DNA from: Porphyromonas vaginalis
GTDB lineage: Bacteria > Bacteroidota > Bacteroidia > Bacteroidales > Porphyromonadaceae
Assembly (NCBI RefSeq): GCF_958301595.1
Contig: NZ_CATQJU010000001.1
Span: 1,302,001-1,366,000 of the forward strand
Direction: 5' to 3'
Length of the DNA stretch: 64,000 bases
A program made the position numbers and the translations under genes. Shown in pieces: positions 1 through 64,000 of this stretch. The notes below the pieces were generated by a model. That model did no database searches and was not told the origin of the DNA. It was given only the letters and a program-made list of their open reading frames with translations. Every line of letters starts with the position of its first letter. Positions within the stretch are counted from its first letter, which is position 1.

Positions 1-1
1 C

Positions 2-901
2 GGCATCATCGCCGAGATCATGAAGAAGCCCGGCGACCTCGTCAAGGCGGGCGACATCATCGCTCGTATCAAGGTGGTGCCCGAGATGGGTTCGGTCAAT
101 CAGGCAGAGTCGCAGGTCGAGATAGCAAAGATTGCTCTCGACGAGGCGCAGCAGAAGTACAAGATAGCGACCGAGCTACACCAGCAAGGGATCGTAGCCG
201 AGGAGGAGTATGCCACAACCAAGGCTAACTACCTACAAGCTAAGGAGCGCCTTGCGAGTGCCAAGGATGCTTACAACATCGTCCTCACTGGTATGAGCCA
301 GCGCAACGCTCAGGGCTCTACGACACTGGTGCGCAGCACGGTAGATGGGACGATACTTGACATACCGGTCAAGGAGGGTAACTCGGTCATTCAGGCCAAC
401 TCTTTCAACGCAGGTACCACCATCGCCACCATCGCTGACATGACGGAGATGATCTTCATCGGTAAGGTGGACGAGGTCGACATCGCTCGTGTCGCTACGG
501 GACTACCTGTCACGGTGCGCATCGGAGCGATCGAGGGTTCTGCCTTCTCGGGCGTTGTCGAGTACATCTCGCCCAAGACAATCCAGCAGCAACAAGGCAC
601 GCAGTACGAGCTCAAGGCCGCCATCACCATCGACGACTACAGCCGCATACGCTCCGACATGAGTGCCAATGCGGAGCTTATCACTGACCAGGTCTCTAAC
701 GTCTTAGCTGTCCCCGAGGGCGCACTACAGTTTGAGGGTGACAAGGTCTATGTCGAGGTGGTCACCTCCGACGCTGACCCGAAGCATCTAGAGACGGAGC
801 GCCGTGAGATCAAGACTGGCATTAGCAACGGTAGCCTCATTGAGGTCAAGAGTGGTCTCAAGGAGGGCGAAAAGGTCAAAGGCACCCCAGTAGCAGCCTA
901 A
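2..901 (+). CDS. HlyD/MacA-type periplasmic adaptor subunit of an efflux system (5' end outside window)
   Basis: Only the C-terminal ~299 residues are present; the reading frame is open to the window edge, so the ATG at 20 is internal. The start is a biotinyl-lipoyl-like half motif (GIIAEI.KKPGDLVKAGDIIARI), followed by a helical hairpin (about 30-95), the second lipoyl half (STVDGTILDIPVKEGNSV), a beta-barrel domain (MIFIGKVDEVDIARVATGLPV) and a membrane-proximal domain (LAVPEGALQFEGDKVYVEV). This order is typical of adaptors that link an inner-membrane ABC or RND pump to a TolC channel. A TolC-type gene lies 277 bp downstream on the same strand, which supports a shared export function. Whether the pump is MacB-like or RND cannot be told because the upstream gene is outside the window. 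Confidence 0.9.
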   Translation, partial: GIIAEIMKKPGDLVKAGDIIARIKVVPEMGSVNQAESQVEIAKIALDEAQQKYKIATELHQQGIVAEEEYATTKANYLQAKERLASAKDAYNIVLTGMSQRNAQGSTTLVRSTVDGTILDIPVKEGNSVIQANSFNAGTTIATIADMTEMIFIGKVDEVDIARVATGLPVTVRIGAIEGSAFSGVVEYISPKTIQQQQGTQYELKAAITIDDYSRIRSDMSANAELITDQVSNVLAVPEGALQFEGDKVYVEVVTSDADPKHLETERREIKTGISNGSLIEVKSGLKEGEKVKGTPVAA

Positions 902-970
902 CCGACCGAAGATTATTTATAGCCCTACTTCTGTCTGGCTCGTTCGGCTAAATTGCTGAGCCGATGATGT

Positions 971-1086
971 TTTCCAAAAACTTTCCACGCTTGGAAAAAT
1001 AAATTTCCAAGGGAGGAAAATAAAATTTCCAAGGGAGGAAAATAAGTTTTCCAACGGAGGAAAAGTTTCTTTCCAACGGAGGAAAG
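971..1086. repeat. Cluster of TTTCC-N6-GGAAA imperfect palindromes
   Basis: About five tandem units of the form TTTCC-N6-GGAAA (for example TTTCCAAGGGAGGAAA and TTTCCAACGGAGGAAA) separated by short A/T-rich spacers. A related cluster at 30395-30522 starts with almost the same bases (AAAAACTTTCCAC then TTGGAAAAATAAATTTCCA). The cluster fills most of the gap between the adaptor and TolC genes. Open frames across it are by-products of the repeat. Confidence 0.75.
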
Positions 1087-1178
1087 CGAAAGCTCTCCCC
1101 AGCAACCCGCCAGAACTCGGCCAACTCCGATCATCAGACAGCCGTAGCGCACGCAAATCATTTAGACAAGACAATCCT

Positions 1179-2531
1179 ATGCTTACACTTCGTCATATCT
1201 TTCCCTTAGCCCTACTGGTCGCGGGGAGCTTTACCCTAGCAGCGCAGCAGAGCTGGACGCTGCAGCAGTGCATCGATCACGCCGTCGCTCACAGCATCAC
1301 GGTCGAGGAGGCGCGACTACGCTTAGCTGGGAGTGAGCAGCAGCTCGCCACCACGCAGCACAGTTACCTGCCCTCGCTCTCGGCTAGTGCTAGCCAGAGC
1401 GTCAGCCTCGGACGTAGTGCCGACAAGACGGGCGTCATCGGCGATCAATCCTCGAGCAGCACCTCCTTTGGGGCAAATCTCTCGTGGGACGTTTTTTCTG
1501 GTATGGCTCGTCCTAAGGCTACGGAGATAGCGCGTCTCAATCTAGACGCTGCGACCGCTGGACTCTCATACGCCAAGGAGCAGATCGGGCTACAGGTGGC
1601 TGAGGGGTACTACAACTTGCTCTTCCGCCAAGAGATAATCCACGTGGCCGATGAACAGCTGAAGCTAACCCGTGAGACGCTCACGAAGACGGCGGCACTG
1701 GTCCGTGCGGGCAAATGGTCTCGTGACAAACTCGCTGAGGTGGAGGCGCAGCTCGCTAAGGACAGCGTCAACTACCTCCGCGCCTGCAGCGATACGGAGC
1801 TGGCACGTCATCAGCTGGCACTCATCATCGAGTTGCCCGACTACACAGAGCTGCAGATCACCTTGCCCGATGTCAAGAGCCTCAGTGCTACGCCCGCTCC
1901 TGAGCTGGCTTTGGCTAACGATGCGCTCCTCGAGCAAGCGCGCACGATGCGCCCCGAGATGGAGCAGGCAAGGCTACAGCTACAAATGGCGGAGCAGCAG
2001 ATCGGACTGGAGCAGACGGGCTACATACCAAAGGTCTCCTTTGGCGCGGGCTACAACACGGGCTATTACTACATCCTGAATAAGGAGTTACGGCAGTTTA
2101 ACCAGCCATTTGGGGATCAGATGCGCAACAACGGACGCTACTTCGTTGGGCTTTCGCTCTCTGTACCCATCTTTGATGCGATGCGCACGGCAGACAATGT
2201 GGCGCAGGCTCGTCTCCGCTACTCCGATCAGCAGATCGCTCTGCGCAAGGTGGACAAAGAGCTCACGCAGCAGCTCTACACGGCTCAGATCAACGCCCGT
2301 GCTGCTTACAGTCAGATAGCAGCTGCCCAGCGGGCGACCGAGTCGGCCGAGACGGCACTGCACTATGCGCAGATCAGCTACGAGGCGGGACGTGCCTCTT
2401 CGTACGAACTGGCCGAGGCGCAGAATCGTCACTTCGTCGCTCAGAGCGAAGAGCTCCGCGCTCGCTACGACTACCTCTACCGTGTGCTCGTACTGCACAG
2501 CTATATCTCTCCCGCAGAGGAAACTAAGTAA
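1179..2531 (+). CDS. TolC family outer membrane efflux protein
   Basis: 450 aa, the usual length of the OEP/TolC family. An N-terminal signal peptide (residues 1-22, ending LAAQQ) precedes a first OEP repeat starting WTLQQCIDHAVAHSITVEEARLRL, and a second repeat follows from about residue 250 (LLEQARTMRPEMEQARLQLQMAEQQIG). Long amphipathic helices flank short beta segments such as LSLSVPIFDA, as in TolC protomers. It would form the trimeric outer membrane duct for the adaptor encoded just upstream. The start is the ATG directly before the signal peptide. No TAnnTTTG motif was seen immediately upstream, so read-through from the adaptor gene across the repeat cluster is possible. Confidence 0.93.
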   Translation: MLTLRHIFPLALLVAGSFTLAAQQSWTLQQCIDHAVAHSITVEEARLRLAGSEQQLATTQHSYLPSLSASASQSVSLGRSADKTGVIGDQSSSSTSFGANLSWDVFSGMARPKATEIARLNLDAATAGLSYAKEQIGLQVAEGYYNLLFRQEIIHVADEQLKLTRETLTKTAALVRAGKWSRDKLAEVEAQLAKDSVNYLRACSDTELARHQLALIIELPDYTELQITLPDVKSLSATPAPELALANDALLEQARTMRPEMEQARLQLQMAEQQIGLEQTGYIPKVSFGAGYNTGYYYILNKELRQFNQPFGDQMRNNGRYFVGLSLSVPIFDAMRTADNVAQARLRYSDQQIALRKVDKELTQQLYTAQINARAAYSQIAAAQRATESAETALHYAQISYEAGRASSYELAEAQNRHFVAQSEELRARYDYLYRVLVLHSYISPAEETK

Positions 2532-2562
2532 TGTCTCCACAACACTTACGAGTAACCCTTTG

Positions 2563-2668
2563 CTTTCTAAGTTCATATGCAAGTAAAAAGCGAAGTTTTT
2601 TCTCGTTTCGGAAGCTCGGTCGACTTCTCTTCGGGTGAACCGCTCGGCGGGGTGGAAGCTCCCTCCGT
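2563..2668. repeat. Dispersed ~105-bp GC-rich repeat, inverted relative to the copies at 35446-35695
   Basis: The stretch from TTTCTAAGTTCAT through AAGCGAAGTTTTTTCTCG, CTTCTCTTCGGGTGAACCG and CTCGGCGGGGTGG is the reverse complement of the right part of the repeat block at 35446-35695, with few differences. It is joined directly to the 135-bp tandem array. No coding function is seen. Confidence 0.75.
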
Positions 2669-3122
2669 AGGGGCGGACCTGTGTGTCCGCCCGTCCTCAC
2701 CTGAGCGCAGTCTATTCTGCGGGCGGACACGTAGGTCCGCCCCTACACAAGCTACGTCAGCACGACAATTCCACTCGTCAAACGCTGTAACCCCGATCTC
2801 CGTAGGGGCGGACCTGTGTGTCCGCCCGTCCTCACCTGAACGGAGTCTATTCTGCGGGCGGACACGTAGGTCCGCCCCTACACAAGCTACGTCAGCACGA
2901 CAATTCCTCTCATCAAACGTTGTAACCCCGATCTCCGTAGGGGCGGACCTGTGTGTCCGCCCGTCCTCACCTGAGCGCAGTCTATTCTGCGGGCGGACAC
3001 GCAGGTCCGCCCCTACACAAGCTACGTCAGCACGACAATTCCACTCATCAAACGCTGTAACCCCGATTTCCGTAGGGACGGACACCCTCCCGATAGACAC
3101 GAGCCGTGCGTCCCTACAAAGG
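2667..3122. repeat. 135-bp tandem repeat array of REP-like palindromes (3 full units plus a divergent fourth)
   Basis: Units start with GTAGGGGCGGACC at 2667, 2802 and 2937, exactly 135 bp apart. A fourth, diverged unit starts at 3072 with GTAGGGACGGAC. Each unit contains an inverted repeat: GTAGGGGCGGACCTGTGTGT at one end and ACAC-TAGGTCCGCCCCTAC at the other. Because 135 is a multiple of three, open frames run through the array on both strands (2573-3145 and 2577-3164); they have no credible protein features. Related single palindromes occur at 17993-18072 and 30747-30826. Confidence 0.9.
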
Positions 3123-3187
3123 GTTACTCGTCTCCTCCATATCACTACACAACATATAGAATAAGATCCCTAAACTTCGCAACAGTT

Positions 3188-4105
3188 ATGTATTCGCACT
3201 CAGATACCCACCTCATCGCAGAGCCTCTCGTGCAGGCTCAGGAGGTATGCTTCTCTTATGGCCGGCACCCGCTCTTTAGGGGTGTAAGCTTTACCCTGCC
3301 CACAGGCTCTATCACAGGGCTGCTAGGCAAAAATGGTGAGGGCAAGACGACCCTCCTCAAGCTTATCTCAGGACTGCTCCTAGCTAAGGGCGGTTCGCTC
3401 ACCGTACTCGGGCACTCCAGCAGAAAGCGCTCGGTGCCACTCCTCCGAGAGCTCTACTACCTTCCCGAGGAGGTGCAGCTACCCGCCACCTCTGCCGTCC
3501 AGTACCTCGACGGCGCGGGGCAGTTTTACCCAAACTATGATGCCACACTGGCTCGTCAGCTGCTGAAAGACTTTGACGTGCCCCCCACCAACAACCTGCG
3601 CCGCCTCTCGATGGGACAGAAGAAGAAGGTAGCACTCGTGCTGGCACTCTCTCTGCGGGTGCCGTTGCTGCTCCTCGACGAACCGACCAATGGACTGGAC
3701 ATCCCGTCGAAGAGCAAGTTTCGCCAGCTCCTCGTGCAGCACATATCTGACGAACAGACCGTGCTGATCAGCACCCACCAGGTGCGTGACCTAGAGCAAA
3801 TGATAGATCGTCTGGTAGTGCTACACCAAAATCAGATCATCTGCAACGAGACGATTGCTCGTCTTGAGAGCACCTTCTACTGCGGTACCGCCGCTGAGGC
3901 TCCTCACGTAGCTCCGCTCTATAGCGAGCCCTCCGTATGGGGAGAGGTCGTAATGACGCCCCGCACGGCAGATATGACCGAGACGGGAGGCTTCTCGATG
4001 GAGCTCTTCTTCAACGCTCTGATGTACAACACCCAAGCGGTGCTACAGCACTTATCCCAACCCGCAAACGATACACTCACCCCACAATCTCCTCTCTCAC
4101 TATGA
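3188..4105 (+). CDS. ABC transporter ATP-binding protein
   Basis: 305 aa with one nucleotide-binding domain: Walker A GLLGKNGEGKTT, a signature variant LSMGQKKK, Walker B LLLLDEPTNGLD, and a switch His in LISTHQ. The last ~80 residues form an extra C-terminal region, as in several drug or peptide ABC-2 exporters. The stop overlaps the start of the following membrane protein by an ATGA, and a GntR-family regulator follows, an arrangement like the ytr-type GntR/ABC operons of other bacteria. The protein probably energises export through the neighbouring membrane subunit. The substrate is unknown. Confidence 0.92.
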   Translation: MYSHSDTHLIAEPLVQAQEVCFSYGRHPLFRGVSFTLPTGSITGLLGKNGEGKTTLLKLISGLLLAKGGSLTVLGHSSRKRSVPLLRELYYLPEEVQLPATSAVQYLDGAGQFYPNYDATLARQLLKDFDVPPTNNLRRLSMGQKKKVALVLALSLRVPLLLLDEPTNGLDIPSKSKFRQLLVQHISDEQTVLISTHQVRDLEQMIDRLVVLHQNQIICNETIARLESTFYCGTAAEAPHVAPLYSEPSVWGEVVMTPRTADMTETGGFSMELFFNALMYNTQAVLQHLSQPANDTLTPQSPLSL

Positions 4106-4977
4106 ACCAATCTGCTAATCTTACGACCGCTGCGCCTAAGACGGGTGACAGCTCCTTTAGCTTCAAGCGTCTCGGCCAGCTCCTGCGACTGGACTTCGCC
4201 TTTCACCATAGACAGTGGCTACAGATCCTGATCGGCGGCTTCCTCGCAGCCTCTATACCTGTGGTCGTGTCGGTACTGAGCGACTTACTCTTTGATATGG
4301 CGTGGAGGGCGGATGACTTTCGAGCTGTTTACATAGCCTGCCTATACTGTAGCTTTCTGGCGGTCTCTCTCGGGGTGATGATCAGCTACAACCAGCGTGT
4401 CAATGCCCTGCTCTCACCGCTCTACCTACAGATACCTGCTTCGGCTACGGAGAAGTATATCTCGCTCCTCCTCCTGACGCTGGTACTGCACATCATCACA
4501 CCGCTCCTAGGAGCGATCGCCTGGACTGTCTACATGCTTATACAGGCACTGCTGGATGAAGGTCAAGTACTCGAATTCTACTCACAGATCCTCACAGATC
4601 CGATAGGCTATGGCAACAAATGGCAACAATATGCCTGGGCTGTCAGTATGATGATCGCTGGGCAGCTAGCGAGCTATGCCACCTACCTCTATTGTATCAT
4701 CTCGGCGCGCAAACCCCTACGTGCAGTCCTGCGCTTTATGGGCATCGGCTTTGTTATTTTCATCGTCTCGATGATTGGCGTTGGTACGCTGATGCATTTA
4801 CTAGACATTGGTAATATAGATGCAGATGATACAGAGAATTATCTCGTCTTCTACTTGGGCAATGGCGATGAACTCAGCATCTCGCTCCTTGCCATGAGTA
4901 TACCAGTCTACCTCTACGCCTTTGCGATGATCTGGCTCGGCCTGCGCTCGCTACGACGCAAGCAGGTCACGGCGTAA
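4102..4977 (+). CDS. Polytopic membrane protein, probable ABC transporter permease
   Basis: 291 aa from the ATG at 4102, which overlaps the TGA of the ATPase gene (ATGA), making this a better start than the in-frame ATG at 3937 inside that gene. Residues ~1-25 are polar. About six hydrophobic segments follow, including LQILIGGFLAASIPVVVSVL, a segment around VYIACLYCSFLAVSLGVMI, LLLLTLVLHIITPLLGAIAW, MGIGFVIFIVSMIGVGTL and LAMSIPVYLYAFAMIWLGL. It ends in a basic tail (RSLRRKQVTA). It has no close family I can name. The position between an ABC ATPase and a GntR regulator supports a permease role. Confidence 0.75.
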   Translation: MNQSANLTTAAPKTGDSSFSFKRLGQLLRLDFAFHHRQWLQILIGGFLAASIPVVVSVLSDLLFDMAWRADDFRAVYIACLYCSFLAVSLGVMISYNQRVNALLSPLYLQIPASATEKYISLLLLTLVLHIITPLLGAIAWTVYMLIQALLDEGQVLEFYSQILTDPIGYGNKWQQYAWAVSMMIAGQLASYATYLYCIISARKPLRAVLRFMGIGFVIFIVSMIGVGTLMHLLDIGNIDADDTENYLVFYLGNGDELSISLLAMSIPVYLYAFAMIWLGLRSLRRKQVTA

Positions 4978-4990
4978 CCTCTCTAACCTA

Positions 4991-5386
4991 ATGATCATGA
5001 TCACATCACGTTTTAATCCGCAAGTAGTCATCTACGCTCAGATAGAGCAGCGCATCAAGGAGAAGATCCTCTCGGGCGAGTACCCCGCGGGGACGCAGAT
5101 CCCGAGCGTGCGCCAGCTAGCTGCCGAGCTGGAGACCAATGCCAATACGATCTTTAGAGCTTATGAGAACCTGCAAAACGAGGGGCTCATCTATCCGAAG
5201 AAAGGGCTCGGTCTCTATGTCTCCGAAACGGCCGAGATGCTCCTACGTGATGAGGCTTATCGCGTGCTAACCGAGGAGGAGCTCCCCGAGCTCTTCGCTC
5301 AGCTCAAAGTGCTTAACATGGACATCCTAGAGGTGGTCAGACGGCACGCCGACTGGGTCAAGCAGCAGGGAGACCCTGACGCTTAG
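4991..5386 (+). CDS. GntR family transcriptional regulator (YtrA-like, short)
   Basis: 131 aa with an N-terminal winged helix of the GntR type: VIYAQIEQRIKEKILSGEY, then IPSVRQLAAELETNANTIFRAYENLQNEGLI, then the wing YPKKGLGLYV. The C-terminal ~50 residues are a short helical tail with no large effector domain, as in YtrA-type regulators that control an adjacent ABC transporter. It lies 13 bp after the permease gene, so it is very likely an autoregulator of this operon. A second in-frame ATG at 4997 is an equally possible start. Confidence 0.9.
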   Translation: MIMITSRFNPQVVIYAQIEQRIKEKILSGEYPAGTQIPSVRQLAAELETNANTIFRAYENLQNEGLIYPKKGLGLYVSETAEMLLRDEAYRVLTEEELPELFAQLKVLNMDILEVVRRHADWVKQQGDPDA

Positions 5387-5447
5387 CGCGCCTGCCTCCG
5401 CTTTAATCAGCAATCTTCACTTTTTCAAAAACAGCGTTAGTTAAAAC

Positions 5448-5490
5448 AAGAGACTGCTACTCCTAGGAGTGGCAGTCTCTTCTTATTATT
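5448..5490 (+). terminator. Intrinsic terminator of the ABC/GntR operon
   Basis: A strong perfect hairpin, AAGAGACTGC paired with GCAGTCTCTT, with an inner self-complementary ACTCCTAGGAGT, followed by TCTTATTATT. It lies 61 bp after the GntR stop and before the convergent pntB gene. Confidence 0.85.
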
Positions 5491-5536
5491 ACTGGCGAAA
5501 GGCTGAGAGCCTTTGCCGCTGTATGGTTGCTAACTA

Positions 5537-5563
5537 GAGACTATTGACTTTTGCAATAATCTC
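5537..5563. mobile_element. 27-bp palindromic solo element with 5-bp direct repeats, at the pntB stop codon
   Basis: The element starts GAGACTATTGAC and ends TTTTGCAATAATCTC, and it is flanked on both sides by AACTA (5532-5536 and 5564-5568). The right-hand AACTA contains the pntB stop codon (TAG on the minus strand). The same 27-bp unit forms one arm of the 175-bp element at 53740-53914 and occurs at 47151-47177. Confidence 0.7.
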
Positions 5564-5565
5564 AA

Positions 5566-8142
5566 CTAGAGCGTGTCGATCAGATCGCTGAGCGTCTTCT
5601 TGGCATCGCCGATGAGTAGCGTCACGCCCTCGCCACGGCTGTAGAGCGGGTTCTCGACACCAGCGTAGCCAGGCTTGAGATCGTAGTTGCAGATGATCAC
5701 CTGCTTGGCTTGATCTACGTTGAGGACCGGCATACCATAGATAGGCGTCCCCTCGGCATTGCGTGCAGCGGGGTTGAGCACATCGTTAGCACCGATGACG
5801 ATGACTGCGTCGGTATTGGCAAACTGATCGTTGATCGCCTCCATCTCGTAGAGACTATCGTAGTCCACATTAGCCTCAGCAAGGAGTACGTTCATGTGTC
5901 CTGGCATACGACCAGCCACAGGGTGGATGGCGTACTTAACATCAGCACCGCCCTTGGCGAGTTTGTCGGCTAGTTGCTTGACCTCTTGCTGCGCTTGCGC
6001 TAGTGCCATACCGTAGCCCGGCACGATGATGACGCTCTTAGCGTTGTGCAGTACCTCCGTAGCGGACTGGAGTGGCGTTGCGCTGCTGGTAGCTGAAGAA
6101 GTGGACGAAGCGGCAGAAGCTGTGGGGGTACTCTCCGCATGATCCAATCGATCCATCAGGTTGGAGAGCGTTGCCTTAGCATCGCCTAGGCAGAGCGCTA
6201 CGCCCTCGCCACGGCTGTAGAGCGGGTTCTCGACACCCGCGTAACCAGGTTTGAGATCGAAGTTGCAGATGATGACCTGCTTGGCTTGATCTACGTTGAG
6301 GACTGGCATACCATAGATAGGCGTTCCCTCGGCATTGCGAGCAGCGGGGTTGAGCACGTCGTTGGCTCCGATGACGATGACTGCATCGGTATTGGCAAAC
6401 TGATCGTTGATCGCCTCCATCTCGTAGAGACTATCGTAGTCCACATTAGCCTCAGCAAGGAGTACGTTCATGTGTCCCGGCATACGACCAGCCACAGGGT
6501 GGATGGCGTACTTAACATCAGCGCCGCCCTTGGTGAGCTTATCGGCCAACTGCTTGACCTCCTGCTGTGCTTGCGCTAGAGCCATACCGTAGCCTGGCAC
6601 GATGATGACGCGCTTAGCACCACGGAGCATACCTGCTGCCTGTGAGATAGGATCGCTAGCTGAACTGCTGCTGCTTGTGGGCTGTGCGGTCGCTGCTGAG
6701 CTATCTAGACCAGAGAGGATCTGATCAATCGTTGCCTTAGCATCGCCTAGGCAGAGCGCTACGCCTTCGCCACGGCTGTAGAGCGGGTTCTCGACACCCG
6801 CGTAGCCAGGCTTGAGATCGAAGTTGCAGATGATGACCTGCTTCGCCTGATCTACGTTGAGGACCGGCATACCATAGATAGGTGTCCCCTCGGCATTGCG
6901 TGCGGCAGGGTTGAGCACGTCGTTGGCACCGATGACGATGACTGCATCGGTATTGGCAAACTGGTCGTTGATCGCCTCCATCTCGTAGAGACTATCGTAG
7001 TCCACATTAGCCTCAGCGAGGAGTACGTTCATGTGTCCTGGCATACGACCAGCCACAGGGTGGATCGCATACTTAACATCAGCGCCGCTCTTGGTGAGCT
7101 TATCGGCTAGCTGCTTGACCTCCTGCTGCGCTTGTGCAAGAGCCATACCGTAGCCCGGCACGATGATGACACGCTTAGCACCACGGAGCATCGCAACAGC
7201 CTGATCGATAGGAGAGCTCTCCTGCTTAGGCTGAGGTGCTGCGGGAGCTTTGGGGGCTGGTGCGTCAGGCTTGGCGGGAGCTGTTGCCTTGGCGGGAGCT
7301 TTTGCCTTGCCGTGAGGGATGAGGATGTTGACGAGCGAGCGGTTCATCGCACGGCACATGATCTGCGTGAGGAGGAGTCCCGAAGCACCAACGACACCAC
7401 CGACAGCGACGAGGAAGATGTCGCCAATGGCCATACCGGCGATAGCACCAGCCACACCGCTCAGAGAGTTGAGCAAGCTGATGGTGATAGGCATGTCAGC
7501 ACCGCCCACACGTATGGAGAAGTAAAGCCCGAAGAGTGCACTGAAGAGCATCGTGCCGATCATGGCGTAGATGAGAGCCGAGGGAACAACGTAGTTGAGC
7601 GTGCCGATGAGTAGGAAGAAGACGGCGACAACGAGTGTGAGTGAGGTCGCTACATTGTGAAAAGGCCATACGACTGACTTCTGTGGCAGTACTCTGTGGA
7701 GCTTGCCCGCTGCGACGAGACTCCCGACGAGCGTGAGCATACCGATGATGATAGCGAGGAAAGCGGTGACCAGCGTGAAGTAGACATTGCTCTCTGTAAG
7801 CTGGAAGAGTGTCAAAGCACCGACGAGTGCCGAGGCACCACCGCCGATACCGTTGAGCAGAGCCACCATCTGCGGCATCTGGATCATCTTGACTCGTGTG
7901 TAGAGTAGGACGCCGATGACACCACCGATGAGGATGCCTGCGATGAGCCAGGGGAAGGTGACGACCTGTAGCTTGAGTAGCGTGACGATGACGCCTAGCC
8001 CCATGGCGGTAGCACTGAGTGCGTTGCCACGAGCAGCGGTTTTGACCTTGCTCATCATAGCGATGCCTACGAGCACGAGGATGCTGAGGATCGCGCAAAT
8101 GACGTAGTATACGGGATTAGAGATCTCTATGAGTGTATTCAT
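5566..8142 (-). CDS. pntB: Proton-translocating NAD(P) transhydrogenase subunit beta with three tandem dIII domains
   Basis: 858 aa, nearly twice the usual ~460. Residues 1-275 are the membrane domain dII (MPQMVALLNGIGGGASALVG and others). After an Ala/Pro-rich linker (276-310) come three almost identical copies of the nucleotide-binding domain dIII at about 311-479, 498-667 and 691-858, joined by Ser/Thr/Ala-rich linkers. Each copy has GYGMALAQAQ, AIHPVAGRMPGHMNVLLAEA, VIGANDVLNPAA and GYAGVENPLY. In each, the Lys-Arg-Ser stretch of E. coli PntB (FKRSMNTGYAGV) is replaced by CN(F/Y)DLKPGYAGV. The position of E. coli PntB His91 is Asn here (VALLN), a variant known elsewhere in the family. The ATG overlaps the pntAB stop. 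The enzyme would couple hydride transfer between NAD(H) and NADP(H) to proton movement. Confidence 0.95.
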   Translation of the reverse strand: MNTLIEISNPVYYVICAILSILVLVGIAMMSKVKTAARGNALSATAMGLGVIVTLLKLQVVTFPWLIAGILIGGVIGVLLYTRVKMIQMPQMVALLNGIGGGASALVGALTLFQLTESNVYFTLVTAFLAIIIGMLTLVGSLVAAGKLHRVLPQKSVVWPFHNVATSLTLVVAVFFLLIGTLNYVVPSALIYAMIGTMLFSALFGLYFSIRVGGADMPITISLLNSLSGVAGAIAGMAIGDIFLVAVGGVVGASGLLLTQIMCRAMNRSLVNILIPHGKAKAPAKATAPAKPDAPAPKAPAAPQPKQESSPIDQAVAMLRGAKRVIIVPGYGMALAQAQQEVKQLADKLTKSGADVKYAIHPVAGRMPGHMNVLLAEANVDYDSLYEMEAINDQFANTDAVIVIGANDVLNPAARNAEGTPIYGMPVLNVDQAKQVIICNFDLKPGYAGVENPLYSRGEGVALCLGDAKATIDQILSGLDSSAATAQPTSSSSSASDPISQAAGMLRGAKRVIIVPGYGMALAQAQQEVKQLADKLTKGGADVKYAIHPVAGRMPGHMNVLLAEANVDYDSLYEMEAINDQFANTDAVIVIGANDVLNPAARNAEGTPIYGMPVLNVDQAKQVIICNFDLKPGYAGVENPLYSRGEGVALCLGDAKATLSNLMDRLDHAESTPTASAASSTSSATSSATPLQSATEVLHNAKSVIIVPGYGMALAQAQQEVKQLADKLAKGGADVKYAIHPVAGRMPGHMNVLLAEANVDYDSLYEMEAINDQFANTDAVIVIGANDVLNPAARNAEGTPIYGMPVLNVDQAKQVIICNYDLKPGYAGVENPLYSRGEGVTLLIGDAKKTLSDLIDTL

Positions 8143-8447
8143 GCCTTGCCTCCTTTCTTGTTTTTGGTAAACATACGGAGCATGCGGTTGGTCACGCCAA
8201 AGCCCCCGACGACATTGATGGTGGCTAGGATGACGGCTATAACCCCAAATATTTGCTGGAAGAGGCTACCGTCTGGAGCTATGATAGCAGTGGCAGTAGC
8301 TGCGAGCGCTCCCGTGATGGTGACGCCACTCAGGGCGTTCATCCCCGACATGAGGGGGGTGTGCAACAAGCTAGGCACATTGCTGATGAGCTTGTAGCCG
8401 ACGAAGGTCGCCACAAGGAAGATGGCGACGAGGATCAGTGGGTTCAT
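8139..8447 (-). CDS. pntAB: NAD(P) transhydrogenase alpha subunit, membrane part (PntAB)
   Basis: 102 aa, matching the separate dII part of the alpha subunit found in three-gene transhydrogenases. It has three to four hydrophobic segments and the conserved stretch VPSLLHTPLMSGMNALSGV, which includes the conserved His at residue 29. It ends in a basic tail (RMFTKNKKGGKA). The stop overlaps the pntB start by four bases (ATGA), so the two are translationally coupled. Together with the N-terminal half of PntB it forms the proton-conducting membrane domain. Confidence 0.93.
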   Translation of the reverse strand: MNPLILVAIFLVATFVGYKLISNVPSLLHTPLMSGMNALSGVTITGALAATATAIIAPDGSLFQQIFGVIAVILATINVVGGFGVTNRMLRMFTKNKKGGKA

Positions 8448-8451
8448 TGAG

Positions 8452-8566
8452 AGATTAGAGATTAGAAGTTAGAGATTAGAGAGTAGAGGTTAGAGTTTTA
8501 GAAATTAGAGGTTAGAAGTCAGAGTATGACCCCTTAGGATCATATCCTCTGACGTCTAACCTCTAA
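8452..8566. repeat. TTAGARR heptamer array ending in a long hairpin, inside the pnt operon
   Basis: Degenerate heptamers (TTAGAGA, TTAGAAG and similar) run to about 8500. A 20-bp arm at 8505-8524 then pairs with 8547-8566 with one mismatch. The structure lies in the 154-bp gap between pntAA and pntAB and would be transcribed with them, so it could attenuate or stabilise part of the mRNA. That role is inference. Confidence 0.7.
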
Positions 8567-8601
8567 CGATAGGGGGGGAAGTCAAGCTCCTGTAGTCTAG
8601 G

Positions 8602-9768
8602 CTACTTCTTGAGTCCCATAGCCTCGAGGGTACCCTCGTGGATGATCTCCCCAGCCTCCGTCGTGACGACGATAGAAGAGGTGATCTGATCGCTCATATC
8701 GAGGTGCATCTTGCCATCCTTGACGAGGTACTTGACGAGGTTGTACATGTTTTGTGAGAACATCCAGGTAGCGCTCTGAGGCAACATACCAGGGATATTC
8801 TTGATACCCTCGATGACCACGTGGTGCTTGACGTCACGCTCGCCTGGAGTCGTGATAGCGCAGTTACCACCCTGATCGATAGCGATATCAACGATGACAG
8901 AGCCGGGCTTCATAGACTTGACCATCTCCTCGGTGATGACCACGGGAGCGATCTTGCCTGGTACGAGTGCGCTACAGAAGATGACGTCCATGTCCTTGAC
9001 ATGCTCAGCTAGCACCTGACGCTCATGCTCTAGTAGCTCGGGGCTCAGGTGTAGGGCGTAGCCACCAGGAGCAACAGCCTTGTCAGCGGGGATGCCCAGA
9101 TCAATAGGCTTAGCACCTAGACTGGTAGCCTGCTCAGAAGCTGCGGGACGTATATCAGCTGCGTAAGTGATACAGCCTAGACGACGAGCCGTAGCGAGTG
9201 CCTGTAGACCAGCTACACCGACACCGATGACGAGCACCTTGGCGGGGTCGATCTTGCCGACAGCGGTAAACATCTGTGGCATGAAGAAGGAGAGGTCATT
9301 GGCAGCCATCAGAATACCCTTGTAGCCTGCGCAAGTACTCATAGAGGTGAGTGCATCGAGGTTCTGCGCACGAGAGATACGAGGTACACCATCTAGGGTG
9401 AGACCTACGACGCCCTGCGCAGCCATCTTGCGTACCATATCATGGTTCACAGGAGAGGCTGGGTGGATGAAGGTGATCAGGTACTGCCCCTTGTGCATCA
9501 TGTCGATCTCATGCTTGCCAAGCTGCTCGTTGAAGAGTGGCTCCTTGACCTTGATGATGATCTCCGCACGGCGGTAGATCTCCTCGGGTCCTTGTATCAG
9601 CTCAGCGCCAGCTGCCTGATAGTCCTCGTCGTGGTATGCTGCGCCTTCGCCAGCTCCACGCTCAAATAGTACAGTGTGTCCATCAGCGACATACTGCTTC
9701 ACTGCCTCGGGGCTCGCTGCGACGCGAGCCTCATCGTGCATGATTTCTTTAGGTACGCCTATTATCAT
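8602..9768 (-). CDS. pntAA: NAD(P) transhydrogenase alpha subunit, NAD-binding part (PntAA, dI)
   Basis: 388 aa, the length of a stand-alone dI (alanine dehydrogenase/PntA family). The N-terminal catalytic-type domain has MIIGVPKEIMHDEARVAASP and RISRAQNLDALTSMS. The Rossmann domain has VIGVGVAGLQA followed by ADIRP, with an Asp where NAD-binding members bind the ribose hydroxyls. It is the first gene of the pnt operon, 154 bp before pntAB. It would bind NAD(H) at the cytoplasmic face and exchange hydride with the dIII domains of PntB. Confidence 0.95.
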   Translation of the reverse strand: MIIGVPKEIMHDEARVAASPEAVKQYVADGHTVLFERGAGEGAAYHDEDYQAAGAELIQGPEEIYRRAEIIIKVKEPLFNEQLGKHEIDMMHKGQYLITFIHPASPVNHDMVRKMAAQGVVGLTLDGVPRISRAQNLDALTSMSTCAGYKGILMAANDLSFFMPQMFTAVGKIDPAKVLVIGVGVAGLQALATARRLGCITYAADIRPAASEQATSLGAKPIDLGIPADKAVAPGGYALHLSPELLEHERQVLAEHVKDMDVIFCSALVPGKIAPVVITEEMVKSMKPGSVIVDIAIDQGGNCAITTPGERDVKHHVVIEGIKNIPGMLPQSATWMFSQNMYNLVKYLVKDGKMHLDMSDQITSSIVVTTEAGEIIHEGTLEAMGLKK

Positions 9769-9857
9769 AGTTCAAAAGTGTAGTGAATGAATAGTCTTCT
9801 GCCTAGAAAAGGTCGCATGCGAAAACATCCGTATCGCACCTGCACCCCTTCATTTCG

Positions 9858-9888
9858 CAAATATACATACTTAACGCCAAAGTTACAA
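9858..9888 (-). promoter_or_regulatory. Bacteroidetes-type promoter of the pnt operon
   Basis: On the minus strand TTG (9886-9888), a 20-bp spacer, then TATATTTG (9858-9865) fits the -33 TTTG / -7 TAnnTTTG consensus of Bacteroides-type sigma factors. It lies about 90 bp before the pntAA start. Confidence 0.65.
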
Positions 9889-9960
9889 GAGTGCGCCCCG
9901 CGACTAGGATAGAATTACATCTCTAGTACGGAAAAGCGAAGCATGGTTGTCTACTGCTTG

Positions 9961-10599
9961 CTATAAGTCGTCTAGAAAACCTTGTTCAGCATTCTCTCCA
10001 TTTAGGTAGTCTTCATACTCGATTCGGACATATCCTTTGTTCTCTCCAGAAATACTCATAAGATCTAAATAGACAGACCCTAGGAAGGTGCCGTTTAGAG
10101 TCCCGGCTCCATATGTACTCCAATAGTTGCAATCGCCTAAAATGAGTTTTGTCATCTTACTACTATCTCTCTCTGGAGAATAACCTTGGAATTCCTCTTT
10201 GCTTTCAATCAGCAAGTATTTTTGAGAGAGCCAATCTTTGAACTTTTTATATCTGATCTCAATTTGAGACCAACTGTCTTGTCCTGGAAAGACAACACGG
10301 ACTTTATAGACATTGGCTGAGGATGGAGACTTATATATGAGTACGTTGGAGTCTGAGATCCCCGCAAATGTTCCTGTCATCCAGATAATATCGGGAGTAG
10401 AAGAGCTGTTAAGTGTAAATTCTTTACTCTTTAGCTGATTTGCAAAGGCTTCAGGAGATCCATCAATGGGGATCCCCATAAACTTCAAATGCTCTGTGGT
10501 CTTTGGCTGACTTTGGCTCTTATCTTGCTGAGCTGTAAGACCTGTGAAGGCGATTAAAGCTACAAAAAGAGTAGCTAGGATCATTCTGTAGTGCTTCAT
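9961..10599 (-). CDS. Hypothetical exported protein
   Basis: 212 aa with a clear signal peptide (MKHYRMILATLFVALIAFTGLTAQQ). The mature part is soluble and includes FMGIPIDGSPEAFANQLKSKEF, a motif common in small Bacteroidales periplasmic proteins of unknown function. I recognise no enzyme motif. It is probably transcribed alone: a promoter-like element lies just upstream, and a terminator of the neighbouring pckA gene separates the two. A periplasmic or surface location is inferred from the signal peptide. Confidence 0.8.
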   Translation of the reverse strand: MKHYRMILATLFVALIAFTGLTAQQDKSQSQPKTTEHLKFMGIPIDGSPEAFANQLKSKEFTLNSSSTPDIIWMTGTFAGISDSNVLIYKSPSSANVYKVRVVFPGQDSWSQIEIRYKKFKDWLSQKYLLIESKEEFQGYSPERDSSKMTKLILGDCNYWSTYGAGTLNGTFLGSVYLDLMSISGENKGYVRIEYEDYLNGENAEQGFLDDL

Positions 10600-10621
10600 A
10601 GTACTGTTTGCTTGTATGCCC

Positions 10622-10653
10622 CAAAGTTAACAAAAACTAGAGAGATGATGCAA
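10622..10653 (-). promoter_or_regulatory. Promoter of the exported-protein gene at 9961-10599
   Basis: On the minus strand TTG (10651-10653), a 21-bp spacer and TAACTTTG (10622-10629) match the TTTG / TAnnTTTG consensus, about 20 bp before the start codon. Confidence 0.55.
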
Positions 10654-10664
10654 GCAGCATTCGC

Positions 10665-10715
10665 CACGAAAAACAAAAGCAGAGGTCTCACTCACGGGAG
10701 AGTGGGACCTCTGCT
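10665..10715 (-). terminator. Intrinsic terminator of pckA
   Basis: A hairpin with arms AGCAGAGGTC-TC-ACTC (10678-10693) and GAGT-GG-GACCTCTGCT (10700-10715), followed on the minus strand by a T-rich run (TTTTGTTTTTCG). It lies directly after the pckA stop. Confidence 0.88.
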
Positions 10716-10737
10716 GGTTAGGTATAGGTTAGCTCGA

Positions 10738-12351
10738 CTAGAGTTTAGGACCAGCCTCCTGGAGCTTCTTGCCGTGCTCGTTGGTAGCAAACTTCTCGAA
10801 GTTCTTGACAAAGCGCTTTGCCAGATCCTGAGCCTTCGTCTCCCACTCAGCGGGATCGGCGTAAGTATCTCGTGGATCGAGGATAGCGGGGTCTACGCCT
10901 GGCAACTCCGTCGGGATGGCGAAGTTGAAGTGGGGTAGCGTCTTCGTCGGAGCCTTATCGATCGAGCCATCGAGGATTGCGTCGATGATGCCACGAGTAT
11001 CCTTAATAGAGATACGCTTGCCCGTGCCGTTCCAGCCCGTATTGACGAGGTAAGCCTTAGCGCCGACAGCCTTCATACGCTTGACTAGCTCCTGACCGTA
11101 CTTGGTCGGGTGGAGTGAGAGGAAAGCTGCACCAAAGCATGCCGAGAAGGTAGGCGTAGGCTCCGTGACGCCACGCTCTGTACCAGCTAGCTTGGCCGTG
11201 AAGCCTGAGAGGAAATAGTACTGCGTCTGCTCAGGATCAAGGATCGAGACAGGAGGTAGGACACCGAAAGCATCTGCCGAGAGGAAGATCACCTTGTTGG
11301 CATGACCCGCCTTAGAGACCGGCTTGACAATGTTGTCAATGTGGTAGATAGGGTAGGAGACACGTGTATTCTCCGTGACAGACTTGTCGGAGAAGTCGAT
11401 CTTACCATTGGCATCTACCGTCACATTCTCTAGAAGCGCATCACGGCGGATAGCGTTGTAGATATCAGGCTCAGACTCTTTGCTCAGGTTGATCACCTTA
11501 GCGTAGCAGCCGCCCTCGTAGTTAAAGATACCATTGTCATCCCAGCCATGCTCGTCGTCGCCGATCAGCTTGCGCTTGGGGTCGGTGCTGAGGGTCGTCT
11601 TGCCGGTGCCAGAGAGACCGAAGAAGATAGCGGTCTCTGTCTCATCCTGGTTCGTATTGGCCGAGCAGTGCATCGAGGCATTGCCACGGAGCGGGTTGAG
11701 GTAGTTCATATAGGAGAACATACCCTTCTTCATCTCACCACCATACCAAGTGTTGAGGATGAGCTGCACCTTCTCTGTTAGGTTAAAGACGACAGCCGTC
11801 TCGGAGTTCAGCCCGAGCTCCTTGTAGTTGGTCACCTTAGCCTTCGAAGCGTTCATGACGACAAAGTCGGGCTTGCCAAAGTTTGCCAGCTCCTCCTTGG
11901 AGGGGCGGATAAACATATTGGTGACGAAGTGAGCCTGCCAAGCGACTTCCATGATAAAGCGGATCTTGAGGCGCGTGTCGGGGTTAGCCCCGCAGAAGGC
12001 ATCGACGACGTAGAGCTTCTTGCCCGAGAGCTCCTCGGTGGCAATCCGCTTAAGCTCCCGCCAGGTCTCCTGGCTGGTAGGCTTGTTGTCGTTGGGGTAC
12101 TCGGGGGTGGTCCACCAGATGGTGTCGCGGGTTGTGTCATCGAGGACGAAGAACTTGTCCTTTGGTGAGCGGCCTGTGTAGACGCCTGTCATCACGTTGA
12201 CGGCACCCAGCTCGGTCAGCTGTCCGCGGTCATAGCCTGTTAGGTCTGGTTGTAGCTCAGCCTCGTAGAGTTGATCGTACGAGGGGTTGTAAATGATCTC
12301 AGCAGGCTCTTTGATGCCATACTGGGAGAGATCAATGTTGTGCTGTGTCAT
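10738..12351 (-). CDS. pckA: Phosphoenolpyruvate carboxykinase (ATP)
   Basis: 537 aa, the standard length of ATP-dependent PEPCK. Visible motifs are the P-loop [11 protein letters not shown], the metal-binding [18 protein letters not shown], the phosphate-binding [10 protein letters not shown], and [14 protein letters not shown]. It interconverts oxaloacetate plus ATP with PEP plus CO2 plus ADP. In asaccharolytic Bacteroidales it usually works in the CO2-fixing direction or links amino acid catabolism to gluconeogenesis; the direction here is inference. The gene is monocistronic, with its own promoter and a strong terminator. Confidence 0.98.
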
Positions 12352-12424
12352 AGCTATAGAGTGTTTGTTTGTAGATGCTTTATCTATTAGATATCGTCCC
12401 CTGCCCTCTTAGGAGAGGACTTAG

Positions 12425-12455
12425 CAAAAGTAGTAAAAAATCAGAGATGTCGCAA
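12425..12455 (-). promoter_or_regulatory. Promoter of pckA
   Basis: On the minus strand TTG (12453-12455), a 20-bp spacer and TACTTTTG (12425-12432) fit the Bacteroidetes consensus well. This leaves a 5' leader of roughly 70 nt before the pckA ATG. Confidence 0.7.
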
Positions 12456-12474
12456 CTTAGTTGCAGAGGAGATC

Positions 12475-13203
12475 TCATAAGTCTTGAGATATTTGCGCAA
12501 AGAGTGCCCAGCAGAGTGCGATGCAGACCCCTATGCAGACTAAGATCAGGAGCGCGTTGATATACTTCGCCTGAGGCTTCGAGTCTTGATGCAGGTCTAG
12601 AGCGAAGTACTCTCGGAAGAAAATGTAGAGAGCCGGTATCGCCGTGAGTACTAGGATGAAGTCCTCGGGTATCCCGAAGAACCAAGTCTTTGTCACGCCC
12701 ACCATAGCCCAGTTGAGGAGGAGTAGGACGATAAAGATATTGATCCGACTTGTGAAGAGTAGCAACAACCCGATCGTATAGATAGCCACCGTACAGGGCA
12801 TCACAGGCGTTGTGATATAGGGGAAGGATAGTCCCCGCATAATCGAAGCAAGGGGGTACATCAGTGGCAGTATGAGGACGAAGACCCCAAAGGGCTTGAA
12901 CTTATCTCGTAGGGCAAACTGTGTATCATCCTCCACGAGATCCTTAACCCATGCCAGAGCCAGTATGCCCCAGTATATACTGAGTAGGATAGAGTAGCTA
13001 CGCTCAGCACAGTAGATAGCGTAGTATGCCACAGCGATCCATACATATAGGAGTATCAGATAGGACTTAGCAATGATCGTACTGCTACGTGATGGATGCT
13101 TTACTAAGAGGTACAGGACCACAACGGCAGAGACGACTAGGAGTATCTGTATCGGCCAGGTCGCCACATTGTACTGGGCGATTGTATTCCAAAAGGTATT
13201 CAT
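12475..13203 (-). CDS. Polytopic membrane protein (DUF6064-like)
   Basis: 242 aa with about seven hydrophobic segments (for example IQILLVVSAVVVLYLLV, YLILLYVWIAVAYYAIY, TVAIYTIGLLLLFTSRI). The N-terminal YNVATWPIQILL resembles the start of DUF6064 membrane proteins; this is from memory and only moderately sure. No catalytic motif is seen. It lies 15 bp after the exporter gene on the same strand, so it may be co-transcribed with the split exporter. Confidence 0.7.
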   Translation of the reverse strand: MNTFWNTIAQYNVATWPIQILLVVSAVVVLYLLVKHPSRSSTIIAKSYLILLYVWIAVAYYAIYCAERSYSILLSIYWGILALAWVKDLVEDDTQFALRDKFKPFGVFVLILPLMYPLASIMRGLSFPYITTPVMPCTVAIYTIGLLLLFTSRINIFIVLLLLNWAMVGVTKTWFFGIPEDFILVLTAIPALYIFFREYFALDLHQDSKPQAKYINALLILVCIGVCIALCWALFAQISQDL

Positions 13204-13218
13204 AGAGCTTAGCGCCTA

Positions 13219-13710
13219 TTATTTCTTACGTGTTAGAGAGAAGGTCCGCTTAGGGAAGAGTAGGATAGGCAGTGTAGCCCCTGCCGCTAGGACGAAGATG
13301 ACCGTGATGGCTACGATGCTATTGAAGAAAAACATCTCCATATACTTCTGCTGTCCCGCTACATTATCTAGATTTTGGAGGAACATGATCTGCGCAAAAA
13401 ACATATTGTACGCATACTTCCCTGGGATCATCGGTAGGAGTGCTGGGATCGAGAGGACGGTGATCGGCGTCTGTATCCGCTTCCCCAGCCAGAGTGCTCC
13501 AAAGCCTATCGTCAGCGAGGCACAGAGAGAGCCGATAGCGATATTGATCCCACACATCGTCATCAAGACGAAGCGTAGCGCATGCCCCACGGCAGCCAGG
13601 ATAGCTATACTGCGGTAAGCCTTCAGCGGAGGGTCAGAGATCGCACCAAAGCCCATCGCTGCCATCGCTGCAAAGAGCCCATCTAAGAGTATGTCGACCA
13701 GTAGCATCAT
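13219..13710 (-). CDS. Threonine/serine exporter family, small subunit (ThrE_2/YjjB-like)
   Basis: 163 aa with about five membrane segments and the family signature around PALLPMIPGKYAYNMFFA, near-identical in pattern to YjjB/ThrE C-terminal domains (LIPGxxxY). It starts in a 4-bp overlap with the stop of the larger subunit (ATGA). In E. coli the YjjP/YjjB pair exports succinate. Corynebacterium ThrE, a fusion of the two parts, exports threonine and serine. Which substrate applies here cannot be told. Succinate export would suit a fermenting Porphyromonas. Confidence 0.88.
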   Translation of the reverse strand: MMLLVDILLDGLFAAMAAMGFGAISDPPLKAYRSIAILAAVGHALRFVLMTMCGINIAIGSLCASLTIGFGALWLGKRIQTPITVLSIPALLPMIPGKYAYNMFFAQIMFLQNLDNVAGQQKYMEMFFFNSIVAITVIFVLAAGATLPILLFPKRTFSLTRKK

Positions 13711-14483
13711 AGCAAGCTACTCCTAAAGATAAAGAGCGTGATCGAAAAGCCCCACCCGATACAACCTATCAGCAAGAAAGCCTCCACAAGCCTGGAGAAG
13801 CCCGTCTGTATGTACCCCTCCACGATGTCTATCACACCATTGATGAGTGGCACTCCAGGCACTAGATAGAGTACACTCGTCGTCAGAGCGATCTCACTGT
13901 CTGTATTGAAGATCAGAGAGATACTCGTGCAGAGCGACGCCACAAAGGCTGACACCATAAAGGCTATATAGTGGTTTACATGCTCCTGGATCAACTTCTG
14001 CTTGCAGATGAACCCCACGACCGTGGCCCAAAAGACGATCCCCATAGCTGGCAGATCGCCTCCGAAGAGCCGACAAAATGAAGCGTTCGCCAGCCCTACC
14101 AAGATCAATACAAACAGCGGATGGGTACGTGGCGCAGCCAGTATCTGCTCATACCGCTCACGTAGCTCGTCTAGCGTCAGATGCTCATCGACTACCTCCC
14201 AGCTCAAGGCACTCAAGCGTGCGTTGTGCTCGAAGCTGATCGGTAGCGGAGGTATCGCCTCCTCGATAGCAAAGTGCGTATTGCTCTTAGGGTCATACAG
14301 CTTGATCAGGACCCCTTTCTGTACCATCATCGTCACAACGGTATAGCCGTAGCTCTCGCCTATGCGCTGCGTACAGCGCACGACACGAGAGGTGTGTACG
14401 CCACAGCCCATCATGTGTGTCGCATAGGCTGAGAGAAAGGTCCCGACAGCCTTCAGACTATTACCGTGAAGATCGTTTTCCAT
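13707..14483 (-). CDS. Threonine/serine exporter family, large subunit (DUF1212/YjjP-like)
   Basis: 258 aa. The cytoplasmic N-terminal half has the family motif MMGCGVHTSRVVRCTQRIG. Five hydrophobic segments follow in the C-terminal half, including the motif VLYLVPGVPLINGVIDI (LxPGxPxxN). The partner gene overlaps its stop. Together they form the two-component version of the ThrE exporter. A TACCTTTG motif on the minus strand at 14627-14634 may be a promoter, giving a leader of about 140 nt that includes a small hairpin (AGCAGGT/ACCTGCT at 14585-14604). Confidence 0.9.
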   Translation of the reverse strand: MENDLHGNSLKAVGTFLSAYATHMMGCGVHTSRVVRCTQRIGESYGYTVVTMMVQKGVLIKLYDPKSNTHFAIEEAIPPLPISFEHNARLSALSWEVVDEHLTLDELRERYEQILAAPRTHPLFVLILVGLANASFCRLFGGDLPAMGIVFWATVVGFICKQKLIQEHVNHYIAFMVSAFVASLCTSISLIFNTDSEIALTTSVLYLVPGVPLINGVIDIVEGYIQTGFSRLVEAFLLIGCIGWGFSITLFIFRSSLL

Positions 14484-14655
14484 AGTCGTTCTTCTCTGAG
14501 AGTCAGGTTGGGCACTATCACCAGCAGTGCACCGGACTCCGTAATGTATGTTTTCGTTCCCCTAGTGTCACGACCCATCCACAGAGCAGGTATGACCACC
14601 TGCTGCTGAGCCTGTGCACCAGACTGCAAAGGTACGAATTTAGAGGTTAGATACC

Positions 14656-15084
14656 TTATGAGCGTTTGTTCTGACAGTGTGGGCAGATGCCCTTGATGAC
14701 GAAGGAGATGGCATGGGCACTGTACCCCTTAGGCAGGCGTAGCGGAGGCACCTCTAGCGTCTCCATGCAGTAGGAGTGTTGGCACCGCTCGCAGTAGAAG
14801 TGTATGTGCTCATCCTCGCCGAGGCAGACGCCGTCGCTGGCGCAGAGCTCATAGTTGCACACCCCTCGCCCGTCCTCAAAGGCGTGGACGATGTCATGAG
14901 CCAGAAAGAGCGTCAGCACCCGCGATATGCTCGACTTATCCATCGGGTAGAGCGTCGTCTCCAATTCGTTGAGACTCATCGGCTGCGTCGCTGCCATCAA
15001 GGCGCGCAGCACCAAGATGCGGTTTGCCGTGGTCCGTACTCCCTTTTGCTTGAAGTACTCTGCTAGGTCATCATGTCTTGTCAT
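14656..15084 (-). CDS. Fur family transcriptional regulator
   Basis: 142 aa. The N-terminal winged helix covers about residues 10-80 (KGVRTTANRILVLRAL, SLNELETTLYPMDKSSISRVLTLF). The C-terminal metal-binding domain carries HIHFYCERCQHSYC and CPHC; Cys98, Cys101, Cys134 and Cys137 form the usual structural zinc site. Fur proteins repress iron, zinc or peroxide genes as metal-bound dimers; whether this is Fur, Zur or PerR is not decidable from sequence alone. A TACCTTTG -7 motif lies on the minus strand at 15122-15129, 38 bp before the start. Confidence 0.92.
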   Translation of the reverse strand: MTRHDDLAEYFKQKGVRTTANRILVLRALMAATQPMSLNELETTLYPMDKSSISRVLTLFLAHDIVHAFEDGRGVCNYELCASDGVCLGEDEHIHFYCERCQHSYCMETLEVPPLRLPKGYSAHAISFVIKGICPHCQNKRS

Positions 15085-15134
15085 CGCTTAGAAGCTCTTT
15101 TGCTGTGAAGATCTGTCGCCCCAAAGGTACGAAA

Positions 15135-15350
15135 TTAGAGATTAGAAGTTAGGGATTAGAGGTTAGAGATTAGAGATTAGAGATCCGATCACTCTGATAG
15201 CTCCGATGGTTCCGATAGCTAACAGCCAATAGCTAACAGCCAACAGCCAATCCATGGTTGACGCATTATATAGAATGAGCGCACGGACCTTTTGTCGCTA
15301 ATGAGTAGCTCCTGACAGAGCGATTATGATGCGTCAGCCCTGTATGGGCA
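15135..15350. repeat. Mosaic repeat block shared (inverted) with 63490-63700
   Basis: The block holds a TTAGARR heptamer array (15135-15187), a short nonamer run (CTCTGATAG-CTCCGATGG-TTCCGATAG), a TTRGCYN-type run (15209-15252), and then blocks such as GACGCATTATAT, GTCGCTAATGAGT and ATGCGTCAGCCCTG. The same blocks occur in reverse order on the other strand near the right end of the window. No gene is seen. Confidence 0.7.
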
Positions 15351-15360
15351 AATTAGACGC

Positions 15361-15637
15361 TGGCTCGTTACAATAATTTAGAGCCGACTACATATCGATA
15401 CGGTGCTGTGCCAGGGAAAACTGATTTCCACGTGGATATTTCGAAATCTCCACGTGGGAAAGAAAAAATTCTTCGGAGGAATGAAATGAAACTTCGGAGG
15501 AATGAAATGAAACTTCGGAGGAAATGATTCGCCCCTACGTGGGGAATAAAAAATATCCACGTGGAGATTTGAGTATTTCCACGTGGATATTCGAGAAAGG
15601 AGGGAATCGGACGAATTCCCCTGTAAAGATATGTAAT
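15361..15637. repeat. CACGTG palindrome cluster, copy A
   Basis: CACGTG-centred palindromes lie at 15429-15434, 15451-15456, 15558-15563 and 15580-15585, with a diverged TACGTG near 15537. Between them are three CTTCGGAGGAA units. The first two palindromes form a larger palindrome centred on TTTCGAAA. The element begins with TTACAATAATTTA and ends with CTGTAAAGATATGTAA. Copies B (47189-47464) and C (63700-63971, inverted) share this layout. Confidence 0.85.
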
Positions 15638-15760
15638 TAGAGGTTAGAGGTTAGAAGTTAGACTCTAGACTCTAGAAGCTCTAGACCTACTAGGTGTACT
15701 AGTGCCACTAGTACCACTAGCCTCCTTCCCCCCTCTAATCTCTAACCTCTAATCTCTAAT
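15638..15760. repeat. TTAGARR heptamer array with CTAGTG-type core, inverted at its right end
   Basis: The left side reads TTAGAGG TTAGAGG TTAGAAG, the centre is rich in CTAGAC/CTAGTG units, and the right side is the complementary CTCTAATCTCTAACCTC. The whole can fold into a long hairpin between the CACGTG cluster and the dnaK terminator. Confidence 0.7.
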
Positions 15761-15761
15761 A

Positions 15762-15805
15762 AAACAAACGGGTGAGTCAACCATCGTTGACCCACCCGCT
15801 TGTTT
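15762..15805 (-). terminator. Intrinsic terminator of dnaK
   Basis: 20-bp arms (15762-15781 and 15786-15805) pair with two mismatches around a 4-nt loop, with AAACAAACGGG opposite CCCGCTTGTTT. It lies 18 bp after the dnaK stop on the minus strand. Confidence 0.88.
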
Positions 15806-15822
15806 AGTAAGGGGATTGGAGA

Positions 15823-17742
15823 TTACTTGATCTCCTCAAAGTCTGCGTCAGCTACATCGCCAGCGTCGTTGCCCTTCGCAGAGGAGTTGTCATTAGGCTG
15901 TGCGTTAGCACCTGGCTGAGGACCAGCCTGCTGCTGAGCGTTAGCCTGATTGTACATCTGCTCGGTAGCTGCGTGGAAGGCTGTGTTCAGCTCCTCCATA
16001 GCCTTGTCGATAGCGGGGATATCCTCCGCCTTGTGAGCCTTGCTCAGATTCTCCAGAGCAGCCTCGATCGGTGCCTTCTTGTCAGCAGGGATCTTGTCGC
16101 CTAGCTCCTTGAGCTGCTTCTCCGTAGAGAAGATCATGCTGTCTGCCTGGTTGAGCTTGTCGATACGAGCCTTAGCCTCCTCGTCAGCCTTAGCATTTGC
16201 CTCAGCCTCCTGCTTCATACGCTTGATCTCGTCATCGCTCAGACCGCTCGAAGCCTCGATGCGGATGTTCTGCTGCTTGCCAGTAGCCTTGTCGACCGCC
16301 GTGACGTTGAGGATACCATTTGCATCAATGTCAAAGGTGACCTCGATCTGCGGCGTCTGGCGAGGTGCCGGTGCGATACCATCTAGGTTAAAGCGACCGA
16401 TACTCTTATTATCCTTAGCAAGCGAACGCTCACCCTGTAGGACGTGGATCTCTACTGAAGGCTGGTTGTCCACAGCTGTGGTAAAGATCTGACTCTTCTT
16501 CGTTGGGATCGTTGTATTTGCATCGATCAGACGAGTCATTACACCACCCATCGTCTCCAGACCGAGTGACAGAGGCGTCACATCGAGGAGTAGGACATCC
16601 TTTACCTCGCCCGTTAGGACAGCACCCTGGATAGCTGCACCGCAAGCGACCACCTCATCGGGATTCACACCCTTAGAGGGCTCCTGGTTAAAGGTCTTCT
16701 TGACGATCTCCTGGATAGCGGGGATACGTGTCGAGCCACCTACGAGGATCACCTCATTGATGTCGCTCGCCGTGAGACCTGCATCCTTGAGTGCCTGCTC
16801 ACAAGGAGCTACACAAGCGTGGATCAGCTTGTCTGCTAGCTGCTCAAACTTAGCACGTGTCAGCGTACGAACGAGGTGCTTAGCGATACCATCTACAGGG
16901 ATCAGGTAAGGTAGGTTGATCTCTGTCGAGGTCGAGCTTGAGAGCTCTATCTTAGCACGCTCAGCAGCATCCTTGAGGCGCTGCAGTGCCATATTGTCCT
17001 TGCGGGGATCGACACCCTCGTCCTTCATAAACTCCTCAGCGAGCCAGTCGATGATCACATGGTCAAAGTCATCACCACCTAGGTGCGTATCACCATTTGT
17101 GGACTTCACCTCAAAGACCCCATCACCTAGCTCTAGGATAGAGATATCAAACGTACCACCACCGAGGTCGAAGACTGCAATCTTCATATCGGAGCCCTTC
17201 TTGTCAAGGCCGTAAGCTAGCGAAGCAGCCGTAGGCTCGTTGACGATACGGCGTACCTTGAGTCCGGCGATCTCGCCAGCCTCCTTAGTAGCCTGACGCT
17301 GTGAGTCGTTGAAGTATGCGGGTACTGTGATGACCGCCTCTGTAACCTCTGTGCCGAGGTAGTCCTCAGCTGTCTTCTTCATCTTCTGAAGGATCATCGC
17401 CGAGATCTCCTGTGGCGTGTAGAGACGTCCGTCGATGTCTACACGTGGGGTGTCGTTATCACCCTTGACTACCTTAAAGGGAACGCGCTCAGCCTCCTTC
17501 TCTATCTGCTCATAGGTTTCACCCATGAAGCGCTTGATCGAGTAGATCGTATTCGTCGGGTTCGTGATAGCCTGACGCTTAGCGGGGTCACCCACCTTGC
17601 GCTCACCGCCCTCTACGAATGCTACTACTGAGGGAGTCGTCATACGTCCCTCGCTGTTGGGGATGACCTTGCTCTCGCCACCCTCCATGACTGCTACACA
17701 TGAATTTGTAGTTCCTAAGTCTATACCAATTATCTTACCCAT
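15823..17742 (-). CDS. dnaK: Molecular chaperone DnaK (Hsp70)
   Basis: 639 aa, full length. The N-terminal ATPase has [37 protein letters not shown] and [11 protein letters not shown]. The substrate-binding domain has [20 protein letters not shown]. The lid is followed by a Gln/Ala-rich linker ([18 protein letters not shown]) and the C-terminal acidic tail ADFEEIK. It folds and protects cytosolic proteins with DnaJ and GrpE, neither of which is in this window. The gene is monocistronic, with its own promoter and terminator. Confidence 0.99.
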
Positions 17743-17849
17743 AGTATTGTGTTGTTTGTTGATTTCTTATTTGTTAATGTCTCTGTCGGCTGACCTGGTT
17801 CGTCCGTAGGTCAGACGCTTACATCACATAGGTATCAAACATTGTGCCA

Positions 17850-17879
17850 CAAAACTATTCCTTGCGACATTATGTCAAA
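17850..17879 (-). promoter_or_regulatory. Promoter of dnaK
   Basis: On the minus strand TTTG (17876-17879), an 18-bp spacer and TAGTTTTG (17850-17857). It matches the housekeeping Bacteroidetes consensus, about 108 bp before the ATG. No CIRCE inverted repeat was seen. Confidence 0.6.
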
Positions 17880-17924
17880 GTGCCACCAAATCCAAACGAA
17901 AAATATACGAGACGTGTAGCCCTG

Positions 17925-18075
17925 TGTAAGGACGCACGGTCGTGTTTAGCGAGAGGGCGTCCGTTGTGTCAAAGCGATAGGAGTAACTCGTTGTAGGGGC
18001 GGACCTGCGTGTCCGCCCGCAGGTCATACTGCGCTTCAACGATAACGGGCGGACACGCAGGTCCGCCCCTACAAA
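17925..18075. repeat. REP-like palindromes (GGACGCACGG type and GTAGGGGCGGACC type)
   Basis: A GGACGCACGGTCGTG unit is followed by the inverted pair GTAGGGGCGGACC (17993) and GGTCCGCCCCTAC (ending 18072). They are the same families as the arrays at 2667-3122 and 33665-34140. They lie between dnaK and the TonB-dependent receptor gene. Confidence 0.85.
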
Positions 18076-18121
18076 GGGTCACTCGGGAGATTGCTACCTC
18101 GTCCCGTTATTCCCCAGCGAA

Positions 18122-20605
18122 TTAGAAGCGGACGATGAGCGAGGCGTCGTACTGGCGTCCCGTCAGGTAGTTGGGTACGGCGTACTGGTTGCGGTAAGCG
18201 TCCGAGAGCCAGTAGTAAGAGCCGATGTTGGTCATGTCAAAGAGGTTGAAGACATTCACCCCGATCGAAACCTTGCTAAGTGCTTGTAGCCAGCGCCACG
18301 CACCGGGCTTTGCCTCAGCACGATCCCACAGCGTGTACTGCATACCGATGTCGACACGCTTGTAAGGCTTGCCACGGAAGAGGGGACGACCAAAGCCCTC
18401 GGCAGCATTGAGCTGAGGAAGTCCTCCCGTTAGCACGCCGCGCAAGCTGAGCGTGATACGCTTGTAGCCGGGGAAGTAGTCCTGGAAGAAGAGCGACAAG
18501 TTGTAGTCTGGCACGTGTGGTAGTGGCATCTCGCCATAACCCTCGATGGTCTGCCGGCCACGCATCAGCGAGGCGGTAAGCCACGAGTCTACGTCTGGGA
18601 CAAACTCTCCAAAGAGCTTGACATCTAGCCCCACGATGTAGCCGGTGCCCAGGTTTTGACCTAGGTAACGCTGCTTGACATTGTCCACATAGTAGGGATT
18701 GATGCGAAAGAGATGCTTGTAGTAGCCCTCGGCAGTGAGGCGAAACTTGCGATCCGCCACGAGGAAGTTGTAGTCCACACCGACCAAGGCTTGTGCCGAT
18801 CCTTGCGAACGCACCTGATCATTGAGCAGTACCGACTGATTGCCCATAGCGTCAGCCTCGATGATACGTATCTCCTTGTAAAAGGGACTCTGGTAGTAAA
18901 GTCCTCCAGCTGCTCTCACCAAGAGGTCGGATAGCTCCTTCGGTCGCCACGAAGCGACTAGACGAGGCGAGAAGTCCGCCTTCTTATTGAACGACCAAAA
19001 GCTTCCCCGCACGCCAGCCGTCAGGTGATAGCTTCCCGAGGGCGTCTGCCACTGCATCTCATCTTGCAGGTAGAGCGAGGCACGTGCCGAGCGTAGCGAG
19101 ACGTTGGAGTAGAGATTGCTCTGCATCTTGATCAGATCGGGGTCGCGCGGCAGGTTATAGCCAGCCGAGTCGAGCTTGACCCACTCAGAGATGTAGTCCG
19201 CTATCTGCTCGCCTCGTAGCTCCGCACCCCACATGAGGCGATGCGTCTCGCTGAGACGCTGATTGCCACTATAAGCGAGAGCCGCGACTGAGTAGCGGAG
19301 TAGGTTGCGGGCATGCTCATGGTTGACACCTGTGGCGAGGAGCTCCTGCTTATCCGATCCAGTCGTTGGGTCAGCCTCCTTCTGCAGATAGTAAGCACCC
19401 GTTATGTCGTAGCTCTCCCGCTCATTGCTGTTGTAGAGGCTCAGATCTAGCCTGTGCGCGCCTCGACTGCTGGGACGCCAGTGTAGCATCAAGGCTCCAA
19501 AAAGGGTGGAGAAGCGATCCCGCTCCTGTCCGTCGAAGTAGACGGTAAAGTGCTTAGCGTTTTGCAGGGAGCCGACAGTCGTCTCACGCTGCTGCGGGCG
19601 AAAGCGGTACTGCGTCCAGGAGTAGTAGCCGATGCCCTCGATGCGCCAGCGATCATTAAAGGTGTAGGTCAGATAGGTCTGCGCATCCGCATAGAAAGGG
19701 TTGTACTCCCCGCGGGTCTCCATCTTAGAGAGCAGCTGCTGCGTGGTACGCGTGCGGATGCCTGTGACATGGGTAAAGCGCCCATGCTTGCCCCCCACGT
19801 AGAGACTATTATTCATCAATCCGAGGGTGACAGCACCCTCGAGCTTAGTGGGGCGCTTGTACTGTATGTCTAGTACTGAGGAGAGCCGGTCGCCATAGTG
19901 CGCATCGAAAGCTCCCGCCGAAAAGTAAACCCGCTCCACCAGATCGGTATTGACAAAGCTCAAACCCTCTTGCTCCGCTGAGCGCACCAGCAATGGGCGG
20001 TACACCTCGATACCGTTGACGTAGACAAGGTTCTCATCGAAGCTACCCCCACGCACATTGTACTGCGTGCTCAGCTCGTTGTGCTGCGTGACCCCCGCAT
20101 AGGTCGCCACCATCGACTCGATGCTACGTGTCGGCGAAGCCTCCATGGCGAGCGTCTGAGTCGTAATCCGCTCCATACTGGGCGGACGCGCCTCGCCCCG
20201 CACTGTCACGGTACCTAAGGCTATAGCACTCTCACCCAGCATCGGGTTAAAGTGCATGTCTCGTGAGATACCCTGTGGGTACACTTGGCGCACCGTCTGA
20301 TAACCGATAGAGCTGTAGGCGACCACCACGCTGTCGGTCGTCGGGGTCAGCTCCAAGCGGTAAGCACCCGTCAGGTCGCTCCAGGTGCCGATGCTCGTCC
20401 CCTCGACACGTACCGAGGCAAACTCGATCGGCTCACGGTCACGATCTAAGACGTAACCCGTGAGCGCCACGCGGCGGGGCGTCGCGACGGCCGTCGTGTC
20501 GGTCGTTGCGCCGGTCGGCTGACCTGTCGTCTGGCCGTAAAGAGCCAGCACGCTACCCTGTAGTAGGAGGCAGAGCAGTAAGACGATGTGGTAAAGTGAT
20601 CTCAT
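18122..20605 (-). CDS. TonB-dependent outer membrane receptor with carboxypeptidase-like N-terminal domain
   Basis: 827 aa. A signal peptide (1-24) is followed by a CarboxypepD_reg-like beta domain (about 47-130, LTGYVLDRDREPIEFASVRVEG), the plug (about 135-235, SIESMVATYAGVTQHNELSTQYNVRGGSFDENLVYVNGIEVYRP) and a 22-strand-type barrel ending in an aromatic residue (YDASLIVRF). It would take up a siderophore, haem or another ligand using TonB energy. The substrate is unknown, and no SusD-like partner is adjacent. The -7 motif TACCTTTG on the minus strand at 20612-20619 is only 7 bp before the start codon, so the mRNA may be nearly leaderless. Confidence 0.93.
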   Translation of the reverse strand: MRSLYHIVLLLCLLLQGSVLALYGQTTGQPTGATTDTTAVATPRRVALTGYVLDRDREPIEFASVRVEGTSIGTWSDLTGAYRLELTPTTDSVVVAYSSIGYQTVRQVYPQGISRDMHFNPMLGESAIALGTVTVRGEARPPSMERITTQTLAMEASPTRSIESMVATYAGVTQHNELSTQYNVRGGSFDENLVYVNGIEVYRPLLVRSAEQEGLSFVNTDLVERVYFSAGAFDAHYGDRLSSVLDIQYKRPTKLEGAVTLGLMNNSLYVGGKHGRFTHVTGIRTRTTQQLLSKMETRGEYNPFYADAQTYLTYTFNDRWRIEGIGYYSWTQYRFRPQQRETTVGSLQNAKHFTVYFDGQERDRFSTLFGALMLHWRPSSRGAHRLDLSLYNSNERESYDITGAYYLQKEADPTTGSDKQELLATGVNHEHARNLLRYSVAALAYSGNQRLSETHRLMWGAELRGEQIADYISEWVKLDSAGYNLPRDPDLIKMQSNLYSNVSLRSARASLYLQDEMQWQTPSGSYHLTAGVRGSFWSFNKKADFSPRLVASWRPKELSDLLVRAAGGLYYQSPFYKEIRIIEADAMGNQSVLLNDQVRSQGSAQALVGVDYNFLVADRKFRLTAEGYYKHLFRINPYYVDNVKQRYLGQNLGTGYIVGLDVKLFGEFVPDVDSWLTASLMRGRQTIEGYGEMPLPHVPDYNLSLFFQDYFPGYKRITLSLRGVLTGGLPQLNAAEGFGRPLFRGKPYKRVDIGMQYTLWDRAEAKPGAWRWLQALSKVSIGVNVFNLFDMTNIGSYYWLSDAYRNQYAVPNYLTGRQYDASLIVRF

Positions 20606-20790
20606 CGCTTACAAAGGTAGACAAAAGTCGCAAGCTATGCGCCATGAATAGGGTGTGCAAACTGTCGGGACGAAGCAATCCCTGTGGAGGGACGAAAATC
20701 TCCCAAGCGGGGTGGGACGAAAACTTCCCATCAGTTTGAAACAGCACTTCCGGGGGAAATGCGGCTCCTAGGGAGGGCATCTCCTGACAT

Positions 20791-20965
20791 GAGACTATTG
20801 CAAAAGTCAACAGTTTCACAATCTTGCCTGCAAGATTGTCCAGACTTTGCAGAAAGGATGAAGCGCAAGGCGCTGAGGGTGAGGTCTGAAGGGAGCATAC
20901 ATCCGTATGTGACCGAAGCCGAATCCCGAAAGCAACACAGCGATTCGCCTTTATGCAACGGTCTC
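20791..20965. mobile_element. 175-bp MITE-like element, copy 1, with 5-bp target duplication
   Basis: The ends are GAGACTATTGCA and TGCAACGGTCTC (inverted, 10 of 12 matching), and the element is flanked on both sides by GACAT. Inside are an 18-bp hairpin (AATCTTGC-CT-GCAAGATT) and other small inverted repeats (CATAC-ATCC-GTATG). Copy 2 at 53740-53914 is the same length, in the opposite orientation and about 95% identical. No transposase is encoded, so movement would need one in trans. Confidence 0.82.
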
Positions 20966-21062
20966 GACATATAGCAGAGGCGGTGCCACCCCGCGCTGGG
21001 GAGACACCGCCTCACTGTATCTATTTCGTGTAGCCTCGCTCGGAGACTAACGATCTAGGCGA

Positions 21063-23324
21063 CTACTTGTCACTGAAGAGACGTACAGGGAAGAATCTAT
21101 TTATCTCCCTAGTATACTTACCTCGATTAGCATCTGCATAGCCGTTGGAGTGACACTCTGCTTCACCCAGAATGGCAGTATGCACATAGCGCTTATTCCC
21201 TGGCTTTAGGTTTTTGTCTCGTGTATCATCAAAGAAAACACGTCCAAAGAAGTAGCTCAGATTGTTTACGTCCCGATACTTGTCTTGGGGGGTCGTATCG
21301 AAGTACTCATCGATAGAGCCGACTGCATAGAAGTTGCGAGTGACATCTTGCTCTGTATTGGCGTTCCAAAAGTCCTCGTTTGCGATTTCTTTTATAGTTC
21401 CATTCCAGTTAGCACCTAGATAGCGGCTTGTGACCTTGTAGTAAGAGGAGACCTTACCATTGATATTTGGCTTGAAGTCGCCTATCCACTGATATCGATA
21501 TGCCATAACAAGCAGTTGCTTATATCCCTTGTTGGAAGACTTAAAGCGTAGTCCATAGGATACGTTGTTTGCTTTGTCCGTTCGATAGTCTGACTTGACA
21601 GTAACAATTGCAGCATCAGCTCCTTGCAAGGCTACAGCCCAGCAGGGCAGTGACATATACTCTACGGCATTATCTACAGGCCCTGAGTTCTTACCAACAC
21701 TATATGTCGTAAGACCTGGTTTGGTATTGCGGAATGGGAATAAGCTACAAAGCTCGTAGTAATGGTAAGGAATATGATACTTCTCTCCCGCTACTGTAAG
21801 GTCAGCGTTCTTCTGAGCAAATTCTAGGGTCTTAAAGTATCCCACATTTTTGATGTCGGTCTCATCCGTGGCGAACTTAAACTCCTCGCCTTCGGTATGA
21901 GGCGCTAGGTAATGCTCGGAGACATACTCTAGAGGCATCTTAAAGCGACCATGCTTGACGGTCAAGTTCTTGATGGTAGCCCCAGAGTAGTTCTTAGCGA
22001 CGAGAGGAATCTCCTCAAAGCCAGGCAGAGCGAGCTTATTCCCTTTGAGTACGGGGACATAATCGTCCATAGCTGGTATTGAGAGCTTGTAGCTGTGTGA
22101 TATCTTGCCCGTCTTAGGATCTGTCGTTGGATTACCTAGATCTGTAAGTGTAGCATTGATCGTGTTGTCAAAACCCTCTGCAAAAGCTAGTGTGCCTGGC
22201 TCAATGTATCCTCCTACAGTGATGGTTACCTCACTGGCTCCTTTAGTTGTCGTGTAGACATCTTCGGGAGAGTTGATTAGGTAGGGCGTCATGTAGGGAG
22301 CATTGGAGATCTGAGCTGAGAAGTCTACGTAGAAGGGTCTGAGGATGTTGTCTTCTGAGTAGTTGATACCCAGCTCGCTGTCATTCCAGTCGACCACCTT
22401 GACGGTGTACTGGAACTGGCCAAACTTCATCGTTGGATCTTCGGGCTCGTGCGAACCGCTAATATCATGTAGCAGGATGATGTTGTAGAGGTGGTTGCGC
22501 TTGATGACGAAGTTCTCTAGACGTACCGTCTCAGGCTTAAGTTCTATACCATTGTAAGTAGCCTCAATGGTAAAGAAGGTTTCATTGCGCACGTCAGTTT
22601 CATAGCCGTAGATGGTTGCTGCGAGAGTATTCTCCTTAAAGAGTGAACCATCGTATATCTTTTCATTCTCCGTAGCCTCAATGCCGTCCATCTTGCCAAC
22701 CTGAGCGAAGAGGTGAGACTGGACACGGCGCTTGCCAAAGGTTACCTTCGTAATCTTCAAGCCTTCAATATTGTTGTAGATATCAAAGCGGGCAGCGACA
22801 CGAACCAGCTTGATCGGACCTAGGTTGGTAGACTCCTTTGACTTGACGGTCACGTTCTGACGCTCTGATGTCATGAGGAAGTTTGTTGCTTGATTGTTCT
22901 CACCAGGAGTCTGAGTAGCAACGAGCATCCCTAGATCATCGGGGGTAGAGGGCCCCTCCATCAGTTTGGCTACAAGTGCATCGTTAGGGTTGGCAACGAG
23001 GAAGAAGTAAAACTCGCCACTCTTCTCATTGTCAAACTCAAACTGACCTCCGCCTTTGTCTGTACACTTGATGGTCTTGTAGTGCAGACCAGAGGAAGTC
23101 CTATAGACGACCGCATAGAGGCTCTCTATCTTGCGCTCACGATCTAGTGCTGGCGTGGGACGTGTCGCATTTTCGTTACCGACAGCACGGAGTGAAGACT
23201 CAATGCTGAATCGTACGGTATTGCCTGCGCCCTCGTCCATCTTAAGTCCAGCTTCTCTACTACAAGAGATTAGGGCGAGTGATAGTGCTAGGAGGGCTAC
23301 TATATAGTTTATTGTGTGTTTCAT
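21063..23324 (-). CDS. Large fimbrillin-like surface lipoprotein (DUF4906-type tip or accessory subunit)
   Basis: 753 aa. A lipoprotein signal ends LALISC (Cys21). The N-terminal half resembles the Mfa/Fim fimbrillin fold, with features such as YAVVYRTSSGLHYKT, FYFFLVANPND and VARVAARFDIYNNIEGLKITKV. The long C-terminal half (about 300-753) resembles the DUF4906-type regions of accessory fimbrial proteins. It is the last gene of the operon, 4 bp after the other fimbrillin-like gene. By position and size it may be a tip subunit rather than the main stalk. That role is inference. Confidence 0.8.
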   Translation of the reverse strand: MKHTINYIVALLALSLALISCSREAGLKMDEGAGNTVRFSIESSLRAVGNENATRPTPALDRERKIESLYAVVYRTSSGLHYKTIKCTDKGGGQFEFDNEKSGEFYFFLVANPNDALVAKLMEGPSTPDDLGMLVATQTPGENNQATNFLMTSERQNVTVKSKESTNLGPIKLVRVAARFDIYNNIEGLKITKVTFGKRRVQSHLFAQVGKMDGIEATENEKIYDGSLFKENTLAATIYGYETDVRNETFFTIEATYNGIELKPETVRLENFVIKRNHLYNIILLHDISGSHEPEDPTMKFGQFQYTVKVVDWNDSELGINYSEDNILRPFYVDFSAQISNAPYMTPYLINSPEDVYTTTKGASEVTITVGGYIEPGTLAFAEGFDNTINATLTDLGNPTTDPKTGKISHSYKLSIPAMDDYVPVLKGNKLALPGFEEIPLVAKNYSGATIKNLTVKHGRFKMPLEYVSEHYLAPHTEGEEFKFATDETDIKNVGYFKTLEFAQKNADLTVAGEKYHIPYHYYELCSLFPFRNTKPGLTTYSVGKNSGPVDNAVEYMSLPCWAVALQGADAAIVTVKSDYRTDKANNVSYGLRFKSSNKGYKQLLVMAYRYQWIGDFKPNINGKVSSYYKVTSRYLGANWNGTIKEIANEDFWNANTEQDVTRNFYAVGSIDEYFDTTPQDKYRDVNNLSYFFGRVFFDDTRDKNLKPGNKRYVHTAILGEAECHSNGYADANRGKYTREINRFFPVRLFSDK

Positions 23325-23328
23325 TATA

Positions 23329-24792
23329 TTACTTCTTATATGCCGTGTTTACATAGTCCTTGTCATATACGACAGTGAGTATACACTTGATCTCTGGTGC
23401 AGCATCACTGGTTATCTCATATACCGCAGTGCGCTTGTCAAAAGATGCGCTCTCAGCCGCTTTCTCAAAGTCAACCACAAATAGTCGCTCAATGTCGAGA
23501 ATGTCTTTCTTTAGCTCGTGAGGCGTGTTCTCTGCATCTGCATTAAGAGGCTTAATGGTGTATTTCGTGTGATTCTTAAAGCGATTGCTGAGCTCGAAGT
23601 CAAAATGTCTTGGCTTGCTTGTGTAGAATGTATGATTGAGATAATCATACTTGAAAAATTCACACTCAATAGTTCTAACCATCACTACATCTAAGACGGG
23701 CATATAGTGATTGAGGTGAACTGCATTCCACGGTGTATCCTCAATGGAGAAGACTAACTTGCTATCTGGCTCGAGTGGCGTGTTGTCACCGAGGATGATT
23801 CGGTAGAGATAGTTTCTCTTGATATTGACAGGCGTGTAGGTGGCACTCGTGCGAGTGAAGGGAATGAGGTACTTGACCTCTTTGCCATTGACGAGCTTGC
23901 CCTCGACAACGATTGTCGTGGCATTTGCCTTGTCAGCCTCATTCTCGGGCTGGGGACCCTCGTAGAGGTAAAAGGCTTTCTTGAGTTCCTTACCCTCAGC
24001 ACCTGCGATACCAGTGAAGGGGTTGGGAAGGTCGGCAAAGCCTGCGCTCATCTTTACCTTCTGCGCATCAGCGGGAGCCTGATAGGTTGGCTCACCAGCC
24101 GCATTCTTCGTGGGGAAGGTAGTGGTGCGGTCGTAGGTGTTCTCGACGTAGATCTTGGTGATGGTTAGGTTGGGCACGTGGTTCGACACATCGACACGGG
24201 CTACGGCACGAGTCAGGACGACTGTGGTTCCCTTGTTGGTACCCGTTAGGGCGATCAGCTCGGTATTGCCTTGCTTAGCTACGCCAGACATAGGGATGGT
24301 GTAGTCGGGGTCGGTGCCTGTGAGGATGTCCTTTGAGGTACCGTTCTCATTAAGCTGCTTGGTCATCAGGAGCTTCTCAAAGTCGGCACGGCTCATGCCC
24401 TCAGTGACGCCATCTATTTCATCGTTGGCGACAAAGAGGAAGCGGCTGGTGGTACCAACCTTGTCTGGGTCGAAGTCTTTCGTATAGCTATACTCGGCAT
24501 CGCCCGTCTGCTGGAGCTTTAACATGTCAATCTGGTCAATGCTGAGGAGCTTGGAGCCGTCAGCGTTGAACTGATACATGGTTAGTGACTTGACGGTCCA
24601 CTCAGGCTGATCATGGATAGCTGAGCGGTAGGTGACAGGCTCTCCTTGCGGCATCTGCAGCGTGAAGGTGAGCGAGTGCTTGCCCTCTGTGAGGGTTGGC
24701 TCTTCGGCACCCGTACTCCTATTACAGCCTACGAGCAGTGTGAGCATCGAGGCGAGTAAGAGTAGAGGCACGATTGCAATTGTCTTTTTCAT
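23329..24792 (-). CDS. Fimbrillin family lipoprotein (Mfa1/FimA-like)
   Basis: 487 aa. A lipoprotein signal ends LLVGC (Cys23). The typical fimbrillin pattern follows: TVKSLTMYQFNADGSKLL, RFLFVANDEID, a run VVLTRAVARVDVSNHVPNLTITKIYVEN, and NYLYRIILGDN. In this family a periplasmic-exposed Arg is cleaved by gingipain-like proteases to release the donor strand; the candidate Arg here cannot be fixed by eye. The position between the anchor gene and the large subunit fits a stalk or accessory fimbrillin. Confidence 0.82.
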   Translation of the reverse strand: MKKTIAIVPLLLLASMLTLLVGCNRSTGAEEPTLTEGKHSLTFTLQMPQGEPVTYRSAIHDQPEWTVKSLTMYQFNADGSKLLSIDQIDMLKLQQTGDAEYSYTKDFDPDKVGTTSRFLFVANDEIDGVTEGMSRADFEKLLMTKQLNENGTSKDILTGTDPDYTIPMSGVAKQGNTELIALTGTNKGTTVVLTRAVARVDVSNHVPNLTITKIYVENTYDRTTTFPTKNAAGEPTYQAPADAQKVKMSAGFADLPNPFTGIAGAEGKELKKAFYLYEGPQPENEADKANATTIVVEGKLVNGKEVKYLIPFTRTSATYTPVNIKRNYLYRIILGDNTPLEPDSKLVFSIEDTPWNAVHLNHYMPVLDVVMVRTIECEFFKYDYLNHTFYTSKPRHFDFELSNRFKNHTKYTIKPLNADAENTPHELKKDILDIERLFVVDFEKAAESASFDKRTAVYEITSDAAPEIKCILTVVYDKDYVNTAYKK

Positions 24793-24840
24793 ACTCTAGT
24801 TTGTTATTGATTTCGTTATATACTAATTGATTGTGTGCAG

Positions 24841-25878
24841 TTACTGCGTGACTGTGCCACCAGGCACCCAGTCTGCGATGGTTCCCTTGAAATAGGGGAA
24901 TAGGGTGACGCTACCATCATCATTGATGCGTAGCAAGATGCGGTAGATCTGCTCGGGTCTCTGGTCTGGTATCCAACCAAAGGAGCGGAAGGCGCGTGTC
25001 AAGTCTATCGGCTTGGTGATTGCCTCATCGCCGTGCCACACCTGAATGGTGGGGATGCGGTCGTTGAGATAGCGTAGCGAGATGAAGCTGCCCTCTAGTG
25101 TGTGGTTAAAGAGCTTGGGCTGCTCCTCGAGCTGTATGAGCTGTGGCGCGTGTAGCGGGAAGTCGTGCGTGACCTGCATCTCAGCGTTGATCGGCAGATG
25201 GAGGTTCGACTTCGCTGGGTCGAGGCTGTACTGCTCCGTCAACTCTGAGAGGCGTACGCTGTAACCATCGGCATAGGGCGGTACAGACTCCCAGATGACA
25301 CTATAGTAAAGGTGCGTATGTATGTTGGCGAGATCACAGATGTAGTGATCGTTGGCACCTGGCTGTATGTCGATCGTCTTATAGTTCCAGAAGAGCTGGT
25401 CACCCTGCGGAGCGTAGTTGCCATCAGCGAGCTTGCGCAGCGTGAGTGTCATGTCAGACAGCTTGCTTCCTCTAGCTAGAGGATCGAGTAGCGTGTGCTC
25501 CTCAGTGGCATTACCCACGGTGAGGATCGTGTAGCGACCCACAGGCAGTCCCGAGAGGGAGAGCGTCTGAGGGGTAGCGGAGCTCTGTGACACCTCTTTG
25601 AGTAGGTTGCCGTGAGCGTCATAGAGGAAGTGCCTCATCTGCTGCACCTCAGTAGGGTACTCGTCCACACTCTGACGCACGTAGCGATACTCAAGGGTGA
25701 CCTTGCTACAGCAGATGTCGCGCGGGTCTTGCGGTATACAGCTGGTCAGTAGCCCCATGCAGAGGAGTAGCAGACCTAGCACGGCACTCTGGTATAGCAC
25801 TCTGGAGTGTCGCTTAGCTAAGCAGAGGAAGGGGGGCTTCCCTTGCGTTATACTCATTATACTAGTCATACGCTGCAT
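24841..25878 (-). CDS. FimB/Mfa2-like fimbrial anchor lipoprotein
   Basis: 345 aa. A lipoprotein signal ends GLLTSC (about Cys47, with a long charged N-terminus; a shorter start at an internal Met is possible). The body has the Mfa2/FimB pattern: VTLEYRYVRQSVDEYP, RHFLYDAHGNLLKEV, LPVGRYTILTVGNA, and a C-terminal WIPDQRPEQIYRILLRIND. Mfa2 family members cap and anchor the fimbrial fibre at the outer membrane and limit its length. The start ATG overlaps the stop of the DUF3868 gene (TAATG). Confidence 0.85.
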   Translation of the reverse strand: MQRMTSIMSITQGKPPFLCLAKRHSRVLYQSAVLGLLLLCMGLLTSCIPQDPRDICCSKVTLEYRYVRQSVDEYPTEVQQMRHFLYDAHGNLLKEVSQSSATPQTLSLSGLPVGRYTILTVGNATEEHTLLDPLARGSKLSDMTLTLRKLADGNYAPQGDQLFWNYKTIDIQPGANDHYICDLANIHTHLYYSVIWESVPPYADGYSVRLSELTEQYSLDPAKSNLHLPINAEMQVTHDFPLHAPQLIQLEEQPKLFNHTLEGSFISLRYLNDRIPTIQVWHGDEAITKPIDLTRAFRSFGWIPDQRPEQIYRILLRINDDGSVTLFPYFKGTIADWVPGGTVTQ

Positions 25879-27353
25879 TACAGAGCGAAGGCTTCTAGAT
25901 TTTGACGAGCTACTGCAGCGTCTGTCGTGGTAAGAGCTTGGCGCAGGTATTGCTCCGCCAGCTGCTCATTGCCCGAGAGCATGTAGTAGACTCCTATATT
26001 ATTGTATGCGGCAGGCTCCGCTTGGAGCGGCTGTAGTATCTGCCATGCCTCCGCGAGCTTACCCTCTAGGAGTAGCCGGCGGCTGTAGTTAAGCTGTGCA
26101 CCGACGTTGGTCGGGTTGCAGGTCGCTGCTATGCGGTAGACCTCGTCAGCGTTGCGTCCCTGCTGCTCGTAAGCGGCAGCTATGCGGTTCAGCTCCGAGA
26201 CGGATAGATCCTTCGGTCTGGTCTTCATAATCTCGATGGACTCCTCTAGGCTAAAGGCACGCATCTCATACTCTAGGCGTAGCGTAGAGCGACGCAGGGG
26301 TGGGTAGACGTTGCGTAGCAGGTCGCCATAAGTGGATAGCTTGGCCAGCTCCTCCTGACGACGCTCCGGTGTATAGTCAGCGCTCAGGATGGATAAGACA
26401 TCCTCTTGGTCTGCACGACCTGTAGAGCGCCCGATCACCTCGCGTAGCCCTGTCCAGTCAGCACCCGCACCGATCACCTGGAGATTGCCAAAGAGCGTCT
26501 CGCCATACTGCTCTATGAGGTACTGCTTGATGCTCTGAGCACGACGCTCGGAGAGTCCCTTGTTGTGTAGCTCTGGTCCCTCGGGAGAGGCGTAGCCCGT
26601 GATGCTTCCGAGGACAACCTTGTAGCTCGTCGGATCTTTCAGGATAGGAGCCAAGGCGTTGCTCAGTGCTGTCAGCTGCTCGTTGTTTTGTCTGTAGTTA
26701 GGCAAAACCTCGGAGCGATCAAAGCGGTAGTTGATCCGCAGCTCGATCTCCTCTTGACGTCTCTTCGTTGGCTCGTCTTGAGCTGCTAGGAGCGGCGAGA
26801 GATTGTCCTCAGTGATGGTGATGCGGTCAGGCTTAGCCGGTGTCAAGGCGAGGAGCCCCAGCGGGTCAGTATCGCAGCAGTCCATACCGTAGTAGCGCAT
26901 CTCTAGCGCTCCAGTAGCACCCTTAGGGAGTGCCTGCGTGACCTCATAGTTGATAGTGAGCGGCTCCGCATCGTGTTGCCCCGAGAGGGTAGCGACACCA
27001 TAAGGACGGGTATTCATATACTCCTCGTGACTCTGGAGAGCCACCTCGCGCTCGTAGTAAGGAGCCTGCCACTTACCATTGAGGATCAAGTGTGGCAGGA
27101 GTATCTCTTCAGCCTGAGCCGTCTTGTAGACAGGCTGTATGAGGAGTGCTTTGCTCCGAGGGGTAGCATCTTGGGGAATGACTATTTGACAAGATACTGA
27201 GAGGACTCCAGCGTGGTTACGCACCTGCAGGCTCTCATACTGTATTGCATCGGTCCGGAAGCCACTCTGCGCTGTCAGCGTCACAGACGATAGGGTAGCG
27301 ACGAGTAGCAGAGAGCTGAGACAACTTATTATATAGGTCGTAAATGTCTTCAT
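25878..27353 (-). CDS. DUF3868 and OmpA-like domain protein of the fimbrial operon
   Basis: 491 aa with a signal peptide (1-28, ending TLTAQ). An N-terminal DUF3868 region (about 30-195, VSCQIVIPQDATPRSKALLIQPVY) is followed by an OmpA-like peptidoglycan-binding domain (about 205-320, INYRFDRSEVLPNYRQNN, ITGYASPEGPELHNKGLSERRAQSIKQYL). A C-terminal region holds two tetratricopeptide-like helices (NIGVYYMLSGNEQLAEQYLRQAL). Such proteins sit next to DUF3575 genes in Bacteroidales fimbrial operons and probably link the assembly to peptidoglycan. Confidence 0.87.
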   Translation of the reverse strand: MKTFTTYIISCLSSLLLVATLSSVTLTAQSGFRTDAIQYESLQVRNHAGVLSVSCQIVIPQDATPRSKALLIQPVYKTAQAEEILLPHLILNGKWQAPYYEREVALQSHEEYMNTRPYGVATLSGQHDAEPLTINYEVTQALPKGATGALEMRYYGMDCCDTDPLGLLALTPAKPDRITITEDNLSPLLAAQDEPTKRRQEEIELRINYRFDRSEVLPNYRQNNEQLTALSNALAPILKDPTSYKVVLGSITGYASPEGPELHNKGLSERRAQSIKQYLIEQYGETLFGNLQVIGAGADWTGLREVIGRSTGRADQEDVLSILSADYTPERRQEELAKLSTYGDLLRNVYPPLRRSTLRLEYEMRAFSLEESIEIMKTRPKDLSVSELNRIAAAYEQQGRNADEVYRIAATCNPTNVGAQLNYSRRLLLEGKLAEAWQILQPLQAEPAAYNNIGVYYMLSGNEQLAEQYLRQALTTTDAAVARQNLEAFAL

Positions 27354-27363
27354 AGGGCGTGTA

Positions 27364-27975
27364 TTACTTCAGGTAGTAGATAATGTTGAGAGCAGCCTTG
27401 GTAGGAGCAAAGGACCCTTTGCTGCCCTGAGACTGTAGGGTGCCACAGGCACCGCACTCATACTGCTTGTAGCGTGTGTAGACGTAGCCAGCACCGAGAG
27501 ATAGCTCTACGCCCCATCGCTTAGCAAACGCCCACTGGTAGCCCCACGAGAGACCCACCCCCACGAGGTCACCATCATAGCGACGATCCTTCAGCTGCTC
27601 GGGGAGAGGTAGCCCACCCACGTTGTAGGTAGCATAGATCCCATGCAGGCCGATGAAGTGCCGCTCGAAGGTTTTGCAGGGCCACCACTTGACCTCGGGC
27701 ATGACCAGTAGGTGCATCGCCTTAGGGTTAGCATTGACCTGAGCCCCATTGGAGAGTGTTACTTGACGGTCACTGGGGAATTGCCATGGGTTGTACCCCA
27801 CGAGGATCGAACCGCTCCACTGCGAAGCGATGCGAAAGTCCACACCCGCATTGAGTGTCGAGGTGGCTAGGTATAGCGTATTGACCTTGGCACCTACTTG
27901 CTGCGCTGACAGATGACCAGCGAGCGTGAGGAGCAGGCATACGAGCAAAGTCTTATAAAGGTTTCTCATAGACAA
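27364..27975 (-). CDS. DUF3575 domain protein of the fimbrial operon
   Basis: 203 aa with a signal peptide (about 1-25, ending LSAQQ). The mature part has the DUF3575 pattern, a small outer-membrane beta-barrel-like protein (AKVNTLYLATSTLNAGVDFRIASQWSGSILVGYNPWQF, VEWKWWPCKTFERHFIG-like motif, VGLSWGYQWAFAKRWGVELSLGAGY). First gene of the five-gene fimbrial operon, 10 bp before the DUF3868 gene. A second ATG six bases in is an alternative start. No clear TAnnTTTG promoter was seen in the ~400 bp upstream. Confidence 0.85.
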   Translation of the reverse strand: MSMRNLYKTLLVCLLLTLAGHLSAQQVGAKVNTLYLATSTLNAGVDFRIASQWSGSILVGYNPWQFPSDRQVTLSNGAQVNANPKAMHLLVMPEVKWWPCKTFERHFIGLHGIYATYNVGGLPLPEQLKDRRYDGDLVGVGLSWGYQWAFAKRWGVELSLGAGYVYTRYKQYECGACGTLQSQGSKGSFAPTKAALNIIYYLK

Positions 27976-28363
27976 ACTGTTTTTTTCTTAGGATGCTTCA
28001 AGCGACTCGCATAGTCTCTTGAAGCCTATCAAGCCAACGGAGGTGAGAGGGGCTATGTATCTAGCTCTGGGGCTGTATAGCATTTCTCGGAGAGGGCTCG
28101 TCTCAAGCACTCTGGGCGAGAAGTGGATTCGGCTGAGAGTCGAGGGTACACATTTCTAACAACCTACGGTCGTAACGGTTTTGCGTTTCGTAAACTCTCA
28201 CGTTCGCTAAGGAGTGGGGAAGAACACTGTGTATGTATTTAAAAGAGGCTACGCACTCCTCTAGTGATCTCGCAACGAAGATACGACAAATAATCGAGTA
28301 AACCAAAAATCACTGATCTAAACCATGTGAGTTCTATAACGATCGGTCCTCTAGAAAGCACGA

Positions 28364-28408
28364 AGCCCGCTGCAGGAGCGCACTCGTCGTGCATCCTGGC
28401 AGCGGGCT
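28364..28408 (-). terminator. Probable terminator after the P-type ATPase gene
   Basis: A hairpin of AGCCCGCTGC-AGGA with TCCT-GGCAGCGGGCT (one bulge) and an inner GCAC/GTGC pairing. It lies 32 bp after the ATPase stop on the minus strand. The T-tract is weak. Confidence 0.65.
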
Positions 28409-28439
28409 ATTCAGTCTTAGGAGTGAGACGAAGCTCGGC

Positions 28440-30314
28440 TTACTTGACTGGTCGTAAGGCGCGCATCGCGTTGAGCACGGCGAGGACGGTCACGCCTACA
28501 TCGGCGAAGACGGCCATCCACATAGTGGCTACACCGAGCAGAGCCAGGAGCAGTACCAATACCTTGATACCTATGGCAAACCAAGCGTTCTGAAGGGCAA
28601 TGTTGACCGTGTGTCGTGCGATGCGTATGGCAGTAGCGATCTTGAGCGTATTGTCGTCCATGATGACCACGTCGGCCGCCTCTATGGCAGCATCAGAGCC
28701 TAGTCCACCCATGGCGATACCCACATCGGCACGCGCTAGGACAGGCGCATCGTTGATACCATCGCCTACGAAGAGAACGGTGCCTCGGGCCGGCTGCTCG
28801 AGGATCGTCACGAGGCGTGCCAGCTTGTCCGCAGGCAGCAGATCCGCGTAGTACTCGGTGATGCCCACCTGCTGTGCTACCTCACGAGCTACCTCCACGT
28901 GGTCGCCTGTGAGCATAACCAGCTGGCGGATGCCTAGACGGCTCAACTCCTCGATCGTCTGGCTAGACTCCTCCTTGATCGTGTCCGAGACGACAATATG
29001 TCCCGCATAGTTGCCGTCGATAGCCGCATGCACGATAGTACCCGCATGGTCGCAGGGTTGCCACTGAGCACCGATAGACTCCATGAGCGCTACGTTGCCC
29101 ACGTGAACTACGGAGCCGTTGACACGCGCCTTGACGCCTCGCCCGGCAAGCTCCTCGACCTCCTCGATAGAGCAGTCGTCCTGCTCGTTGGGGTAGGCGT
29201 TACGCAGCGAGGCAGCGATCGGGTGTGTGGAGTGACGCTCCACGTGAGCCACCATGTGTAGCAGGTGGTTCGCCTCGCAGGCTGTCGGATGCACCGCATT
29301 GGCGGTAAAAGTGCCTTTCGTCAGGGTGCCTGTTTTGTCAAAAAGGACGGCACGTGCCTTCGCCAAAGCATCCATATAGTTGGCTCCCTTGACCAAGATA
29401 CCCGCCCGTGAAGCGCCTCCGATACCGGCAAAGAAGGAGAGCGGGATGGAGATGACTAGAGCGCAGGGACAGGAGATGACTAGGAAGGTCAGTGCCCTGT
29501 AAAGCCAGGTGGCGAAGTGCTCGGTGAAGCTTCCTGTCAGGAGGGGTGGAATGAAGGCGAGCAGGAGAGCGACAATCACTACGACGGGCGTGTAGACACG
29601 GGCGAAGCGACGTATGAACGTCTCGCTCCGTGACTTATGATCGGTGGCATGCTCGACCATCTCGATGATCTTAGAGGCGGTGGAGTCGCCCGCAGTCTTG
29701 GCAACGCGGACGGTGAGCAGACCCGATAGGTTGACACAGCCAGACATAACCTCGTCCTCGACGGTGACGCTGCGGGGTACGCTCTCGCCCGTGAGTGCGA
29801 CCGTGTTAAGAGCTGAGGAGCCCTCGATAACGAATCCGTCCAGTGGAACCCGCTCACCAGGCTTGATGATGATCGTCTCGCCCACGGCTACTTCCTCAGG
29901 GGCAACCGTCTGCTCGACACCGTCGCGTAGCACGTTTGCCGTGTCGGGACGTATCTCGAGGAGGTGGGAAACGGCACGACGGCTCTTGCCCTCGGCATAC
30001 CCCTCGAAGAGCTCGCCCAGCTGGAAGAAGAGCATCACAAAGACCGCCTCGGGGAACTGCGCCTCGGCTCCCGGCAGGAAGCCTATGCAGAGCGCGCCCA
30101 CGGTGGCGATGCTCATGAGGAAGTGCTCGTCAAAGAGTTCGCCATGCGCCACGCCCTCGACCGCCTCGCCGAGCACGTCATACCCTATAATAAGGTATGG
30201 CACGAGGTAGACCAAGAGGAGCTGCCACATCGGGAGCGCGCAGGTGCGCTCCACGATATAGGCCCCGATGAGTAGCAGGGCTGTGAGTATGATACGTATT
30301 AGTTTCTTCTTCAT
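28440..30314 (-). CDS. Heavy metal P1B-type ATPase (Zn2+/Cd2+/Pb2+ exporter)
   Basis: 624 aa from the ATG at 30314; an in-frame ATG at 30413 lies before the likely promoter and is not used. Motifs are actuator TGES, the metal-site SCPCALVISIP in a membrane helix, phosphorylation DKTGTLTKG, HP (STHPIAASL), and hinge GDGINDAPVLARADVGIAMG. The last helices have NAWFAIGIK and FADVGVTVLAVLNAMR, with the Lys and Asp that mark the ZntA-like P1B-2 group. The usual N-terminal heavy-metal-associated CxxC domain is absent. It would export zinc or cadmium from the cytoplasm. A TACCTTTG -7 motif lies at 30341-30348. Confidence 0.95.
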   Translation of the reverse strand: MKKKLIRIILTALLLIGAYIVERTCALPMWQLLLVYLVPYLIIGYDVLGEAVEGVAHGELFDEHFLMSIATVGALCIGFLPGAEAQFPEAVFVMLFFQLGELFEGYAEGKSRRAVSHLLEIRPDTANVLRDGVEQTVAPEEVAVGETIIIKPGERVPLDGFVIEGSSALNTVALTGESVPRSVTVEDEVMSGCVNLSGLLTVRVAKTAGDSTASKIIEMVEHATDHKSRSETFIRRFARVYTPVVVIVALLLAFIPPLLTGSFTEHFATWLYRALTFLVISCPCALVISIPLSFFAGIGGASRAGILVKGANYMDALAKARAVLFDKTGTLTKGTFTANAVHPTACEANHLLHMVAHVERHSTHPIAASLRNAYPNEQDDCSIEEVEELAGRGVKARVNGSVVHVGNVALMESIGAQWQPCDHAGTIVHAAIDGNYAGHIVVSDTIKEESSQTIEELSRLGIRQLVMLTGDHVEVAREVAQQVGITEYYADLLPADKLARLVTILEQPARGTVLFVGDGINDAPVLARADVGIAMGGLGSDAAIEAADVVIMDDNTLKIATAIRIARHTVNIALQNAWFAIGIKVLVLLLALLGVATMWMAVFADVGVTVLAVLNAMRALRPVK

Positions 30315-30394
30315 AAGATATAGATGTACTGTTACGGAGGCAAAGGTAGAGCTATCTGGGTGCAACTCCGTTGCAAAAGTGCCGCCCCCCACAG

Positions 30395-30522
30395 TTTCCC
30401 AAAAACTTTCCACCTTTGGAAAAATAAATTTCCAACGCTGGAAAGTTTAGTTTCCTCCGTTGGAAAACTATTTTTCCTCCCTTGGAACTAAAAAGTTCCA
30501 AGAGGGGAACAACTTTTGGAAC
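30395..30522. repeat. Cluster of TTTCC-N6-GGAAA imperfect palindromes, second copy
   Basis: Units such as TTTCCAACGCTGGAAA and TTTCCTCCGTTGGAAA, and at the end AAGTTCCAAGAGGGGAAC. Its first 40 bp match the start of the cluster at 971-1086. It lies upstream of the divergent P-type ATPase gene. Confidence 0.72.
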
Positions 30523-30746
30523 TCGTACATATCATGGAATCAGCGCAGTACGAAGAACTATTTTGTGGGGATGCTAGCCGTGACGATACCCTGTGGGGGC
30601 GCAGTAACACCAGTCAAGAGCTAACAGCCAAGAGCCAACAGCTAACGGACACAACGCTCGCCCTCCCACCAATACTCTCGTGCGTCCCTACAAATACTGC
30701 TGCTACAGCGTCTGATGTCTGAACTTTTCGTGTTGATGTGGTTTGT

Positions 30747-30898
30747 GTAGGGGCGGACCTGCGTGTCCGCCCACATAGCATACAACGCTCTGACGAGAAC
30801 GGGCGGACACATAGGTCCGCCCCTACAAAGGGATACTCGTCTCGCTCTAACCTCTAACTTCTAATCTCTAACCTCTAATCTCTAACTTCTAATTTCTA
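30747..30898. repeat. REP-like inverted pair followed by a heptamer array
   Basis: GTAGGGGCGGACC (30747) and GGTCCGCCCCTAC (ending 30826) enclose about 50 bp. A run of CTCTAACCTCTAACTTCTAA-type heptamers follows at 30841-30898, directly before the TACCTTTG motif of the next gene. Confidence 0.8.
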
Positions 30899-30899
30899 A

Positions 30900-30907
30900 G
30901 TACCTTT
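30900..30907 (+). promoter_or_regulatory. -7 promoter element before the UbiA-like gene
   Basis: TACCTTTG matches the Bacteroidetes -7 consensus 40 bp before the ATG at 30948. A good -33 element was not found, because the upstream 60 bp are the heptamer array. Confidence 0.45.
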
Positions 30908-30947
30908 GTGCAGACTCATTCCTCATCCTATCAACCGTCACTGCCAG

Positions 30948-31838
30948 ATGAATCTCGCTACCTTACCACGTCTGCTACGTTGCGATCAGTGGATCAAGAA
31001 CCTCTTTGTCCTAGCACCCGCCTTCTTCGGCGGAGTGCTCCTAGACTCGTCGCTCTGGGGTGGCTTGGTGGTGGCGTTTTTTGCCTTCTCGCTACTCTCC
31101 TCCTCGATCTACATCGTCAACGACATCGTGGATCAAGCGCGTGATCGCCTGCATCCTAAGAAACGGCTACGCCCGATAGCCTCTGGGGCGGTCTCGATAC
31201 CGGTCGCGTGGACCATGGCCGCTCTCTTACTGATCCTTGCGGTGGCTCTGCCGCTGGCACTCCTACCTCGTGCACTCTGGTGTCAAACGCTCGGGATCAT
31301 GGGTGGCTATTGGCTGCTCAACGTCTGCTACAGCTACTGGCTCAAGCGAATAGCGGTGGTCGACGTGGTCTCTATCTCGGTGGGCTTCGTGCTGCGGGTG
31401 CTACTCGGCGGTATCGTCGCTGGGGTGGTGGTCTCGGAGTGGCTCGTGGTGATGACGTTGCTCCTGTCGCTCTTCCTGGCCCTAGCCAAGCGACGCGATG
31501 ACTACCTCCTCTACGAACGCAGTGGGGTAGCGATGCGACAAGCTATCAAGGGGTACAATCGCCCCTTCCTAGACCATACGCTGACAATGATCGTGGGCGT
31601 CCTACTCATCTGCTACCTCCTCTACACGCTCTCGGCCGAGGTGCATGCGGAGCCTGGCGGGGACTACCTCTACCTGACGGCACTCCCAGTGCTCGTGGGC
31701 TTGCTGCGTTACCTTCAGATCACACTCGTAGAGGAGCGAAGCGGGAGCCCTACGCAGGTGGTCTACCAGGATGCGATCATCGGCATCTGCGTCGTGGTGT
31801 GGGGTGTGCTCTTTGGGCTATTACGCTATGTGGTATAA
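30948..31838 (+). CDS. UbiA-family prenyltransferase, decaprenyl-phosphate phosphoribosyltransferase-like
   Basis: 296 aa from ATG 30948; an upstream in-frame ATG at 30906 overlaps the promoter motif. The N-terminal LLRCDQWIKNLFVLAPAFF is characteristic of the DPPR synthase branch of UbiA. The Mg-pyrophosphate motif follows as NDIVDQARDRLHPKKRLRPIASG, and eight or nine membrane helices are predicted. In mycobacteria this branch transfers 5-phosphoribose from PRPP to a polyprenyl phosphate. The next two genes encode a HAD phosphatase and a polytopic membrane protein, which would suit dephosphorylation and use of such a lipid. The pathway is inferred. Confidence 0.85.
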   Translation: MNLATLPRLLRCDQWIKNLFVLAPAFFGGVLLDSSLWGGLVVAFFAFSLLSSSIYIVNDIVDQARDRLHPKKRLRPIASGAVSIPVAWTMAALLLILAVALPLALLPRALWCQTLGIMGGYWLLNVCYSYWLKRIAVVDVVSISVGFVLRVLLGGIVAGVVVSEWLVVMTLLLSLFLALAKRRDDYLLYERSGVAMRQAIKGYNRPFLDHTLTMIVGVLLICYLLYTLSAEVHAEPGGDYLYLTALPVLVGLLRYLQITLVEERSGSPTQVVYQDAIIGICVVVWGVLFGLLRYVV

Positions 31839-31850
31839 AAGGGTAAGCGC

Positions 31851-32441
31851 GTGGATACGATAGCAATCTTTGACCTAGATGGTACGCTCACACGGCGAGA
31901 CACGCTCTTGCCGTGGCTGGTGCAGATGCAGTCGCGCGGTTCGCTCGTGTGGCATCTGCCTTACTACCTCTATCAGTATGCTGCCTATCGGCTGAGCGGT
32001 GGAGCGGCTGATCGCTACAAAGAGCGCATCATTGGCACGGTGGTGCGTGGCTGGAGCTATGAGGAGGGCCTGCAGCGGGAAGTGGCTTTTGCAGATCAGA
32101 TAGACCAGATGCTCCGCCCCGAGGCTATACGTCGGCTGGAGCAGCATCAGCGTGACGGACATCGGACGGTCTTGCTGACCGCTTCGACAGATCTGGCGGT
32201 CTCGTCGTGGGCTAGGCGTCGTGGCTTTGACCTGGTGCTGGCCACGGAGCTGGAGCTGGCAGAAGGCCTCTATACGGGACGTTTTGCCACGCCCAACTGT
32301 AAGGGCGCCGAAAAGGTGCGCCGGCTGGACTTAGCCCTCCCGGAGTGGCGAAAGGTCACAACATACGGCTATGGCGACAGCGCGAGTGATCGTGACTTCC
32401 TGGCACTATGTACGAAGCATTACTATGGGACTTTTGAATAG
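31851..32441 (+). CDS. HAD-IB family phosphatase
   Basis: 196 aa, starting at GTG 31851, 12 bp after the prenyltransferase gene. It has HAD motif I FDLDGTLTRRDT, motif II LLTASTD, the Lys region KGAEKVRRL and motif IV YGDSASDRDFL, in the order of phosphoserine-phosphatase-like HAD-IB enzymes. In this context it may remove the 5-phosphate of a polyprenyl-phosphoribose intermediate, doing the job of the PAP2-type phosphatase in mycobacteria. That is inference from neighbours. No signal peptide, so it would act on the cytoplasmic face. Confidence 0.88.
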   Translation: MDTIAIFDLDGTLTRRDTLLPWLVQMQSRGSLVWHLPYYLYQYAAYRLSGGAADRYKERIIGTVVRGWSYEEGLQREVAFADQIDQMLRPEAIRRLEQHQRDGHRTVLLTASTDLAVSSWARRRGFDLVLATELELAEGLYTGRFATPNCKGAEKVRRLDLALPEWRKVTTYGYGDSASDRDFLALCTKHYYGTFE

Positions 32442-33630
32442 GCAGTTACTACGGCGGTGGCGGGTGGAGCTACTATGCCTGCTGGGTGTCTGGGCATTGC
32501 TCTCCGTTCTAGCACTCTATATTTATAGCACTGGGCTGCTGATGCCGCAGGATGACGCTATCGGTGCTTACCTCGGGTATGACAACTACTTCCGCTTCAC
32601 GACGCGGGGCGGGGCGTGGGATGTGAGCCACCCGCTGATCACGCCGCTATACCTTATTAATAGGGCGCTAATGGTACCGCTCCTGGGCGAAGGGGGCGCA
32701 CTCGTTGGCATACTCCTCGCCTCGGCACTCCTGATGGCTATTGCCGTGGCGGGATGCTGCGGTTATCTGCGGCATGTGGTGCAGCTCGATGCGAGACGCA
32801 GTCTGCTCCTCTCGGGGCTCCTCCTCTCCACCTTTACGGTGATGACGCTCTCCTTTACGGTCGAGAGCTATCCGCTCTCAATGGCGCTGCTCGTCTTATC
32901 CCTCCTCTGTCTGAGCGGTCAGCTGAAGCAAGAGAAACGCCTGTCGGGCTGGCATGCTACGCTCTGGAGCCTCCTGCTGGGTGGCGTGACGCTGACAAAC
33001 TTTGCCAAGCCGCTCTCGCTGCTCCTCCTGAGCAAAGAAGAGTCGCTCTGGCAGCGGGCACGCAAAGTTTTTCTCCCGACACTCCTCCTGCTGGCACTCG
33101 TTGTGGCGGTGGGGTGGTTCTACCACCAGAGAGGGGGCGGACCAGAGGCCGAGGAATCGATGCTCACGGCTCAGGTCAACGATCTGCTACGCTTTCAGAC
33201 AAGGTCGACCGATCTCGTGCCAGACTTCTTCGGTCATCCGCTCCTCATCAGCGATCTGGAGCTGCGTGAACTGCATGGCGAGACGGTGCTGAGACCTACG
33301 CCCTATGCTTGCTGGGCTATGGAGTTGCTTCCGTGGGGCGTGGTGCTACTGCTCCTCGCGATGATCTGGGTTGGACGACGCTACCCTTTGGCCTGGGCCA
33401 TACCGCTCTACCTAGCGGTCGATGTGGCGGTGCATCTCGTCGGTGGCTACGGGCTAGACGAAGCGATTATCTTCGGGGGGCACTGGGTCTTCCTAGTGCC
33501 GATGGCGCTGGGCTGGCTCTACCGTGTGGTGCCTAGGCAGGCCTACCGATATATGGACCTCGTGCTGCTACTCCTATCTATATATATGTGTACCCACAAC
33601 CTGTGGGTCATCTTACTACGCTTAGGCTGA
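32425..33630 (+). CDS. Polytopic membrane protein, possible lipid-linked-sugar glycosyltransferase (DUF6080-like)
   Basis: 401 aa from ATG 32425, which overlaps the end of the HAD gene by 17 bp; an in-frame ATG at 32371 would overlap more. About ten hydrophobic segments are present, with an acidic early loop after the first helix (MPQDDAIGAYLGYDNYFRF). That position is where GT-C type glycosyltransferases keep catalytic acidic residues. The overall pattern resembles DUF6080 proteins of Bacteroidales (from memory). Being third in a cassette with a phosphoribosyl-prenyl transferase and phosphatase, it may transfer the pentose to a surface glycan. Confidence 0.7.
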   Translation: MGLLNRQLLRRWRVELLCLLGVWALLSVLALYIYSTGLLMPQDDAIGAYLGYDNYFRFTTRGGAWDVSHPLITPLYLINRALMVPLLGEGGALVGILLASALLMAIAVAGCCGYLRHVVQLDARRSLLLSGLLLSTFTVMTLSFTVESYPLSMALLVLSLLCLSGQLKQEKRLSGWHATLWSLLLGGVTLTNFAKPLSLLLLSKEESLWQRARKVFLPTLLLLALVVAVGWFYHQRGGGPEAEESMLTAQVNDLLRFQTRSTDLVPDFFGHPLLISDLELRELHGETVLRPTPYACWAMELLPWGVVLLLLAMIWVGRRYPLAWAIPLYLAVDVAVHLVGGYGLDEAIIFGGHWVFLVPMALGWLYRVVPRQAYRYMDLVLLLLSIYMCTHNLWVILLRLG

Positions 33631-33664
33631 CAAGGCACGGATCGCGTGTAACGATGATACGTGT

Positions 33665-34140
33665 AACCCTTTGTAGGGAAGCTCGGTCGAGCGTCCGTTT
33701 GCTGTTGGCTTTTGGCCGTTAGCTCTTGGCTGGTGTTACTGAGCCCTGTAGGGACGCACGGTCGAGCGTCCGTTGTATCAAAACGATACGTGTAACCCGT
33801 TACGTCGCCCTGTAGGGACGCACGATCTGTGCGTCCGTTGTATCAAGGCGATACGTGTCCCCTTTACGTCACCATGTAGGGACGCACGAGAGTATCTAGT
33901 GGGAGGGCGTCCGTTGTGTCAAAACGATACGTCTAACCCGTTACGTCGACATGTAGGGACGCACGAGAGTATCTAGCGGGAGGGCGTCTGTTGTGTCAAA
34001 GGTTATGGTGTCGTTACACGTCACGGCTGGTTCGGGGACGGATGCACGATAGTGTCTAGTGGAATGGCGTCTGTTGTAGAACGAAAGTTACAGCATAGTC
34101 TCGCTGGTTCGGGGACGGACGCACTGATCGTGCGTCCCTA
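33665..34140. repeat. Array of ~60-65-bp REP-like units (GTAGGGACGCACG type)
   Basis: Repeated TGTAGGGACGCACG ... GCGTCCGTTGT-TCAAAACGATACGT-TAACCC units, about six to seven with variable decay, starting near 33665 and ending near 34140 with GACGCACTGATCGTGCGTCC. A TTRGCYN-type run is embedded at 33700-33737. Related single units occur at 17925-17970 and 3072-3122. The ~770-bp interval 33631-34398 holds only this array and the left end of the IS110 element. Confidence 0.8.
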
Positions 34141-34199
34141 CTTTAAGTTTGCAGAGTGAAAAGAAATCGACCCGAGAATAGGTCAGTTGAACGGGTTGT

Positions 34200-34390
34200 T
34201 TTTACCTTTGTTGTAGTAAGGTAAGGACAGCAACCAGAGGGTAATCTATCGTCCCTACGAGGCCTTGAGCCTAAGCTCTGTTAGAGACCCTCTGGAGTTC
34301 AGCTACTCGAGACTTATTAGAAAGAGAGGCCCAGAGCCTAATTAAAGTAATAGCCTAATGTAGCCTAGCTGCCTTATCAAATATTCAAGT
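34200..34390 (+). ncRNA. Candidate bridge RNA region of the IS110 element
   Basis: The non-coding left end contains a 9-bp stem CCAGAGGGT (34234-34242) with ACCCTCTGG (34287-34295), enclosing a 44-nt region with a smaller GAGC-CTAA-GCTC hairpin (34267-34278). A bridge RNA encoded in the left non-coding end is known for IS621 and other IS110-group elements. That this stretch is transcribed and acts as a guide here is inference. Confidence 0.4.
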
Positions 34391-34398
34391 ACAAAGTT

Positions 34399-35436
34399 AT
34401 GAAATACTTTTTCATCGGCATCGATGTATCCAAAGAGAAACTAGACGCCACAATGATTCACTACGAATCTGAATCAGACAGCGAGCAGCAGCTCGCCTAC
34501 ACTACAGTAGAAAACAACCCTAAGGGGTTCCGGAGCCTCGTCTCTTGGAGTAAGAAGAACGCTGGTCGAAGAGTCAAGACCGACACCATGCTCTTCTGCT
34601 GTGAGACTACAGGAGGATACGATCGCGCACTCTGCGACTGGCTCTACGGCAACGGCCTAAACATCTGGCGCGAAAGTGCTCTGCAGATCAAGCGCAGCAT
34701 GGGTCTGCGCAAAGGCAAGGACGACAAAGCCGACTCAGAGATGATCGCTTACTACGCCCTACGCTTCCGCTCCCAAGCCACTCTCTATAAACCTCTGGAC
34801 GGGAACATGCGTAGCCTACGTGACCTCTTTCTCTATAGGCAGTCTCTAGTTGCCGAGAGACAGGCTAAGATGGTTAGTTCCAAGGAAAAACAGCACATCT
34901 CTAGCAAGTCTAAAGTCGACAACTTCATCTACCGAGATGCTCAGAAGGGCATCGACATCCTGACCAAAAGCATCAAAAAGTGCGAGTGCCGAATGCTTGA
35001 AATCATCAAGGAAGACGAGGAGATGTACCGCAACTACCTGCACCTCATTTCCTGCAAAGGAGTGGGCCTCATCACCTCTGTCATGCTGATCATCTACACC
35101 GACAACTTCAAGAGCTGGAATGCCAAGAAGATGGCTAGCTACTGCGGTATAGCACCCTTCTACGAGAGCTCTGGGAGCTCAGTCTTTCACAAAGCCAACA
35201 CAAGTGGCTACAGTAACCGACGGCTAAAAGGAATCTTGACCCAAGCAGCCCGAAGTGCCATAACTCATAACCCAACATTAAGACAATACTACCTACGCAT
35301 GAAAGCCCAAGGCAAGCCCTACGGGGTCATCCTCAACAATGTCAACAATAAGCTCGTACACATTCTCTTCTCTTTAGTTCTGCACGACTGCGACTTCGAG
35401 CTGGACCACGAAGCGAAGAGAGCTCTTCGAGCCTAG
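34399..35436 (+). CDS. IS110 family transposase (DEDD recombinase)
   Basis: 345 aa, normal IS110 length. The N-terminal RuvC-like DEDD domain begins FFIGIDVSKEKLDATM, with CETTGGYDRALCDWL and KGKDDKADSEMIAYYAL holding the further acidic residues. The C-terminal Tnp20 domain has SCKGVGLITSVMLI, SYCGIAPFYESSGSS and ANTSGYSNRRLKGIL, with the Ser-containing active-site region. A coiled-coil segment links the two. The protein appears intact, without frameshift, so the element may be active. Confidence 0.96.
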   Translation: MKYFFIGIDVSKEKLDATMIHYESESDSEQQLAYTTVENNPKGFRSLVSWSKKNAGRRVKTDTMLFCCETTGGYDRALCDWLYGNGLNIWRESALQIKRSMGLRKGKDDKADSEMIAYYALRFRSQATLYKPLDGNMRSLRDLFLYRQSLVAERQAKMVSSKEKQHISSKSKVDNFIYRDAQKGIDILTKSIKKCECRMLEIIKEDEEMYRNYLHLISCKGVGLITSVMLIIYTDNFKSWNAKKMASYCGIAPFYESSGSSVFHKANTSGYSNRRLKGILTQAARSAITHNPTLRQYYLRMKAQGKPYGVILNNVNNKLVHILFSLVLHDCDFELDHEAKRALRA

Positions 35437-35445
35437 TCCAAGGAA

Positions 35446-35695
35446 GGAAAGTCTCCGCTCGGGGAGCGCCCCCGCGGCAAGGGGTGGGAGCCCCCACCCC
35501 GCCGAGCGGTTCACCCGAAGAGAAGCGAGTCCTCCGAGTCAAGTTCAGAAAGGAAAGTCTCCGCTCCGGGAGCGCCCCGCGGCAAGGGGTGGGAGCCCCC
35601 ACCCCGACGAGCGGTCCCCCGAAGAGAAGTAGACCGAGCTTGCGAAACGAGAAAAAACTTCGCTTTTTACTTGCACATGAACTTAGAAAGCAGGA
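35446..35695. repeat. GC-rich 106-bp tandem repeat (two units) plus ~70-bp tail
   Basis: Two units begin GGAAAGTCTCCGCTC at 35446 and 35552. Each contains GCGGCAAGGGGTGGGAGC followed by CCCCACCCCG, which can fold strongly. The tail GAGAAAAAACTTCGC...CTTGCACATGAACTTAG is the reverse complement of 2563-2668. It starts within 10 bp of the transposase stop codon. Confidence 0.78.
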
Positions 35696-35709
35696 CGCAG
35701 TAAAATCAG

Positions 35710-35753
35710 TCAACAGCTATCAGCTAACGGCCAAAAGCTAACAGCCAACGGCC
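35710..35753. repeat. TTRGCYN-type heptamer run (inverted)
   Basis: CAGCTATCAGCTAACGGCC followed by AAAAGCTAACAGCCAACGG: degenerate heptamers complementary to the TTAGCYN array at 37165-37305. It lies at the 3' end of the maf gene. Confidence 0.65.
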
Positions 35754-35757
35754 TTTT

Positions 35758-36339
35758 TTACGAGAAGAGGTCGGCGTCTTGTAGTACGCGGTAGAGGCGA
35801 TGCACGGGGAGCCCCATGACGTTGTAGAAGGAGCCCTCGATGTGCGAGACTCCGATGTAGCCGATCCACTCCTGTATGCCATAAGCGCCCGCTTTGTCAA
35901 GCGGTTGGTAGCGCGCTACGTAGTGGTCTATCTCGCTGTCCGTAAGCTGTGCGAAGGTGACCAGCGTGTGGCTCGAGAAGGAGATTTGCCAATCGATCGT
36001 GGAGAGCGAAACGCCCGAGACGACCTCATGCTGGCGACCGCTCAGGCGGTGTAGCATACGACGAGCGTCGTCCAGGTCATGTGGCTTGCCGAGGATCTGC
36101 CCGTCGAGGAGGACAACCGTGTCGGCCGTGATGAGCAGTTCGTCAGCTTCTAGTGTGGGTAGTAGCTGCTCCGCTTTGAGCTGGGAGAGATAGAGCGGCA
36201 CCTCTTCAAGAGGAAGCGTGTCAGGGTAGGCCTCGCTGTGTCCCTCGATGGTACGTATCTCAAAGGGATGGCCGAGTGTGGCGAGGAGCTCTTTGCGACG
36301 TGGCGATTGGGAGCCAAGGATCCAGCGGTAGGGTCTCAT
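35758..36339 (-). CDS. maf: Maf family nucleotide pyrophosphatase
   Basis: 193 aa from the ATG at 36339, which overlaps the upstream gene stop by four bases (ATGA); the frame stays open further upstream, but that part is antisense-like noise. Motifs are ILGSQSPRRKELL, ITADTVVLLDGQILGKPHD, HEVVSGVSL and DKAGAYGIQEWIG, which define the Maf/YhdE family of dTTP/UTP or m7GTP pyrophosphatases. The catalytic Asp is in TADTVV. It removes non-canonical or modified nucleotides and has been linked to septum control. Confidence 0.95.
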   Translation of the reverse strand: MRPYRWILGSQSPRRKELLATLGHPFEIRTIEGHSEAYPDTLPLEEVPLYLSQLKAEQLLPTLEADELLITADTVVLLDGQILGKPHDLDDARRMLHRLSGRQHEVVSGVSLSTIDWQISFSSHTLVTFAQLTDSEIDHYVARYQPLDKAGAYGIQEWIGYIGVSHIEGSFYNVMGLPVHRLYRVLQDADLFS

Positions 36340-37118
36340 AGGGGATAGTCTTCTAGGATAGCTTCGGTGAATAGGTTGTAGATTTGCGATACCTCTTGCA
36401 AGTCGTCGGGTCGCTGCTCGAGGAGTGCCCGATGGCGAGCGATGGTCTCTAGATCGTGCCGGCGTGCGGGACCCGTCTGCGCGCTGTAAGGGTCGATGGT
36501 GGTTGCCTTGGAGGCGGTGCGCAGGATGAGTCCGTCGAGCAGGTCTGTGGGGAGGTCGGCCTGCGTCAGCAGACGGTGCGCGAGCGTGTAGAGGCGGTTG
36601 GTGCAGTTGGAGGCCAGCACGCCCGCGAGGTGTAGCCAGAGGCGTTGGTCGAGTGTCGAGGGGAGTGCCTCGACCTGCAGGAGAGCGTTCCACTGCTGGA
36701 GGGTGGTCAAGCCCTCGTCAGTGGCCAGTTGGTAAAGGATCTTTTGCCCCTCGAAGGGAACGATGACCTCCCGGGCAAAGCTGTTGAACGGGTACCAGAC
36801 GCCATAAGCGCGTTGCCCGCTCAAGCACTCAATCGGGGTTACAGCGGAGGTGTGGACGACCAAGGCGCCGAGTGGCGGGAGTGCTGTGGCAACCTCACTG
36901 ATGGCATGGTCGCTGACAGCGATGAGGTAAAGGTCCGCCGTGGGGAGCTGCTGCAGACTATCGGTGACGGGGCAGGCTAGTGCAAAGCGATCACGGAGTG
37001 CCTCGGCATGCGCCAGTTGACGACTGTAGATGCCACAGAGCGAAGCGGTAGCGTGGCTAGCCACTGCAGCCGCTAGGGAGGTGGCTACGCCTCCAGAGCC
37101 TATGAGAACGATCCGCAT
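36336..37118 (-). CDS. DUF2520 Rossmann-like oxidoreductase family protein
   Basis: 260 aa from ATG 37118; a TTG twelve bases upstream is a weaker start. The N-terminal Rossmann fold has MRIVLIGSGGVATSLAAAV (GxGxxA-type) and YLIAVSDHAISEVA, followed by HTSAVTPIECL and YPFNSF. The helical C-terminal DUF2520 domain has LAGVLASNCTNRLYTLA. These resemble pyrroline-5-carboxylate reductase or F420-dependent reductases, but the substrate is unknown. It is co-transcribed with maf. A TACCTTTG -7 motif lies on the minus strand at 37153-37160. Confidence 0.9.
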   Translation of the reverse strand: MRIVLIGSGGVATSLAAAVASHATASLCGIYSRQLAHAEALRDRFALACPVTDSLQQLPTADLYLIAVSDHAISEVATALPPLGALVVHTSAVTPIECLSGQRAYGVWYPFNSFAREVIVPFEGQKILYQLATDEGLTTLQQWNALLQVEALPSTLDQRLWLHLAGVLASNCTNRLYTLAHRLLTQADLPTDLLDGLILRTASKATTIDPYSAQTGPARRHDLETIARHRALLEQRPDDLQEVSQIYNLFTEAILEDYPL

Positions 37119-37164
37119 AAGCAATGACAAACTAAGAGATGTATCATGTCCCCAAAGGTACGAA

Positions 37165-37305
37165 ATTAGCTGTTGGCCGTTAGCTTTTGGCTGTTGGCGG
37201 TTGGCTGTTAGCCGTTAGCCGTTGGCTTTTGGCTGTTAGCTTTTGGCTGTTAGCCGTTGGCTGTTGGCTGTTAGCTTTTGCCTGTTGGCTGTTAGCGGTT
37301 GGCGA
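37165..37305. repeat. TTRGCYN heptanucleotide array (about 20 units)
   Basis: Strict 7-bp periodicity over ~140 bp: TTAGCTG TTGGCCG, TTAGCTT TTGGCTG, TTGGCGG and so on. It separates the maf operon from the polysaccharide locus promoter at 37341. Confidence 0.85.
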
Positions 37306-37340
37306 TTCTGCTTTGCCTCTTCCGATTGCGCAGAAATAGG

Positions 37341-37348
37341 TACATTTG
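37341..37348 (+). promoter_or_regulatory. -7 promoter element of the polysaccharide locus
   Basis: TACATTTG matches the Bacteroidetes -7 consensus 50 bp before the epimerase remnant. It is the only promoter-like motif seen before wzx, so it probably drives the locus. No well-spaced -33 element was found. Confidence 0.5.
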
Positions 37349-37397
37349 CACTTGGATGTCAGAGAATCCTTTTTCAGCCCCCATCTTTTACACAAAC

Positions 37398-37502
37398 ATG
37401 AAACTACTAATCACTGGCGGAGCAGGCTTCATAGGCTCCAACCTCTGCGAGCACTTCCTCCGTGAAGGACACACCGTCCGCTGTCTTGACAACTGCAAAT
37501 GA
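37398..37502 (+). pseudogene. 5' remnant of an NAD-dependent sugar-nucleotide epimerase gene
   Basis: 34 codons encode the start of an extended SDR epimerase, with the NAD-binding motif [10 protein letters not shown] and then [16 protein letters not shown], after which the frame stops at TGA. Complete relatives run to ~310-350 aa. Ten bases later the flippase gene starts. It looks like the stump left when the rest of an epimerase gene was replaced by the present locus. Confidence 0.85.
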
Positions 37503-37511
37503 TGTAGATAA

Positions 37512-38786
37512 ATGACCTTACCGAAGTTCATATCCGAAAACATTCAGTTGGCAAAAAGACATGGGAAGATTGTAGAGAATACAATTGCCATGTCCCTTAT
37601 CACGTTCTTGAATTCGAGTTTTCAGCTGATCATATATCCCTTTCTAATCCGAAAGGTGGGAGCTGAAGATTATGGGCAGTTTGCGTTTGCTCTTTCTATC
37701 GTCTCCTACTTTATGGTATTTGTCGGATTTGGCTTTGATATGATTGCTACGAAGTATATGGCGATAGCACACGAAGAGGGGGATAGCAAGGAAAAGAGTG
37801 CCATTGTTTCTAAGATATTCTCTGCAAAGATCTACTTGCTTATCCCGGCACTGGTCGTCTATACGCTACTTATTCTTGTGATACCTCGTCTGTACTCCTA
37901 TAAAGAACTCTATTTAGCCCTTAGTCTCCTAGTAGTAAGCTATGTCTTTATCCCAGGGTGGTACTATCAAGCACTGCAAAACAACCGAATATACCTGTAC
38001 ATACAAATTGTATCTAAGGTTATACTGCTCTTCATAGTGCTGCTAGCTGTACGAGGAGAAAGAGGTATATATGTATACACATGGGTCTTTGCTATCACCT
38101 CCTTTCTAGGGTATCTTGTTTCCGCTCTTTACCTTGTGGTACATGACAAAGTGATCGTCTCCTTAGTCTCTTTGAGGAACACTCTGTCTTATTTTAAAGA
38201 GTCCTCGCATCTATTTCTCTCTAATTTCCTCTCCATCTTTAAGTCTTCTGGCATTTATATCGTCATTGGGACTCTCTTTGGCATGAAAGAGTTGACCGCT
38301 TTTGATTTCAGCTTTAGAATAACTCAAAACGTCCTCAATCTGACTAAGTCTCTAAACTTAGCTATATTCCCAAATATCGTGACCAACTACTCTGTAGATC
38401 GAGTAAAGCGAATCCTTAGAAAGGAAATCATTCTAGGGCTACTTATGACACTAGGGATTATTGCTATAGGCTGGCCCCTCATTATCATTATGGGTAATGG
38501 ACCTATAATTGACATTGCCTATCCAGTCCTCGTGATTATGTCTGGTATGGTCTTTATTTGGTTCTTGTCTAGCTTTTTCATTGACTTGGTACTTATTCCC
38601 AGGGGTAAGAATCAAGCGGTCTTTTGGAATCAGCTTCTAAGTCTCACACTCATAGCCCTTTTTTCTGCAGTGTCATACTTTTTACGCTTACCTGTTTGGG
38701 CGTTTACTCTTGCGATACTTATTGCTGGGGGAGTTGAGCTTACCTTCCTTTGTTATGTCTCAAAGCTCTTTGCGAGTAGAAGGTGA
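37512..38786 (+). CDS. wzx: Wzx-type polysaccharide flippase (MOP superfamily)
   Basis: 424 aa with about 12 membrane helices and the N-terminal pattern of O-antigen flippases (NTIAMSLITFLNSSFQLIIYPFLIRKVGAEDYGQFAFALS). It moves undecaprenyl-linked oligosaccharide units across the inner membrane. The gene is visibly more A/T-rich than the flanking maf genes, which is common in exchanged polysaccharide loci. It lies directly after the epimerase stump and 25 bp before the polymerase gene. Confidence 0.9.
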   Translation: MTLPKFISENIQLAKRHGKIVENTIAMSLITFLNSSFQLIIYPFLIRKVGAEDYGQFAFALSIVSYFMVFVGFGFDMIATKYMAIAHEEGDSKEKSAIVSKIFSAKIYLLIPALVVYTLLILVIPRLYSYKELYLALSLLVVSYVFIPGWYYQALQNNRIYLYIQIVSKVILLFIVLLAVRGERGIYVYTWVFAITSFLGYLVSALYLVVHDKVIVSLVSLRNTLSYFKESSHLFLSNFLSIFKSSGIYIVIGTLFGMKELTAFDFSFRITQNVLNLTKSLNLAIFPNIVTNYSVDRVKRILRKEIILGLLMTLGIIAIGWPLIIIMGNGPIIDIAYPVLVIMSGMVFIWFLSSFFIDLVLIPRGKNQAVFWNQLLSLTLIALFSAVSYFLRLPVWAFTLAILIAGGVELTFLCYVSKLFASRR

Positions 38787-38811
38787 CTTTTAATACTTAA
38801 GAATAGCTTAT

Positions 38812-40002
38812 ATGAATAGCCTCTACACCTTCTACTCATGGACGGACATTATTGCTGTATTGTTCTACCTTATAGTCACGATTTTTTTATGCATGAAGCT
38901 GTCAAGTCATAGAAGTACATTCCTTCTACTCTCTATACTTCACTTCACGATGACTTGTTTTTACTACTACAATGGCACCGTTAGTATAGACGTTAGTGAT
39001 TGTGCTATGTATTATAAGGTATCGTATCAGTATAGTGGCTCTTGGATTAGTATCCTTAGCATTAGGGAGAGTGTCTCCTTTATCTGCTTCCTTTGCTTAC
39101 CCCTAATACATATTCTAAAGCTTAATTATCTCGGTTGCTTCATTACATTTTCTATCGTAGGTCTATTGGGCTGGTTTTTATTGTTCCGAGTGATCTTGGA
39201 CGTTCTTGTTTCTAAAAAGAGATCGAAGTGGATCTACTTTATCTTTCTCCCACAGCTACACTACTGGACTTGTGCTATCGGAAAGGATTCTATTTTGTTC
39301 TTTTTGATATGCGTCGCTCTATACACTTGGCACTTTAGAAAACCGATGTGGACTTTTTTCTTCTCAATGCTTCTCATTGCACCCATACGAATACATATTG
39401 CGGTGGGCATTATGTTGGCATATGTGCTTTCTGTCTTTTATTCTAAGCGACATTATACTTGGCGTGTAAAAATACTCTTAGCACTTGTCTCTCTAGTAGG
39501 ACTCTTTTTGTCTTTTAAGGTCGCTATGCAAGTAACAAACTCTTTAAATGCTCAAGAGCTCAGTGAGTATGTTACTAGAGATGATGCAAAATACAGTGAC
39601 ACAAATGCAGGTGTGGATCTAAGTGGTGCATCTTGGGGAGTGAAGGTCTTATCATTCCTTTTCCGGCCATTGTTTTTTGATGCCCGTAACTACTTAATGA
39701 TGGAGGCTTCTGTAGAAAATGTCTTTTGGGTATTGTTATGCCTCACGATTGCATTACGTCTTTGCAATCGTCAAACGCGTCGAGAAGCAGATTGGCACTA
39801 CTTGGGATTTGCGATTCTGTCAATTCTTATTCTCTCGTTAGGTCTTTCTTATGGAAACTCTAATCTAGGAATAGCTGTTCGACAAAAGACAATGATCTTT
39901 CCCTTCTTATTCTACAGTCTATTCTTGCTTCAGCCATTGAAGCTATCTCAGAAATATAAGACAATAAATACTCCAACATCAATTAACCCCTTATTAAAGT
40001 GA
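38812..40002 (+). CDS. Wzy-like O-antigen/capsule polymerase (EpsG-like)
   Basis: 396 aa with about ten membrane helices and low G+C. The pattern YYWTCAIGKDSILFFLICVAL followed by a basic loop is like EpsG/Wzy polymerases, which join flipped repeat units in the periplasm. Polymerases share little sequence, so the call rests on topology, this motif and position between the flippase and a glycosyltransferase. Its TGA overlaps the next start (TGATG). Confidence 0.78.
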   Translation: MNSLYTFYSWTDIIAVLFYLIVTIFLCMKLSSHRSTFLLLSILHFTMTCFYYYNGTVSIDVSDCAMYYKVSYQYSGSWISILSIRESVSFICFLCLPLIHILKLNYLGCFITFSIVGLLGWFLLFRVILDVLVSKKRSKWIYFIFLPQLHYWTCAIGKDSILFFLICVALYTWHFRKPMWTFFFSMLLIAPIRIHIAVGIMLAYVLSVFYSKRHYTWRVKILLALVSLVGLFLSFKVAMQVTNSLNAQELSEYVTRDDAKYSDTNAGVDLSGASWGVKVLSFLFRPLFFDARNYLMMEASVENVFWVLLCLTIALRLCNRQTRREADWHYLGFAILSILILSLGLSYGNSNLGIAVRQKTMIFPFLFYSLFLLQPLKLSQKYKTINTPTSINPLLK

Positions 40003-41144
40003 TGAAGTTACTACGGCTATTTACATCGGCAGGGTCGATCGGACTTATTAAGGGTCAGTATCGCTATCTAAGAGAGCATGGCATTGACATTGTCGTAGCT
40101 ACAGGGCCATCATCCCTTTCAGACAGGCATCTTGCACTCTTGGAAGGATCGCCACATAGACTGGTACCTCATTTGCTACGTCCCATCTCTATTTGGAATG
40201 ATGTAAGAGCTCTCTTTGAGTTGATCAAGCTCATCAGAGGGGAAAAACCTGATGTAGTACATGCAAATACGCCTAAGGCATCTCTCCTTGGCATAACTGC
40301 TGCTTGGTGGTGTCGCGTGCCACATCGCATCTATACGGTTACTGGACTTCGCTTCCAAACGGCAAAGGGCTTCTTTCGCTGGTTACTTATCACTATGGAG
40401 CGTATCACCTGTCGCCTCAGCACCAAAGTAATCCCAGAGGGTGATGGGGTCGCAAAGACACTACGTGACGAGCATATTACAAGGAAGCTTCTTAAAAAGT
40501 TACACAACGGAAACATTAACGGAATTGACTTGGCATACTACGATAAGAGTGCCATACCTATAAGCTTGCTGAGCCAAGCTAAGTCTGAGATGAGCTTCTC
40601 TGAGGAAAGCTTCACCTTTATCTTTGTGGGACGGATCGTGAGGGATAAGGGTGTCAGTGAACTTGTGGAGGCGTTCACTCGTTTGCAGCAAGAGCATCCC
40701 GATGCTCGATTGCTACTCGTTGGCGACTTCGAGCAAGAGCTAGATCCACTACCTGAGGATGTCTATCATACGATACAGAGTCACCCAGCCATCTACTGTG
40801 CAGGGTGGCAAGATGATGTGCGCCCTTGGTTTGCCGCAGCTGATGCATTGGCCTTCCCCTCTTATCGGGAGGGCTTCCCCAACGTTGTGATGCAAGCGGG
40901 TGCTATGGAGCTACCCTGCGTTGTTTCCGACATCAATGGTTGCAACGAAATCATCATAGAGGGAGAGAATGGTCTGATCATTCCGTCTCACGATGCAGCA
41001 GCACTATATCAAGCTATGAAGCGTATGATTGAGGATAAAGCTCTTTACATGCACTGCCAGCAGAATGCTCGCCCTCTGATCGCCTCTCGCTATAAGCAGG
41101 AAGATGTATGGCAAGCAACGCTGGAGATGTACAAAGAGCTATAA
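40002..41144 (+). CDS. Glycosyltransferase family 4 (GT-B)
   Basis: 380 aa from the ATG at 40002 overlapping the polymerase stop. N-terminal acceptor domain with VVHANTPKASLLGITAAWW and YTVTGLRFQTAKGFF; C-terminal donor-binding domain with FIFVGRIVRDKGVSELVEAF, LLLVGDFEQELDPL and the E-x7-E type motif EGFPNVVMQAGAMELP. It resembles enzymes that add N-acetylgalactosamine or related sugars to lipid-linked diacetylated sugars (PglA/CapM-like), which would follow from the PglC-like transferase in this locus. The sugar specificity is inference. Confidence 0.92.
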   Translation: MKLLRLFTSAGSIGLIKGQYRYLREHGIDIVVATGPSSLSDRHLALLEGSPHRLVPHLLRPISIWNDVRALFELIKLIRGEKPDVVHANTPKASLLGITAAWWCRVPHRIYTVTGLRFQTAKGFFRWLLITMERITCRLSTKVIPEGDGVAKTLRDEHITRKLLKKLHNGNINGIDLAYYDKSAIPISLLSQAKSEMSFSEESFTFIFVGRIVRDKGVSELVEAFTRLQQEHPDARLLLVGDFEQELDPLPEDVYHTIQSHPAIYCAGWQDDVRPWFAAADALAFPSYREGFPNVVMQAGAMELPCVVSDINGCNEIIIEGENGLIIPSHDAAALYQAMKRMIEDKALYMHCQQNARPLIASRYKQEDVWQATLEMYKEL

Positions 41145-41184
41145 GAACGAAATAGTATAACCCACGACAATAACAAGAGTATCT

Positions 41185-42474
41185 ATGAACTTTAGGAAAT
41201 TAGCATTCAACCTCGTTGACTCCATGAGAGGAGGATTGATTAATGCAGAACTCAAACGTCTCGAACGCTCCGAGATAGATAAAGACTTTTATAATGCTGA
41301 GAAGAGGGCTTCGATGAGCAACTTCTTGGCATCTCTACGAGATGTGCCAAGCTATAAAGACTTAGACTTATCGAAGGGCTTAGAGCAGTTTCCCGTAATC
41401 CAAAAGAAAACAATCCAAAGTGATCGGAGTAACTTCCTATCGAAAGCATATCAGAGAGAGGATCTTATCAAAGTGTCTACCTCTGGATCATACGGACTCC
41501 CTGCAGAGTACTACCTGACGAAGCAAAAGAAAGCACAGCAACTAGCCGAGGTTATTCACTATGGGCGAAAAGTAGGCTATGATGTCGGAGTCAAGCACAT
41601 GTACATCCGCTCAGTGGTGCATAAGAGTGCCTTCAAGCAATACTTGCAAAACGAACATTATCTAGGATGCAAAGATCTTGATGCTTGTTTCTTGCAAAGG
41701 GCTAGAGAGGTCTTGAAAAAGAAACAAGTAAAGGTGATCATTGGATTTCCTACGGCTATCTCGATGATTGCAGATTACTGTCTTAAAGCGGGAGATGCGG
41801 GGGCTAGCTACTCTATAAAGGGAGTTATCACAAGCTCAGAGAATCTCTCTGAGCAGCAACGAGAGATTATGAAGAAAGCATGGGGTGATATAGGCATTTG
41901 CAGTAGATACTCGACAGAAGAGTTTGGTGTTTTGGCTTGTCAGTATGAAGCTACTGGAGACTTTCTCATCAACTCGCTAAACTACCATATTGAAATCCTC
42001 AAGATAGACTCAGACTTACCTTGTAGTGAAGGAGAGATAGGACGTATTGTCGTTACGGATCTTCATTCTTTTGCCAATCCTTTAGTACGCTACGACACTG
42101 GAGATCTAGGGCTAATAGGACGCAGAGAGACAGATGAGTTTGGTAGCTTGCTCGCTTTTAAGTCTCTGTCAGGAAGAGGTGTGCAAGTCATCGTCACTCC
42201 TTCGGGCGAATTGAAGTATCCCCTCTACTTAGATACTATAATGGAGCGTTTTGAGGATTCTATTCTTCAATATCAGCTCATTCAAGAGACAAAGAGCGAC
42301 TTCCGTCTGTTGGTTATCCCTAAGGACCCCTCTGTTGGAGAAGTCTTAAATGAATTGAATGTTGCTATGCTAGGATGGCTCGGAGAGGGAGCCAACTTAA
42401 ATATCGAGGTCGTCAAAAGTCTAGAGATGCTACCATCTGGCAAACGTCCTTATGTCATCAACAAGACCCTTTGA
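41185..42474 (+). CDS. CapK / phenylacetate-CoA ligase-like adenylate-forming protein
   Basis: 429 aa. ANL-superfamily features are the Ser/Gly loop VSTSGSYGLPAEYY, SRYSTEEFGVLACQYE, and VRYDTGDLGLIGR. CapK-type homologues are frequent in capsule loci, where they are thought to activate or attach an acyl or amino acid group. The sequence is quite diverged from true phenylacetate-CoA ligase (longer N-terminus, different loop), so CoA ligase activity is not assured. The next gene starts two bases after its stop. Confidence 0.85.
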   Translation: MNFRKLAFNLVDSMRGGLINAELKRLERSEIDKDFYNAEKRASMSNFLASLRDVPSYKDLDLSKGLEQFPVIQKKTIQSDRSNFLSKAYQREDLIKVSTSGSYGLPAEYYLTKQKKAQQLAEVIHYGRKVGYDVGVKHMYIRSVVHKSAFKQYLQNEHYLGCKDLDACFLQRAREVLKKKQVKVIIGFPTAISMIADYCLKAGDAGASYSIKGVITSSENLSEQQREIMKKAWGDIGICSRYSTEEFGVLACQYEATGDFLINSLNYHIEILKIDSDLPCSEGEIGRIVVTDLHSFANPLVRYDTGDLGLIGRRETDEFGSLLAFKSLSGRGVQVIVTPSGELKYPLYLDTIMERFEDSILQYQLIQETKSDFRLLVIPKDPSVGEVLNELNVAMLGWLGEGANLNIEVVKSLEMLPSGKRPYVINKTL

Positions 42475-42476
42475 CT

Positions 42477-43094
42477 ATGTACCGAGCATATATCAAGCGT
42501 ACTTTAGACTTTCTTCTAGCCCTCATCGGACTGATCGTCTTGTCGCCATTGCTACTGGTGGTGACGGTGTGGCTACACTTTGCTAATAAGGGGGCAGGAG
42601 CGTTCTTCACGCAGGAGCGCCCAGGCAAGGATGAGCGAATCTTTAAGCTCTACAAGTTTAAGAGTATGACCGATGAGCGAGATGCGGAGGGCAATCTGCT
42701 CCCTGATGGGAAGCGGCTTACGTCTGTCGGTCGCTTCATCCGCAAGACTTCGCTCGATGAGTTACCTCAGCTATGGAATGTTCTCAAGGGGGATATGAGC
42801 TTGGTCGGTCCACGTCCTCTATTTGTGGACTATCTTCCATATTATACGACAAGAGAGCGATTGCGCCACACTGTACGTCCTGGCATTACGGGTCTAGCTC
42901 AAGTCAGGGGCCGAAGTTACCTCCCTTGGGATCAGAAACTCGCAACAGACGTTGAGTATGTAGAGCATCTCAGCTTCTCGCTAGACTGTCGCATCTTATT
43001 TAAGACCGTGGCAAACGTCCTTGCCTCAAAAGATGTTGCCGTAGATCCGAGAAATGTTGGAACAAGACTAGATACTGAGCGGTCAGAAGCTTAG
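42477..43094 (+). CDS. PglC-like initiating sugar-phosphate transferase
   Basis: 205 aa from the ATG two bases after the CapK stop; an in-frame ATG at 42375 overlaps CapK. A membrane re-entrant helix (LDFLLALIGLIVLSPLLLVV) is followed by the catalytic TSLDELPQLWNVLKGDMSLVGPRP, holding the Asp-Glu dyad, and by RPGITGLAQVRGRS. These small monotopic transferases place phospho-diNAcBac or a similar sugar on undecaprenyl phosphate. The aminotransferase and acetyltransferase genes nearby fit such a sugar. Confidence 0.95.
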   Translation: MYRAYIKRTLDFLLALIGLIVLSPLLLVVTVWLHFANKGAGAFFTQERPGKDERIFKLYKFKSMTDERDAEGNLLPDGKRLTSVGRFIRKTSLDELPQLWNVLKGDMSLVGPRPLFVDYLPYYTTRERLRHTVRPGITGLAQVRGRSYLPWDQKLATDVEYVEHLSFSLDCRILFKTVANVLASKDVAVDPRNVGTRLDTERSEA

Positions 43095-43164
43095 CTCATT
43101 TACAAAACGAGTCCTCAGTTATAGTCTTCCATATTAGTCTATCCTCAATAGCTATCAACTTCGT

Positions 43165-44070
43165 ATGATTGTTCTAGACAACCTGAGTCTACCTGCCACC
43201 ACAATCAAGGTGGTAAGGGATGATCTGTATCCTTTTGTAGGGGGAGGGAATAAAGCTCGTAAAGCTCTTTATTACGAGCGCTACATGATCGAGCATGGAC
43301 TCAATGCTATCGTAACTACAGGTGGCGTGCAGTCCAATCATAATAGAGCAATGGCTGTTATAGCTAGTAGAAATAACTGGCCGTGTCATCTAGTAGTTCA
43401 TGGATCTGAGGAGCGATTTGACCAAGAGAGTGGAAATCCTAAGCTAATTAGAGCCCTAAGAGGTATAACCACAGAGTTTGTCTCAGTAGATAAAATATCA
43501 AGCTCTATGGACGATGCTATCTCTAGGTATAAAGAGCAAGGATATAATCCTTTATACGTGACAGGTGGGGGACACGACTTAATAGCAGGCTACGCGTATG
43601 TTGATGCAGTTTCAGAATTACTGAAAGCAACCTCAGAGACTTCTCAACTTAAATATGTTTTTCTTGCTCTAGGTACTGGGTCTACTGTGGCGGGGATTTC
43701 TGCGGGGCTAGAGCTTGCAGGACTTGATACAACTGTCGTGGGCGTTTCCATCGCACGCAAGAAGGAGCGAGCAACAGATGTAACTATGACTTTTGCTCAG
43801 GCTCTTTACAAAGACCTGAATTTGTCAGCCCCTGTTGGTAATATCATTATTACAGACGAGTATCTATGTGGTGGCTATGAAGGGAGTACTCCTGAAATGA
43901 CTCAATGGATAGACAATGTTATTGCTCGTACAGGAATTTTCTTTGACTATACATATTCAGGAAAAGCATTGTGGGGCGCTTACAACTACATGACAAAGCA
44001 TAAGATTGACCCCTCTGAGGTGTTGTTTTGGCATACGGGAGGACTTATGAACTATTTAGCAAACCCATAG
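43165..44070 (+). CDS. PLP-dependent ACC deaminase / D-cysteine desulfhydrase-like protein
   Basis: 301 aa. Fold type II PLP family: VRDDLYPFVGGGNKARKALYYE holds the probable PLP-binding Lys, TTGGVQSNHNRAMAVIA is a conserved loop, and LALGTGSTVAGISAGLELAG resembles the phosphate-binding GxGST loop. True ACC deaminases are ~330 aa. Inside a polysaccharide locus the protein may supply a D-amino acid or related group used to decorate a sugar, with the GNAT and ATP-grasp genes that follow. The role is inference. Confidence 0.87.
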   Translation: MIVLDNLSLPATTIKVVRDDLYPFVGGGNKARKALYYERYMIEHGLNAIVTTGGVQSNHNRAMAVIASRNNWPCHLVVHGSEERFDQESGNPKLIRALRGITTEFVSVDKISSSMDDAISRYKEQGYNPLYVTGGGHDLIAGYAYVDAVSELLKATSETSQLKYVFLALGTGSTVAGISAGLELAGLDTTVVGVSIARKKERATDVTMTFAQALYKDLNLSAPVGNIIITDEYLCGGYEGSTPEMTQWIDNVIARTGIFFDYTYSGKALWGAYNYMTKHKIDPSEVLFWHTGGLMNYLANP

Positions 44071-44150
44071 GTTAGATATTTAGAAGGTCAAAACGCGATA
44101 TCTATTCGAAGAAGTATTGTTTTGAAGCGGCATTAAAAGCAATCATCTAT

Positions 44151-44699
44151 ATGATCACATTTAGACTACTTGAGGAAACAGATCTAATTGATAGGGTCTC
44201 TTGGATTAATACTCCATCAATCTTTAACAGCATGAGTTTCGATCAAAAAGTCACAATCGAAGGAACTAAAGCATGGTATGAAAGAGTGAAGTCAACCCCT
44301 TTTAGATATGACTTTGTTCTTGAAGAAGATGGATCTTTACTAGCTATGGGTGGGGTAACATCGTACATATCCTCAAGCAAGACAGCAGAAACATACACGT
44401 TTACCAATCCCTTACTACACTCCAAAGGATATGGCACTCTTATGCTTTACTTAGGGTGTCGCTTCACTCTTGCGTCCCCAAGTTTTGAGTGCCTAATAGC
44501 TTATATTAGACCAACAAACATTTCTTCATTGAAGATCCATCAAAGGATTGGATTTACAGAGGTCCAAGAATCAAGACATGGCTCGCTTTCTATGGCTAAA
44601 GAAGGACATTTGTGCTTTGAACTCACCTCTTCTTCTTTCAATAAAGAATTAGTCTCACAATCAATACTGGACTCAATAAATACATCGTTGATATTATGA
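44151..44699 (+). CDS. GNAT family N-acetyltransferase
   Basis: 182 aa. The pattern RLLEETDLIDRVSWINTPSI ... LLAMGGVTSY ... LLHSKGYGTLMLYLG ... IRPTNISSLKIHQRIGFTEV is that of RimJ/RimL-like GNAT proteins, with the acetyl-CoA loop near KGYGT. A/T-rich. The stop overlaps the ATP-grasp start by four bases (ATGA), so the two are coupled. It probably acetylates an amino sugar or amino acid substituent of the polysaccharide. Confidence 0.85.
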   Translation: MITFRLLEETDLIDRVSWINTPSIFNSMSFDQKVTIEGTKAWYERVKSTPFRYDFVLEEDGSLLAMGGVTSYISSSKTAETYTFTNPLLHSKGYGTLMLYLGCRFTLASPSFECLIAYIRPTNISSLKIHQRIGFTEVQESRHGSLSMAKEGHLCFELTSSSFNKELVSQSILDSINTSLIL

Positions 44700-45709
44700 A
44701 TATCCTATTTACCTGCGTCGGACGACGTAACTACTTGTTGCGCTACTTTAGAGAGGCTATGCGTGATGGTGATCAGATCATCGCATGTGATATGCAGACC
44801 TCAGCACCTGGACTGACAGAGGCCGATAGAGCATTTCTAGTGCCAGCCATCTATGACGAGTCGTATATACCCACGCTACTAGAGAAGATCAGAGAGTATC
44901 AAGTAGATGCCCTGATATCGCTCAATGATCTAGAGCTACCTATCCTCTCAGCGCACCGCAAGGAGATAGAAGAGCTAGGTGCCAAGCTCTTAGTGTCGGA
45001 CGAGCGGGTGATAGACATAACATTTGATAAGCTCAAGACGGCGGCCTTCCTTAGAGAGGAGTGTGGGCTACAGACGCCCTACACAGAGACAAGTCTAGAG
45101 GCATTCTGTGGTAGTAGACAAAGCTCATATCCTTGTGTTCTCAAGCCTAGATGGGGTAGTGCTTCGATAGGAATTGAATTTCCTCAGAGTGAGGAGGAGC
45201 TGCTCATCGCAGACAAGTTGCTTCGTATCAAGCTCAAGAACACAATCCTATACAACGCCTCCAAAGAGCACTTTGCCTCAGCCATCCTCTATCAAGAAAA
45301 GATAACTGGTCGGGAGTATGGGATGGACATCCTCAATGACTTAGAGGGGAACTACGTGGGGACCTTCGTCCGAGAGAAGCTCGCTATGAGAGCTGGGGAG
45401 ACGGACAAGGCGAGGACAATCATTGATGATCGCTTCGAGCATATTGGTCGTACGATCTCTAAGCACCTAAGGCATATAGGCGTACTAGACTGTGATGTGC
45501 TGGAGCGGGGCGGTGAGCTATACGTCCTAGAGATGAATGCTCGCTTTGGTGGTGGATACCCCTTCTCGCACGAAGCTGGTGAGCATGCGACAGCCTGTAT
45601 CTTGGAGTGGCTACAAGGGAGAAAAGATATTGCCCAACACCTACAGTATAAAGCTGGCATCACGCTATCTAAGTGTGACCGCCTGATACGAGTTCTAGAT
45701 CATGTCTGA
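44696..45709 (+). CDS. ATP-grasp domain protein (PylC/CarB-like ligase)
   Basis: 337 aa. An N-terminal Rossmann-like subdomain (MNILFTCVGRRNYLLRYFREA) and the ATP-grasp region FLREECGLQTPYT, YPCVLKPRWGSASIGIEF, GREYGMDILND and DCDVLERGGELYVLEMNARFGGGYPF, with the Glu/Asn metal ligands. Such enzymes join a carboxylate to an amine through an acyl phosphate. In this locus it may attach an amino acid to the acetylated sugar. It is translationally coupled to the GNAT gene. Confidence 0.9.
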   Translation: MNILFTCVGRRNYLLRYFREAMRDGDQIIACDMQTSAPGLTEADRAFLVPAIYDESYIPTLLEKIREYQVDALISLNDLELPILSAHRKEIEELGAKLLVSDERVIDITFDKLKTAAFLREECGLQTPYTETSLEAFCGSRQSSYPCVLKPRWGSASIGIEFPQSEEELLIADKLLRIKLKNTILYNASKEHFASAILYQEKITGREYGMDILNDLEGNYVGTFVREKLAMRAGETDKARTIIDDRFEHIGRTISKHLRHIGVLDCDVLERGGELYVLEMNARFGGGYPFSHEAGEHATACILEWLQGRKDIAQHLQYKAGITLSKCDRLIRVLDHV

Positions 45710-45774
45710 CGCTGCTTTGCCTTGCTAAGTGAGCGTCGGATCCCTCTTGCCTTTCGTGAGGACGGTGTGTGGGG

Positions 45775-45828
45775 GTAGCTGTTGGCGATTGATGGGCTAA
45801 AAGCTAACGGCCAAAAGCCAAAAGCTAA
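45775..45828. repeat. Short TTRGCYN-type heptamer run
   Basis: AGCTGTTGGCGATTGATGGG then CTAAAAGCTAACGGCC and AAAAGCCAAAAGCTAA. It separates the ATP-grasp gene from the aminotransferase promoter. Confidence 0.6.
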
Positions 45829-45854
45829 TCTCTAGAGATTTCCTCTCGAGGGGC

Positions 45855-45884
45855 TTGGGATCAGCCCCATTTTCACTACATTTG
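45855..45884 (+). promoter_or_regulatory. Promoter of the DegT aminotransferase gene
   Basis: TTG (45855-45857), a 19-bp spacer and TACATTTG (45877-45884) match the consensus well. The bases GATCAG-CCC-TTTTCA-TACATTTGTAGGCAA are repeated nearly unchanged at 47576-47612. Confidence 0.75.
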
Positions 45885-45911
45885 TAGGCAATTAAATCAG
45901 AGCTAACAGGT

Positions 45912-47051
45912 ATGGGACAGAAGATTTGGCTCTCACTCGCTGAGATGGGAGGACGAGAGCAGGAGTTTATACAGGAGGCGTTTGACACCAACTGGGTGGT
46001 GCCTCTGGGACCCAATGTGAATGGCTTCGAGGAGGACTTGACGCGTTACCTGGGAGCGCCAGGCAAGCATGTCGTAGCACTCAGTGCCGGCACAGCTGCA
46101 CTGCACTTAGGGCTGGTCATGCTGGGCGTGGGGCGTGATGACGAGGTGATCTGTCAGAGCTTTACCTTCTCAGCCTCGGCCAATCCAATTACTTATCAGG
46201 GGGCTAAGCCCATATTCGTCGATAGCGAGCCGGACACGTGGAATATGTCTCCCGACCTGTTACGTCAGGCTATCGAGGATCGCATAGCTCAGACAGGACG
46301 CAAGCCTAAGGCGATCATACCGGTTCATCTGTATGGCATGCCCGCCAAGATGACCGAGATACTAGCGATCGCTGAGGAGTACGACATACCTGTCCTCGAG
46401 GATGCTGCCGAGGCGCTCGGCTCTGAGTACAAGGGGCACAAGTGCGGTACGCTAGGTCGCTACGGAGCACTCTCTTTCAATGGCAATAAGATGATCACCA
46501 CGTCGGGTGGTGGCGCTCTGATCTGTCCCAGTGAGGAGACGGCGCGACGTGTCCTCTTTTACGCTACGCAGGCTCGTGACAATGCGCCACACTACCAGCA
46601 CACGCACATCGGTTACAACTACCGTCTGAGCAATATATCGGCGGGTATAGGTCGTGGGCAGATGCTCGTCCTCGATGAGCATGTGGCTAAGCGTCGGCAC
46701 AACCATGCCCGCTACTGCGCTCTGCTGGCTGACTGTCCTGGGGTAGAGGTGAAGTGCGCCCCCACGGAGGAGTACGATAGCAACTACTGGCTCACCTGCG
46801 TCTTAGTTAATCCTGATAAAGCGGGCTTCACCCGTGAGGATCTGAGGCTCCAGCTGGAGGCTGAGTCTATCGAGAGCCGTCCGCTGTGGAAGCCGATGCA
46901 CCTGCAGCCTGTCTTTGCAGAGGCACCGCGCTATGTGGATGGTACGAGTGAGGGGCTCTTCGACAGGGGGCTCTGTCTGCCTAGCGGTACGCTGGTGACG
47001 GAGGAGGATCTGCAGCTAATTGTGGCTGTGATCCGTAGCTTGGGCAGGTAA
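45912..47051 (+). CDS. DegT/DnrJ/EryC1/StrS family sugar aminotransferase
   Basis: 379 aa. PLP aminotransferase features: VALSAGTAALHLGLVMLGVG, PVLEDAAEALGSEYKG (PLP-contacting Asp), SFNGNKMITTSGGGALI (Schiff-base Lys in GNK) and NYRLSNISAGIGRGQM. It resembles PglE/LegC-type enzymes that aminate 4-keto sugars on the way to diNAcBac or related diamino sugars, consistent with the PglC-like transferase. It has its own promoter. A 5' fragment of a second copy lies at 50659-50718. Confidence 0.95.
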   Translation: MGQKIWLSLAEMGGREQEFIQEAFDTNWVVPLGPNVNGFEEDLTRYLGAPGKHVVALSAGTAALHLGLVMLGVGRDDEVICQSFTFSASANPITYQGAKPIFVDSEPDTWNMSPDLLRQAIEDRIAQTGRKPKAIIPVHLYGMPAKMTEILAIAEEYDIPVLEDAAEALGSEYKGHKCGTLGRYGALSFNGNKMITTSGGGALICPSEETARRVLFYATQARDNAPHYQHTHIGYNYRLSNISAGIGRGQMLVLDEHVAKRRHNHARYCALLADCPGVEVKCAPTEEYDSNYWLTCVLVNPDKAGFTREDLRLQLEAESIESRPLWKPMHLQPVFAEAPRYVDGTSEGLFDRGLCLPSGTLVTEEDLQLIVAVIRSLGR

Positions 47052-47150
47052 GCGGACGGTTATGATGCGTCGCAAGGCGTAGATCTGTGGAGACTGAGCT
47101 CCCCGTAGATCTACGCCTTCTTCGTTTGTGCATAGGTGCGCTCGTTATTT

Positions 47151-47177
47151 GAGCCTGTTGACTTTTGCAACAGCCTC
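47151..47177. mobile_element. 27-bp palindromic solo element
   Basis: GAGCCTGTTGAC ... TTTTGCAACAGCCTC, the same unit as at 5537-5563 and the right arm of the 175-bp element. The flanking bases (TATTT and CGTTT) are only a weak direct repeat. Confidence 0.55.
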
Positions 47178-47188
47178 CGTTTAGGGTT

Positions 47189-47464
47189 GGCCTGCTACAA
47201 TAATTTAATGTTGGTTACGTATCGATACGGCGCGGTGTCGGGGAAAAGTGATTTCCACGTGGATATTTCGAAATCTCCACGTGGAGAATAAAAAATTCTT
47301 CGGAGGAATCAAATGAAACTTCGGAGGAATGAAATGAAACTTCGGAGGAATCAAAACGCCCCCACGTGGAAAAAGAAAAATATCCACGTGGAGATTTGAG
47401 AATATCCACATGGAGATTCGAGAAAGGCGGGAATCGGACGAATTTCCCTGTAAAGATATGTAAT
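47189..47464. repeat. CACGTG palindrome cluster, copy B
   Basis: Same layout as copy A: CTACAATAATTTA, a double CACGTG palindrome around TTTCGAAA, three CTTCGGAGGAA units, more CCACGTGG palindromes (one diverged to CCACATGG), and the CTGTAAAGATATGTAA end. It lies between the aminotransferase and the coiled-coil gene. Confidence 0.85.
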
Positions 47465-47572
47465 TAGGGATTAGAGGGGAGGCTAGAGGTTAGAGATTAG
47501 AAATTAGAGGTTAGAGGGGCTAGTAGCACTAGTGCTTCTAGTGTCTAATCTCTAATTTCTAATCTCTAGAAA
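47464..47572. repeat. TTAGARR heptamer array with CTAGTG core and inverted right end
   Basis: The left part has TTAGGGATTAGAGG...TTAGAAATTAGAGG, the core has CTAGTAGCACTAGTGCTTCTAG, and the right part is the complementary TCTAATCTCTAATTTCTAAT. It sits directly downstream of CACGTG copy B, as in copy A. Confidence 0.72.
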
Positions 47573-47575
47573 AAC

Positions 47576-47605
47576 TTGCGATCAGTCCCTTTTTCATTAC
47601 ATTTG
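47576..47605 (+). promoter_or_regulatory. Promoter of the coiled-coil gene, near-copy of the aminotransferase promoter
   Basis: TTG (47576-47578), a 19-bp spacer and TACATTTG (47598-47605). It matches the 45855 promoter over about 35 bp with few changes, including the TAGGCAA after the -7 element. Confidence 0.75.
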
Positions 47606-47647
47606 TAGGCAACTAAATCAAGACAATCCATTAGAACAGGCAAAGAT

Positions 47648-48691
47648 ATGAGTGAGGAGAGAGTTCAGATCAGCATGTCGAATACGAAGAAGGAGATGCT
47701 GGAGGCTTACGAGGCACTGCTAGCAGAGGTGCAGGCTAAGAGCCTAGAGAATCCCAAAGAGGAGCAGAAGCGTGTCTCCGAACAGAAGGTCGTGGCACAG
47801 GCTGAGGCTCTATCAGCCGAGGAGCTAGACGCTTTTGCTCGTGAGGTGATGGGCGGCTTCGAGCGATCTGTCACGCAACTTCAGCGACAACTCAAGGAGG
47901 GCTTCGAAAAGCTCAGAACGCTTAATGAGACCATCCAGCTCAAGGAGGAGTGGATCAAGGAGCTCTATGCCATCGAGAGCAATGCGGACTCACTCTCTAC
48001 GCTGATTCTAGCACAGAAGAAGCAGAAAGAAGAGGCGCAAGCCGAGCTAGAGGAGACGCGTGCTAAGCTGGAGCGTGAGATCGAAGAGACTCGTGAGGCG
48101 TGGCGTCATGAGCGTGAGCAATACAATGACTCTGTGAAGCAGGAGCAAGCCAACGTCGCACTCCTCCGTAAGCGCGAAGAGGAGGAGTATGACTATACGA
48201 TGAGTCAGCAGCGTCGGAAAGAGGAGGATGCCTTCCAAGAGCGTCTAGAGGCTGAGGAGCGTGAGCTGACGGAGCGCAAGCAAGCTTTCGAGCGCACTAC
48301 TGCCGAGCGAGAGCGTGTCCTGGCTGATGCTGAGGGTGAGCTACAGAGTCTACGTCAGTTGGCCGAGAGCCTAGAGAGTCGTATGCAAGAGGTGCAGATC
48401 AAGGCTGTCCAGGAGACCGAGGAGCGTCTCAACAGGGAGCATCGCTTTGCATTTGACCTAGCTCAGAAGGAGACGGAGGGTCAGCTACGACTCAAGGATC
48501 AGCAGATAGAGCTCTTGCAGCAAAAGATCAAGGAGATAGAGAGTCAGCTCAAGGAGGCTGGAGTCAAGGTTGCCACTTCGGAGGAGACGGTCAGAGACAT
48601 CGCTCTCCGTGCTATCGACTCCTCCGCCATGACGAGTCGTACACTAGCTCGAGAGCCTCGCACGGTCACGTCCCGAGACACAGACGAGTAG
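47648..48691 (+). CDS. Long coiled-coil protein of unknown function
   Basis: 347 aa, almost all heptad-rich helix. An N-terminal region (MSNTKKEMLEAYEALLAEVQAK) precedes coiled coils at about 70-150 and 165-310, rich in Glu, Lys, Arg and Gln. No signal peptide and no enzyme motif. Similar proteins are scattered in Bacteroidales as conserved hypotheticals. An alternative start at 47675 (MSNTKKEML) is plausible. It is 12 bp before the Septu-like ATPase gene on the same strand, with a shared upstream promoter, so it may be co-expressed with that pair. Whether it belongs to the same system is open. Confidence 0.75.
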   Translation: MSEERVQISMSNTKKEMLEAYEALLAEVQAKSLENPKEEQKRVSEQKVVAQAEALSAEELDAFAREVMGGFERSVTQLQRQLKEGFEKLRTLNETIQLKEEWIKELYAIESNADSLSTLILAQKKQKEEAQAELEETRAKLEREIEETREAWRHEREQYNDSVKQEQANVALLRKREEEEYDYTMSQQRRKEEDAFQERLEAEERELTERKQAFERTTAERERVLADAEGELQSLRQLAESLESRMQEVQIKAVQETEERLNREHRFAFDLAQKETEGQLRLKDQQIELLQQKIKEIESQLKEAGVKVATSEETVRDIALRAIDSSAMTSRTLAREPRTVTSRDTDE

Positions 48692-48703
48692 GAGACGGGC
48701 TAT

Positions 48704-49987
48704 TTGTCAGAGAATACATACCATCCTATGCAACGCTATATACAGTCCATACATATTAACAAGGTACGTCATCTACACGATCTAGATATTTGCATACCTG
48801 ATGACGAGCATCCACATCTATTGATCACAGGTAAGAATGGAAGTGGTAAGACCTCTCTGCTGGAGGCAATCCGGGATCATATTGAGCTACTGCAAAAGGT
48901 GGACAGCTTAGACTTCTTAAAGTATGAGGAACGAATTCAATACTATACCGAGCAACTATCTAGCTGTATAGATCCTCTAAGGAAAGCAGAACTAGAGCAG
49001 CAGCTAGCTTTTTGGCAGGAAAGACTTAATGAGCTATATGGAGCAGTGCGTGTAGCGTTTGAAGATCCTACCCAAATCGTATTCCATAGTTCTGACAAGC
49101 CCTTTATCTGTGCCATGTATGCCGCTAGTAGAGAGGTCCGAATGTCAGAGCCTCTCAACCCAACGATGCCGTCGTTCAGCGACCAGTGGCTTATCAATCA
49201 GAGTGCTTCGGATCAATTTCTCATTTATCTCTCTCACCTGAAGATCCAAGAGGCACTTGCACGAAATGAACATCAGACGGAAGATGCAGATCGAATCAAT
49301 GATTGGTTTGTTTCGTTCGAAGCGTTACTAGGAGAGATCTTTGGCGATAGGGGGCTGAAACTCTCTTTCAACTACAAGGACTACTCCTTTCATATAGAGA
49401 CGGAGGGCAAGAGCTTTAAGTTCAACGAGCTGTCAGATGGATTTGCTGCGGTGATAGATATCTTATCTGACCTAATCCTAAAGATGAGTTCGACAAGTGA
49501 CAGCATAATGCAGCTCTACGATATACCTGGGATTGTCTTGATAGATGAGGTGGAGACCCACTTGCATCTTTCTTTGCAGCGACAAGTGATGCCATTACTG
49601 ACTAAGGTTTTCCCAAATATCCAATTCATAGTCACGACACATTCACCTTTTGTCCTCAACTCCATTGCATCTGCATCTGTTTATGACTTGGAGCATCAAA
49701 AGGTATTGACGAATCTGTCTGACTACTCTTACGAGGCTCTAGCCGAAGGTTATTTTGAGGTCAGTACTCGCTCGAGCTATCTAGAGCAACAGTTGAATCG
49801 TCTCAGAGAACTCTTGAAGCAAGCAGACCTAGATATTGCAGAGCGATTTGAAGTCAAAGAACTCGTCAAGGATCTTGACAAAGTATCCGAGAGTGTCTCC
49901 CCCAAGATAGCTGGCGAATACGAAGAGTTGAAAATTAAGTGGGCAGATAAACTTAGTGGAATCCGAGACTATGATTCAAATCTATAA
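48704..49987 (+). CDS. AAA/ABC-type ATPase, PtuA-like (Septu defence)
   Basis: 427 aa from a TTG at 48704 with GGAG upstream; the ATG at 48728 (MQRYIQSIHI) is a good alternative. Walker A LLITGKNGSGKTSLLEA, a signature-like FNELSDGFAAVIDIL, Walker B GIVLIDEVETHLHLSLQ, and an H-loop IVTTHSPFVLNSIA, with a coiled-coil insertion (about 65-115). This is the arrangement of SMC/RecF-like ATPases in defence systems. The next gene encodes an HNH nuclease and overlaps it, as ptuA and ptuB do in Septu. The ATPase probably gates or loads the nuclease. More A/T-rich than housekeeping neighbours. Confidence 0.87.
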   Translation: MSENTYHPMQRYIQSIHINKVRHLHDLDICIPDDEHPHLLITGKNGSGKTSLLEAIRDHIELLQKVDSLDFLKYEERIQYYTEQLSSCIDPLRKAELEQQLAFWQERLNELYGAVRVAFEDPTQIVFHSSDKPFICAMYAASREVRMSEPLNPTMPSFSDQWLINQSASDQFLIYLSHLKIQEALARNEHQTEDADRINDWFVSFEALLGEIFGDRGLKLSFNYKDYSFHIETEGKSFKFNELSDGFAAVIDILSDLILKMSSTSDSIMQLYDIPGIVLIDEVETHLHLSLQRQVMPLLTKVFPNIQFIVTTHSPFVLNSIASASVYDLEHQKVLTNLSDYSYEALAEGYFEVSTRSSYLEQQLNRLRELLKQADLDIAERFEVKELVKDLDKVSESVSPKIAGEYEELKIKWADKLSGIRDYDSNL

Positions 49988-50624
49988 GTCCTCCACTTCG
50001 CCTAAATCCCTTGAGACTGGGCATCAGTACAATGGACAGGATGTCCAAAAGCAACTTTTTGCAGATCAGTATAGTAAGTGCTACATATGCGAGGGGAAAG
50101 TGATAACGGACTATAATATAGATCACCTATGCAGTCAGGCTCGATACCCCGACAAAAAGACTGACTGGAGCAATCTATTGCTAACGTGTTCGTACTGCAA
50201 TCAGAAGAAGTCCAATGCTTATGACCAAATAGTCAATCCATTGAGCTTTCCTATAGAGACACTTATCAAGCAGGAAGTGGACTTCCAGAGGAATATTGCG
50301 ATCTTTGAGGGGCCCGATGATAAAGATATCGTGGGTGTAGATGAGACCATCAAGTTGCTCTCCTCTATCTTTAATGGGAAGACTCCTGCTCGGCAAGTGC
50401 GGGAGGAGAAGTTCTATAACGAATTTCTCTCTCATATCAACCTATTCCAAAAGGCTTGTAATCAATTTCTAGAGAAAGACTCAGCGCAACATAAACGTAT
50501 AGTTTGTGAGCTGTTAAAGGCAGACCAAGAGTTCCTAGGATTCAAATATTGGATTATTCAATCGAATCAGACGTTGCAAAATACATTTCTCCCTTTTTGT
50601 CAGTGGAATAGGGATGAAATCTGA
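49971..50624 (+). CDS. HNH endonuclease, PtuB-like (Septu defence effector)
   Basis: 217 aa from ATG 49971, overlapping the ATPase by 17 bp; the ATG at 49956 is also possible. The HNH core is CYIC (Cys37, Cys40), NIDHLCSQARYP (Asp51-His52), WSNLLLTCSYCNQKKSN (Asn68, Cys73, Cys76, Asn77). This is the zinc-bound HNH layout of the TIGR02646/PtuB family. With the upstream ATPase it forms a two-gene unit that in characterised Septu systems cleaves nucleic acid after phage infection. No retron reverse transcriptase or msr-like RNA is seen nearby, so this is a stand-alone pair. Confidence 0.87.
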   Translation: MIQIYKSSTSPKSLETGHQYNGQDVQKQLFADQYSKCYICEGKVITDYNIDHLCSQARYPDKKTDWSNLLLTCSYCNQKKSNAYDQIVNPLSFPIETLIKQEVDFQRNIAIFEGPDDKDIVGVDETIKLLSSIFNGKTPARQVREEKFYNEFLSHINLFQKACNQFLEKDSAQHKRIVCELLKADQEFLGFKYWIIQSNQTLQNTFLPFCQWNRDEI

Positions 50625-50658
50625 AATAGACCTTGATCTGAAAAACAAAAGACAGAGA

Positions 50659-50718
50659 TATGGAGCAGAAGAAGATTTGGCTCTCACTCGCTATTAGCTG
50701 TTAGCGAGTTCGCTCTAG
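50659..50718 (+). pseudogene. 5' remnant of a second DegT-type aminotransferase gene
   Basis: ATG GAG CAG AAG followed by AAGATTTGGCTCTCACTCGC encodes MEQKKIWLSLA, matching MGQKIWLSLAEMG at the start of the intact gene at 45912 (23 identical bases around AGAAGATTTGGCTCTC). It then runs into TTAGCTGTTAGC repeat sequence and stops. It marks a recombination scar between the Septu-like pair and the next ATPase pair. Confidence 0.75.
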
Positions 50719-50794
50719 TATGACTTGCTTCTTGCTGTAAGGGTAGGGCTTCTGTTTGAGCTTTCAATCGTTATCACAGCGAGGGGAAAAGTTG

Positions 50795-50802
50795 TATCTT
50801 TG
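50795..50802 (+). promoter_or_regulatory. -7 promoter element before the ATPase/nuclease pair
   Basis: TATCTTTG matches the consensus about 52 bp before the ATG at 50854. A clear -33 element at 19-21 bp spacing was not seen. Confidence 0.45.
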
Positions 50803-50853
50803 CAAGGAGCTATAGGCTCATCAAAGTACTCCGTGATAAAGATATAGAACACT

Positions 50854-52143
50854 ATGCAACAGGTTACCTTTGACATCAAGCGACTAGGAGCAATCAGAGA
50901 TTCTTCTATGACCCTATCCCCAATGATGATTTTTTCAGGGGAGTCAGGTTTAGGCAAGAGCTATGCCTCCTTTTTAGTTCATTACCTGTATTACGTCCTC
51001 TTAGACTCAGATCGTTTCTTAAACTTCTTCCTTGAGCAGGGTTATGACTTTAACGAAATCTACAAGAAAAGGGAATCTGGAAAAGTCATCCTAAGTGTCC
51101 CTGTTCAAGACGTTTTAGACTGGTTGAATAAAGACGCAGTTGCCTATATAGGCTATCTCGTAGGGTATCAGAATCTTGATGGAGACGTCAATATTAAATT
51201 GCCCATACAGGAGAAGACTTTTGACTTTATCTTTACTCAAACCCTTGAAGGCTTAGAGGGGCAGGAGGAGCTGTACGATAAGCTTGTCTTTAAGAATTAC
51301 GTCTATCGTGTTGTATCAACTCTAAACATCCCAACTCCTATACCTTATGTAACACTGATTAAAGCGTATTTCCAGGATCTCGTCTTTGGTGATATGAATA
51401 ATATCACTAAGACCTTTCTATTGCCTCCCTCTCGAGGCTCTTTGATGGAGGTGAGTGAACGTCCAACCTTTCAGTCAGGTATGTACGAAGAGTTCTTCGA
51501 TATGAAGGCTCTACTCAATAAGCCTCAAGAAAGTGTTTCACCGTTAAACCAAGCTCTTATAGAGTGCAATGCTAGAGTCAACAACGGAGAGCTAAAGCGT
51601 GAAGGAGAAAAATATCTTTATCACATGCGCAATGGAGCAACAATTCCTTTAACCGCTGCCGCTTCGTCCATAAAAGAACTATCTCCTCTCTCTTTACTAA
51701 TCAATAAGTTTCCAGTCAAGGGCGTTTCTATCTTGTTTGAAGAGCCCGAAGCTCATTTACATCCCAGCCGTCAAGTGAAGTTGGCAGACCTCTTAGCCTG
51801 CATCATAAGTGCAGGTGGGCATCTTCAAGTAACGACTCATAGTGACTACTTAATCAAGCGTCTCAACAATCTGATGAAGCTATCATTGCTTAAGGACAAA
51901 ATCTCTCCAAGTGATTTTGAGAAATTGCTAAACGACTTTCAAATCAAGGAGGAATATCTTTTAGCTGTCTCTAACGTTCGCGCTTACTTACTTGAAGAGC
52001 AGTCTGATGGATCTTCTCGAATCATAGCTCAAGAAGTTGGTAAGGATAACTCAATCCCGTTTGAATCCTTTTATTCAGTAATTGAAGACGATCTCGAGTT
52101 GACAAGTAGGATTGAAGAAATTATGGACAGTTTAGAGAGCTAG
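50854..52143 (+). CDS. AAA family ATPase of a putative two-gene defence system
   Basis: 429 aa. Walker A MIFSGESGLGKSYAS, a LLPPSRGSLM motif shared with AAA_15/OLD-like ATPases, a signature-like ASSIKELSPL, Walker B VSILFEEPEAHLHPSRQ and an H-loop LQVTTHSDYLIKRLN. A helical insertion lies between the ATP-binding halves (about 60-250), and the C-terminal ~90 residues are variable. A/T-rich compared with the efp and malQ region. The partner gene starts 4 bp after the stop. It is not closely similar to the upstream PtuA-like ATPase, so it is a separate system. It differs from PARIS, whose partner is a DUF4435/Toprim protein. Confidence 0.85.
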   Translation: MQQVTFDIKRLGAIRDSSMTLSPMMIFSGESGLGKSYASFLVHYLYYVLLDSDRFLNFFLEQGYDFNEIYKKRESGKVILSVPVQDVLDWLNKDAVAYIGYLVGYQNLDGDVNIKLPIQEKTFDFIFTQTLEGLEGQEELYDKLVFKNYVYRVVSTLNIPTPIPYVTLIKAYFQDLVFGDMNNITKTFLLPPSRGSLMEVSERPTFQSGMYEEFFDMKALLNKPQESVSPLNQALIECNARVNNGELKREGEKYLYHMRNGATIPLTAAASSIKELSPLSLLINKFPVKGVSILFEEPEAHLHPSRQVKLADLLACIISAGGHLQVTTHSDYLIKRLNNLMKLSLLKDKISPSDFEKLLNDFQIKEEYLLAVSNVRAYLLEEQSDGSSRIIAQEVGKDNSIPFESFYSVIEDDLELTSRIEEIMDSLES

Positions 52144-52147
52144 AGTT

Positions 52148-52813
52148 ATGACTTGCGATGACTTCAAGAGAATTTTCCCCAAATACCAAGGGACGAGGTA
52201 CGTCTCAGATAAAGCAGAAGTTGAGGAAACTAGAGAAAATGCGAAAGTCAGAAAAGTCGTTTTGGAAAACAGTTGCTGTCAAGTCATAGATCCATTGATG
52301 GTTAAAGAGCTTAGTTCTTTTTTTGAAAAAGCGGGCTCTGACAACTTGTTTCTTAAGGATTGCGATGGCATTTTTCTGTATGACGGTTCACAAGGAAAGA
52401 AACATCTCATTTTTTGCGAGCTGAAGTCTGAGTTTAGCACTCCAAAGATTTATGAAGGGTATAAGCAAATTCTCTCTTCGTGTATCAAGCTTAAGATGCT
52501 GATGAATCTACTCCCTAACTATCGAAAGGATGATTACGAGGTACTTGGGTTTATCTTTTCTAGACCGAAAAAGGATTTAAGAGACTGGTATAAACAAAGT
52601 CTATTGTCCTCTAAAAATCGAGAGGCAAGTTTTGTTCGGAGGCTGTGCTATACTAAGGAGTCTGCTTACAAGCTGACTACCAAAGAATGCTTCGAGATAA
52701 AAGATTTGAAGCTAGGAGAAAACGTTCTTTTTGATACTCTAGAACTACATCATATAGCGGTTGATGCACCCAACAACACCTATCGACTGGACGTAGAACA
52801 ATACGTTTCGTAA
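52148..52813 (+). CDS. Unknown protein with PD-(D/E)XK-like nuclease motif, partner of the ATPase
   Basis: 221 aa, no signal peptide. The region DCDGIFLYDG-SQGKKHLIFCELKSEF fits the PD-(D/E)XK nuclease core: Asp71 or Asp73, then a beta strand carrying Glu91-x-Lys93, followed by a helix with Gln107 (IYEGYKQILSSCIKLKML) as in many restriction-like nucleases. I do not recognise the family otherwise. It starts 4 bp after the ATPase gene and has the same A/T-rich composition. The likely reading is an effector nuclease controlled by the ATPase. Activity and defence role are inference. Confidence 0.75.
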   Translation: MTCDDFKRIFPKYQGTRYVSDKAEVEETRENAKVRKVVLENSCCQVIDPLMVKELSSFFEKAGSDNLFLKDCDGIFLYDGSQGKKHLIFCELKSEFSTPKIYEGYKQILSSCIKLKMLMNLLPNYRKDDYEVLGFIFSRPKKDLRDWYKQSLLSSKNREASFVRRLCYTKESAYKLTTKECFEIKDLKLGENVLFDTLELHHIAVDAPNNTYRLDVEQYVS

Positions 52814-52993
52814 CGAAGAAGAGATGTTACAGCAATTACAACTCCTCTTTTTGAATGATGAAAAGCACTATGCCGTAGTTTAGGCTTGCTCACGGGTTAT
52901 TCGCTCCTTCTCTACAATGACAATAGAGGACTTCCTTCTTGAGAAATTGCATTAGTGGAAGGAATGTACGGGCGGTGAGTGCCGCGCTTGTTA

Positions 52994-53025
52994 TTTGTGT
53001 AGTAGCTGAGGATTTATTACTTTTG
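52994..53025 (+). promoter_or_regulatory. Promoter of efp
   Basis: TTTG (52994-52997), a 20-bp spacer and TACTTTTG (53018-53025): an excellent match to the Bacteroidetes consensus, 38 bp before the efp ATG. The rest of the 250-bp gap shows only a weak TTCCTTC/GAAGGAA inverted repeat near 52935-52970. Confidence 0.78.
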
Positions 53026-53062
53026 CACCGATAAGTAACTTCACAGAATAGACAAATAGTAT

Positions 53063-53629
53063 ATGGCTACAACAGCTGACTTTCGCAATGGCATGTGCCT
53101 AGACATTGATGGGCAGTACTACTTCATCGTAGAGTTTCTCCATGTTAAGCCTGGCAAGGGTCCTGCATTCGTTCGCACGAAGCTGCGCAATGTTGCTACG
53201 GGTCGCATCATCGACAAGACGTGGAATAGTGGTGTCAAGGTAGAGGAGGTGCGCATCGAGCGTCGTCCCTATCAGTATCTCTACAATGATGATATGGGCT
53301 ACCACTTTATGCACCCCGAGACATTTGACCAGATCGCTATCAATGGCGAGCTGATCGAGGGTGTTCGCTTCCTCAAGGAGGGCGATATGGTCGAGGCAAT
53401 GGTACATGCTGAGAGCGAGACCGTGCTGACCTGCGAGCTACCAGCACACGTTGATCTGCGCATCAGCCATACGGAGCCTGGTATCAAGGGCGATACGGCG
53501 ACGAATAGTCTCAAGCCCGCAACCGTCGAGACGGGCGCTGAGATCCGCGTACCGCTCTTTATCAATCAGGACGATGTGGTCACGGTAGATACGCGTGACG
53601 GCTCTTACGTGGGGCGTGTCAAGGAGTAA
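53063..53629 (+). CDS. efp: Translation elongation factor P
   Basis: 188 aa, full length, with the KOW-like N-terminal domain ([34 protein letters not shown]) and two OB domains (…[33 protein letters not shown], and the C-terminal [31 protein letters not shown]). Lys32 at the tip of the PGKG loop is the position modified in many EF-Ps. It relieves ribosomes stalled at polyproline stretches. No EpmA/EpmB or other modifying enzyme is in the window. Its own promoter is strong. Confidence 0.98.
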
Positions 53630-53739
53630 GCGACACTAGCACATATTAATTCCTCAAGCAGTCGCCCCCAGAGGCGATGCTGCAGAAGCCGTGTAGTTCT
53701 ACCGATCAGAGCTGCATGGCTTCTCCGAATATACCGCAG

Positions 53740-53914
53740 GAGACTATTGCATAAAGGCAAATCGCTGTGTTGCTTTCGGGATTCGGCTTCGGTCACATAC
53801 GGATGTATGCTCCCTTCAGACCTCACCCTCAGCGCCTTGCGCTTCATCCTTTCTGCAAAGTCTAGACAATCTTGCTTGCAAGATTGTGAGACTGTTGACT
53901 TTTGCAACAGTCTC
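53740..53914. mobile_element. 175-bp MITE-like element, copy 2 (inverted)
   Basis: The ends are GAGACTATTGCA and TGCAACAGTCTC, and the flanks CGCAG and CGTAG form a 4-of-5 direct repeat. The element is the same length as copy 1 at 20791-20965 and reads as its reverse complement with about eight differences. Its right 27 bp (53888-53914) are the palindromic unit found alone at 5537 and 47151. Confidence 0.82.
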
Positions 53915-53939
53915 CGTAGAGGTGACACTATAATATAAT

Positions 53940-55754
53940 ATGAGTCAGATGCCCCGTCAGGCTGGGATAGCCGTTCCCCTCTTTAGTCTGCGTCGCCACG
54001 GCGATGCGGGCTGTGGTGACTTTGCCGCCCTGGAGGCACTTGCGCCGGTGGCTGAGCGGATGGGGATGCGCATCATACAGTTGCTCCCGCTGGAAGACAC
54101 CACCCTCTATGGCGATAGTCGCGACTCTTATCCCTATCGCCCGATAGCCTCTACGGTGCTCAATCCGATCTACATAGCTGTGGATCAGCTCCCCCCGCTG
54201 GCGGATCAACAGCTGGAGCAGGAGCTGCGTGCGGAGGCTGAGCGACTGAGTGCGCAAAAGACCTTCGACTATACGGCGGTGTGGCAACTCAAGCGACGCT
54301 GGCTGTGGGCCTCCTTTACGGAGCAGGTGGACGCTTCGCCATACTTCACCGATATGCTCAACCGCTATGCTGGGTTGACGCTCAAGTATGCTACTTTTAG
54401 TCGTTCCCCCATCTGGCACTACTGGGTCTGCATGCGAATGGCTCTAGACCTATTGCCCGATCTCAATCGTGAGGAGTGGGACTTCTGGGATGCAATGAAG
54501 CGGGTCAAGGAGCTGGAACAGGAAAACAAGCCTTTGGTCGTCCGTACGGGCAATTTCTACGCTTACTGCTATATGGTAGCGCAGCGACAGATGCGCCGTG
54601 CCGTAGCTACGATTCGTCAGCATGGGCTGGCGCTCATGGGCGATCTGCCCGTAGGGGTCGATCCGCATGCAGCGGACACGCTTGCTTACCCGGCCCAATT
54701 TAACAAGCGACTCTCGTGCGGAGCTCCTCCCGACTACTTCTCTCCAGATGGGCAGAACTGGGGTATCGTAACCTGTCGCAGGAATTGGAAAACGCTATGG
54801 CGTGAGCGCTTTGACTATCTAGAGCGCTTCTATGACTACCTGCGTGTGGATCACGTGCTGGGCTTCTTCCGCATCTGGTCCATACCACGGGACGGGCGCT
54901 CTGGGATGCTGGGCTACTTTCTTCCCTCACGACGCTACTTGAAGCGGGAGATCACCAAGCTAGGACTGGCCGAGACGCTACGACCGGAGTGGATAGCGCC
55001 GACCAAAAATCCAGCAACGACGCAGGTCCTTTGGATCGAACGTCTCGATGCGGGCTACGTGCCGCGCTACGATGTGGCGAGTGCTGCGCCCTTTGCAAAG
55101 CTGTCGCCCGATCTGCAGGAGCGTATGCGGGCTGTCTGCGAGGAGTATTATTACGGTGGCAATGAAGAGTTGTGGCGCGAGCGTGGACTGGAGCGTCTAA
55201 CCTTCCTGAAGTCCTTGACTTCGATCCATCTTTGTGCCGAGGACTTGGGGATGGTCCCTCAGTGTGTCTACCCCGTCCTAGAGGAGCTAGGCATCCTCAA
55301 GCTATATGTGGAGCGCATGCCTAAGAGTGCCGGCATCGAGTTTGAGGCAGCACCCTACTTCTCTGAGGATAGTGTCGGCACCACCTCGACGCACGACTGT
55401 GCGCCACTACGCCTCTGGTGGGCGGAAGATGCTGCGCGGTCTCGTCGCTACTACGACTACTTCCTCACTGATTACGGCGTCCCCTACGACACCACGCTCA
55501 CGCCCGAGCTGGCCGAGATCATCGTGCGCCGACACCTAGAGAGTCCCTCACGACTCTGCATATTGCCGCTGCAAGACTGGCTAGCCCTGAACCCCGAGCA
55601 CTGCGCCACGGTCGATCCTCATAGCGAGCAGATCAACGACCCGAGCAACCCCCATCATGTCTGGTGCTATCGTATGCCTAGCCATGTCGAGGAGCTCCCC
55701 GACGACTGGATACGGCAGCTTCGCCAGATGATCGCAGAGACGCATCGGCTGTAA
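53940..55754 (+). CDS. malQ: 4-alpha-glucanotransferase (GH77)
   Basis: 604 aa. It starts MSQMPRQAGIAVPLFSLR, with GDFAALEALAPVAERMG and the GH77 catalytic elements LRVDHVLGFFRIW (nucleophile Asp), CAEDLGMVP (acid/base Glu) and TSTHDCAPLRLWW (transition-state Asp). The N-terminal carbohydrate-binding extension of plant-type DPE2 enzymes is absent. It transfers maltooligosaccharide chains, for glycogen or maltodextrin turnover. No other glycogen genes are in the window. It begins 26 bp after the MITE-like element, which may bring in or block upstream transcription. Confidence 0.96.
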   Translation: MSQMPRQAGIAVPLFSLRRHGDAGCGDFAALEALAPVAERMGMRIIQLLPLEDTTLYGDSRDSYPYRPIASTVLNPIYIAVDQLPPLADQQLEQELRAEAERLSAQKTFDYTAVWQLKRRWLWASFTEQVDASPYFTDMLNRYAGLTLKYATFSRSPIWHYWVCMRMALDLLPDLNREEWDFWDAMKRVKELEQENKPLVVRTGNFYAYCYMVAQRQMRRAVATIRQHGLALMGDLPVGVDPHAADTLAYPAQFNKRLSCGAPPDYFSPDGQNWGIVTCRRNWKTLWRERFDYLERFYDYLRVDHVLGFFRIWSIPRDGRSGMLGYFLPSRRYLKREITKLGLAETLRPEWIAPTKNPATTQVLWIERLDAGYVPRYDVASAAPFAKLSPDLQERMRAVCEEYYYGGNEELWRERGLERLTFLKSLTSIHLCAEDLGMVPQCVYPVLEELGILKLYVERMPKSAGIEFEAAPYFSEDSVGTTSTHDCAPLRLWWAEDAARSRRYYDYFLTDYGVPYDTTLTPELAEIIVRRHLESPSRLCILPLQDWLALNPEHCATVDPHSEQINDPSNPHHVWCYRMPSHVEELPDDWIRQLRQMIAETHRL

Positions 55755-55813
55755 GCGTGTCGTCTCACTTTTCTCCCCAAACTACTAACAATAATTCCCC
55801 CTACAGATACTCT

Positions 55814-57805
55814 ATGCGAAAGCTTAATACAAAAGAGATCAAACAGCTCACGGAGCAAGGGTGCCAAGCGCAAGACTGGTCCCTAGTGCGCGTTCATAAA
55901 TACTTCGATGCTAGTCGCTGTCAGCAGGTTCACTTCATCGGACAGTGCGAGATAGGCGACAATCGTGGTGGTCGCCCCTCCGAGGAGGAGCCGAGCTACG
56001 ACGAGCCCTACCGCCTGGCGCACGCTAAGCTAGTCAACTGTACCATCGGCGACCGAGTCATCATCGACGGTGTGCGGGACTGCATCTCGCATTACGACAT
56101 CGGTGACGATGTGGTGATCCACGACATAGCAGCTCTCAAGGTAACGGGCGAGACCGCTTTTGGCAATGGCACCCTCGTTGAGGTGCTCAACGAGACGGGT
56201 GGTCGTGAGGTGCCTATCTGCGACATCTTGACCGCTCAGACCGCTTACATGCTGGCGATGTATCGCCACGACAAGGAGTTGCAGGCAGCACTCTCTAAGC
56301 TCGTCGAGGAGTATACAGCCTCCGTGCGGTCGGATCGTGGTACCATCGGTGAGTCTTCTCAGATCAGGCATTGCGGTCTGATGACCAATATCAAGGTGGG
56401 TCCCCACAGCTCTATCATCGGTGCCTCGGTGCTAGAGAATGGCTCGGTCAATAGTACGGCCCTGAGCCCCACAAAGGTTGGCTACGGAGTGATCTGTCGG
56501 GACTTTATCTTTTCTGCTGGCAGCGTGGTTGCTGACGGCTCCAACGTCTCCCGCTGCTTCGTCGGTCAGGGTTGTTCGGTCACCCACCTCTTCAGTGCGC
56601 ATGACTCGCTCTTCTTTGCCAATTGTCAGTGCGAAAATGGGGAGGCTTGTGCCGTCTTTGCGGGACCCTTTACCGTCACGATGCACAAGAGTAGTCTGCT
56701 GATCGCTGGTTACTACTCCTTCCTCAATGCGGGCAGTGGCTCTAACCAGAGCAACCACCTGTACAAGCTTGGTCCCATTCACCAGGGCGTTGTAGAGCGT
56801 GGTAGCAAGACCACCTCCGACTCCTATATCTTGTGGCCTTCGCGCATCGGTGCTTTTAGCCTGATCATGGGGCGTCATGTGGATCATATTGACTCGTCAG
56901 ACTTCCCCTTCTCCTATATTATAGAGAATGACAACCAGACCTACCTCGTGCCAGGCACCAACCTGCGTAGCGTCGGTACCATCCGTGATACCAAGAAGTG
57001 GCCTAAGCGAGATAAGCGTCACCCGGACGAAAAGCTCGACTGCATCAACTACAACCTCCTCTCGCCCTATACGGTCGGTAAAATGTACAAGGGGTGGCAC
57101 AAGCTCAAAGCACTGGAGACGCACCTCGGCAGCTCCAATGCGACCTATATCTATCACGATATGCACATCCGTCACAGCTCCCTCGTCAAGGGGTGTCGCT
57201 ACTACGAGATGGGTATCGTCAAGTTCCTCGGCAACTCCCTCATCCAGCGCATTCAGGACCAAGCACCCAAGAGCAAGAGCGAGCTAATCACCTGCCTGCC
57301 ACCTACCAGCAATGAGGGGCTCTCGGACTGGCTCGACCTAGCGGGTATGATCGCTCCACGTCGCCTCGTACGCAACCTGATCAAGCAGATCAAAGAGGGG
57401 CAGATCAAGACGCTCGACGAGGTCAACGTCGCCATCCGCTCGATACATAGTCGCTACTACGAGATCGAGTGGCACTGGGCATACGATCTGCTCTTGCGTT
57501 GGTACGACATCGCCGCCAAGGATCTGACCGTAGAGCGAGCCATACAGATCATCCAGGAGTGGCAAGAGACCGTCATCGAGCTAGACGAGTATCTGCTTAA
57601 GGATGCTCACAAAGAGTTTGAGATGCTCACGCAGGTCGGCTTCGGCATAGACCTCGACGGCGATCACAACCGTCGCATCGACTTCGAGCAGGTACGTGGC
57701 AACTATGAGGACAATGCCTTCGTCGCAGAGGTGCACGACCACATACGTCGCAAGAAGCTCCTCGGCGAGACAATCCTCGCGCAGATCGACGCGCTGCCCG
57801 AGTGA
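55814..57805 (+). CDS. DUF4954 family protein (left-handed beta-helix-like)
   Basis: 663 aa from ATG 55814 (MRKLNTKEIKQL); a GTG at 55757 is open in frame but less likely. The middle region has many short turns of the left-handed beta-helix kind found in acyl- and nucleotidyl-transferases (LVNCTIGDRVIIDGV, HYDIGDDVVIHDIAAL, IKVGPHSSIIGASVLENGSV, SAGSVVADGSNVSRCFVGQGCS). The C-terminal third is helical. The family is conserved in Bacteroidales, and its function is unknown to me. It starts 59 bp after malQ and may be in the same operon. Confidence 0.88.
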   Translation: MRKLNTKEIKQLTEQGCQAQDWSLVRVHKYFDASRCQQVHFIGQCEIGDNRGGRPSEEEPSYDEPYRLAHAKLVNCTIGDRVIIDGVRDCISHYDIGDDVVIHDIAALKVTGETAFGNGTLVEVLNETGGREVPICDILTAQTAYMLAMYRHDKELQAALSKLVEEYTASVRSDRGTIGESSQIRHCGLMTNIKVGPHSSIIGASVLENGSVNSTALSPTKVGYGVICRDFIFSAGSVVADGSNVSRCFVGQGCSVTHLFSAHDSLFFANCQCENGEACAVFAGPFTVTMHKSSLLIAGYYSFLNAGSGSNQSNHLYKLGPIHQGVVERGSKTTSDSYILWPSRIGAFSLIMGRHVDHIDSSDFPFSYIIENDNQTYLVPGTNLRSVGTIRDTKKWPKRDKRHPDEKLDCINYNLLSPYTVGKMYKGWHKLKALETHLGSSNATYIYHDMHIRHSSLVKGCRYYEMGIVKFLGNSLIQRIQDQAPKSKSELITCLPPTSNEGLSDWLDLAGMIAPRRLVRNLIKQIKEGQIKTLDEVNVAIRSIHSRYYEIEWHWAYDLLLRWYDIAAKDLTVERAIQIIQEWQETVIELDEYLLKDAHKEFEMLTQVGFGIDLDGDHNRRIDFEQVRGNYEDNAFVAEVHDHIRRKKLLGETILAQIDALPE

Positions 57806-57806
57806 G

Positions 57807-57955
57807 ATTTAGAGATTAGAGGTTAGAGATTAGAGATTAGAAGTTAGAGATTAGAAATTAGAGGGAGAGGGGACTAGTGGCTCTAGTGCTCCTAGTGGCA
57901 CTAGTGATTCTAGAGTCTAGTGTCTAATCTCTAACTTCTAATCTCTAATCTTTAG
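57807..57955. repeat. TTAGARR heptamer array with 9-bp CTAGTGNNN core and inverted end
   Basis: TTAGAGATTAGAGGTTAGAG-type heptamers (57807-57862), then CTAGTGGCT CTAGTGCTC, CTAGTGGCA CTAGTGATT with 9-bp period, then complementary TCTAATCTCTAACTTC heptamers. It fills the gap between DUF4954 and pepE and could fold into a very long hairpin. Confidence 0.78.
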
Positions 57956-57993
57956 CTGCGGAGTAAAACGTGGAGCCGTGTGTTTCTATTTTG

Positions 57994-58001
57994 TACCTTT
58001 G
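57994..58001 (+). promoter_or_regulatory. -7 promoter element of pepE-luxS
   Basis: TACCTTTG lies about 34 bp before the pepE ATG. The -33 element is poor. Confidence 0.45.
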
Positions 58002-58034
58002 CGAGTAGATTATCTCAACCAATCTGGTATAGAC

Positions 58035-58757
58035 ATGAAGAAACTCTTACTGATATCCAACTCCGCATCTCAGGGGCAGCCCTATCTGGGCTACGCTGCC
58101 GAGGAGATCGGTCGCTTCCTAGGTCCGGTGGCTCAGGATGTACTCTTTGTCCCTTATGCCGCTATCACCTATAGCTGGGATGAGTATGTAGCTAAGGTTA
58201 ATAATGCTCTTGGTGGCGTTGGCGTCAATGTCACGGGTCTGCATACCTACGATAAGCCGCTACAAGCTATTGCCTCTGCACAGGCTATCATGGTGGGTGG
58301 TGGCAATACATGGGCACTCCTCAAGCAACTACAAGATATGGGTGCTATGAAGCTCATCCGCGAGCGTGTCCTCGAAGACGGCATCCCCTACGTGGGCTGG
58401 AGTGCTGGCTCTAACCTCGCCTGTCCGACGATCATGACGACAAACGATATGCCTATCTGCAATCCTGATACGACGCAGGCGCTGGGGCTTATCTCCTTCC
58501 AGATCAATCCGCACTACCTCGATGCACATCCTGAGGGACATGGCGGTGAGACGCGCGAGCAGCGTATTCGTGAGTTTGTCAAGTACAATCCCAACTGCGA
58601 CGTCCTTGGTCTGCGAGAGGGGAGTATGCTCCATATCACGGGTGACAAGATCACGCTGTGGGGAGAGCGTACGGCTCGGCTCTTTAACTATCCCACCTTC
58701 TACGACAATCCGCTAGAGATAGAGCCTGGAGTACTCGCCTATAGCGAGAAAAAGTAG
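58035..58757 (+). CDS. pepE: Dipeptidase E (peptidase family S51)
   Basis: 240 aa from ATG 58035 (MKKLLLISNSASQG); an upstream in-frame ATG at 57978 precedes the -7 element and is rejected. The catalytic Ser123 lies in GWSAGSN, with Asp138 (MTTNDMPI) and His160 (INPHYLDAHPEGHGG), all offset by three from the Salmonella PepE triad (Ser120, Asp135, His157). It cleaves Asp-X dipeptides in the cytoplasm, useful to a peptide-fermenting organism. It lies 18 bp before luxS, so the two are probably one transcript. Confidence 0.96.
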   Translation: MKKLLLISNSASQGQPYLGYAAEEIGRFLGPVAQDVLFVPYAAITYSWDEYVAKVNNALGGVGVNVTGLHTYDKPLQAIASAQAIMVGGGNTWALLKQLQDMGAMKLIRERVLEDGIPYVGWSAGSNLACPTIMTTNDMPICNPDTTQALGLISFQINPHYLDAHPEGHGGETREQRIREFVKYNPNCDVLGLREGSMLHITGDKITLWGERTARLFNYPTFYDNPLEIEPGVLAYSEKK

Positions 58758-58775
58758 CTTACGAAATCTGAAGTG

Positions 58776-59255
58776 ATGAAGGATATCCCAAGCTTTACCA
58801 TAGATCACGAGCGTCTCAAGCGTGGTGTCTATGTCTCTCGTCGTGACCTCGTGGGTGATCAGGTTGTGACCACCTTCGACATACGCATGAAGGCTCCTAA
58901 TCGTGAGCCTGTCCTCGACCTGAGTGCGCTGCATACGATAGAGCATCTCGTAGCGACCTATCTGCGCAATGATCCCGAGTGGGGAAGTCGTATCATCTAC
59001 TGGGGACCGATGGGTTGCTTGACGGGCAACTACCTGATTATAGTCGGAGATCTTAACCCGCTAGATATAGCAGACCTGCTCCGTCGTGCCTTTGACTTTG
59101 TAGCGCACTATGAGGGTGCCGTGCCTGGCGTGGCACCTCGTGACTGTGGCAACTACAAGCTGCACAACCTAGAGCTGGCACGTGAGGAGTCACGACGCTA
59201 TCTAGAGGAGGTGCTAGAGCATCTAGATGACTCAAATACACACTATCCTCAATAA
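58776..59255 (+). CDS. luxS: S-ribosylhomocysteine lyase (AI-2 synthase)
   Basis: 159 aa from ATG 58776; a GTG three bases earlier is possible. Metal ligands His53 and His57 (HTIEHL, with Glu56) and Cys124 (RDCGNY), plus the catalytic Cys81 (GCLTGNY), match LuxS. The enzyme splits S-ribosylhomocysteine into homocysteine and DPD, the precursor of autoinducer-2. It is known in Porphyromonas, where AI-2 affects haem acquisition genes. The Pfs nucleosidase gene is not in this window. Confidence 0.98.
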   Translation: MKDIPSFTIDHERLKRGVYVSRRDLVGDQVVTTFDIRMKAPNREPVLDLSALHTIEHLVATYLRNDPEWGSRIIYWGPMGCLTGNYLIIVGDLNPLDIADLLRRAFDFVAHYEGAVPGVAPRDCGNYKLHNLELAREESRRYLEEVLEHLDDSNTHYPQ

Positions 59256-59266
59256 CAGAAGAGGGG

Positions 59267-59302
59267 GTACGCTCGTCTCATAGAGTGGCACCCCCCCTAC
59301 AA
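59267..59302 (+). terminator. Weak possible terminator after luxS
   Basis: AGGGGGTAC and GTGGCACCCCCC form an imperfect stem with a ~20-nt loop, without a T-tract. Confidence 0.35.
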
Positions 59303-59324
59303 ACACTTAACAAGTAACGATCGA

Positions 59325-60230
59325 ATGAAACCTACACTAGTCATTATGGCTGCTGGCATGGGCAGTCGCTATGGCGGACTCAAGCAGCTAGACAAGTTGG
59401 GACCAGCGGGTGAGAGTATCATGGACTACTCCGTCTTTGATGCGATCCGAGCAGGCTTTGGCAAGGTAGTCTTTGTCATACGTCACGCCTTTGCCGAGCA
59501 ATTCAAAGAGCAGGTGCTACAGAAGTATCAGAAGGCTGTCGACACGGCTGTCGTCTATCAGAAGATAGACTCTCTGCCCGAGGGCTTTACCGCTCCTGCT
59601 GAGCGCACTAAGCCGTGGGGTACGAATCACGCCCTGATGATGGCAGCACCTGAGATCGATGGCCCTTTTGCGGTGATCAATGCTGACGACTTCTACGGTC
59701 GTGAGGCTTTTCAGACGATGAGTGACTACCTCTCTCAGCTGCCCGCTGATAGTCGTGGTGCTTACTGTATGGTCGCCTACGACATCGAGAGTACGCTCAC
59801 GGCTGAGGGTAGTGTGAGCCGTGGCGTATGTAAGGCTTCGCCCGAGGGCTACCTCATGCACATCACCGAGCATAAGAACATTCACGAGAATGAGAATCAC
59901 GAGATAGTCAGTATGCACGACGGCAAGAAGCTCTCCATAGCTCGTGGTACACTCGTATCGATGAACCTCTGGGGCTTTACGCCTGACTACTTGGAGCACT
60001 CTGAGAGACTCTTTGCGGATTTCCTCAGAGAGCATGGTAATGAGCCTACGTCTGAGTTTTTTATCCCGACAGTCGTCGACACGTTGATCCGTCAGGGACT
60101 GGCGCAGGTACAGGTCTTGAGCACCGATGCCCGCTGGTTTGGTGCGACCTACGCCTCTGACCGTGATATGGTCATAGAGCATCTGGCGAAGCTGACCGAC
60201 GCGGGAGAGTATCCCTCACCTCTACTCTAG
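59325..60230 (+). CDS. Sugar-phosphate nucleotidyltransferase family protein
   Basis: 301 aa. The nucleotidyltransferase signature MAAGMGSRYGGLKQLDKLGPAGESIMDY (G-x-G-x-R-x9-K type) is followed by INADDFYGREAF for metal binding and WGTNHALMMAAPEI. The C-terminal part is short and lacks a beta-helix, unlike GlmU. It probably forms an NDP-sugar or related activated group. The substrate is not clear from sequence, and the neighbouring genes do not help. Confidence 0.87.
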   Translation: MKPTLVIMAAGMGSRYGGLKQLDKLGPAGESIMDYSVFDAIRAGFGKVVFVIRHAFAEQFKEQVLQKYQKAVDTAVVYQKIDSLPEGFTAPAERTKPWGTNHALMMAAPEIDGPFAVINADDFYGREAFQTMSDYLSQLPADSRGAYCMVAYDIESTLTAEGSVSRGVCKASPEGYLMHITEHKNIHENENHEIVSMHDGKKLSIARGTLVSMNLWGFTPDYLEHSERLFADFLREHGNEPTSEFFIPTVVDTLIRQGLAQVQVLSTDARWFGATYASDRDMVIEHLAKLTDAGEYPSPLL

Positions 60231-60280
60231 GGCAGGCTCTCCCTCTACTTATGAATCATTTTGAAATCGAACAATCGAAT

Positions 60281-62329
60281 ATGAACAATTGCAAACTACT
60301 AGTCGCTGCTCTGTGCGCAGCTTCTATTACGTTCTCTGCTTGTAACAAGAAGCAGGAGAATCAGACCAACGAGGAGATCGTCCCAGCTATCAATCTAGCT
60401 GATATGGACACCCTCGTGCGTCCACAGGATGACTTCTACCACTATGTCAATGGTGGCTGGATTAAGGCTAACCCACTGAAGCCGGCTTACAGTCGCTTCG
60501 GTACCTTTGACGTGCTACGTGACCGCTCACTCGAGCAGATCCACGGCATCGTTGATGAGCTAGCTCAGGGTAACTACAAGGCTGGTACCAATGAGTATCG
60601 CGTCTCTGTACTATACAAGCAGGCTATAGACAGTGTCAAGCGCAACGAGCTAGGCGCTCAGCCGATCCTAGACGAACTAAAAGCTATCGAGGCGATCGAC
60701 TCTAAGGAGGCGCTCGTAGACTTCGCAGCTCAGCAGGACAACAAGGGTGATGCTACCTTCTTCGGCACCTACGTCATGGCCGATGCTGAGAATAGCGATA
60801 TGAACATCTTCAACCTCAATCAGACCGGTCTGGCTCTGGGCAACAAGGAGTACTACACAGACCCAAAGAATGCGGAGATCATCAAGGCATACAACCAGTA
60901 CATCGAGCGCATCGCTCAGCTCGCTGGCTACTCTGCCGAGGATGCGCAGCGCATTGCGAAAAACAATATCGCTATCAGCAACATACTCGCTGACATGTGC
61001 TACTCGCAGACACAGCTTCGTGATGTAGCTCGCAACTTCAACAAGGTTGAGGTTAAGAAGTTTGTCGCTGACAACCCTGGCTTCGACTGGGCACGCTACA
61101 TCGAGGGGCGCAAGCTTCAGACTCTAGAGTCTTGGAATGCTGGTCAGCTAGACTTCTTCAAGAAGTTTAGCAAGTGGTTCCCCACGGCAGACCTACAGGC
61201 ACTCAAGGACTATGTCCTAGCACAGACCATCGACGGCTATGCGAGCTATCTCTCGGATGACTTTGTACAGGCTAGCTTCGACTTCTACTCCACGACACTC
61301 TCAGGTGTCAAGGAGATGCACCCACGCTGGCGTCGTGCCGTCAACCTCCTCAATGGCACGCTCGGTGAGGCACTCGGCGAGGTCTATGTCAAGAAGTACT
61401 TCCCCGCAGAGGCTAAGGAGCGTATGGAGACGATGATCAGCAACCTACAGGCTGCGCTCAAGGATCGTATCTCTCAGCTCGAGTGGATGTCTGACGAAAC
61501 GAAGCAGAAGGCTATCGAGAAGCTCTCTAAATTCACCGTCAAGATCGGCTATCCTGACAAGTGGAAGGACTACTCTAAGCTCAACATCTCAGAGGACAAG
61601 AGCTTTGTGGAGAACCTTCGCAGTGCTATCCAGTTCGAGCACGACTTCAACATGTCTGAGCTAGGTCAGCCAGTCGATCGCTCTCGTTGGCTCATGAATC
61701 CTCAGGATGTCAACGCTTACTACATGCCTTCGACGAATGAGATCTGCTTCCCCGCTGGTATCCTACAGCCTCCATTCTTCAACATCAACGCTGATGACGC
61801 TGTCAACTATGGTGCTATCGGTGTGGTCATCGGTCATGAGATGACGCACGGATTTGACGATCAGGGTAGCGAGTTTGACGCTGTCGGCAATATGAACAAC
61901 TGGTGGACTGTCGCTGACAAGAAGAACTTCAAGACCTCTACGGAGCGTCTCGCGCAGCAGTTCAGCCAGATCAAGATCAATGACAAACTCAACGCTGATG
62001 GCCATCTGACGCTCGGTGAGAATATCGCTGATCAGGGCGGTCTCCTAGTCTCTTACCTAGCACTCCAGAAGCAGCTCGAGGGCAAGAAGGTCGAGAAGAT
62101 CGACGGCTTCACACCAGCACAGCGCTTCTTCATCGGTTACGCTCGTGTATGGGGACAAAACATCACTCCCGAGGAGGAGGTACGTCTGACCAAGATTGAC
62201 CCACACAGCTTGGGCATCAACCGTGTCAATCAGGCTCTGAAGAACATTGATGCCTTCTATGAGGCATTCAACGTCCAGCCTGGCGACCCCATGTACATTG
62301 CTCCTGAGGAGCGTGTCGTGGTCTGGTAA
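60281..62329 (+). CDS. pepO: M13 family metalloendopeptidase (PepO/neprilysin-like lipoprotein)
   Basis: 682 aa from ATG 60281, chosen because the lipoprotein signal (MNNCKLLVAALCAASITFSAC) begins there; an ATG at 60251 would add ten charged residues. M13 features are RPQDDFYHYVNGGWIK near the N-terminus, the zinc motif VIGHEMTHGFDDQGSEFD (HExxH), ENIADQGG with the third ligand Glu, and the C-terminal RVNQALKNIDAFYEAFNV. P. gingivalis PepO is an endothelin-converting-type peptidase; here the protein would be a membrane-anchored peptidase. A strong terminator follows. Confidence 0.96.
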   Translation: MNNCKLLVAALCAASITFSACNKKQENQTNEEIVPAINLADMDTLVRPQDDFYHYVNGGWIKANPLKPAYSRFGTFDVLRDRSLEQIHGIVDELAQGNYKAGTNEYRVSVLYKQAIDSVKRNELGAQPILDELKAIEAIDSKEALVDFAAQQDNKGDATFFGTYVMADAENSDMNIFNLNQTGLALGNKEYYTDPKNAEIIKAYNQYIERIAQLAGYSAEDAQRIAKNNIAISNILADMCYSQTQLRDVARNFNKVEVKKFVADNPGFDWARYIEGRKLQTLESWNAGQLDFFKKFSKWFPTADLQALKDYVLAQTIDGYASYLSDDFVQASFDFYSTTLSGVKEMHPRWRRAVNLLNGTLGEALGEVYVKKYFPAEAKERMETMISNLQAALKDRISQLEWMSDETKQKAIEKLSKFTVKIGYPDKWKDYSKLNISEDKSFVENLRSAIQFEHDFNMSELGQPVDRSRWLMNPQDVNAYYMPSTNEICFPAGILQPPFFNINADDAVNYGAIGVVIGHEMTHGFDDQGSEFDAVGNMNNWWTVADKKNFKTSTERLAQQFSQIKINDKLNADGHLTLGENIADQGGLLVSYLALQKQLEGKKVEKIDGFTPAQRFFIGYARVWGQNITPEEEVRLTKIDPHSLGINRVNQALKNIDAFYEAFNVQPGDPMYIAPEERVVVW

Positions 62330-62350
62330 TCTAGACACCATATCAACGTA

Positions 62351-62405
62351 AAGCGACGCTCTCGTAGAGACAGTAGACTCTATGGGAGCGTCGCTTCCTT
62401 TTCTA
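62351..62405 (+). terminator. Intrinsic terminator of pepO
   Basis: Arms AAGCGACGCTC-TCGTAGAG (62351-62369) and CTCTATGG-GAGCGTCGCTT (62378-62396), followed by CCTTTTCTATTTG. It starts 21 bp after the pepO stop. Confidence 0.88.
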
Positions 62406-62411
62406 TTTGAG

Positions 62412-63464
62412 ATGACCAGCTCCATCTTCCTAGACTTTCGTGGTTTCGTGCTGCTCTTATTCCTCTTAGGCAGTGGTTGTTGCTTGGTAGCGCAGCAGAG
62501 GTTTACCATTGTCTCATACAATGTGGAGAACCTCTTTGACACCATCCCCAGCACCCGCTGGGATGATCGCGAGTACCTCCCCACGGCCCGCAAAGGGTGG
62601 ACGGCAGAGCGTATGAAGCGCAAGTGCCATCAGCTAGCCGAGGTGATCTCCTATGCGACCGCCTGGGATATACCCGCTCTCATAGCACTACAAGAGGTCG
62701 AGAGCGTAGAGGCACTCGAGCAGCTGGCGCACTACACGCTCTTACGAGGGGGCAACTACAAGACCATCTGCGCCACAGGCTCCGACCGCCGTGGTTCTCA
62801 CGTGGCTCTGCTCTATGACGCAGACCGCTTTGCCGTAGAGCAGACCGAGGAGTGGCCACTGTGCATCACGCCCGACAGCATCTACCCGACACGCAACCTG
62901 CTCTTCGTCTCCGGTCGCCTCCCCTCCGCAGCGCCGCTCTCGCTCATCGTCTGCCACCTCCCCTCACGCCGAGGAGGTGCTACCGCCGAGACTGCTCGTG
63001 CTGCGCTCATCGAGATGCTCCGCACGCGTACCGATAGCCTGCTGAGGGCTAATCCTGAGCAAAGCATCGTCGTCGTGGGTGACTTCAACGCCACCCCAGA
63101 AGATGGCTTGACCGACAGCTGGGCTGCCTCCTACCACACCTACCTATCTCAAAACGATTCGTTAGCTATGGTAGACCTCACGCCCCCATTCACCGACGAG
63201 CAACTCAAGACGATGCCCCCAGGGAGCTACTATTACCGAGGCTACTGGGAGCGCATCGACCGACTCTTCGTCTCCCGCACGCTGCTCACCGAGACGCGCT
63301 ATCCGCGTCTAGAGCTAGAGACGGTACGCATAGCCCTGCCCCCGCAGAAGTACATGCACGAGAGCCCAGCCCCGTGGGGCCGTCCGCGACGAACGTACGG
63401 CGGCGACAGCTACCTCGCCGGCCCCAGTGACCACCTTCCGCTCGTCGCCACCCTCCTCTACTGA
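62412..63464 (+). CDS. Endonuclease/exonuclease/phosphatase family protein (exported)
   Basis: 350 aa from ATG 62412; an ATG at 62382 falls in the terminator stem and is rejected. A signal peptide (FRGFVLLLFLLGSGCCLVAQQ) precedes the EEP fold: VSYNVENLFDT, ALQEVESVEALEQL, GSDRRGSHVALLYD, VVGDFNATPEDGL and GPSDHLPLVATLL. These carry the catalytic Asp/Asn/His set for metal-dependent phosphodiester cleavage. Substrates in this family range from nucleic acids to phospholipids and inositol phosphates. Its stop codon is formed by the first bases of a palindromic element (TGAGAC). Confidence 0.9.
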   Translation: MTSSIFLDFRGFVLLLFLLGSGCCLVAQQRFTIVSYNVENLFDTIPSTRWDDREYLPTARKGWTAERMKRKCHQLAEVISYATAWDIPALIALQEVESVEALEQLAHYTLLRGGNYKTICATGSDRRGSHVALLYDADRFAVEQTEEWPLCITPDSIYPTRNLLFVSGRLPSAAPLSLIVCHLPSRRGGATAETARAALIEMLRTRTDSLLRANPEQSIVVVGDFNATPEDGLTDSWAASYHTYLSQNDSLAMVDLTPPFTDEQLKTMPPGSYYYRGYWERIDRLFVSRTLLTETRYPRLELETVRIALPPQKYMHESPAPWGRPRRTYGGDSYLAGPSDHLPLVATLLY

Positions 63465-63482
63465 GACTTTTGCAACAGTCTC
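63463..63482. mobile_element. 20-bp shortened palindromic solo element
   Basis: GAGACTTTTGCAACAGTCTC is the 27-bp unit of 5537-5563 lacking seven central bases. It overlaps the TGA stop of the preceding gene and may also act as a hairpin terminator. Confidence 0.5.
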
Positions 63483-63489
63483 ACGATGC

Positions 63490-63700
63490 GTCACCCCTAG
63501 CGGATACCTCTTCTCAGGGCTGACGCATTATAATCGCCTTTTCAGACGAAACTCATTAGCGACAAGCGAGAGGATAGATGAGGTTACCATATATAATGTG
63601 TCCGCCATGGATTAGCTATTGGCTGTTAGCTATCGGAGCCATCGGAGCTATCAGAGTGATCGGATCTCTAATCTCTAACTTCTAACCTCTAATTTCTATT
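63490..63700. repeat. Mosaic repeat block, inverted relative to 15135-15350
   Basis: Contains GGGCTGACGCATTATAATCGC, AACTCATTAGCGACA, CCATGGATTAGC, the TTRGCYN run (63605-63635), the GATAG/GGAG nonamers and a heptamer array (63662-63700), in the reverse order and on the opposite strand to the left-hand copy. Confidence 0.7.
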
Positions 63701-63971
63701 TACATATCTTTACGGGGAAATTCGTCCGATTCTCTCCTTTCTCGAATATCCACGTGGTGAATCTCAAATATCCACGTGGATGTTTTTTATTTTCCACGTG
63801 GGCGTGATTCATTTCTTCCGAAGTTTCATTTGATTCTTCCGAAGTTTCATTTCATTCCTCCGAAGAATTTTTTATTCTCCACGTGGGGATTTCGAAATAT
63901 CCACGTGGAAATCACTTTTCCCCGACACAGCGCCGTTTCGATATGTAGTCAGCTCTAAATTATTGTAACGA
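63700..63971. repeat. CACGTG palindrome cluster, copy C (inverted)
   Basis: Reverse-complement layout of copies A and B: TTACATATCTTTACGGGG, several CCACGTGG palindromes, three TTCCTCCGAAG/TTCTTCCGAAG units, a double palindrome around TTTCGAAA, and TAAATTATTGTAACGAC at the end. The final ~30 bp of the window follow without a recognisable gene. Confidence 0.85.
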
Positions 63972-64000
63972 CTTAGCGTTGGATTTGCCCAGCCCGTGTC

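Follow-up and report, generated by a model that had tools for sequence, protein, structure and literature searches.

A non-autonomous 175-bp MITE of Porphyromonas and the 27-bp palindromes best read as its deletion scars

Two copies of a short repeat

What is the 175-bp sequence that occurs twice, next to different genes, in a 64,000-nt stretch of DNA (the window) from Porphyromonas vaginalis, and what has become of its other copies? The original prediction, made from the letters of the window, took it for a mobile element resembling a MITE. The host genome (2.52 Mb, G000) is close to Porphyromonas uenonis and P. asaccharolytica. We compared it with P. uenonis DSM 23387 (G024), P. uenonis 60-3 (G025), the fragmented MAG CAMCJO (G022), Bacteroidales bacterium KA00251 (G016), another Porphyromonas genome (G012) and a genome in one contig of 2,186,370 bp, which is presumably P. 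asaccharolytica (G001). A literature search of limited reach found no paper on the 175-bp element in P. uenonis or P. asaccharolytica. The features of the window are as follows.

20786..20790, no strand: left target duplication GACAT of copy 1 (a single GACAT in L326)
20791..20965, + strand: MITE copy 1, full length, 175 bp (empty site in G024, L326; 27-bp scar form in G022, L327)
20791..20802, + strand: left terminal inverted repeat of copy 1, GAGACTATTGCA
20791..20817, + strand: 27-bp end palindrome of copy 1, the portion that persists as a scar elsewhere
20808..20817: internal copy of a 10-bp direct repeat, the inner 10 bp of the end palindrome, copy 1
20818..20839, no strand: 22-bp palindrome ACAATCTTGC-NN-GCAAGATTGT, copy 1
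20954..20965, − strand: right terminal inverted repeat of copy 1, GAGACCGTTGCA on the − strand
20956..20965, + strand: terminal copy of the 10-bp direct repeat (CAACAGTCTC in the consensus), copy 1
20966..20970, no strand: right target duplication GACAT of copy 1
53735..53739, no strand: target duplication CGCAG of copy 2
53740..53914, − strand: MITE copy 2, full length (full copy shared with G022, L261; empty in G024, L264, and G025, L263)
53888..53914, − strand: 27-bp end palindrome of copy 2
53915..53919, no strand: target duplication CGTAG of copy 2, mutated from CGCAG (CGCAG on both sides in L261)
63463..63482, − strand: 20-bp remnant GAGACTGTTGCAAAAGTCTC

Both copies have the predicted positions and length and are about 95% identical, copy 2 lying in the opposite orientation. 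Read on the + strand, the outermost 12 bp are GAGACTATTGCA / TGCAACGGTCTC in copy 1 and GAGACTATTGCA / TGCAACAGTCTC in copy 2, so that the inverted ends noticed earlier (GAGAC-NTTGCA) prove to be 12-bp terminal inverted repeats with the consensus GAGACT(G/A)TTGCA. Copy 1 is flanked by a TonB-receptor-like gene and a FimA-family gene, and its GACAT duplication is exact on both sides, as had been claimed. Copy 2 is located between efp and a 4-alpha-glucanotransferase gene (53940-55754), with the end of the copy 25 bp before the ATG. The "near" duplication described for copy 2 is present as CGCAG/CGTAG; in the closest relative (G022, L261) each flank reads CGCAG, so the duplication was originally exact and one base changed afterwards.

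Family size and insertion sites

The family is far larger than the two copies known from the window, and many further sites carry a 27-bp remnant only. A DNA search of the host genome found at least 40 copies with 94-100% identity along almost their entire length (scores were obtained for 40 of 116 candidates), and close copies number about 30-40 or more in five other genomes of the genus. Across 33 full-length copies the divergence from the consensus averages 2.8%, and one copy is the consensus itself. The host genome contains 144 occurrences of the motif GAGACNNTTGCA and a single one of its reversed control; many of the GAGACNNTTGCAAAAG motifs, however, are not full elements, but free-standing 27-bp sequences, GAGACTGTTGCAAAAGTCAACAGTCTC, identical to the left 27 bp of the element. 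The left end appears more conserved than the right, but many of these loci had been located by means of an exact left-end pattern, and we therefore do not use this as evidence.

The flanks bear the mark of insertion. In 30 of the 36 full-length copies with both flanks read, the bordering bases match at 4 or 5 of 5 positions, which is expected by chance in 1.6% of cases each; the duplication is 5 bp long, and 6 bp in a few copies. The comparison with relatives that the original prediction had proposed uncovered empty sites for both window copies. In G024 the site of copy 1 is empty and holds one GACAT, and the site of copy 2, occupied in G022 with an exact duplication, is empty in G024 and G025; at empty sites the target duplication is single. 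Copies without duplications, fixed at conserved positions in all relatives, had been named as the contrary outcome, which did not occur. At 175 bp the element leaves no room for a transposase gene and falls within the size range of MITEs (roughly 50-1000 bp). Copy number, target duplications, empty sites and the existence of an insertion sequence (IS) with the same ends thus bear out the MITE reading: the repeat is a non-autonomous MITE, a small parasitic DNA element of a real and ordinary kind, and well supported as such.

A second, distinct family of short repeats (L054:1473-1650) also came to light; each of four related genomes contains many matches to it.

Parent insertion sequence

The proposed search for an IS with the same terminal repeats, as a source of transposase, came out in favour of the prediction: such an IS exists outside the host, both in G012 and as the published ISPg4. 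What had been missed is that the host genome itself yielded no source transposase. ISPg4 of P. gingivalis (IS5 family) has the ends GAGACTGTTGCA / CGCAACAGTCTC, and MITE464/MITEPgRS of the same species has GAGACTGTTGCA / TGCAACGGTCTC (PMC4596501); both pairs match the ends of the 175-bp element. In G012 we found an intact IS of 1,330 bp encoding a 371-aa IS5 transposase (NF033581). Its left end (L124) equals the right end of the MITE at 12/12 bp, and its right end agrees with the left end of the MITE at 17/18 bp. Two copies of this IS (L124 and L146) are bordered by exact 5-bp duplications, TATTG and AATAG, of the same length as those of the MITE. The interior of the MITE has no clear match to the G012 IS. 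With no such transposase detected in the host, it is the ends and the duplication length that pair the MITE with the IS, and from these we infer that the element is IS5-derived, of the ISPg4/IS1126 type. A source transposase in the same genome would be expected of a mobile family, although an origin from the IS does not require it. Searches with the G012 transposase gave no match in the host, in G022 or in G025; G001 has short fragments of it, and G024 (L304) a 116-aa C-terminal fragment with a matching right end. The element thus looks stranded in this clade.

Other candidates for the source were rejected. Among host elements, the multi-copy PF01609 and PF05598 types are discounted as a direct source by their different ends (CAGGGCTGACGCATTATAA, AATAGTGTCCTAAACG and GGGGCTGTGTCAAAAGTC), and two single-copy host transposase genes (L120, L121) have no GAGAC-type ends nearby. 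A search for spread on known plasmids or phages gave no match. Two minor observations may be added. In G012, a copy of the parent-type IS harbours a diverged relative of the MITE (187 bp, L137:639-825), which has an exact AAGTA duplication. On host contig C1 (566125-569150; L102-L104), three copies of the 407-aa-type DDE transposase gene stand in a row, 1,192 bp apart, like a tandem IS array.

Short palindromes as remnants of the element

What is new in this analysis is the set of approximately 25 free-standing 27-bp palindromes in the host genome, a figure that leaves out three full copies (L047 and two in L056). Most of them have target duplications, with flanking bases matching at 4 or 5 of 5 positions in 19 of 25. 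They are best read as internal-deletion scars of the element, shrunk in place. In the consensus, CAACAGTCTC at positions 18-27 and 166-175 is the only direct repeat of at least 7 bp, and its two copies lie exactly at the scar boundaries. Loss of the DNA between them yields precisely the 27-bp palindrome, still framed by the original duplication; the internal copy of its end sequence thus gives the element a built-in deletion hot spot.

Orthologous positions display the full element, the scar and the empty site. At the site of copy 1, G022 has the 27-bp form between the same GACAT/GACAT, and position 7 is an A in this form just as in the full host copy. The 27-bp form in the host corresponds to a full element in P. 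uenonis DSM 23387 at L037/L216, with AAAAG on both sides in both, and a full host copy corresponds to 27 bp in the MAG (G022) at L060/L211. Four states are found at a single site (L015/L171/L238/L254): full in the host, full in DSM 23387, 20 bp in strain 60-3 and empty in the MAG. At L059/L179 the host has 20 bp against 27 bp in DSM 23387. The window itself contains such a 20-bp remnant (63463..63482), which is identical to the 20-bp derivative at the orthologous MITE site of P. uenonis 60-3 (L238) and shows no visible target duplication. Copies with internal deletions at other short repeats also occur. At the site of copy 2, a degenerate 27-bp-like sequence lies nearby in G001 (L262), but the flanks align too poorly for it to be accepted as a scar.

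How the remnants were made is a separate question. That the transposase made them, by aborted or imperfect excision and not by replication slippage, is conceivable insofar as the inner repeat reproduces the terminal repeat in inverted orientation and might be mistaken for an end and cut. We consider this unlikely: the 20-bp remnants and the deletions at other short repeats suit slippage at whatever repeats are present, and the transposase is not found in the host genome.

A further possibility is that the 27-bp palindrome is mobile in its own right, its two 10-bp inverted ends being used directly by a transposase that inserts it alone. Such a unit would have both terminal inverted repeats and the target duplications counted above, and two host scars lie opposite empty sites in the closest relative (L038/L149 and L054/L271), a pattern that, taken alone, also fits direct insertion of 27 bp. 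The three sites at which orthologous positions hold the full form in one genome and the 27-bp form in another, between the same flanks, speak against it, as do the distinctive base that the copy 1 scar has in common with the full copy and the very little space that 27 bp offers to two transposase-bound ends. We regard this origin of the palindromes as very unlikely, and the mixed case, in which they are scars and are able to transpose alone as well, as similarly improbable. If true, a self-transposing 27-bp palindrome would be among the smallest mobile DNA units known.

Internal-deletion scars thus remain our reading of the palindromes, and a joint account of an IS5-type MITE moved in trans, a lost source and remnants formed by slippage is, in our judgment, highly probable. 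An IS5-family transposase of the ISPg4/IS1126 type would have acted in trans on GAGACTGTTGCA ends, inserting copies with a 5-bp stagger, and would later have been lost from the lineage, leaving the copies stranded. Remnants would then arise via replication slippage between the CAACAGTCTC repeats at 18-27 and 166-175, presumably assisted by the inverted ends, by analogy with Tn10. Tn10 is a large transposon and its nearly precise excision an experimental system in E. coli, whereas the decay of the 175-bp element is deduced from orthologous sites. The likeness lies in the mechanism only: in Tn10, too, nearly precise excision removes the DNA between short direct repeats, is favoured by inverted repeats and leaves a remnant within the target duplication. 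Its recombination has been attributed to replication slippage (discussed in PMC12524634). MITE decay would in this way account for a class of short palindromic repeats of a bacterial genome, these being its end product.

Several remnants have peculiarities of their own. In four loci (L156, L157, L187 and L209) the 27-bp end palindrome carries its 7-bp loop in the opposite orientation to the remainder of the element, as would be expected if copying of the palindrome occasionally went through a hairpin. In five others (L032, L064, L040, L052 and L094) 27-bp or 20-bp remnants directly adjoin sequence resembling CTGACGCATTAT, the end of another host IS (378-382-aa transposase), which suggests nested insertions. 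A 64-bp derivative (L089:738-801) consists of two inverted copies of the right end of the element, with 4/5 flanking bases matching.

Folding of the element

The interior had been said to fold into several short hairpins. The 27-bp end and the 22-bp palindrome do fold well, and the + strand folds better than shuffled sequences (z -5.2); covariation, in turn, gave no support for selection on RNA structure. Substitutions in the long stem kept 35 pairs and broke 113, with one double change. Most substitutions in stems thus disrupt pairing, and the best reading of the hairpins is as a by-product of palindromic DNA. Selection for a conserved regulatory or RNA element, such as a terminator or small RNA, would agree with the strong folding of one strand and with the mostly intergenic position of the copies, but is contradicted as a general explanation by the empty sites in relatives, the target duplications, the broken pairs and the lack of an Rfam match for the element, and we give it almost no credence, although individual copies could affect their neighbours.

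Comparison with known elements

MITE464/MITEPgRS of P. gingivalis belongs to the same genus and has the same terminal repeats (GAGACTGTTGCA / TGCAACGGTCTC), but is set apart by its published description, which gives it internal 41-nt tandem repeats (PMC4596501); the 175-bp element lacks these, and its consensus contains no direct repeat longer than 10 bp. The BrickBuilt MITEs of P. gingivalis (PMC4596501) likewise have GAGACC-type ends, are intergenic and lack a transposase, but contain a 23-nt minisatellite and differ in interior and end sequence. The ends of ISPg4 (GAGACTGTTGCA) and ISPg1/ISPg8 (IS1126; GAGACCATTGCA in ISPg1) are like those of the MITE, and the related G012 IS makes 5-bp duplications; these elements are autonomous and contain a transposase gene, whereas the MITE has none and only the ends are in common. 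In this clade of human-associated Porphyromonas, a MITE family apparently outlives its transposase.

The element is also found at a greater distance. Hallella bergensis DSM 17361, a Prevotellaceae-type genome, contains a near-consensus 175-bp copy with an exact 27-bp end (L168:635-809). Primase-like and relaxase-like genes lie within a few kb of it, suggesting either that a mobilisable element brought it in by horizontal transfer or that the assembly is contaminated.
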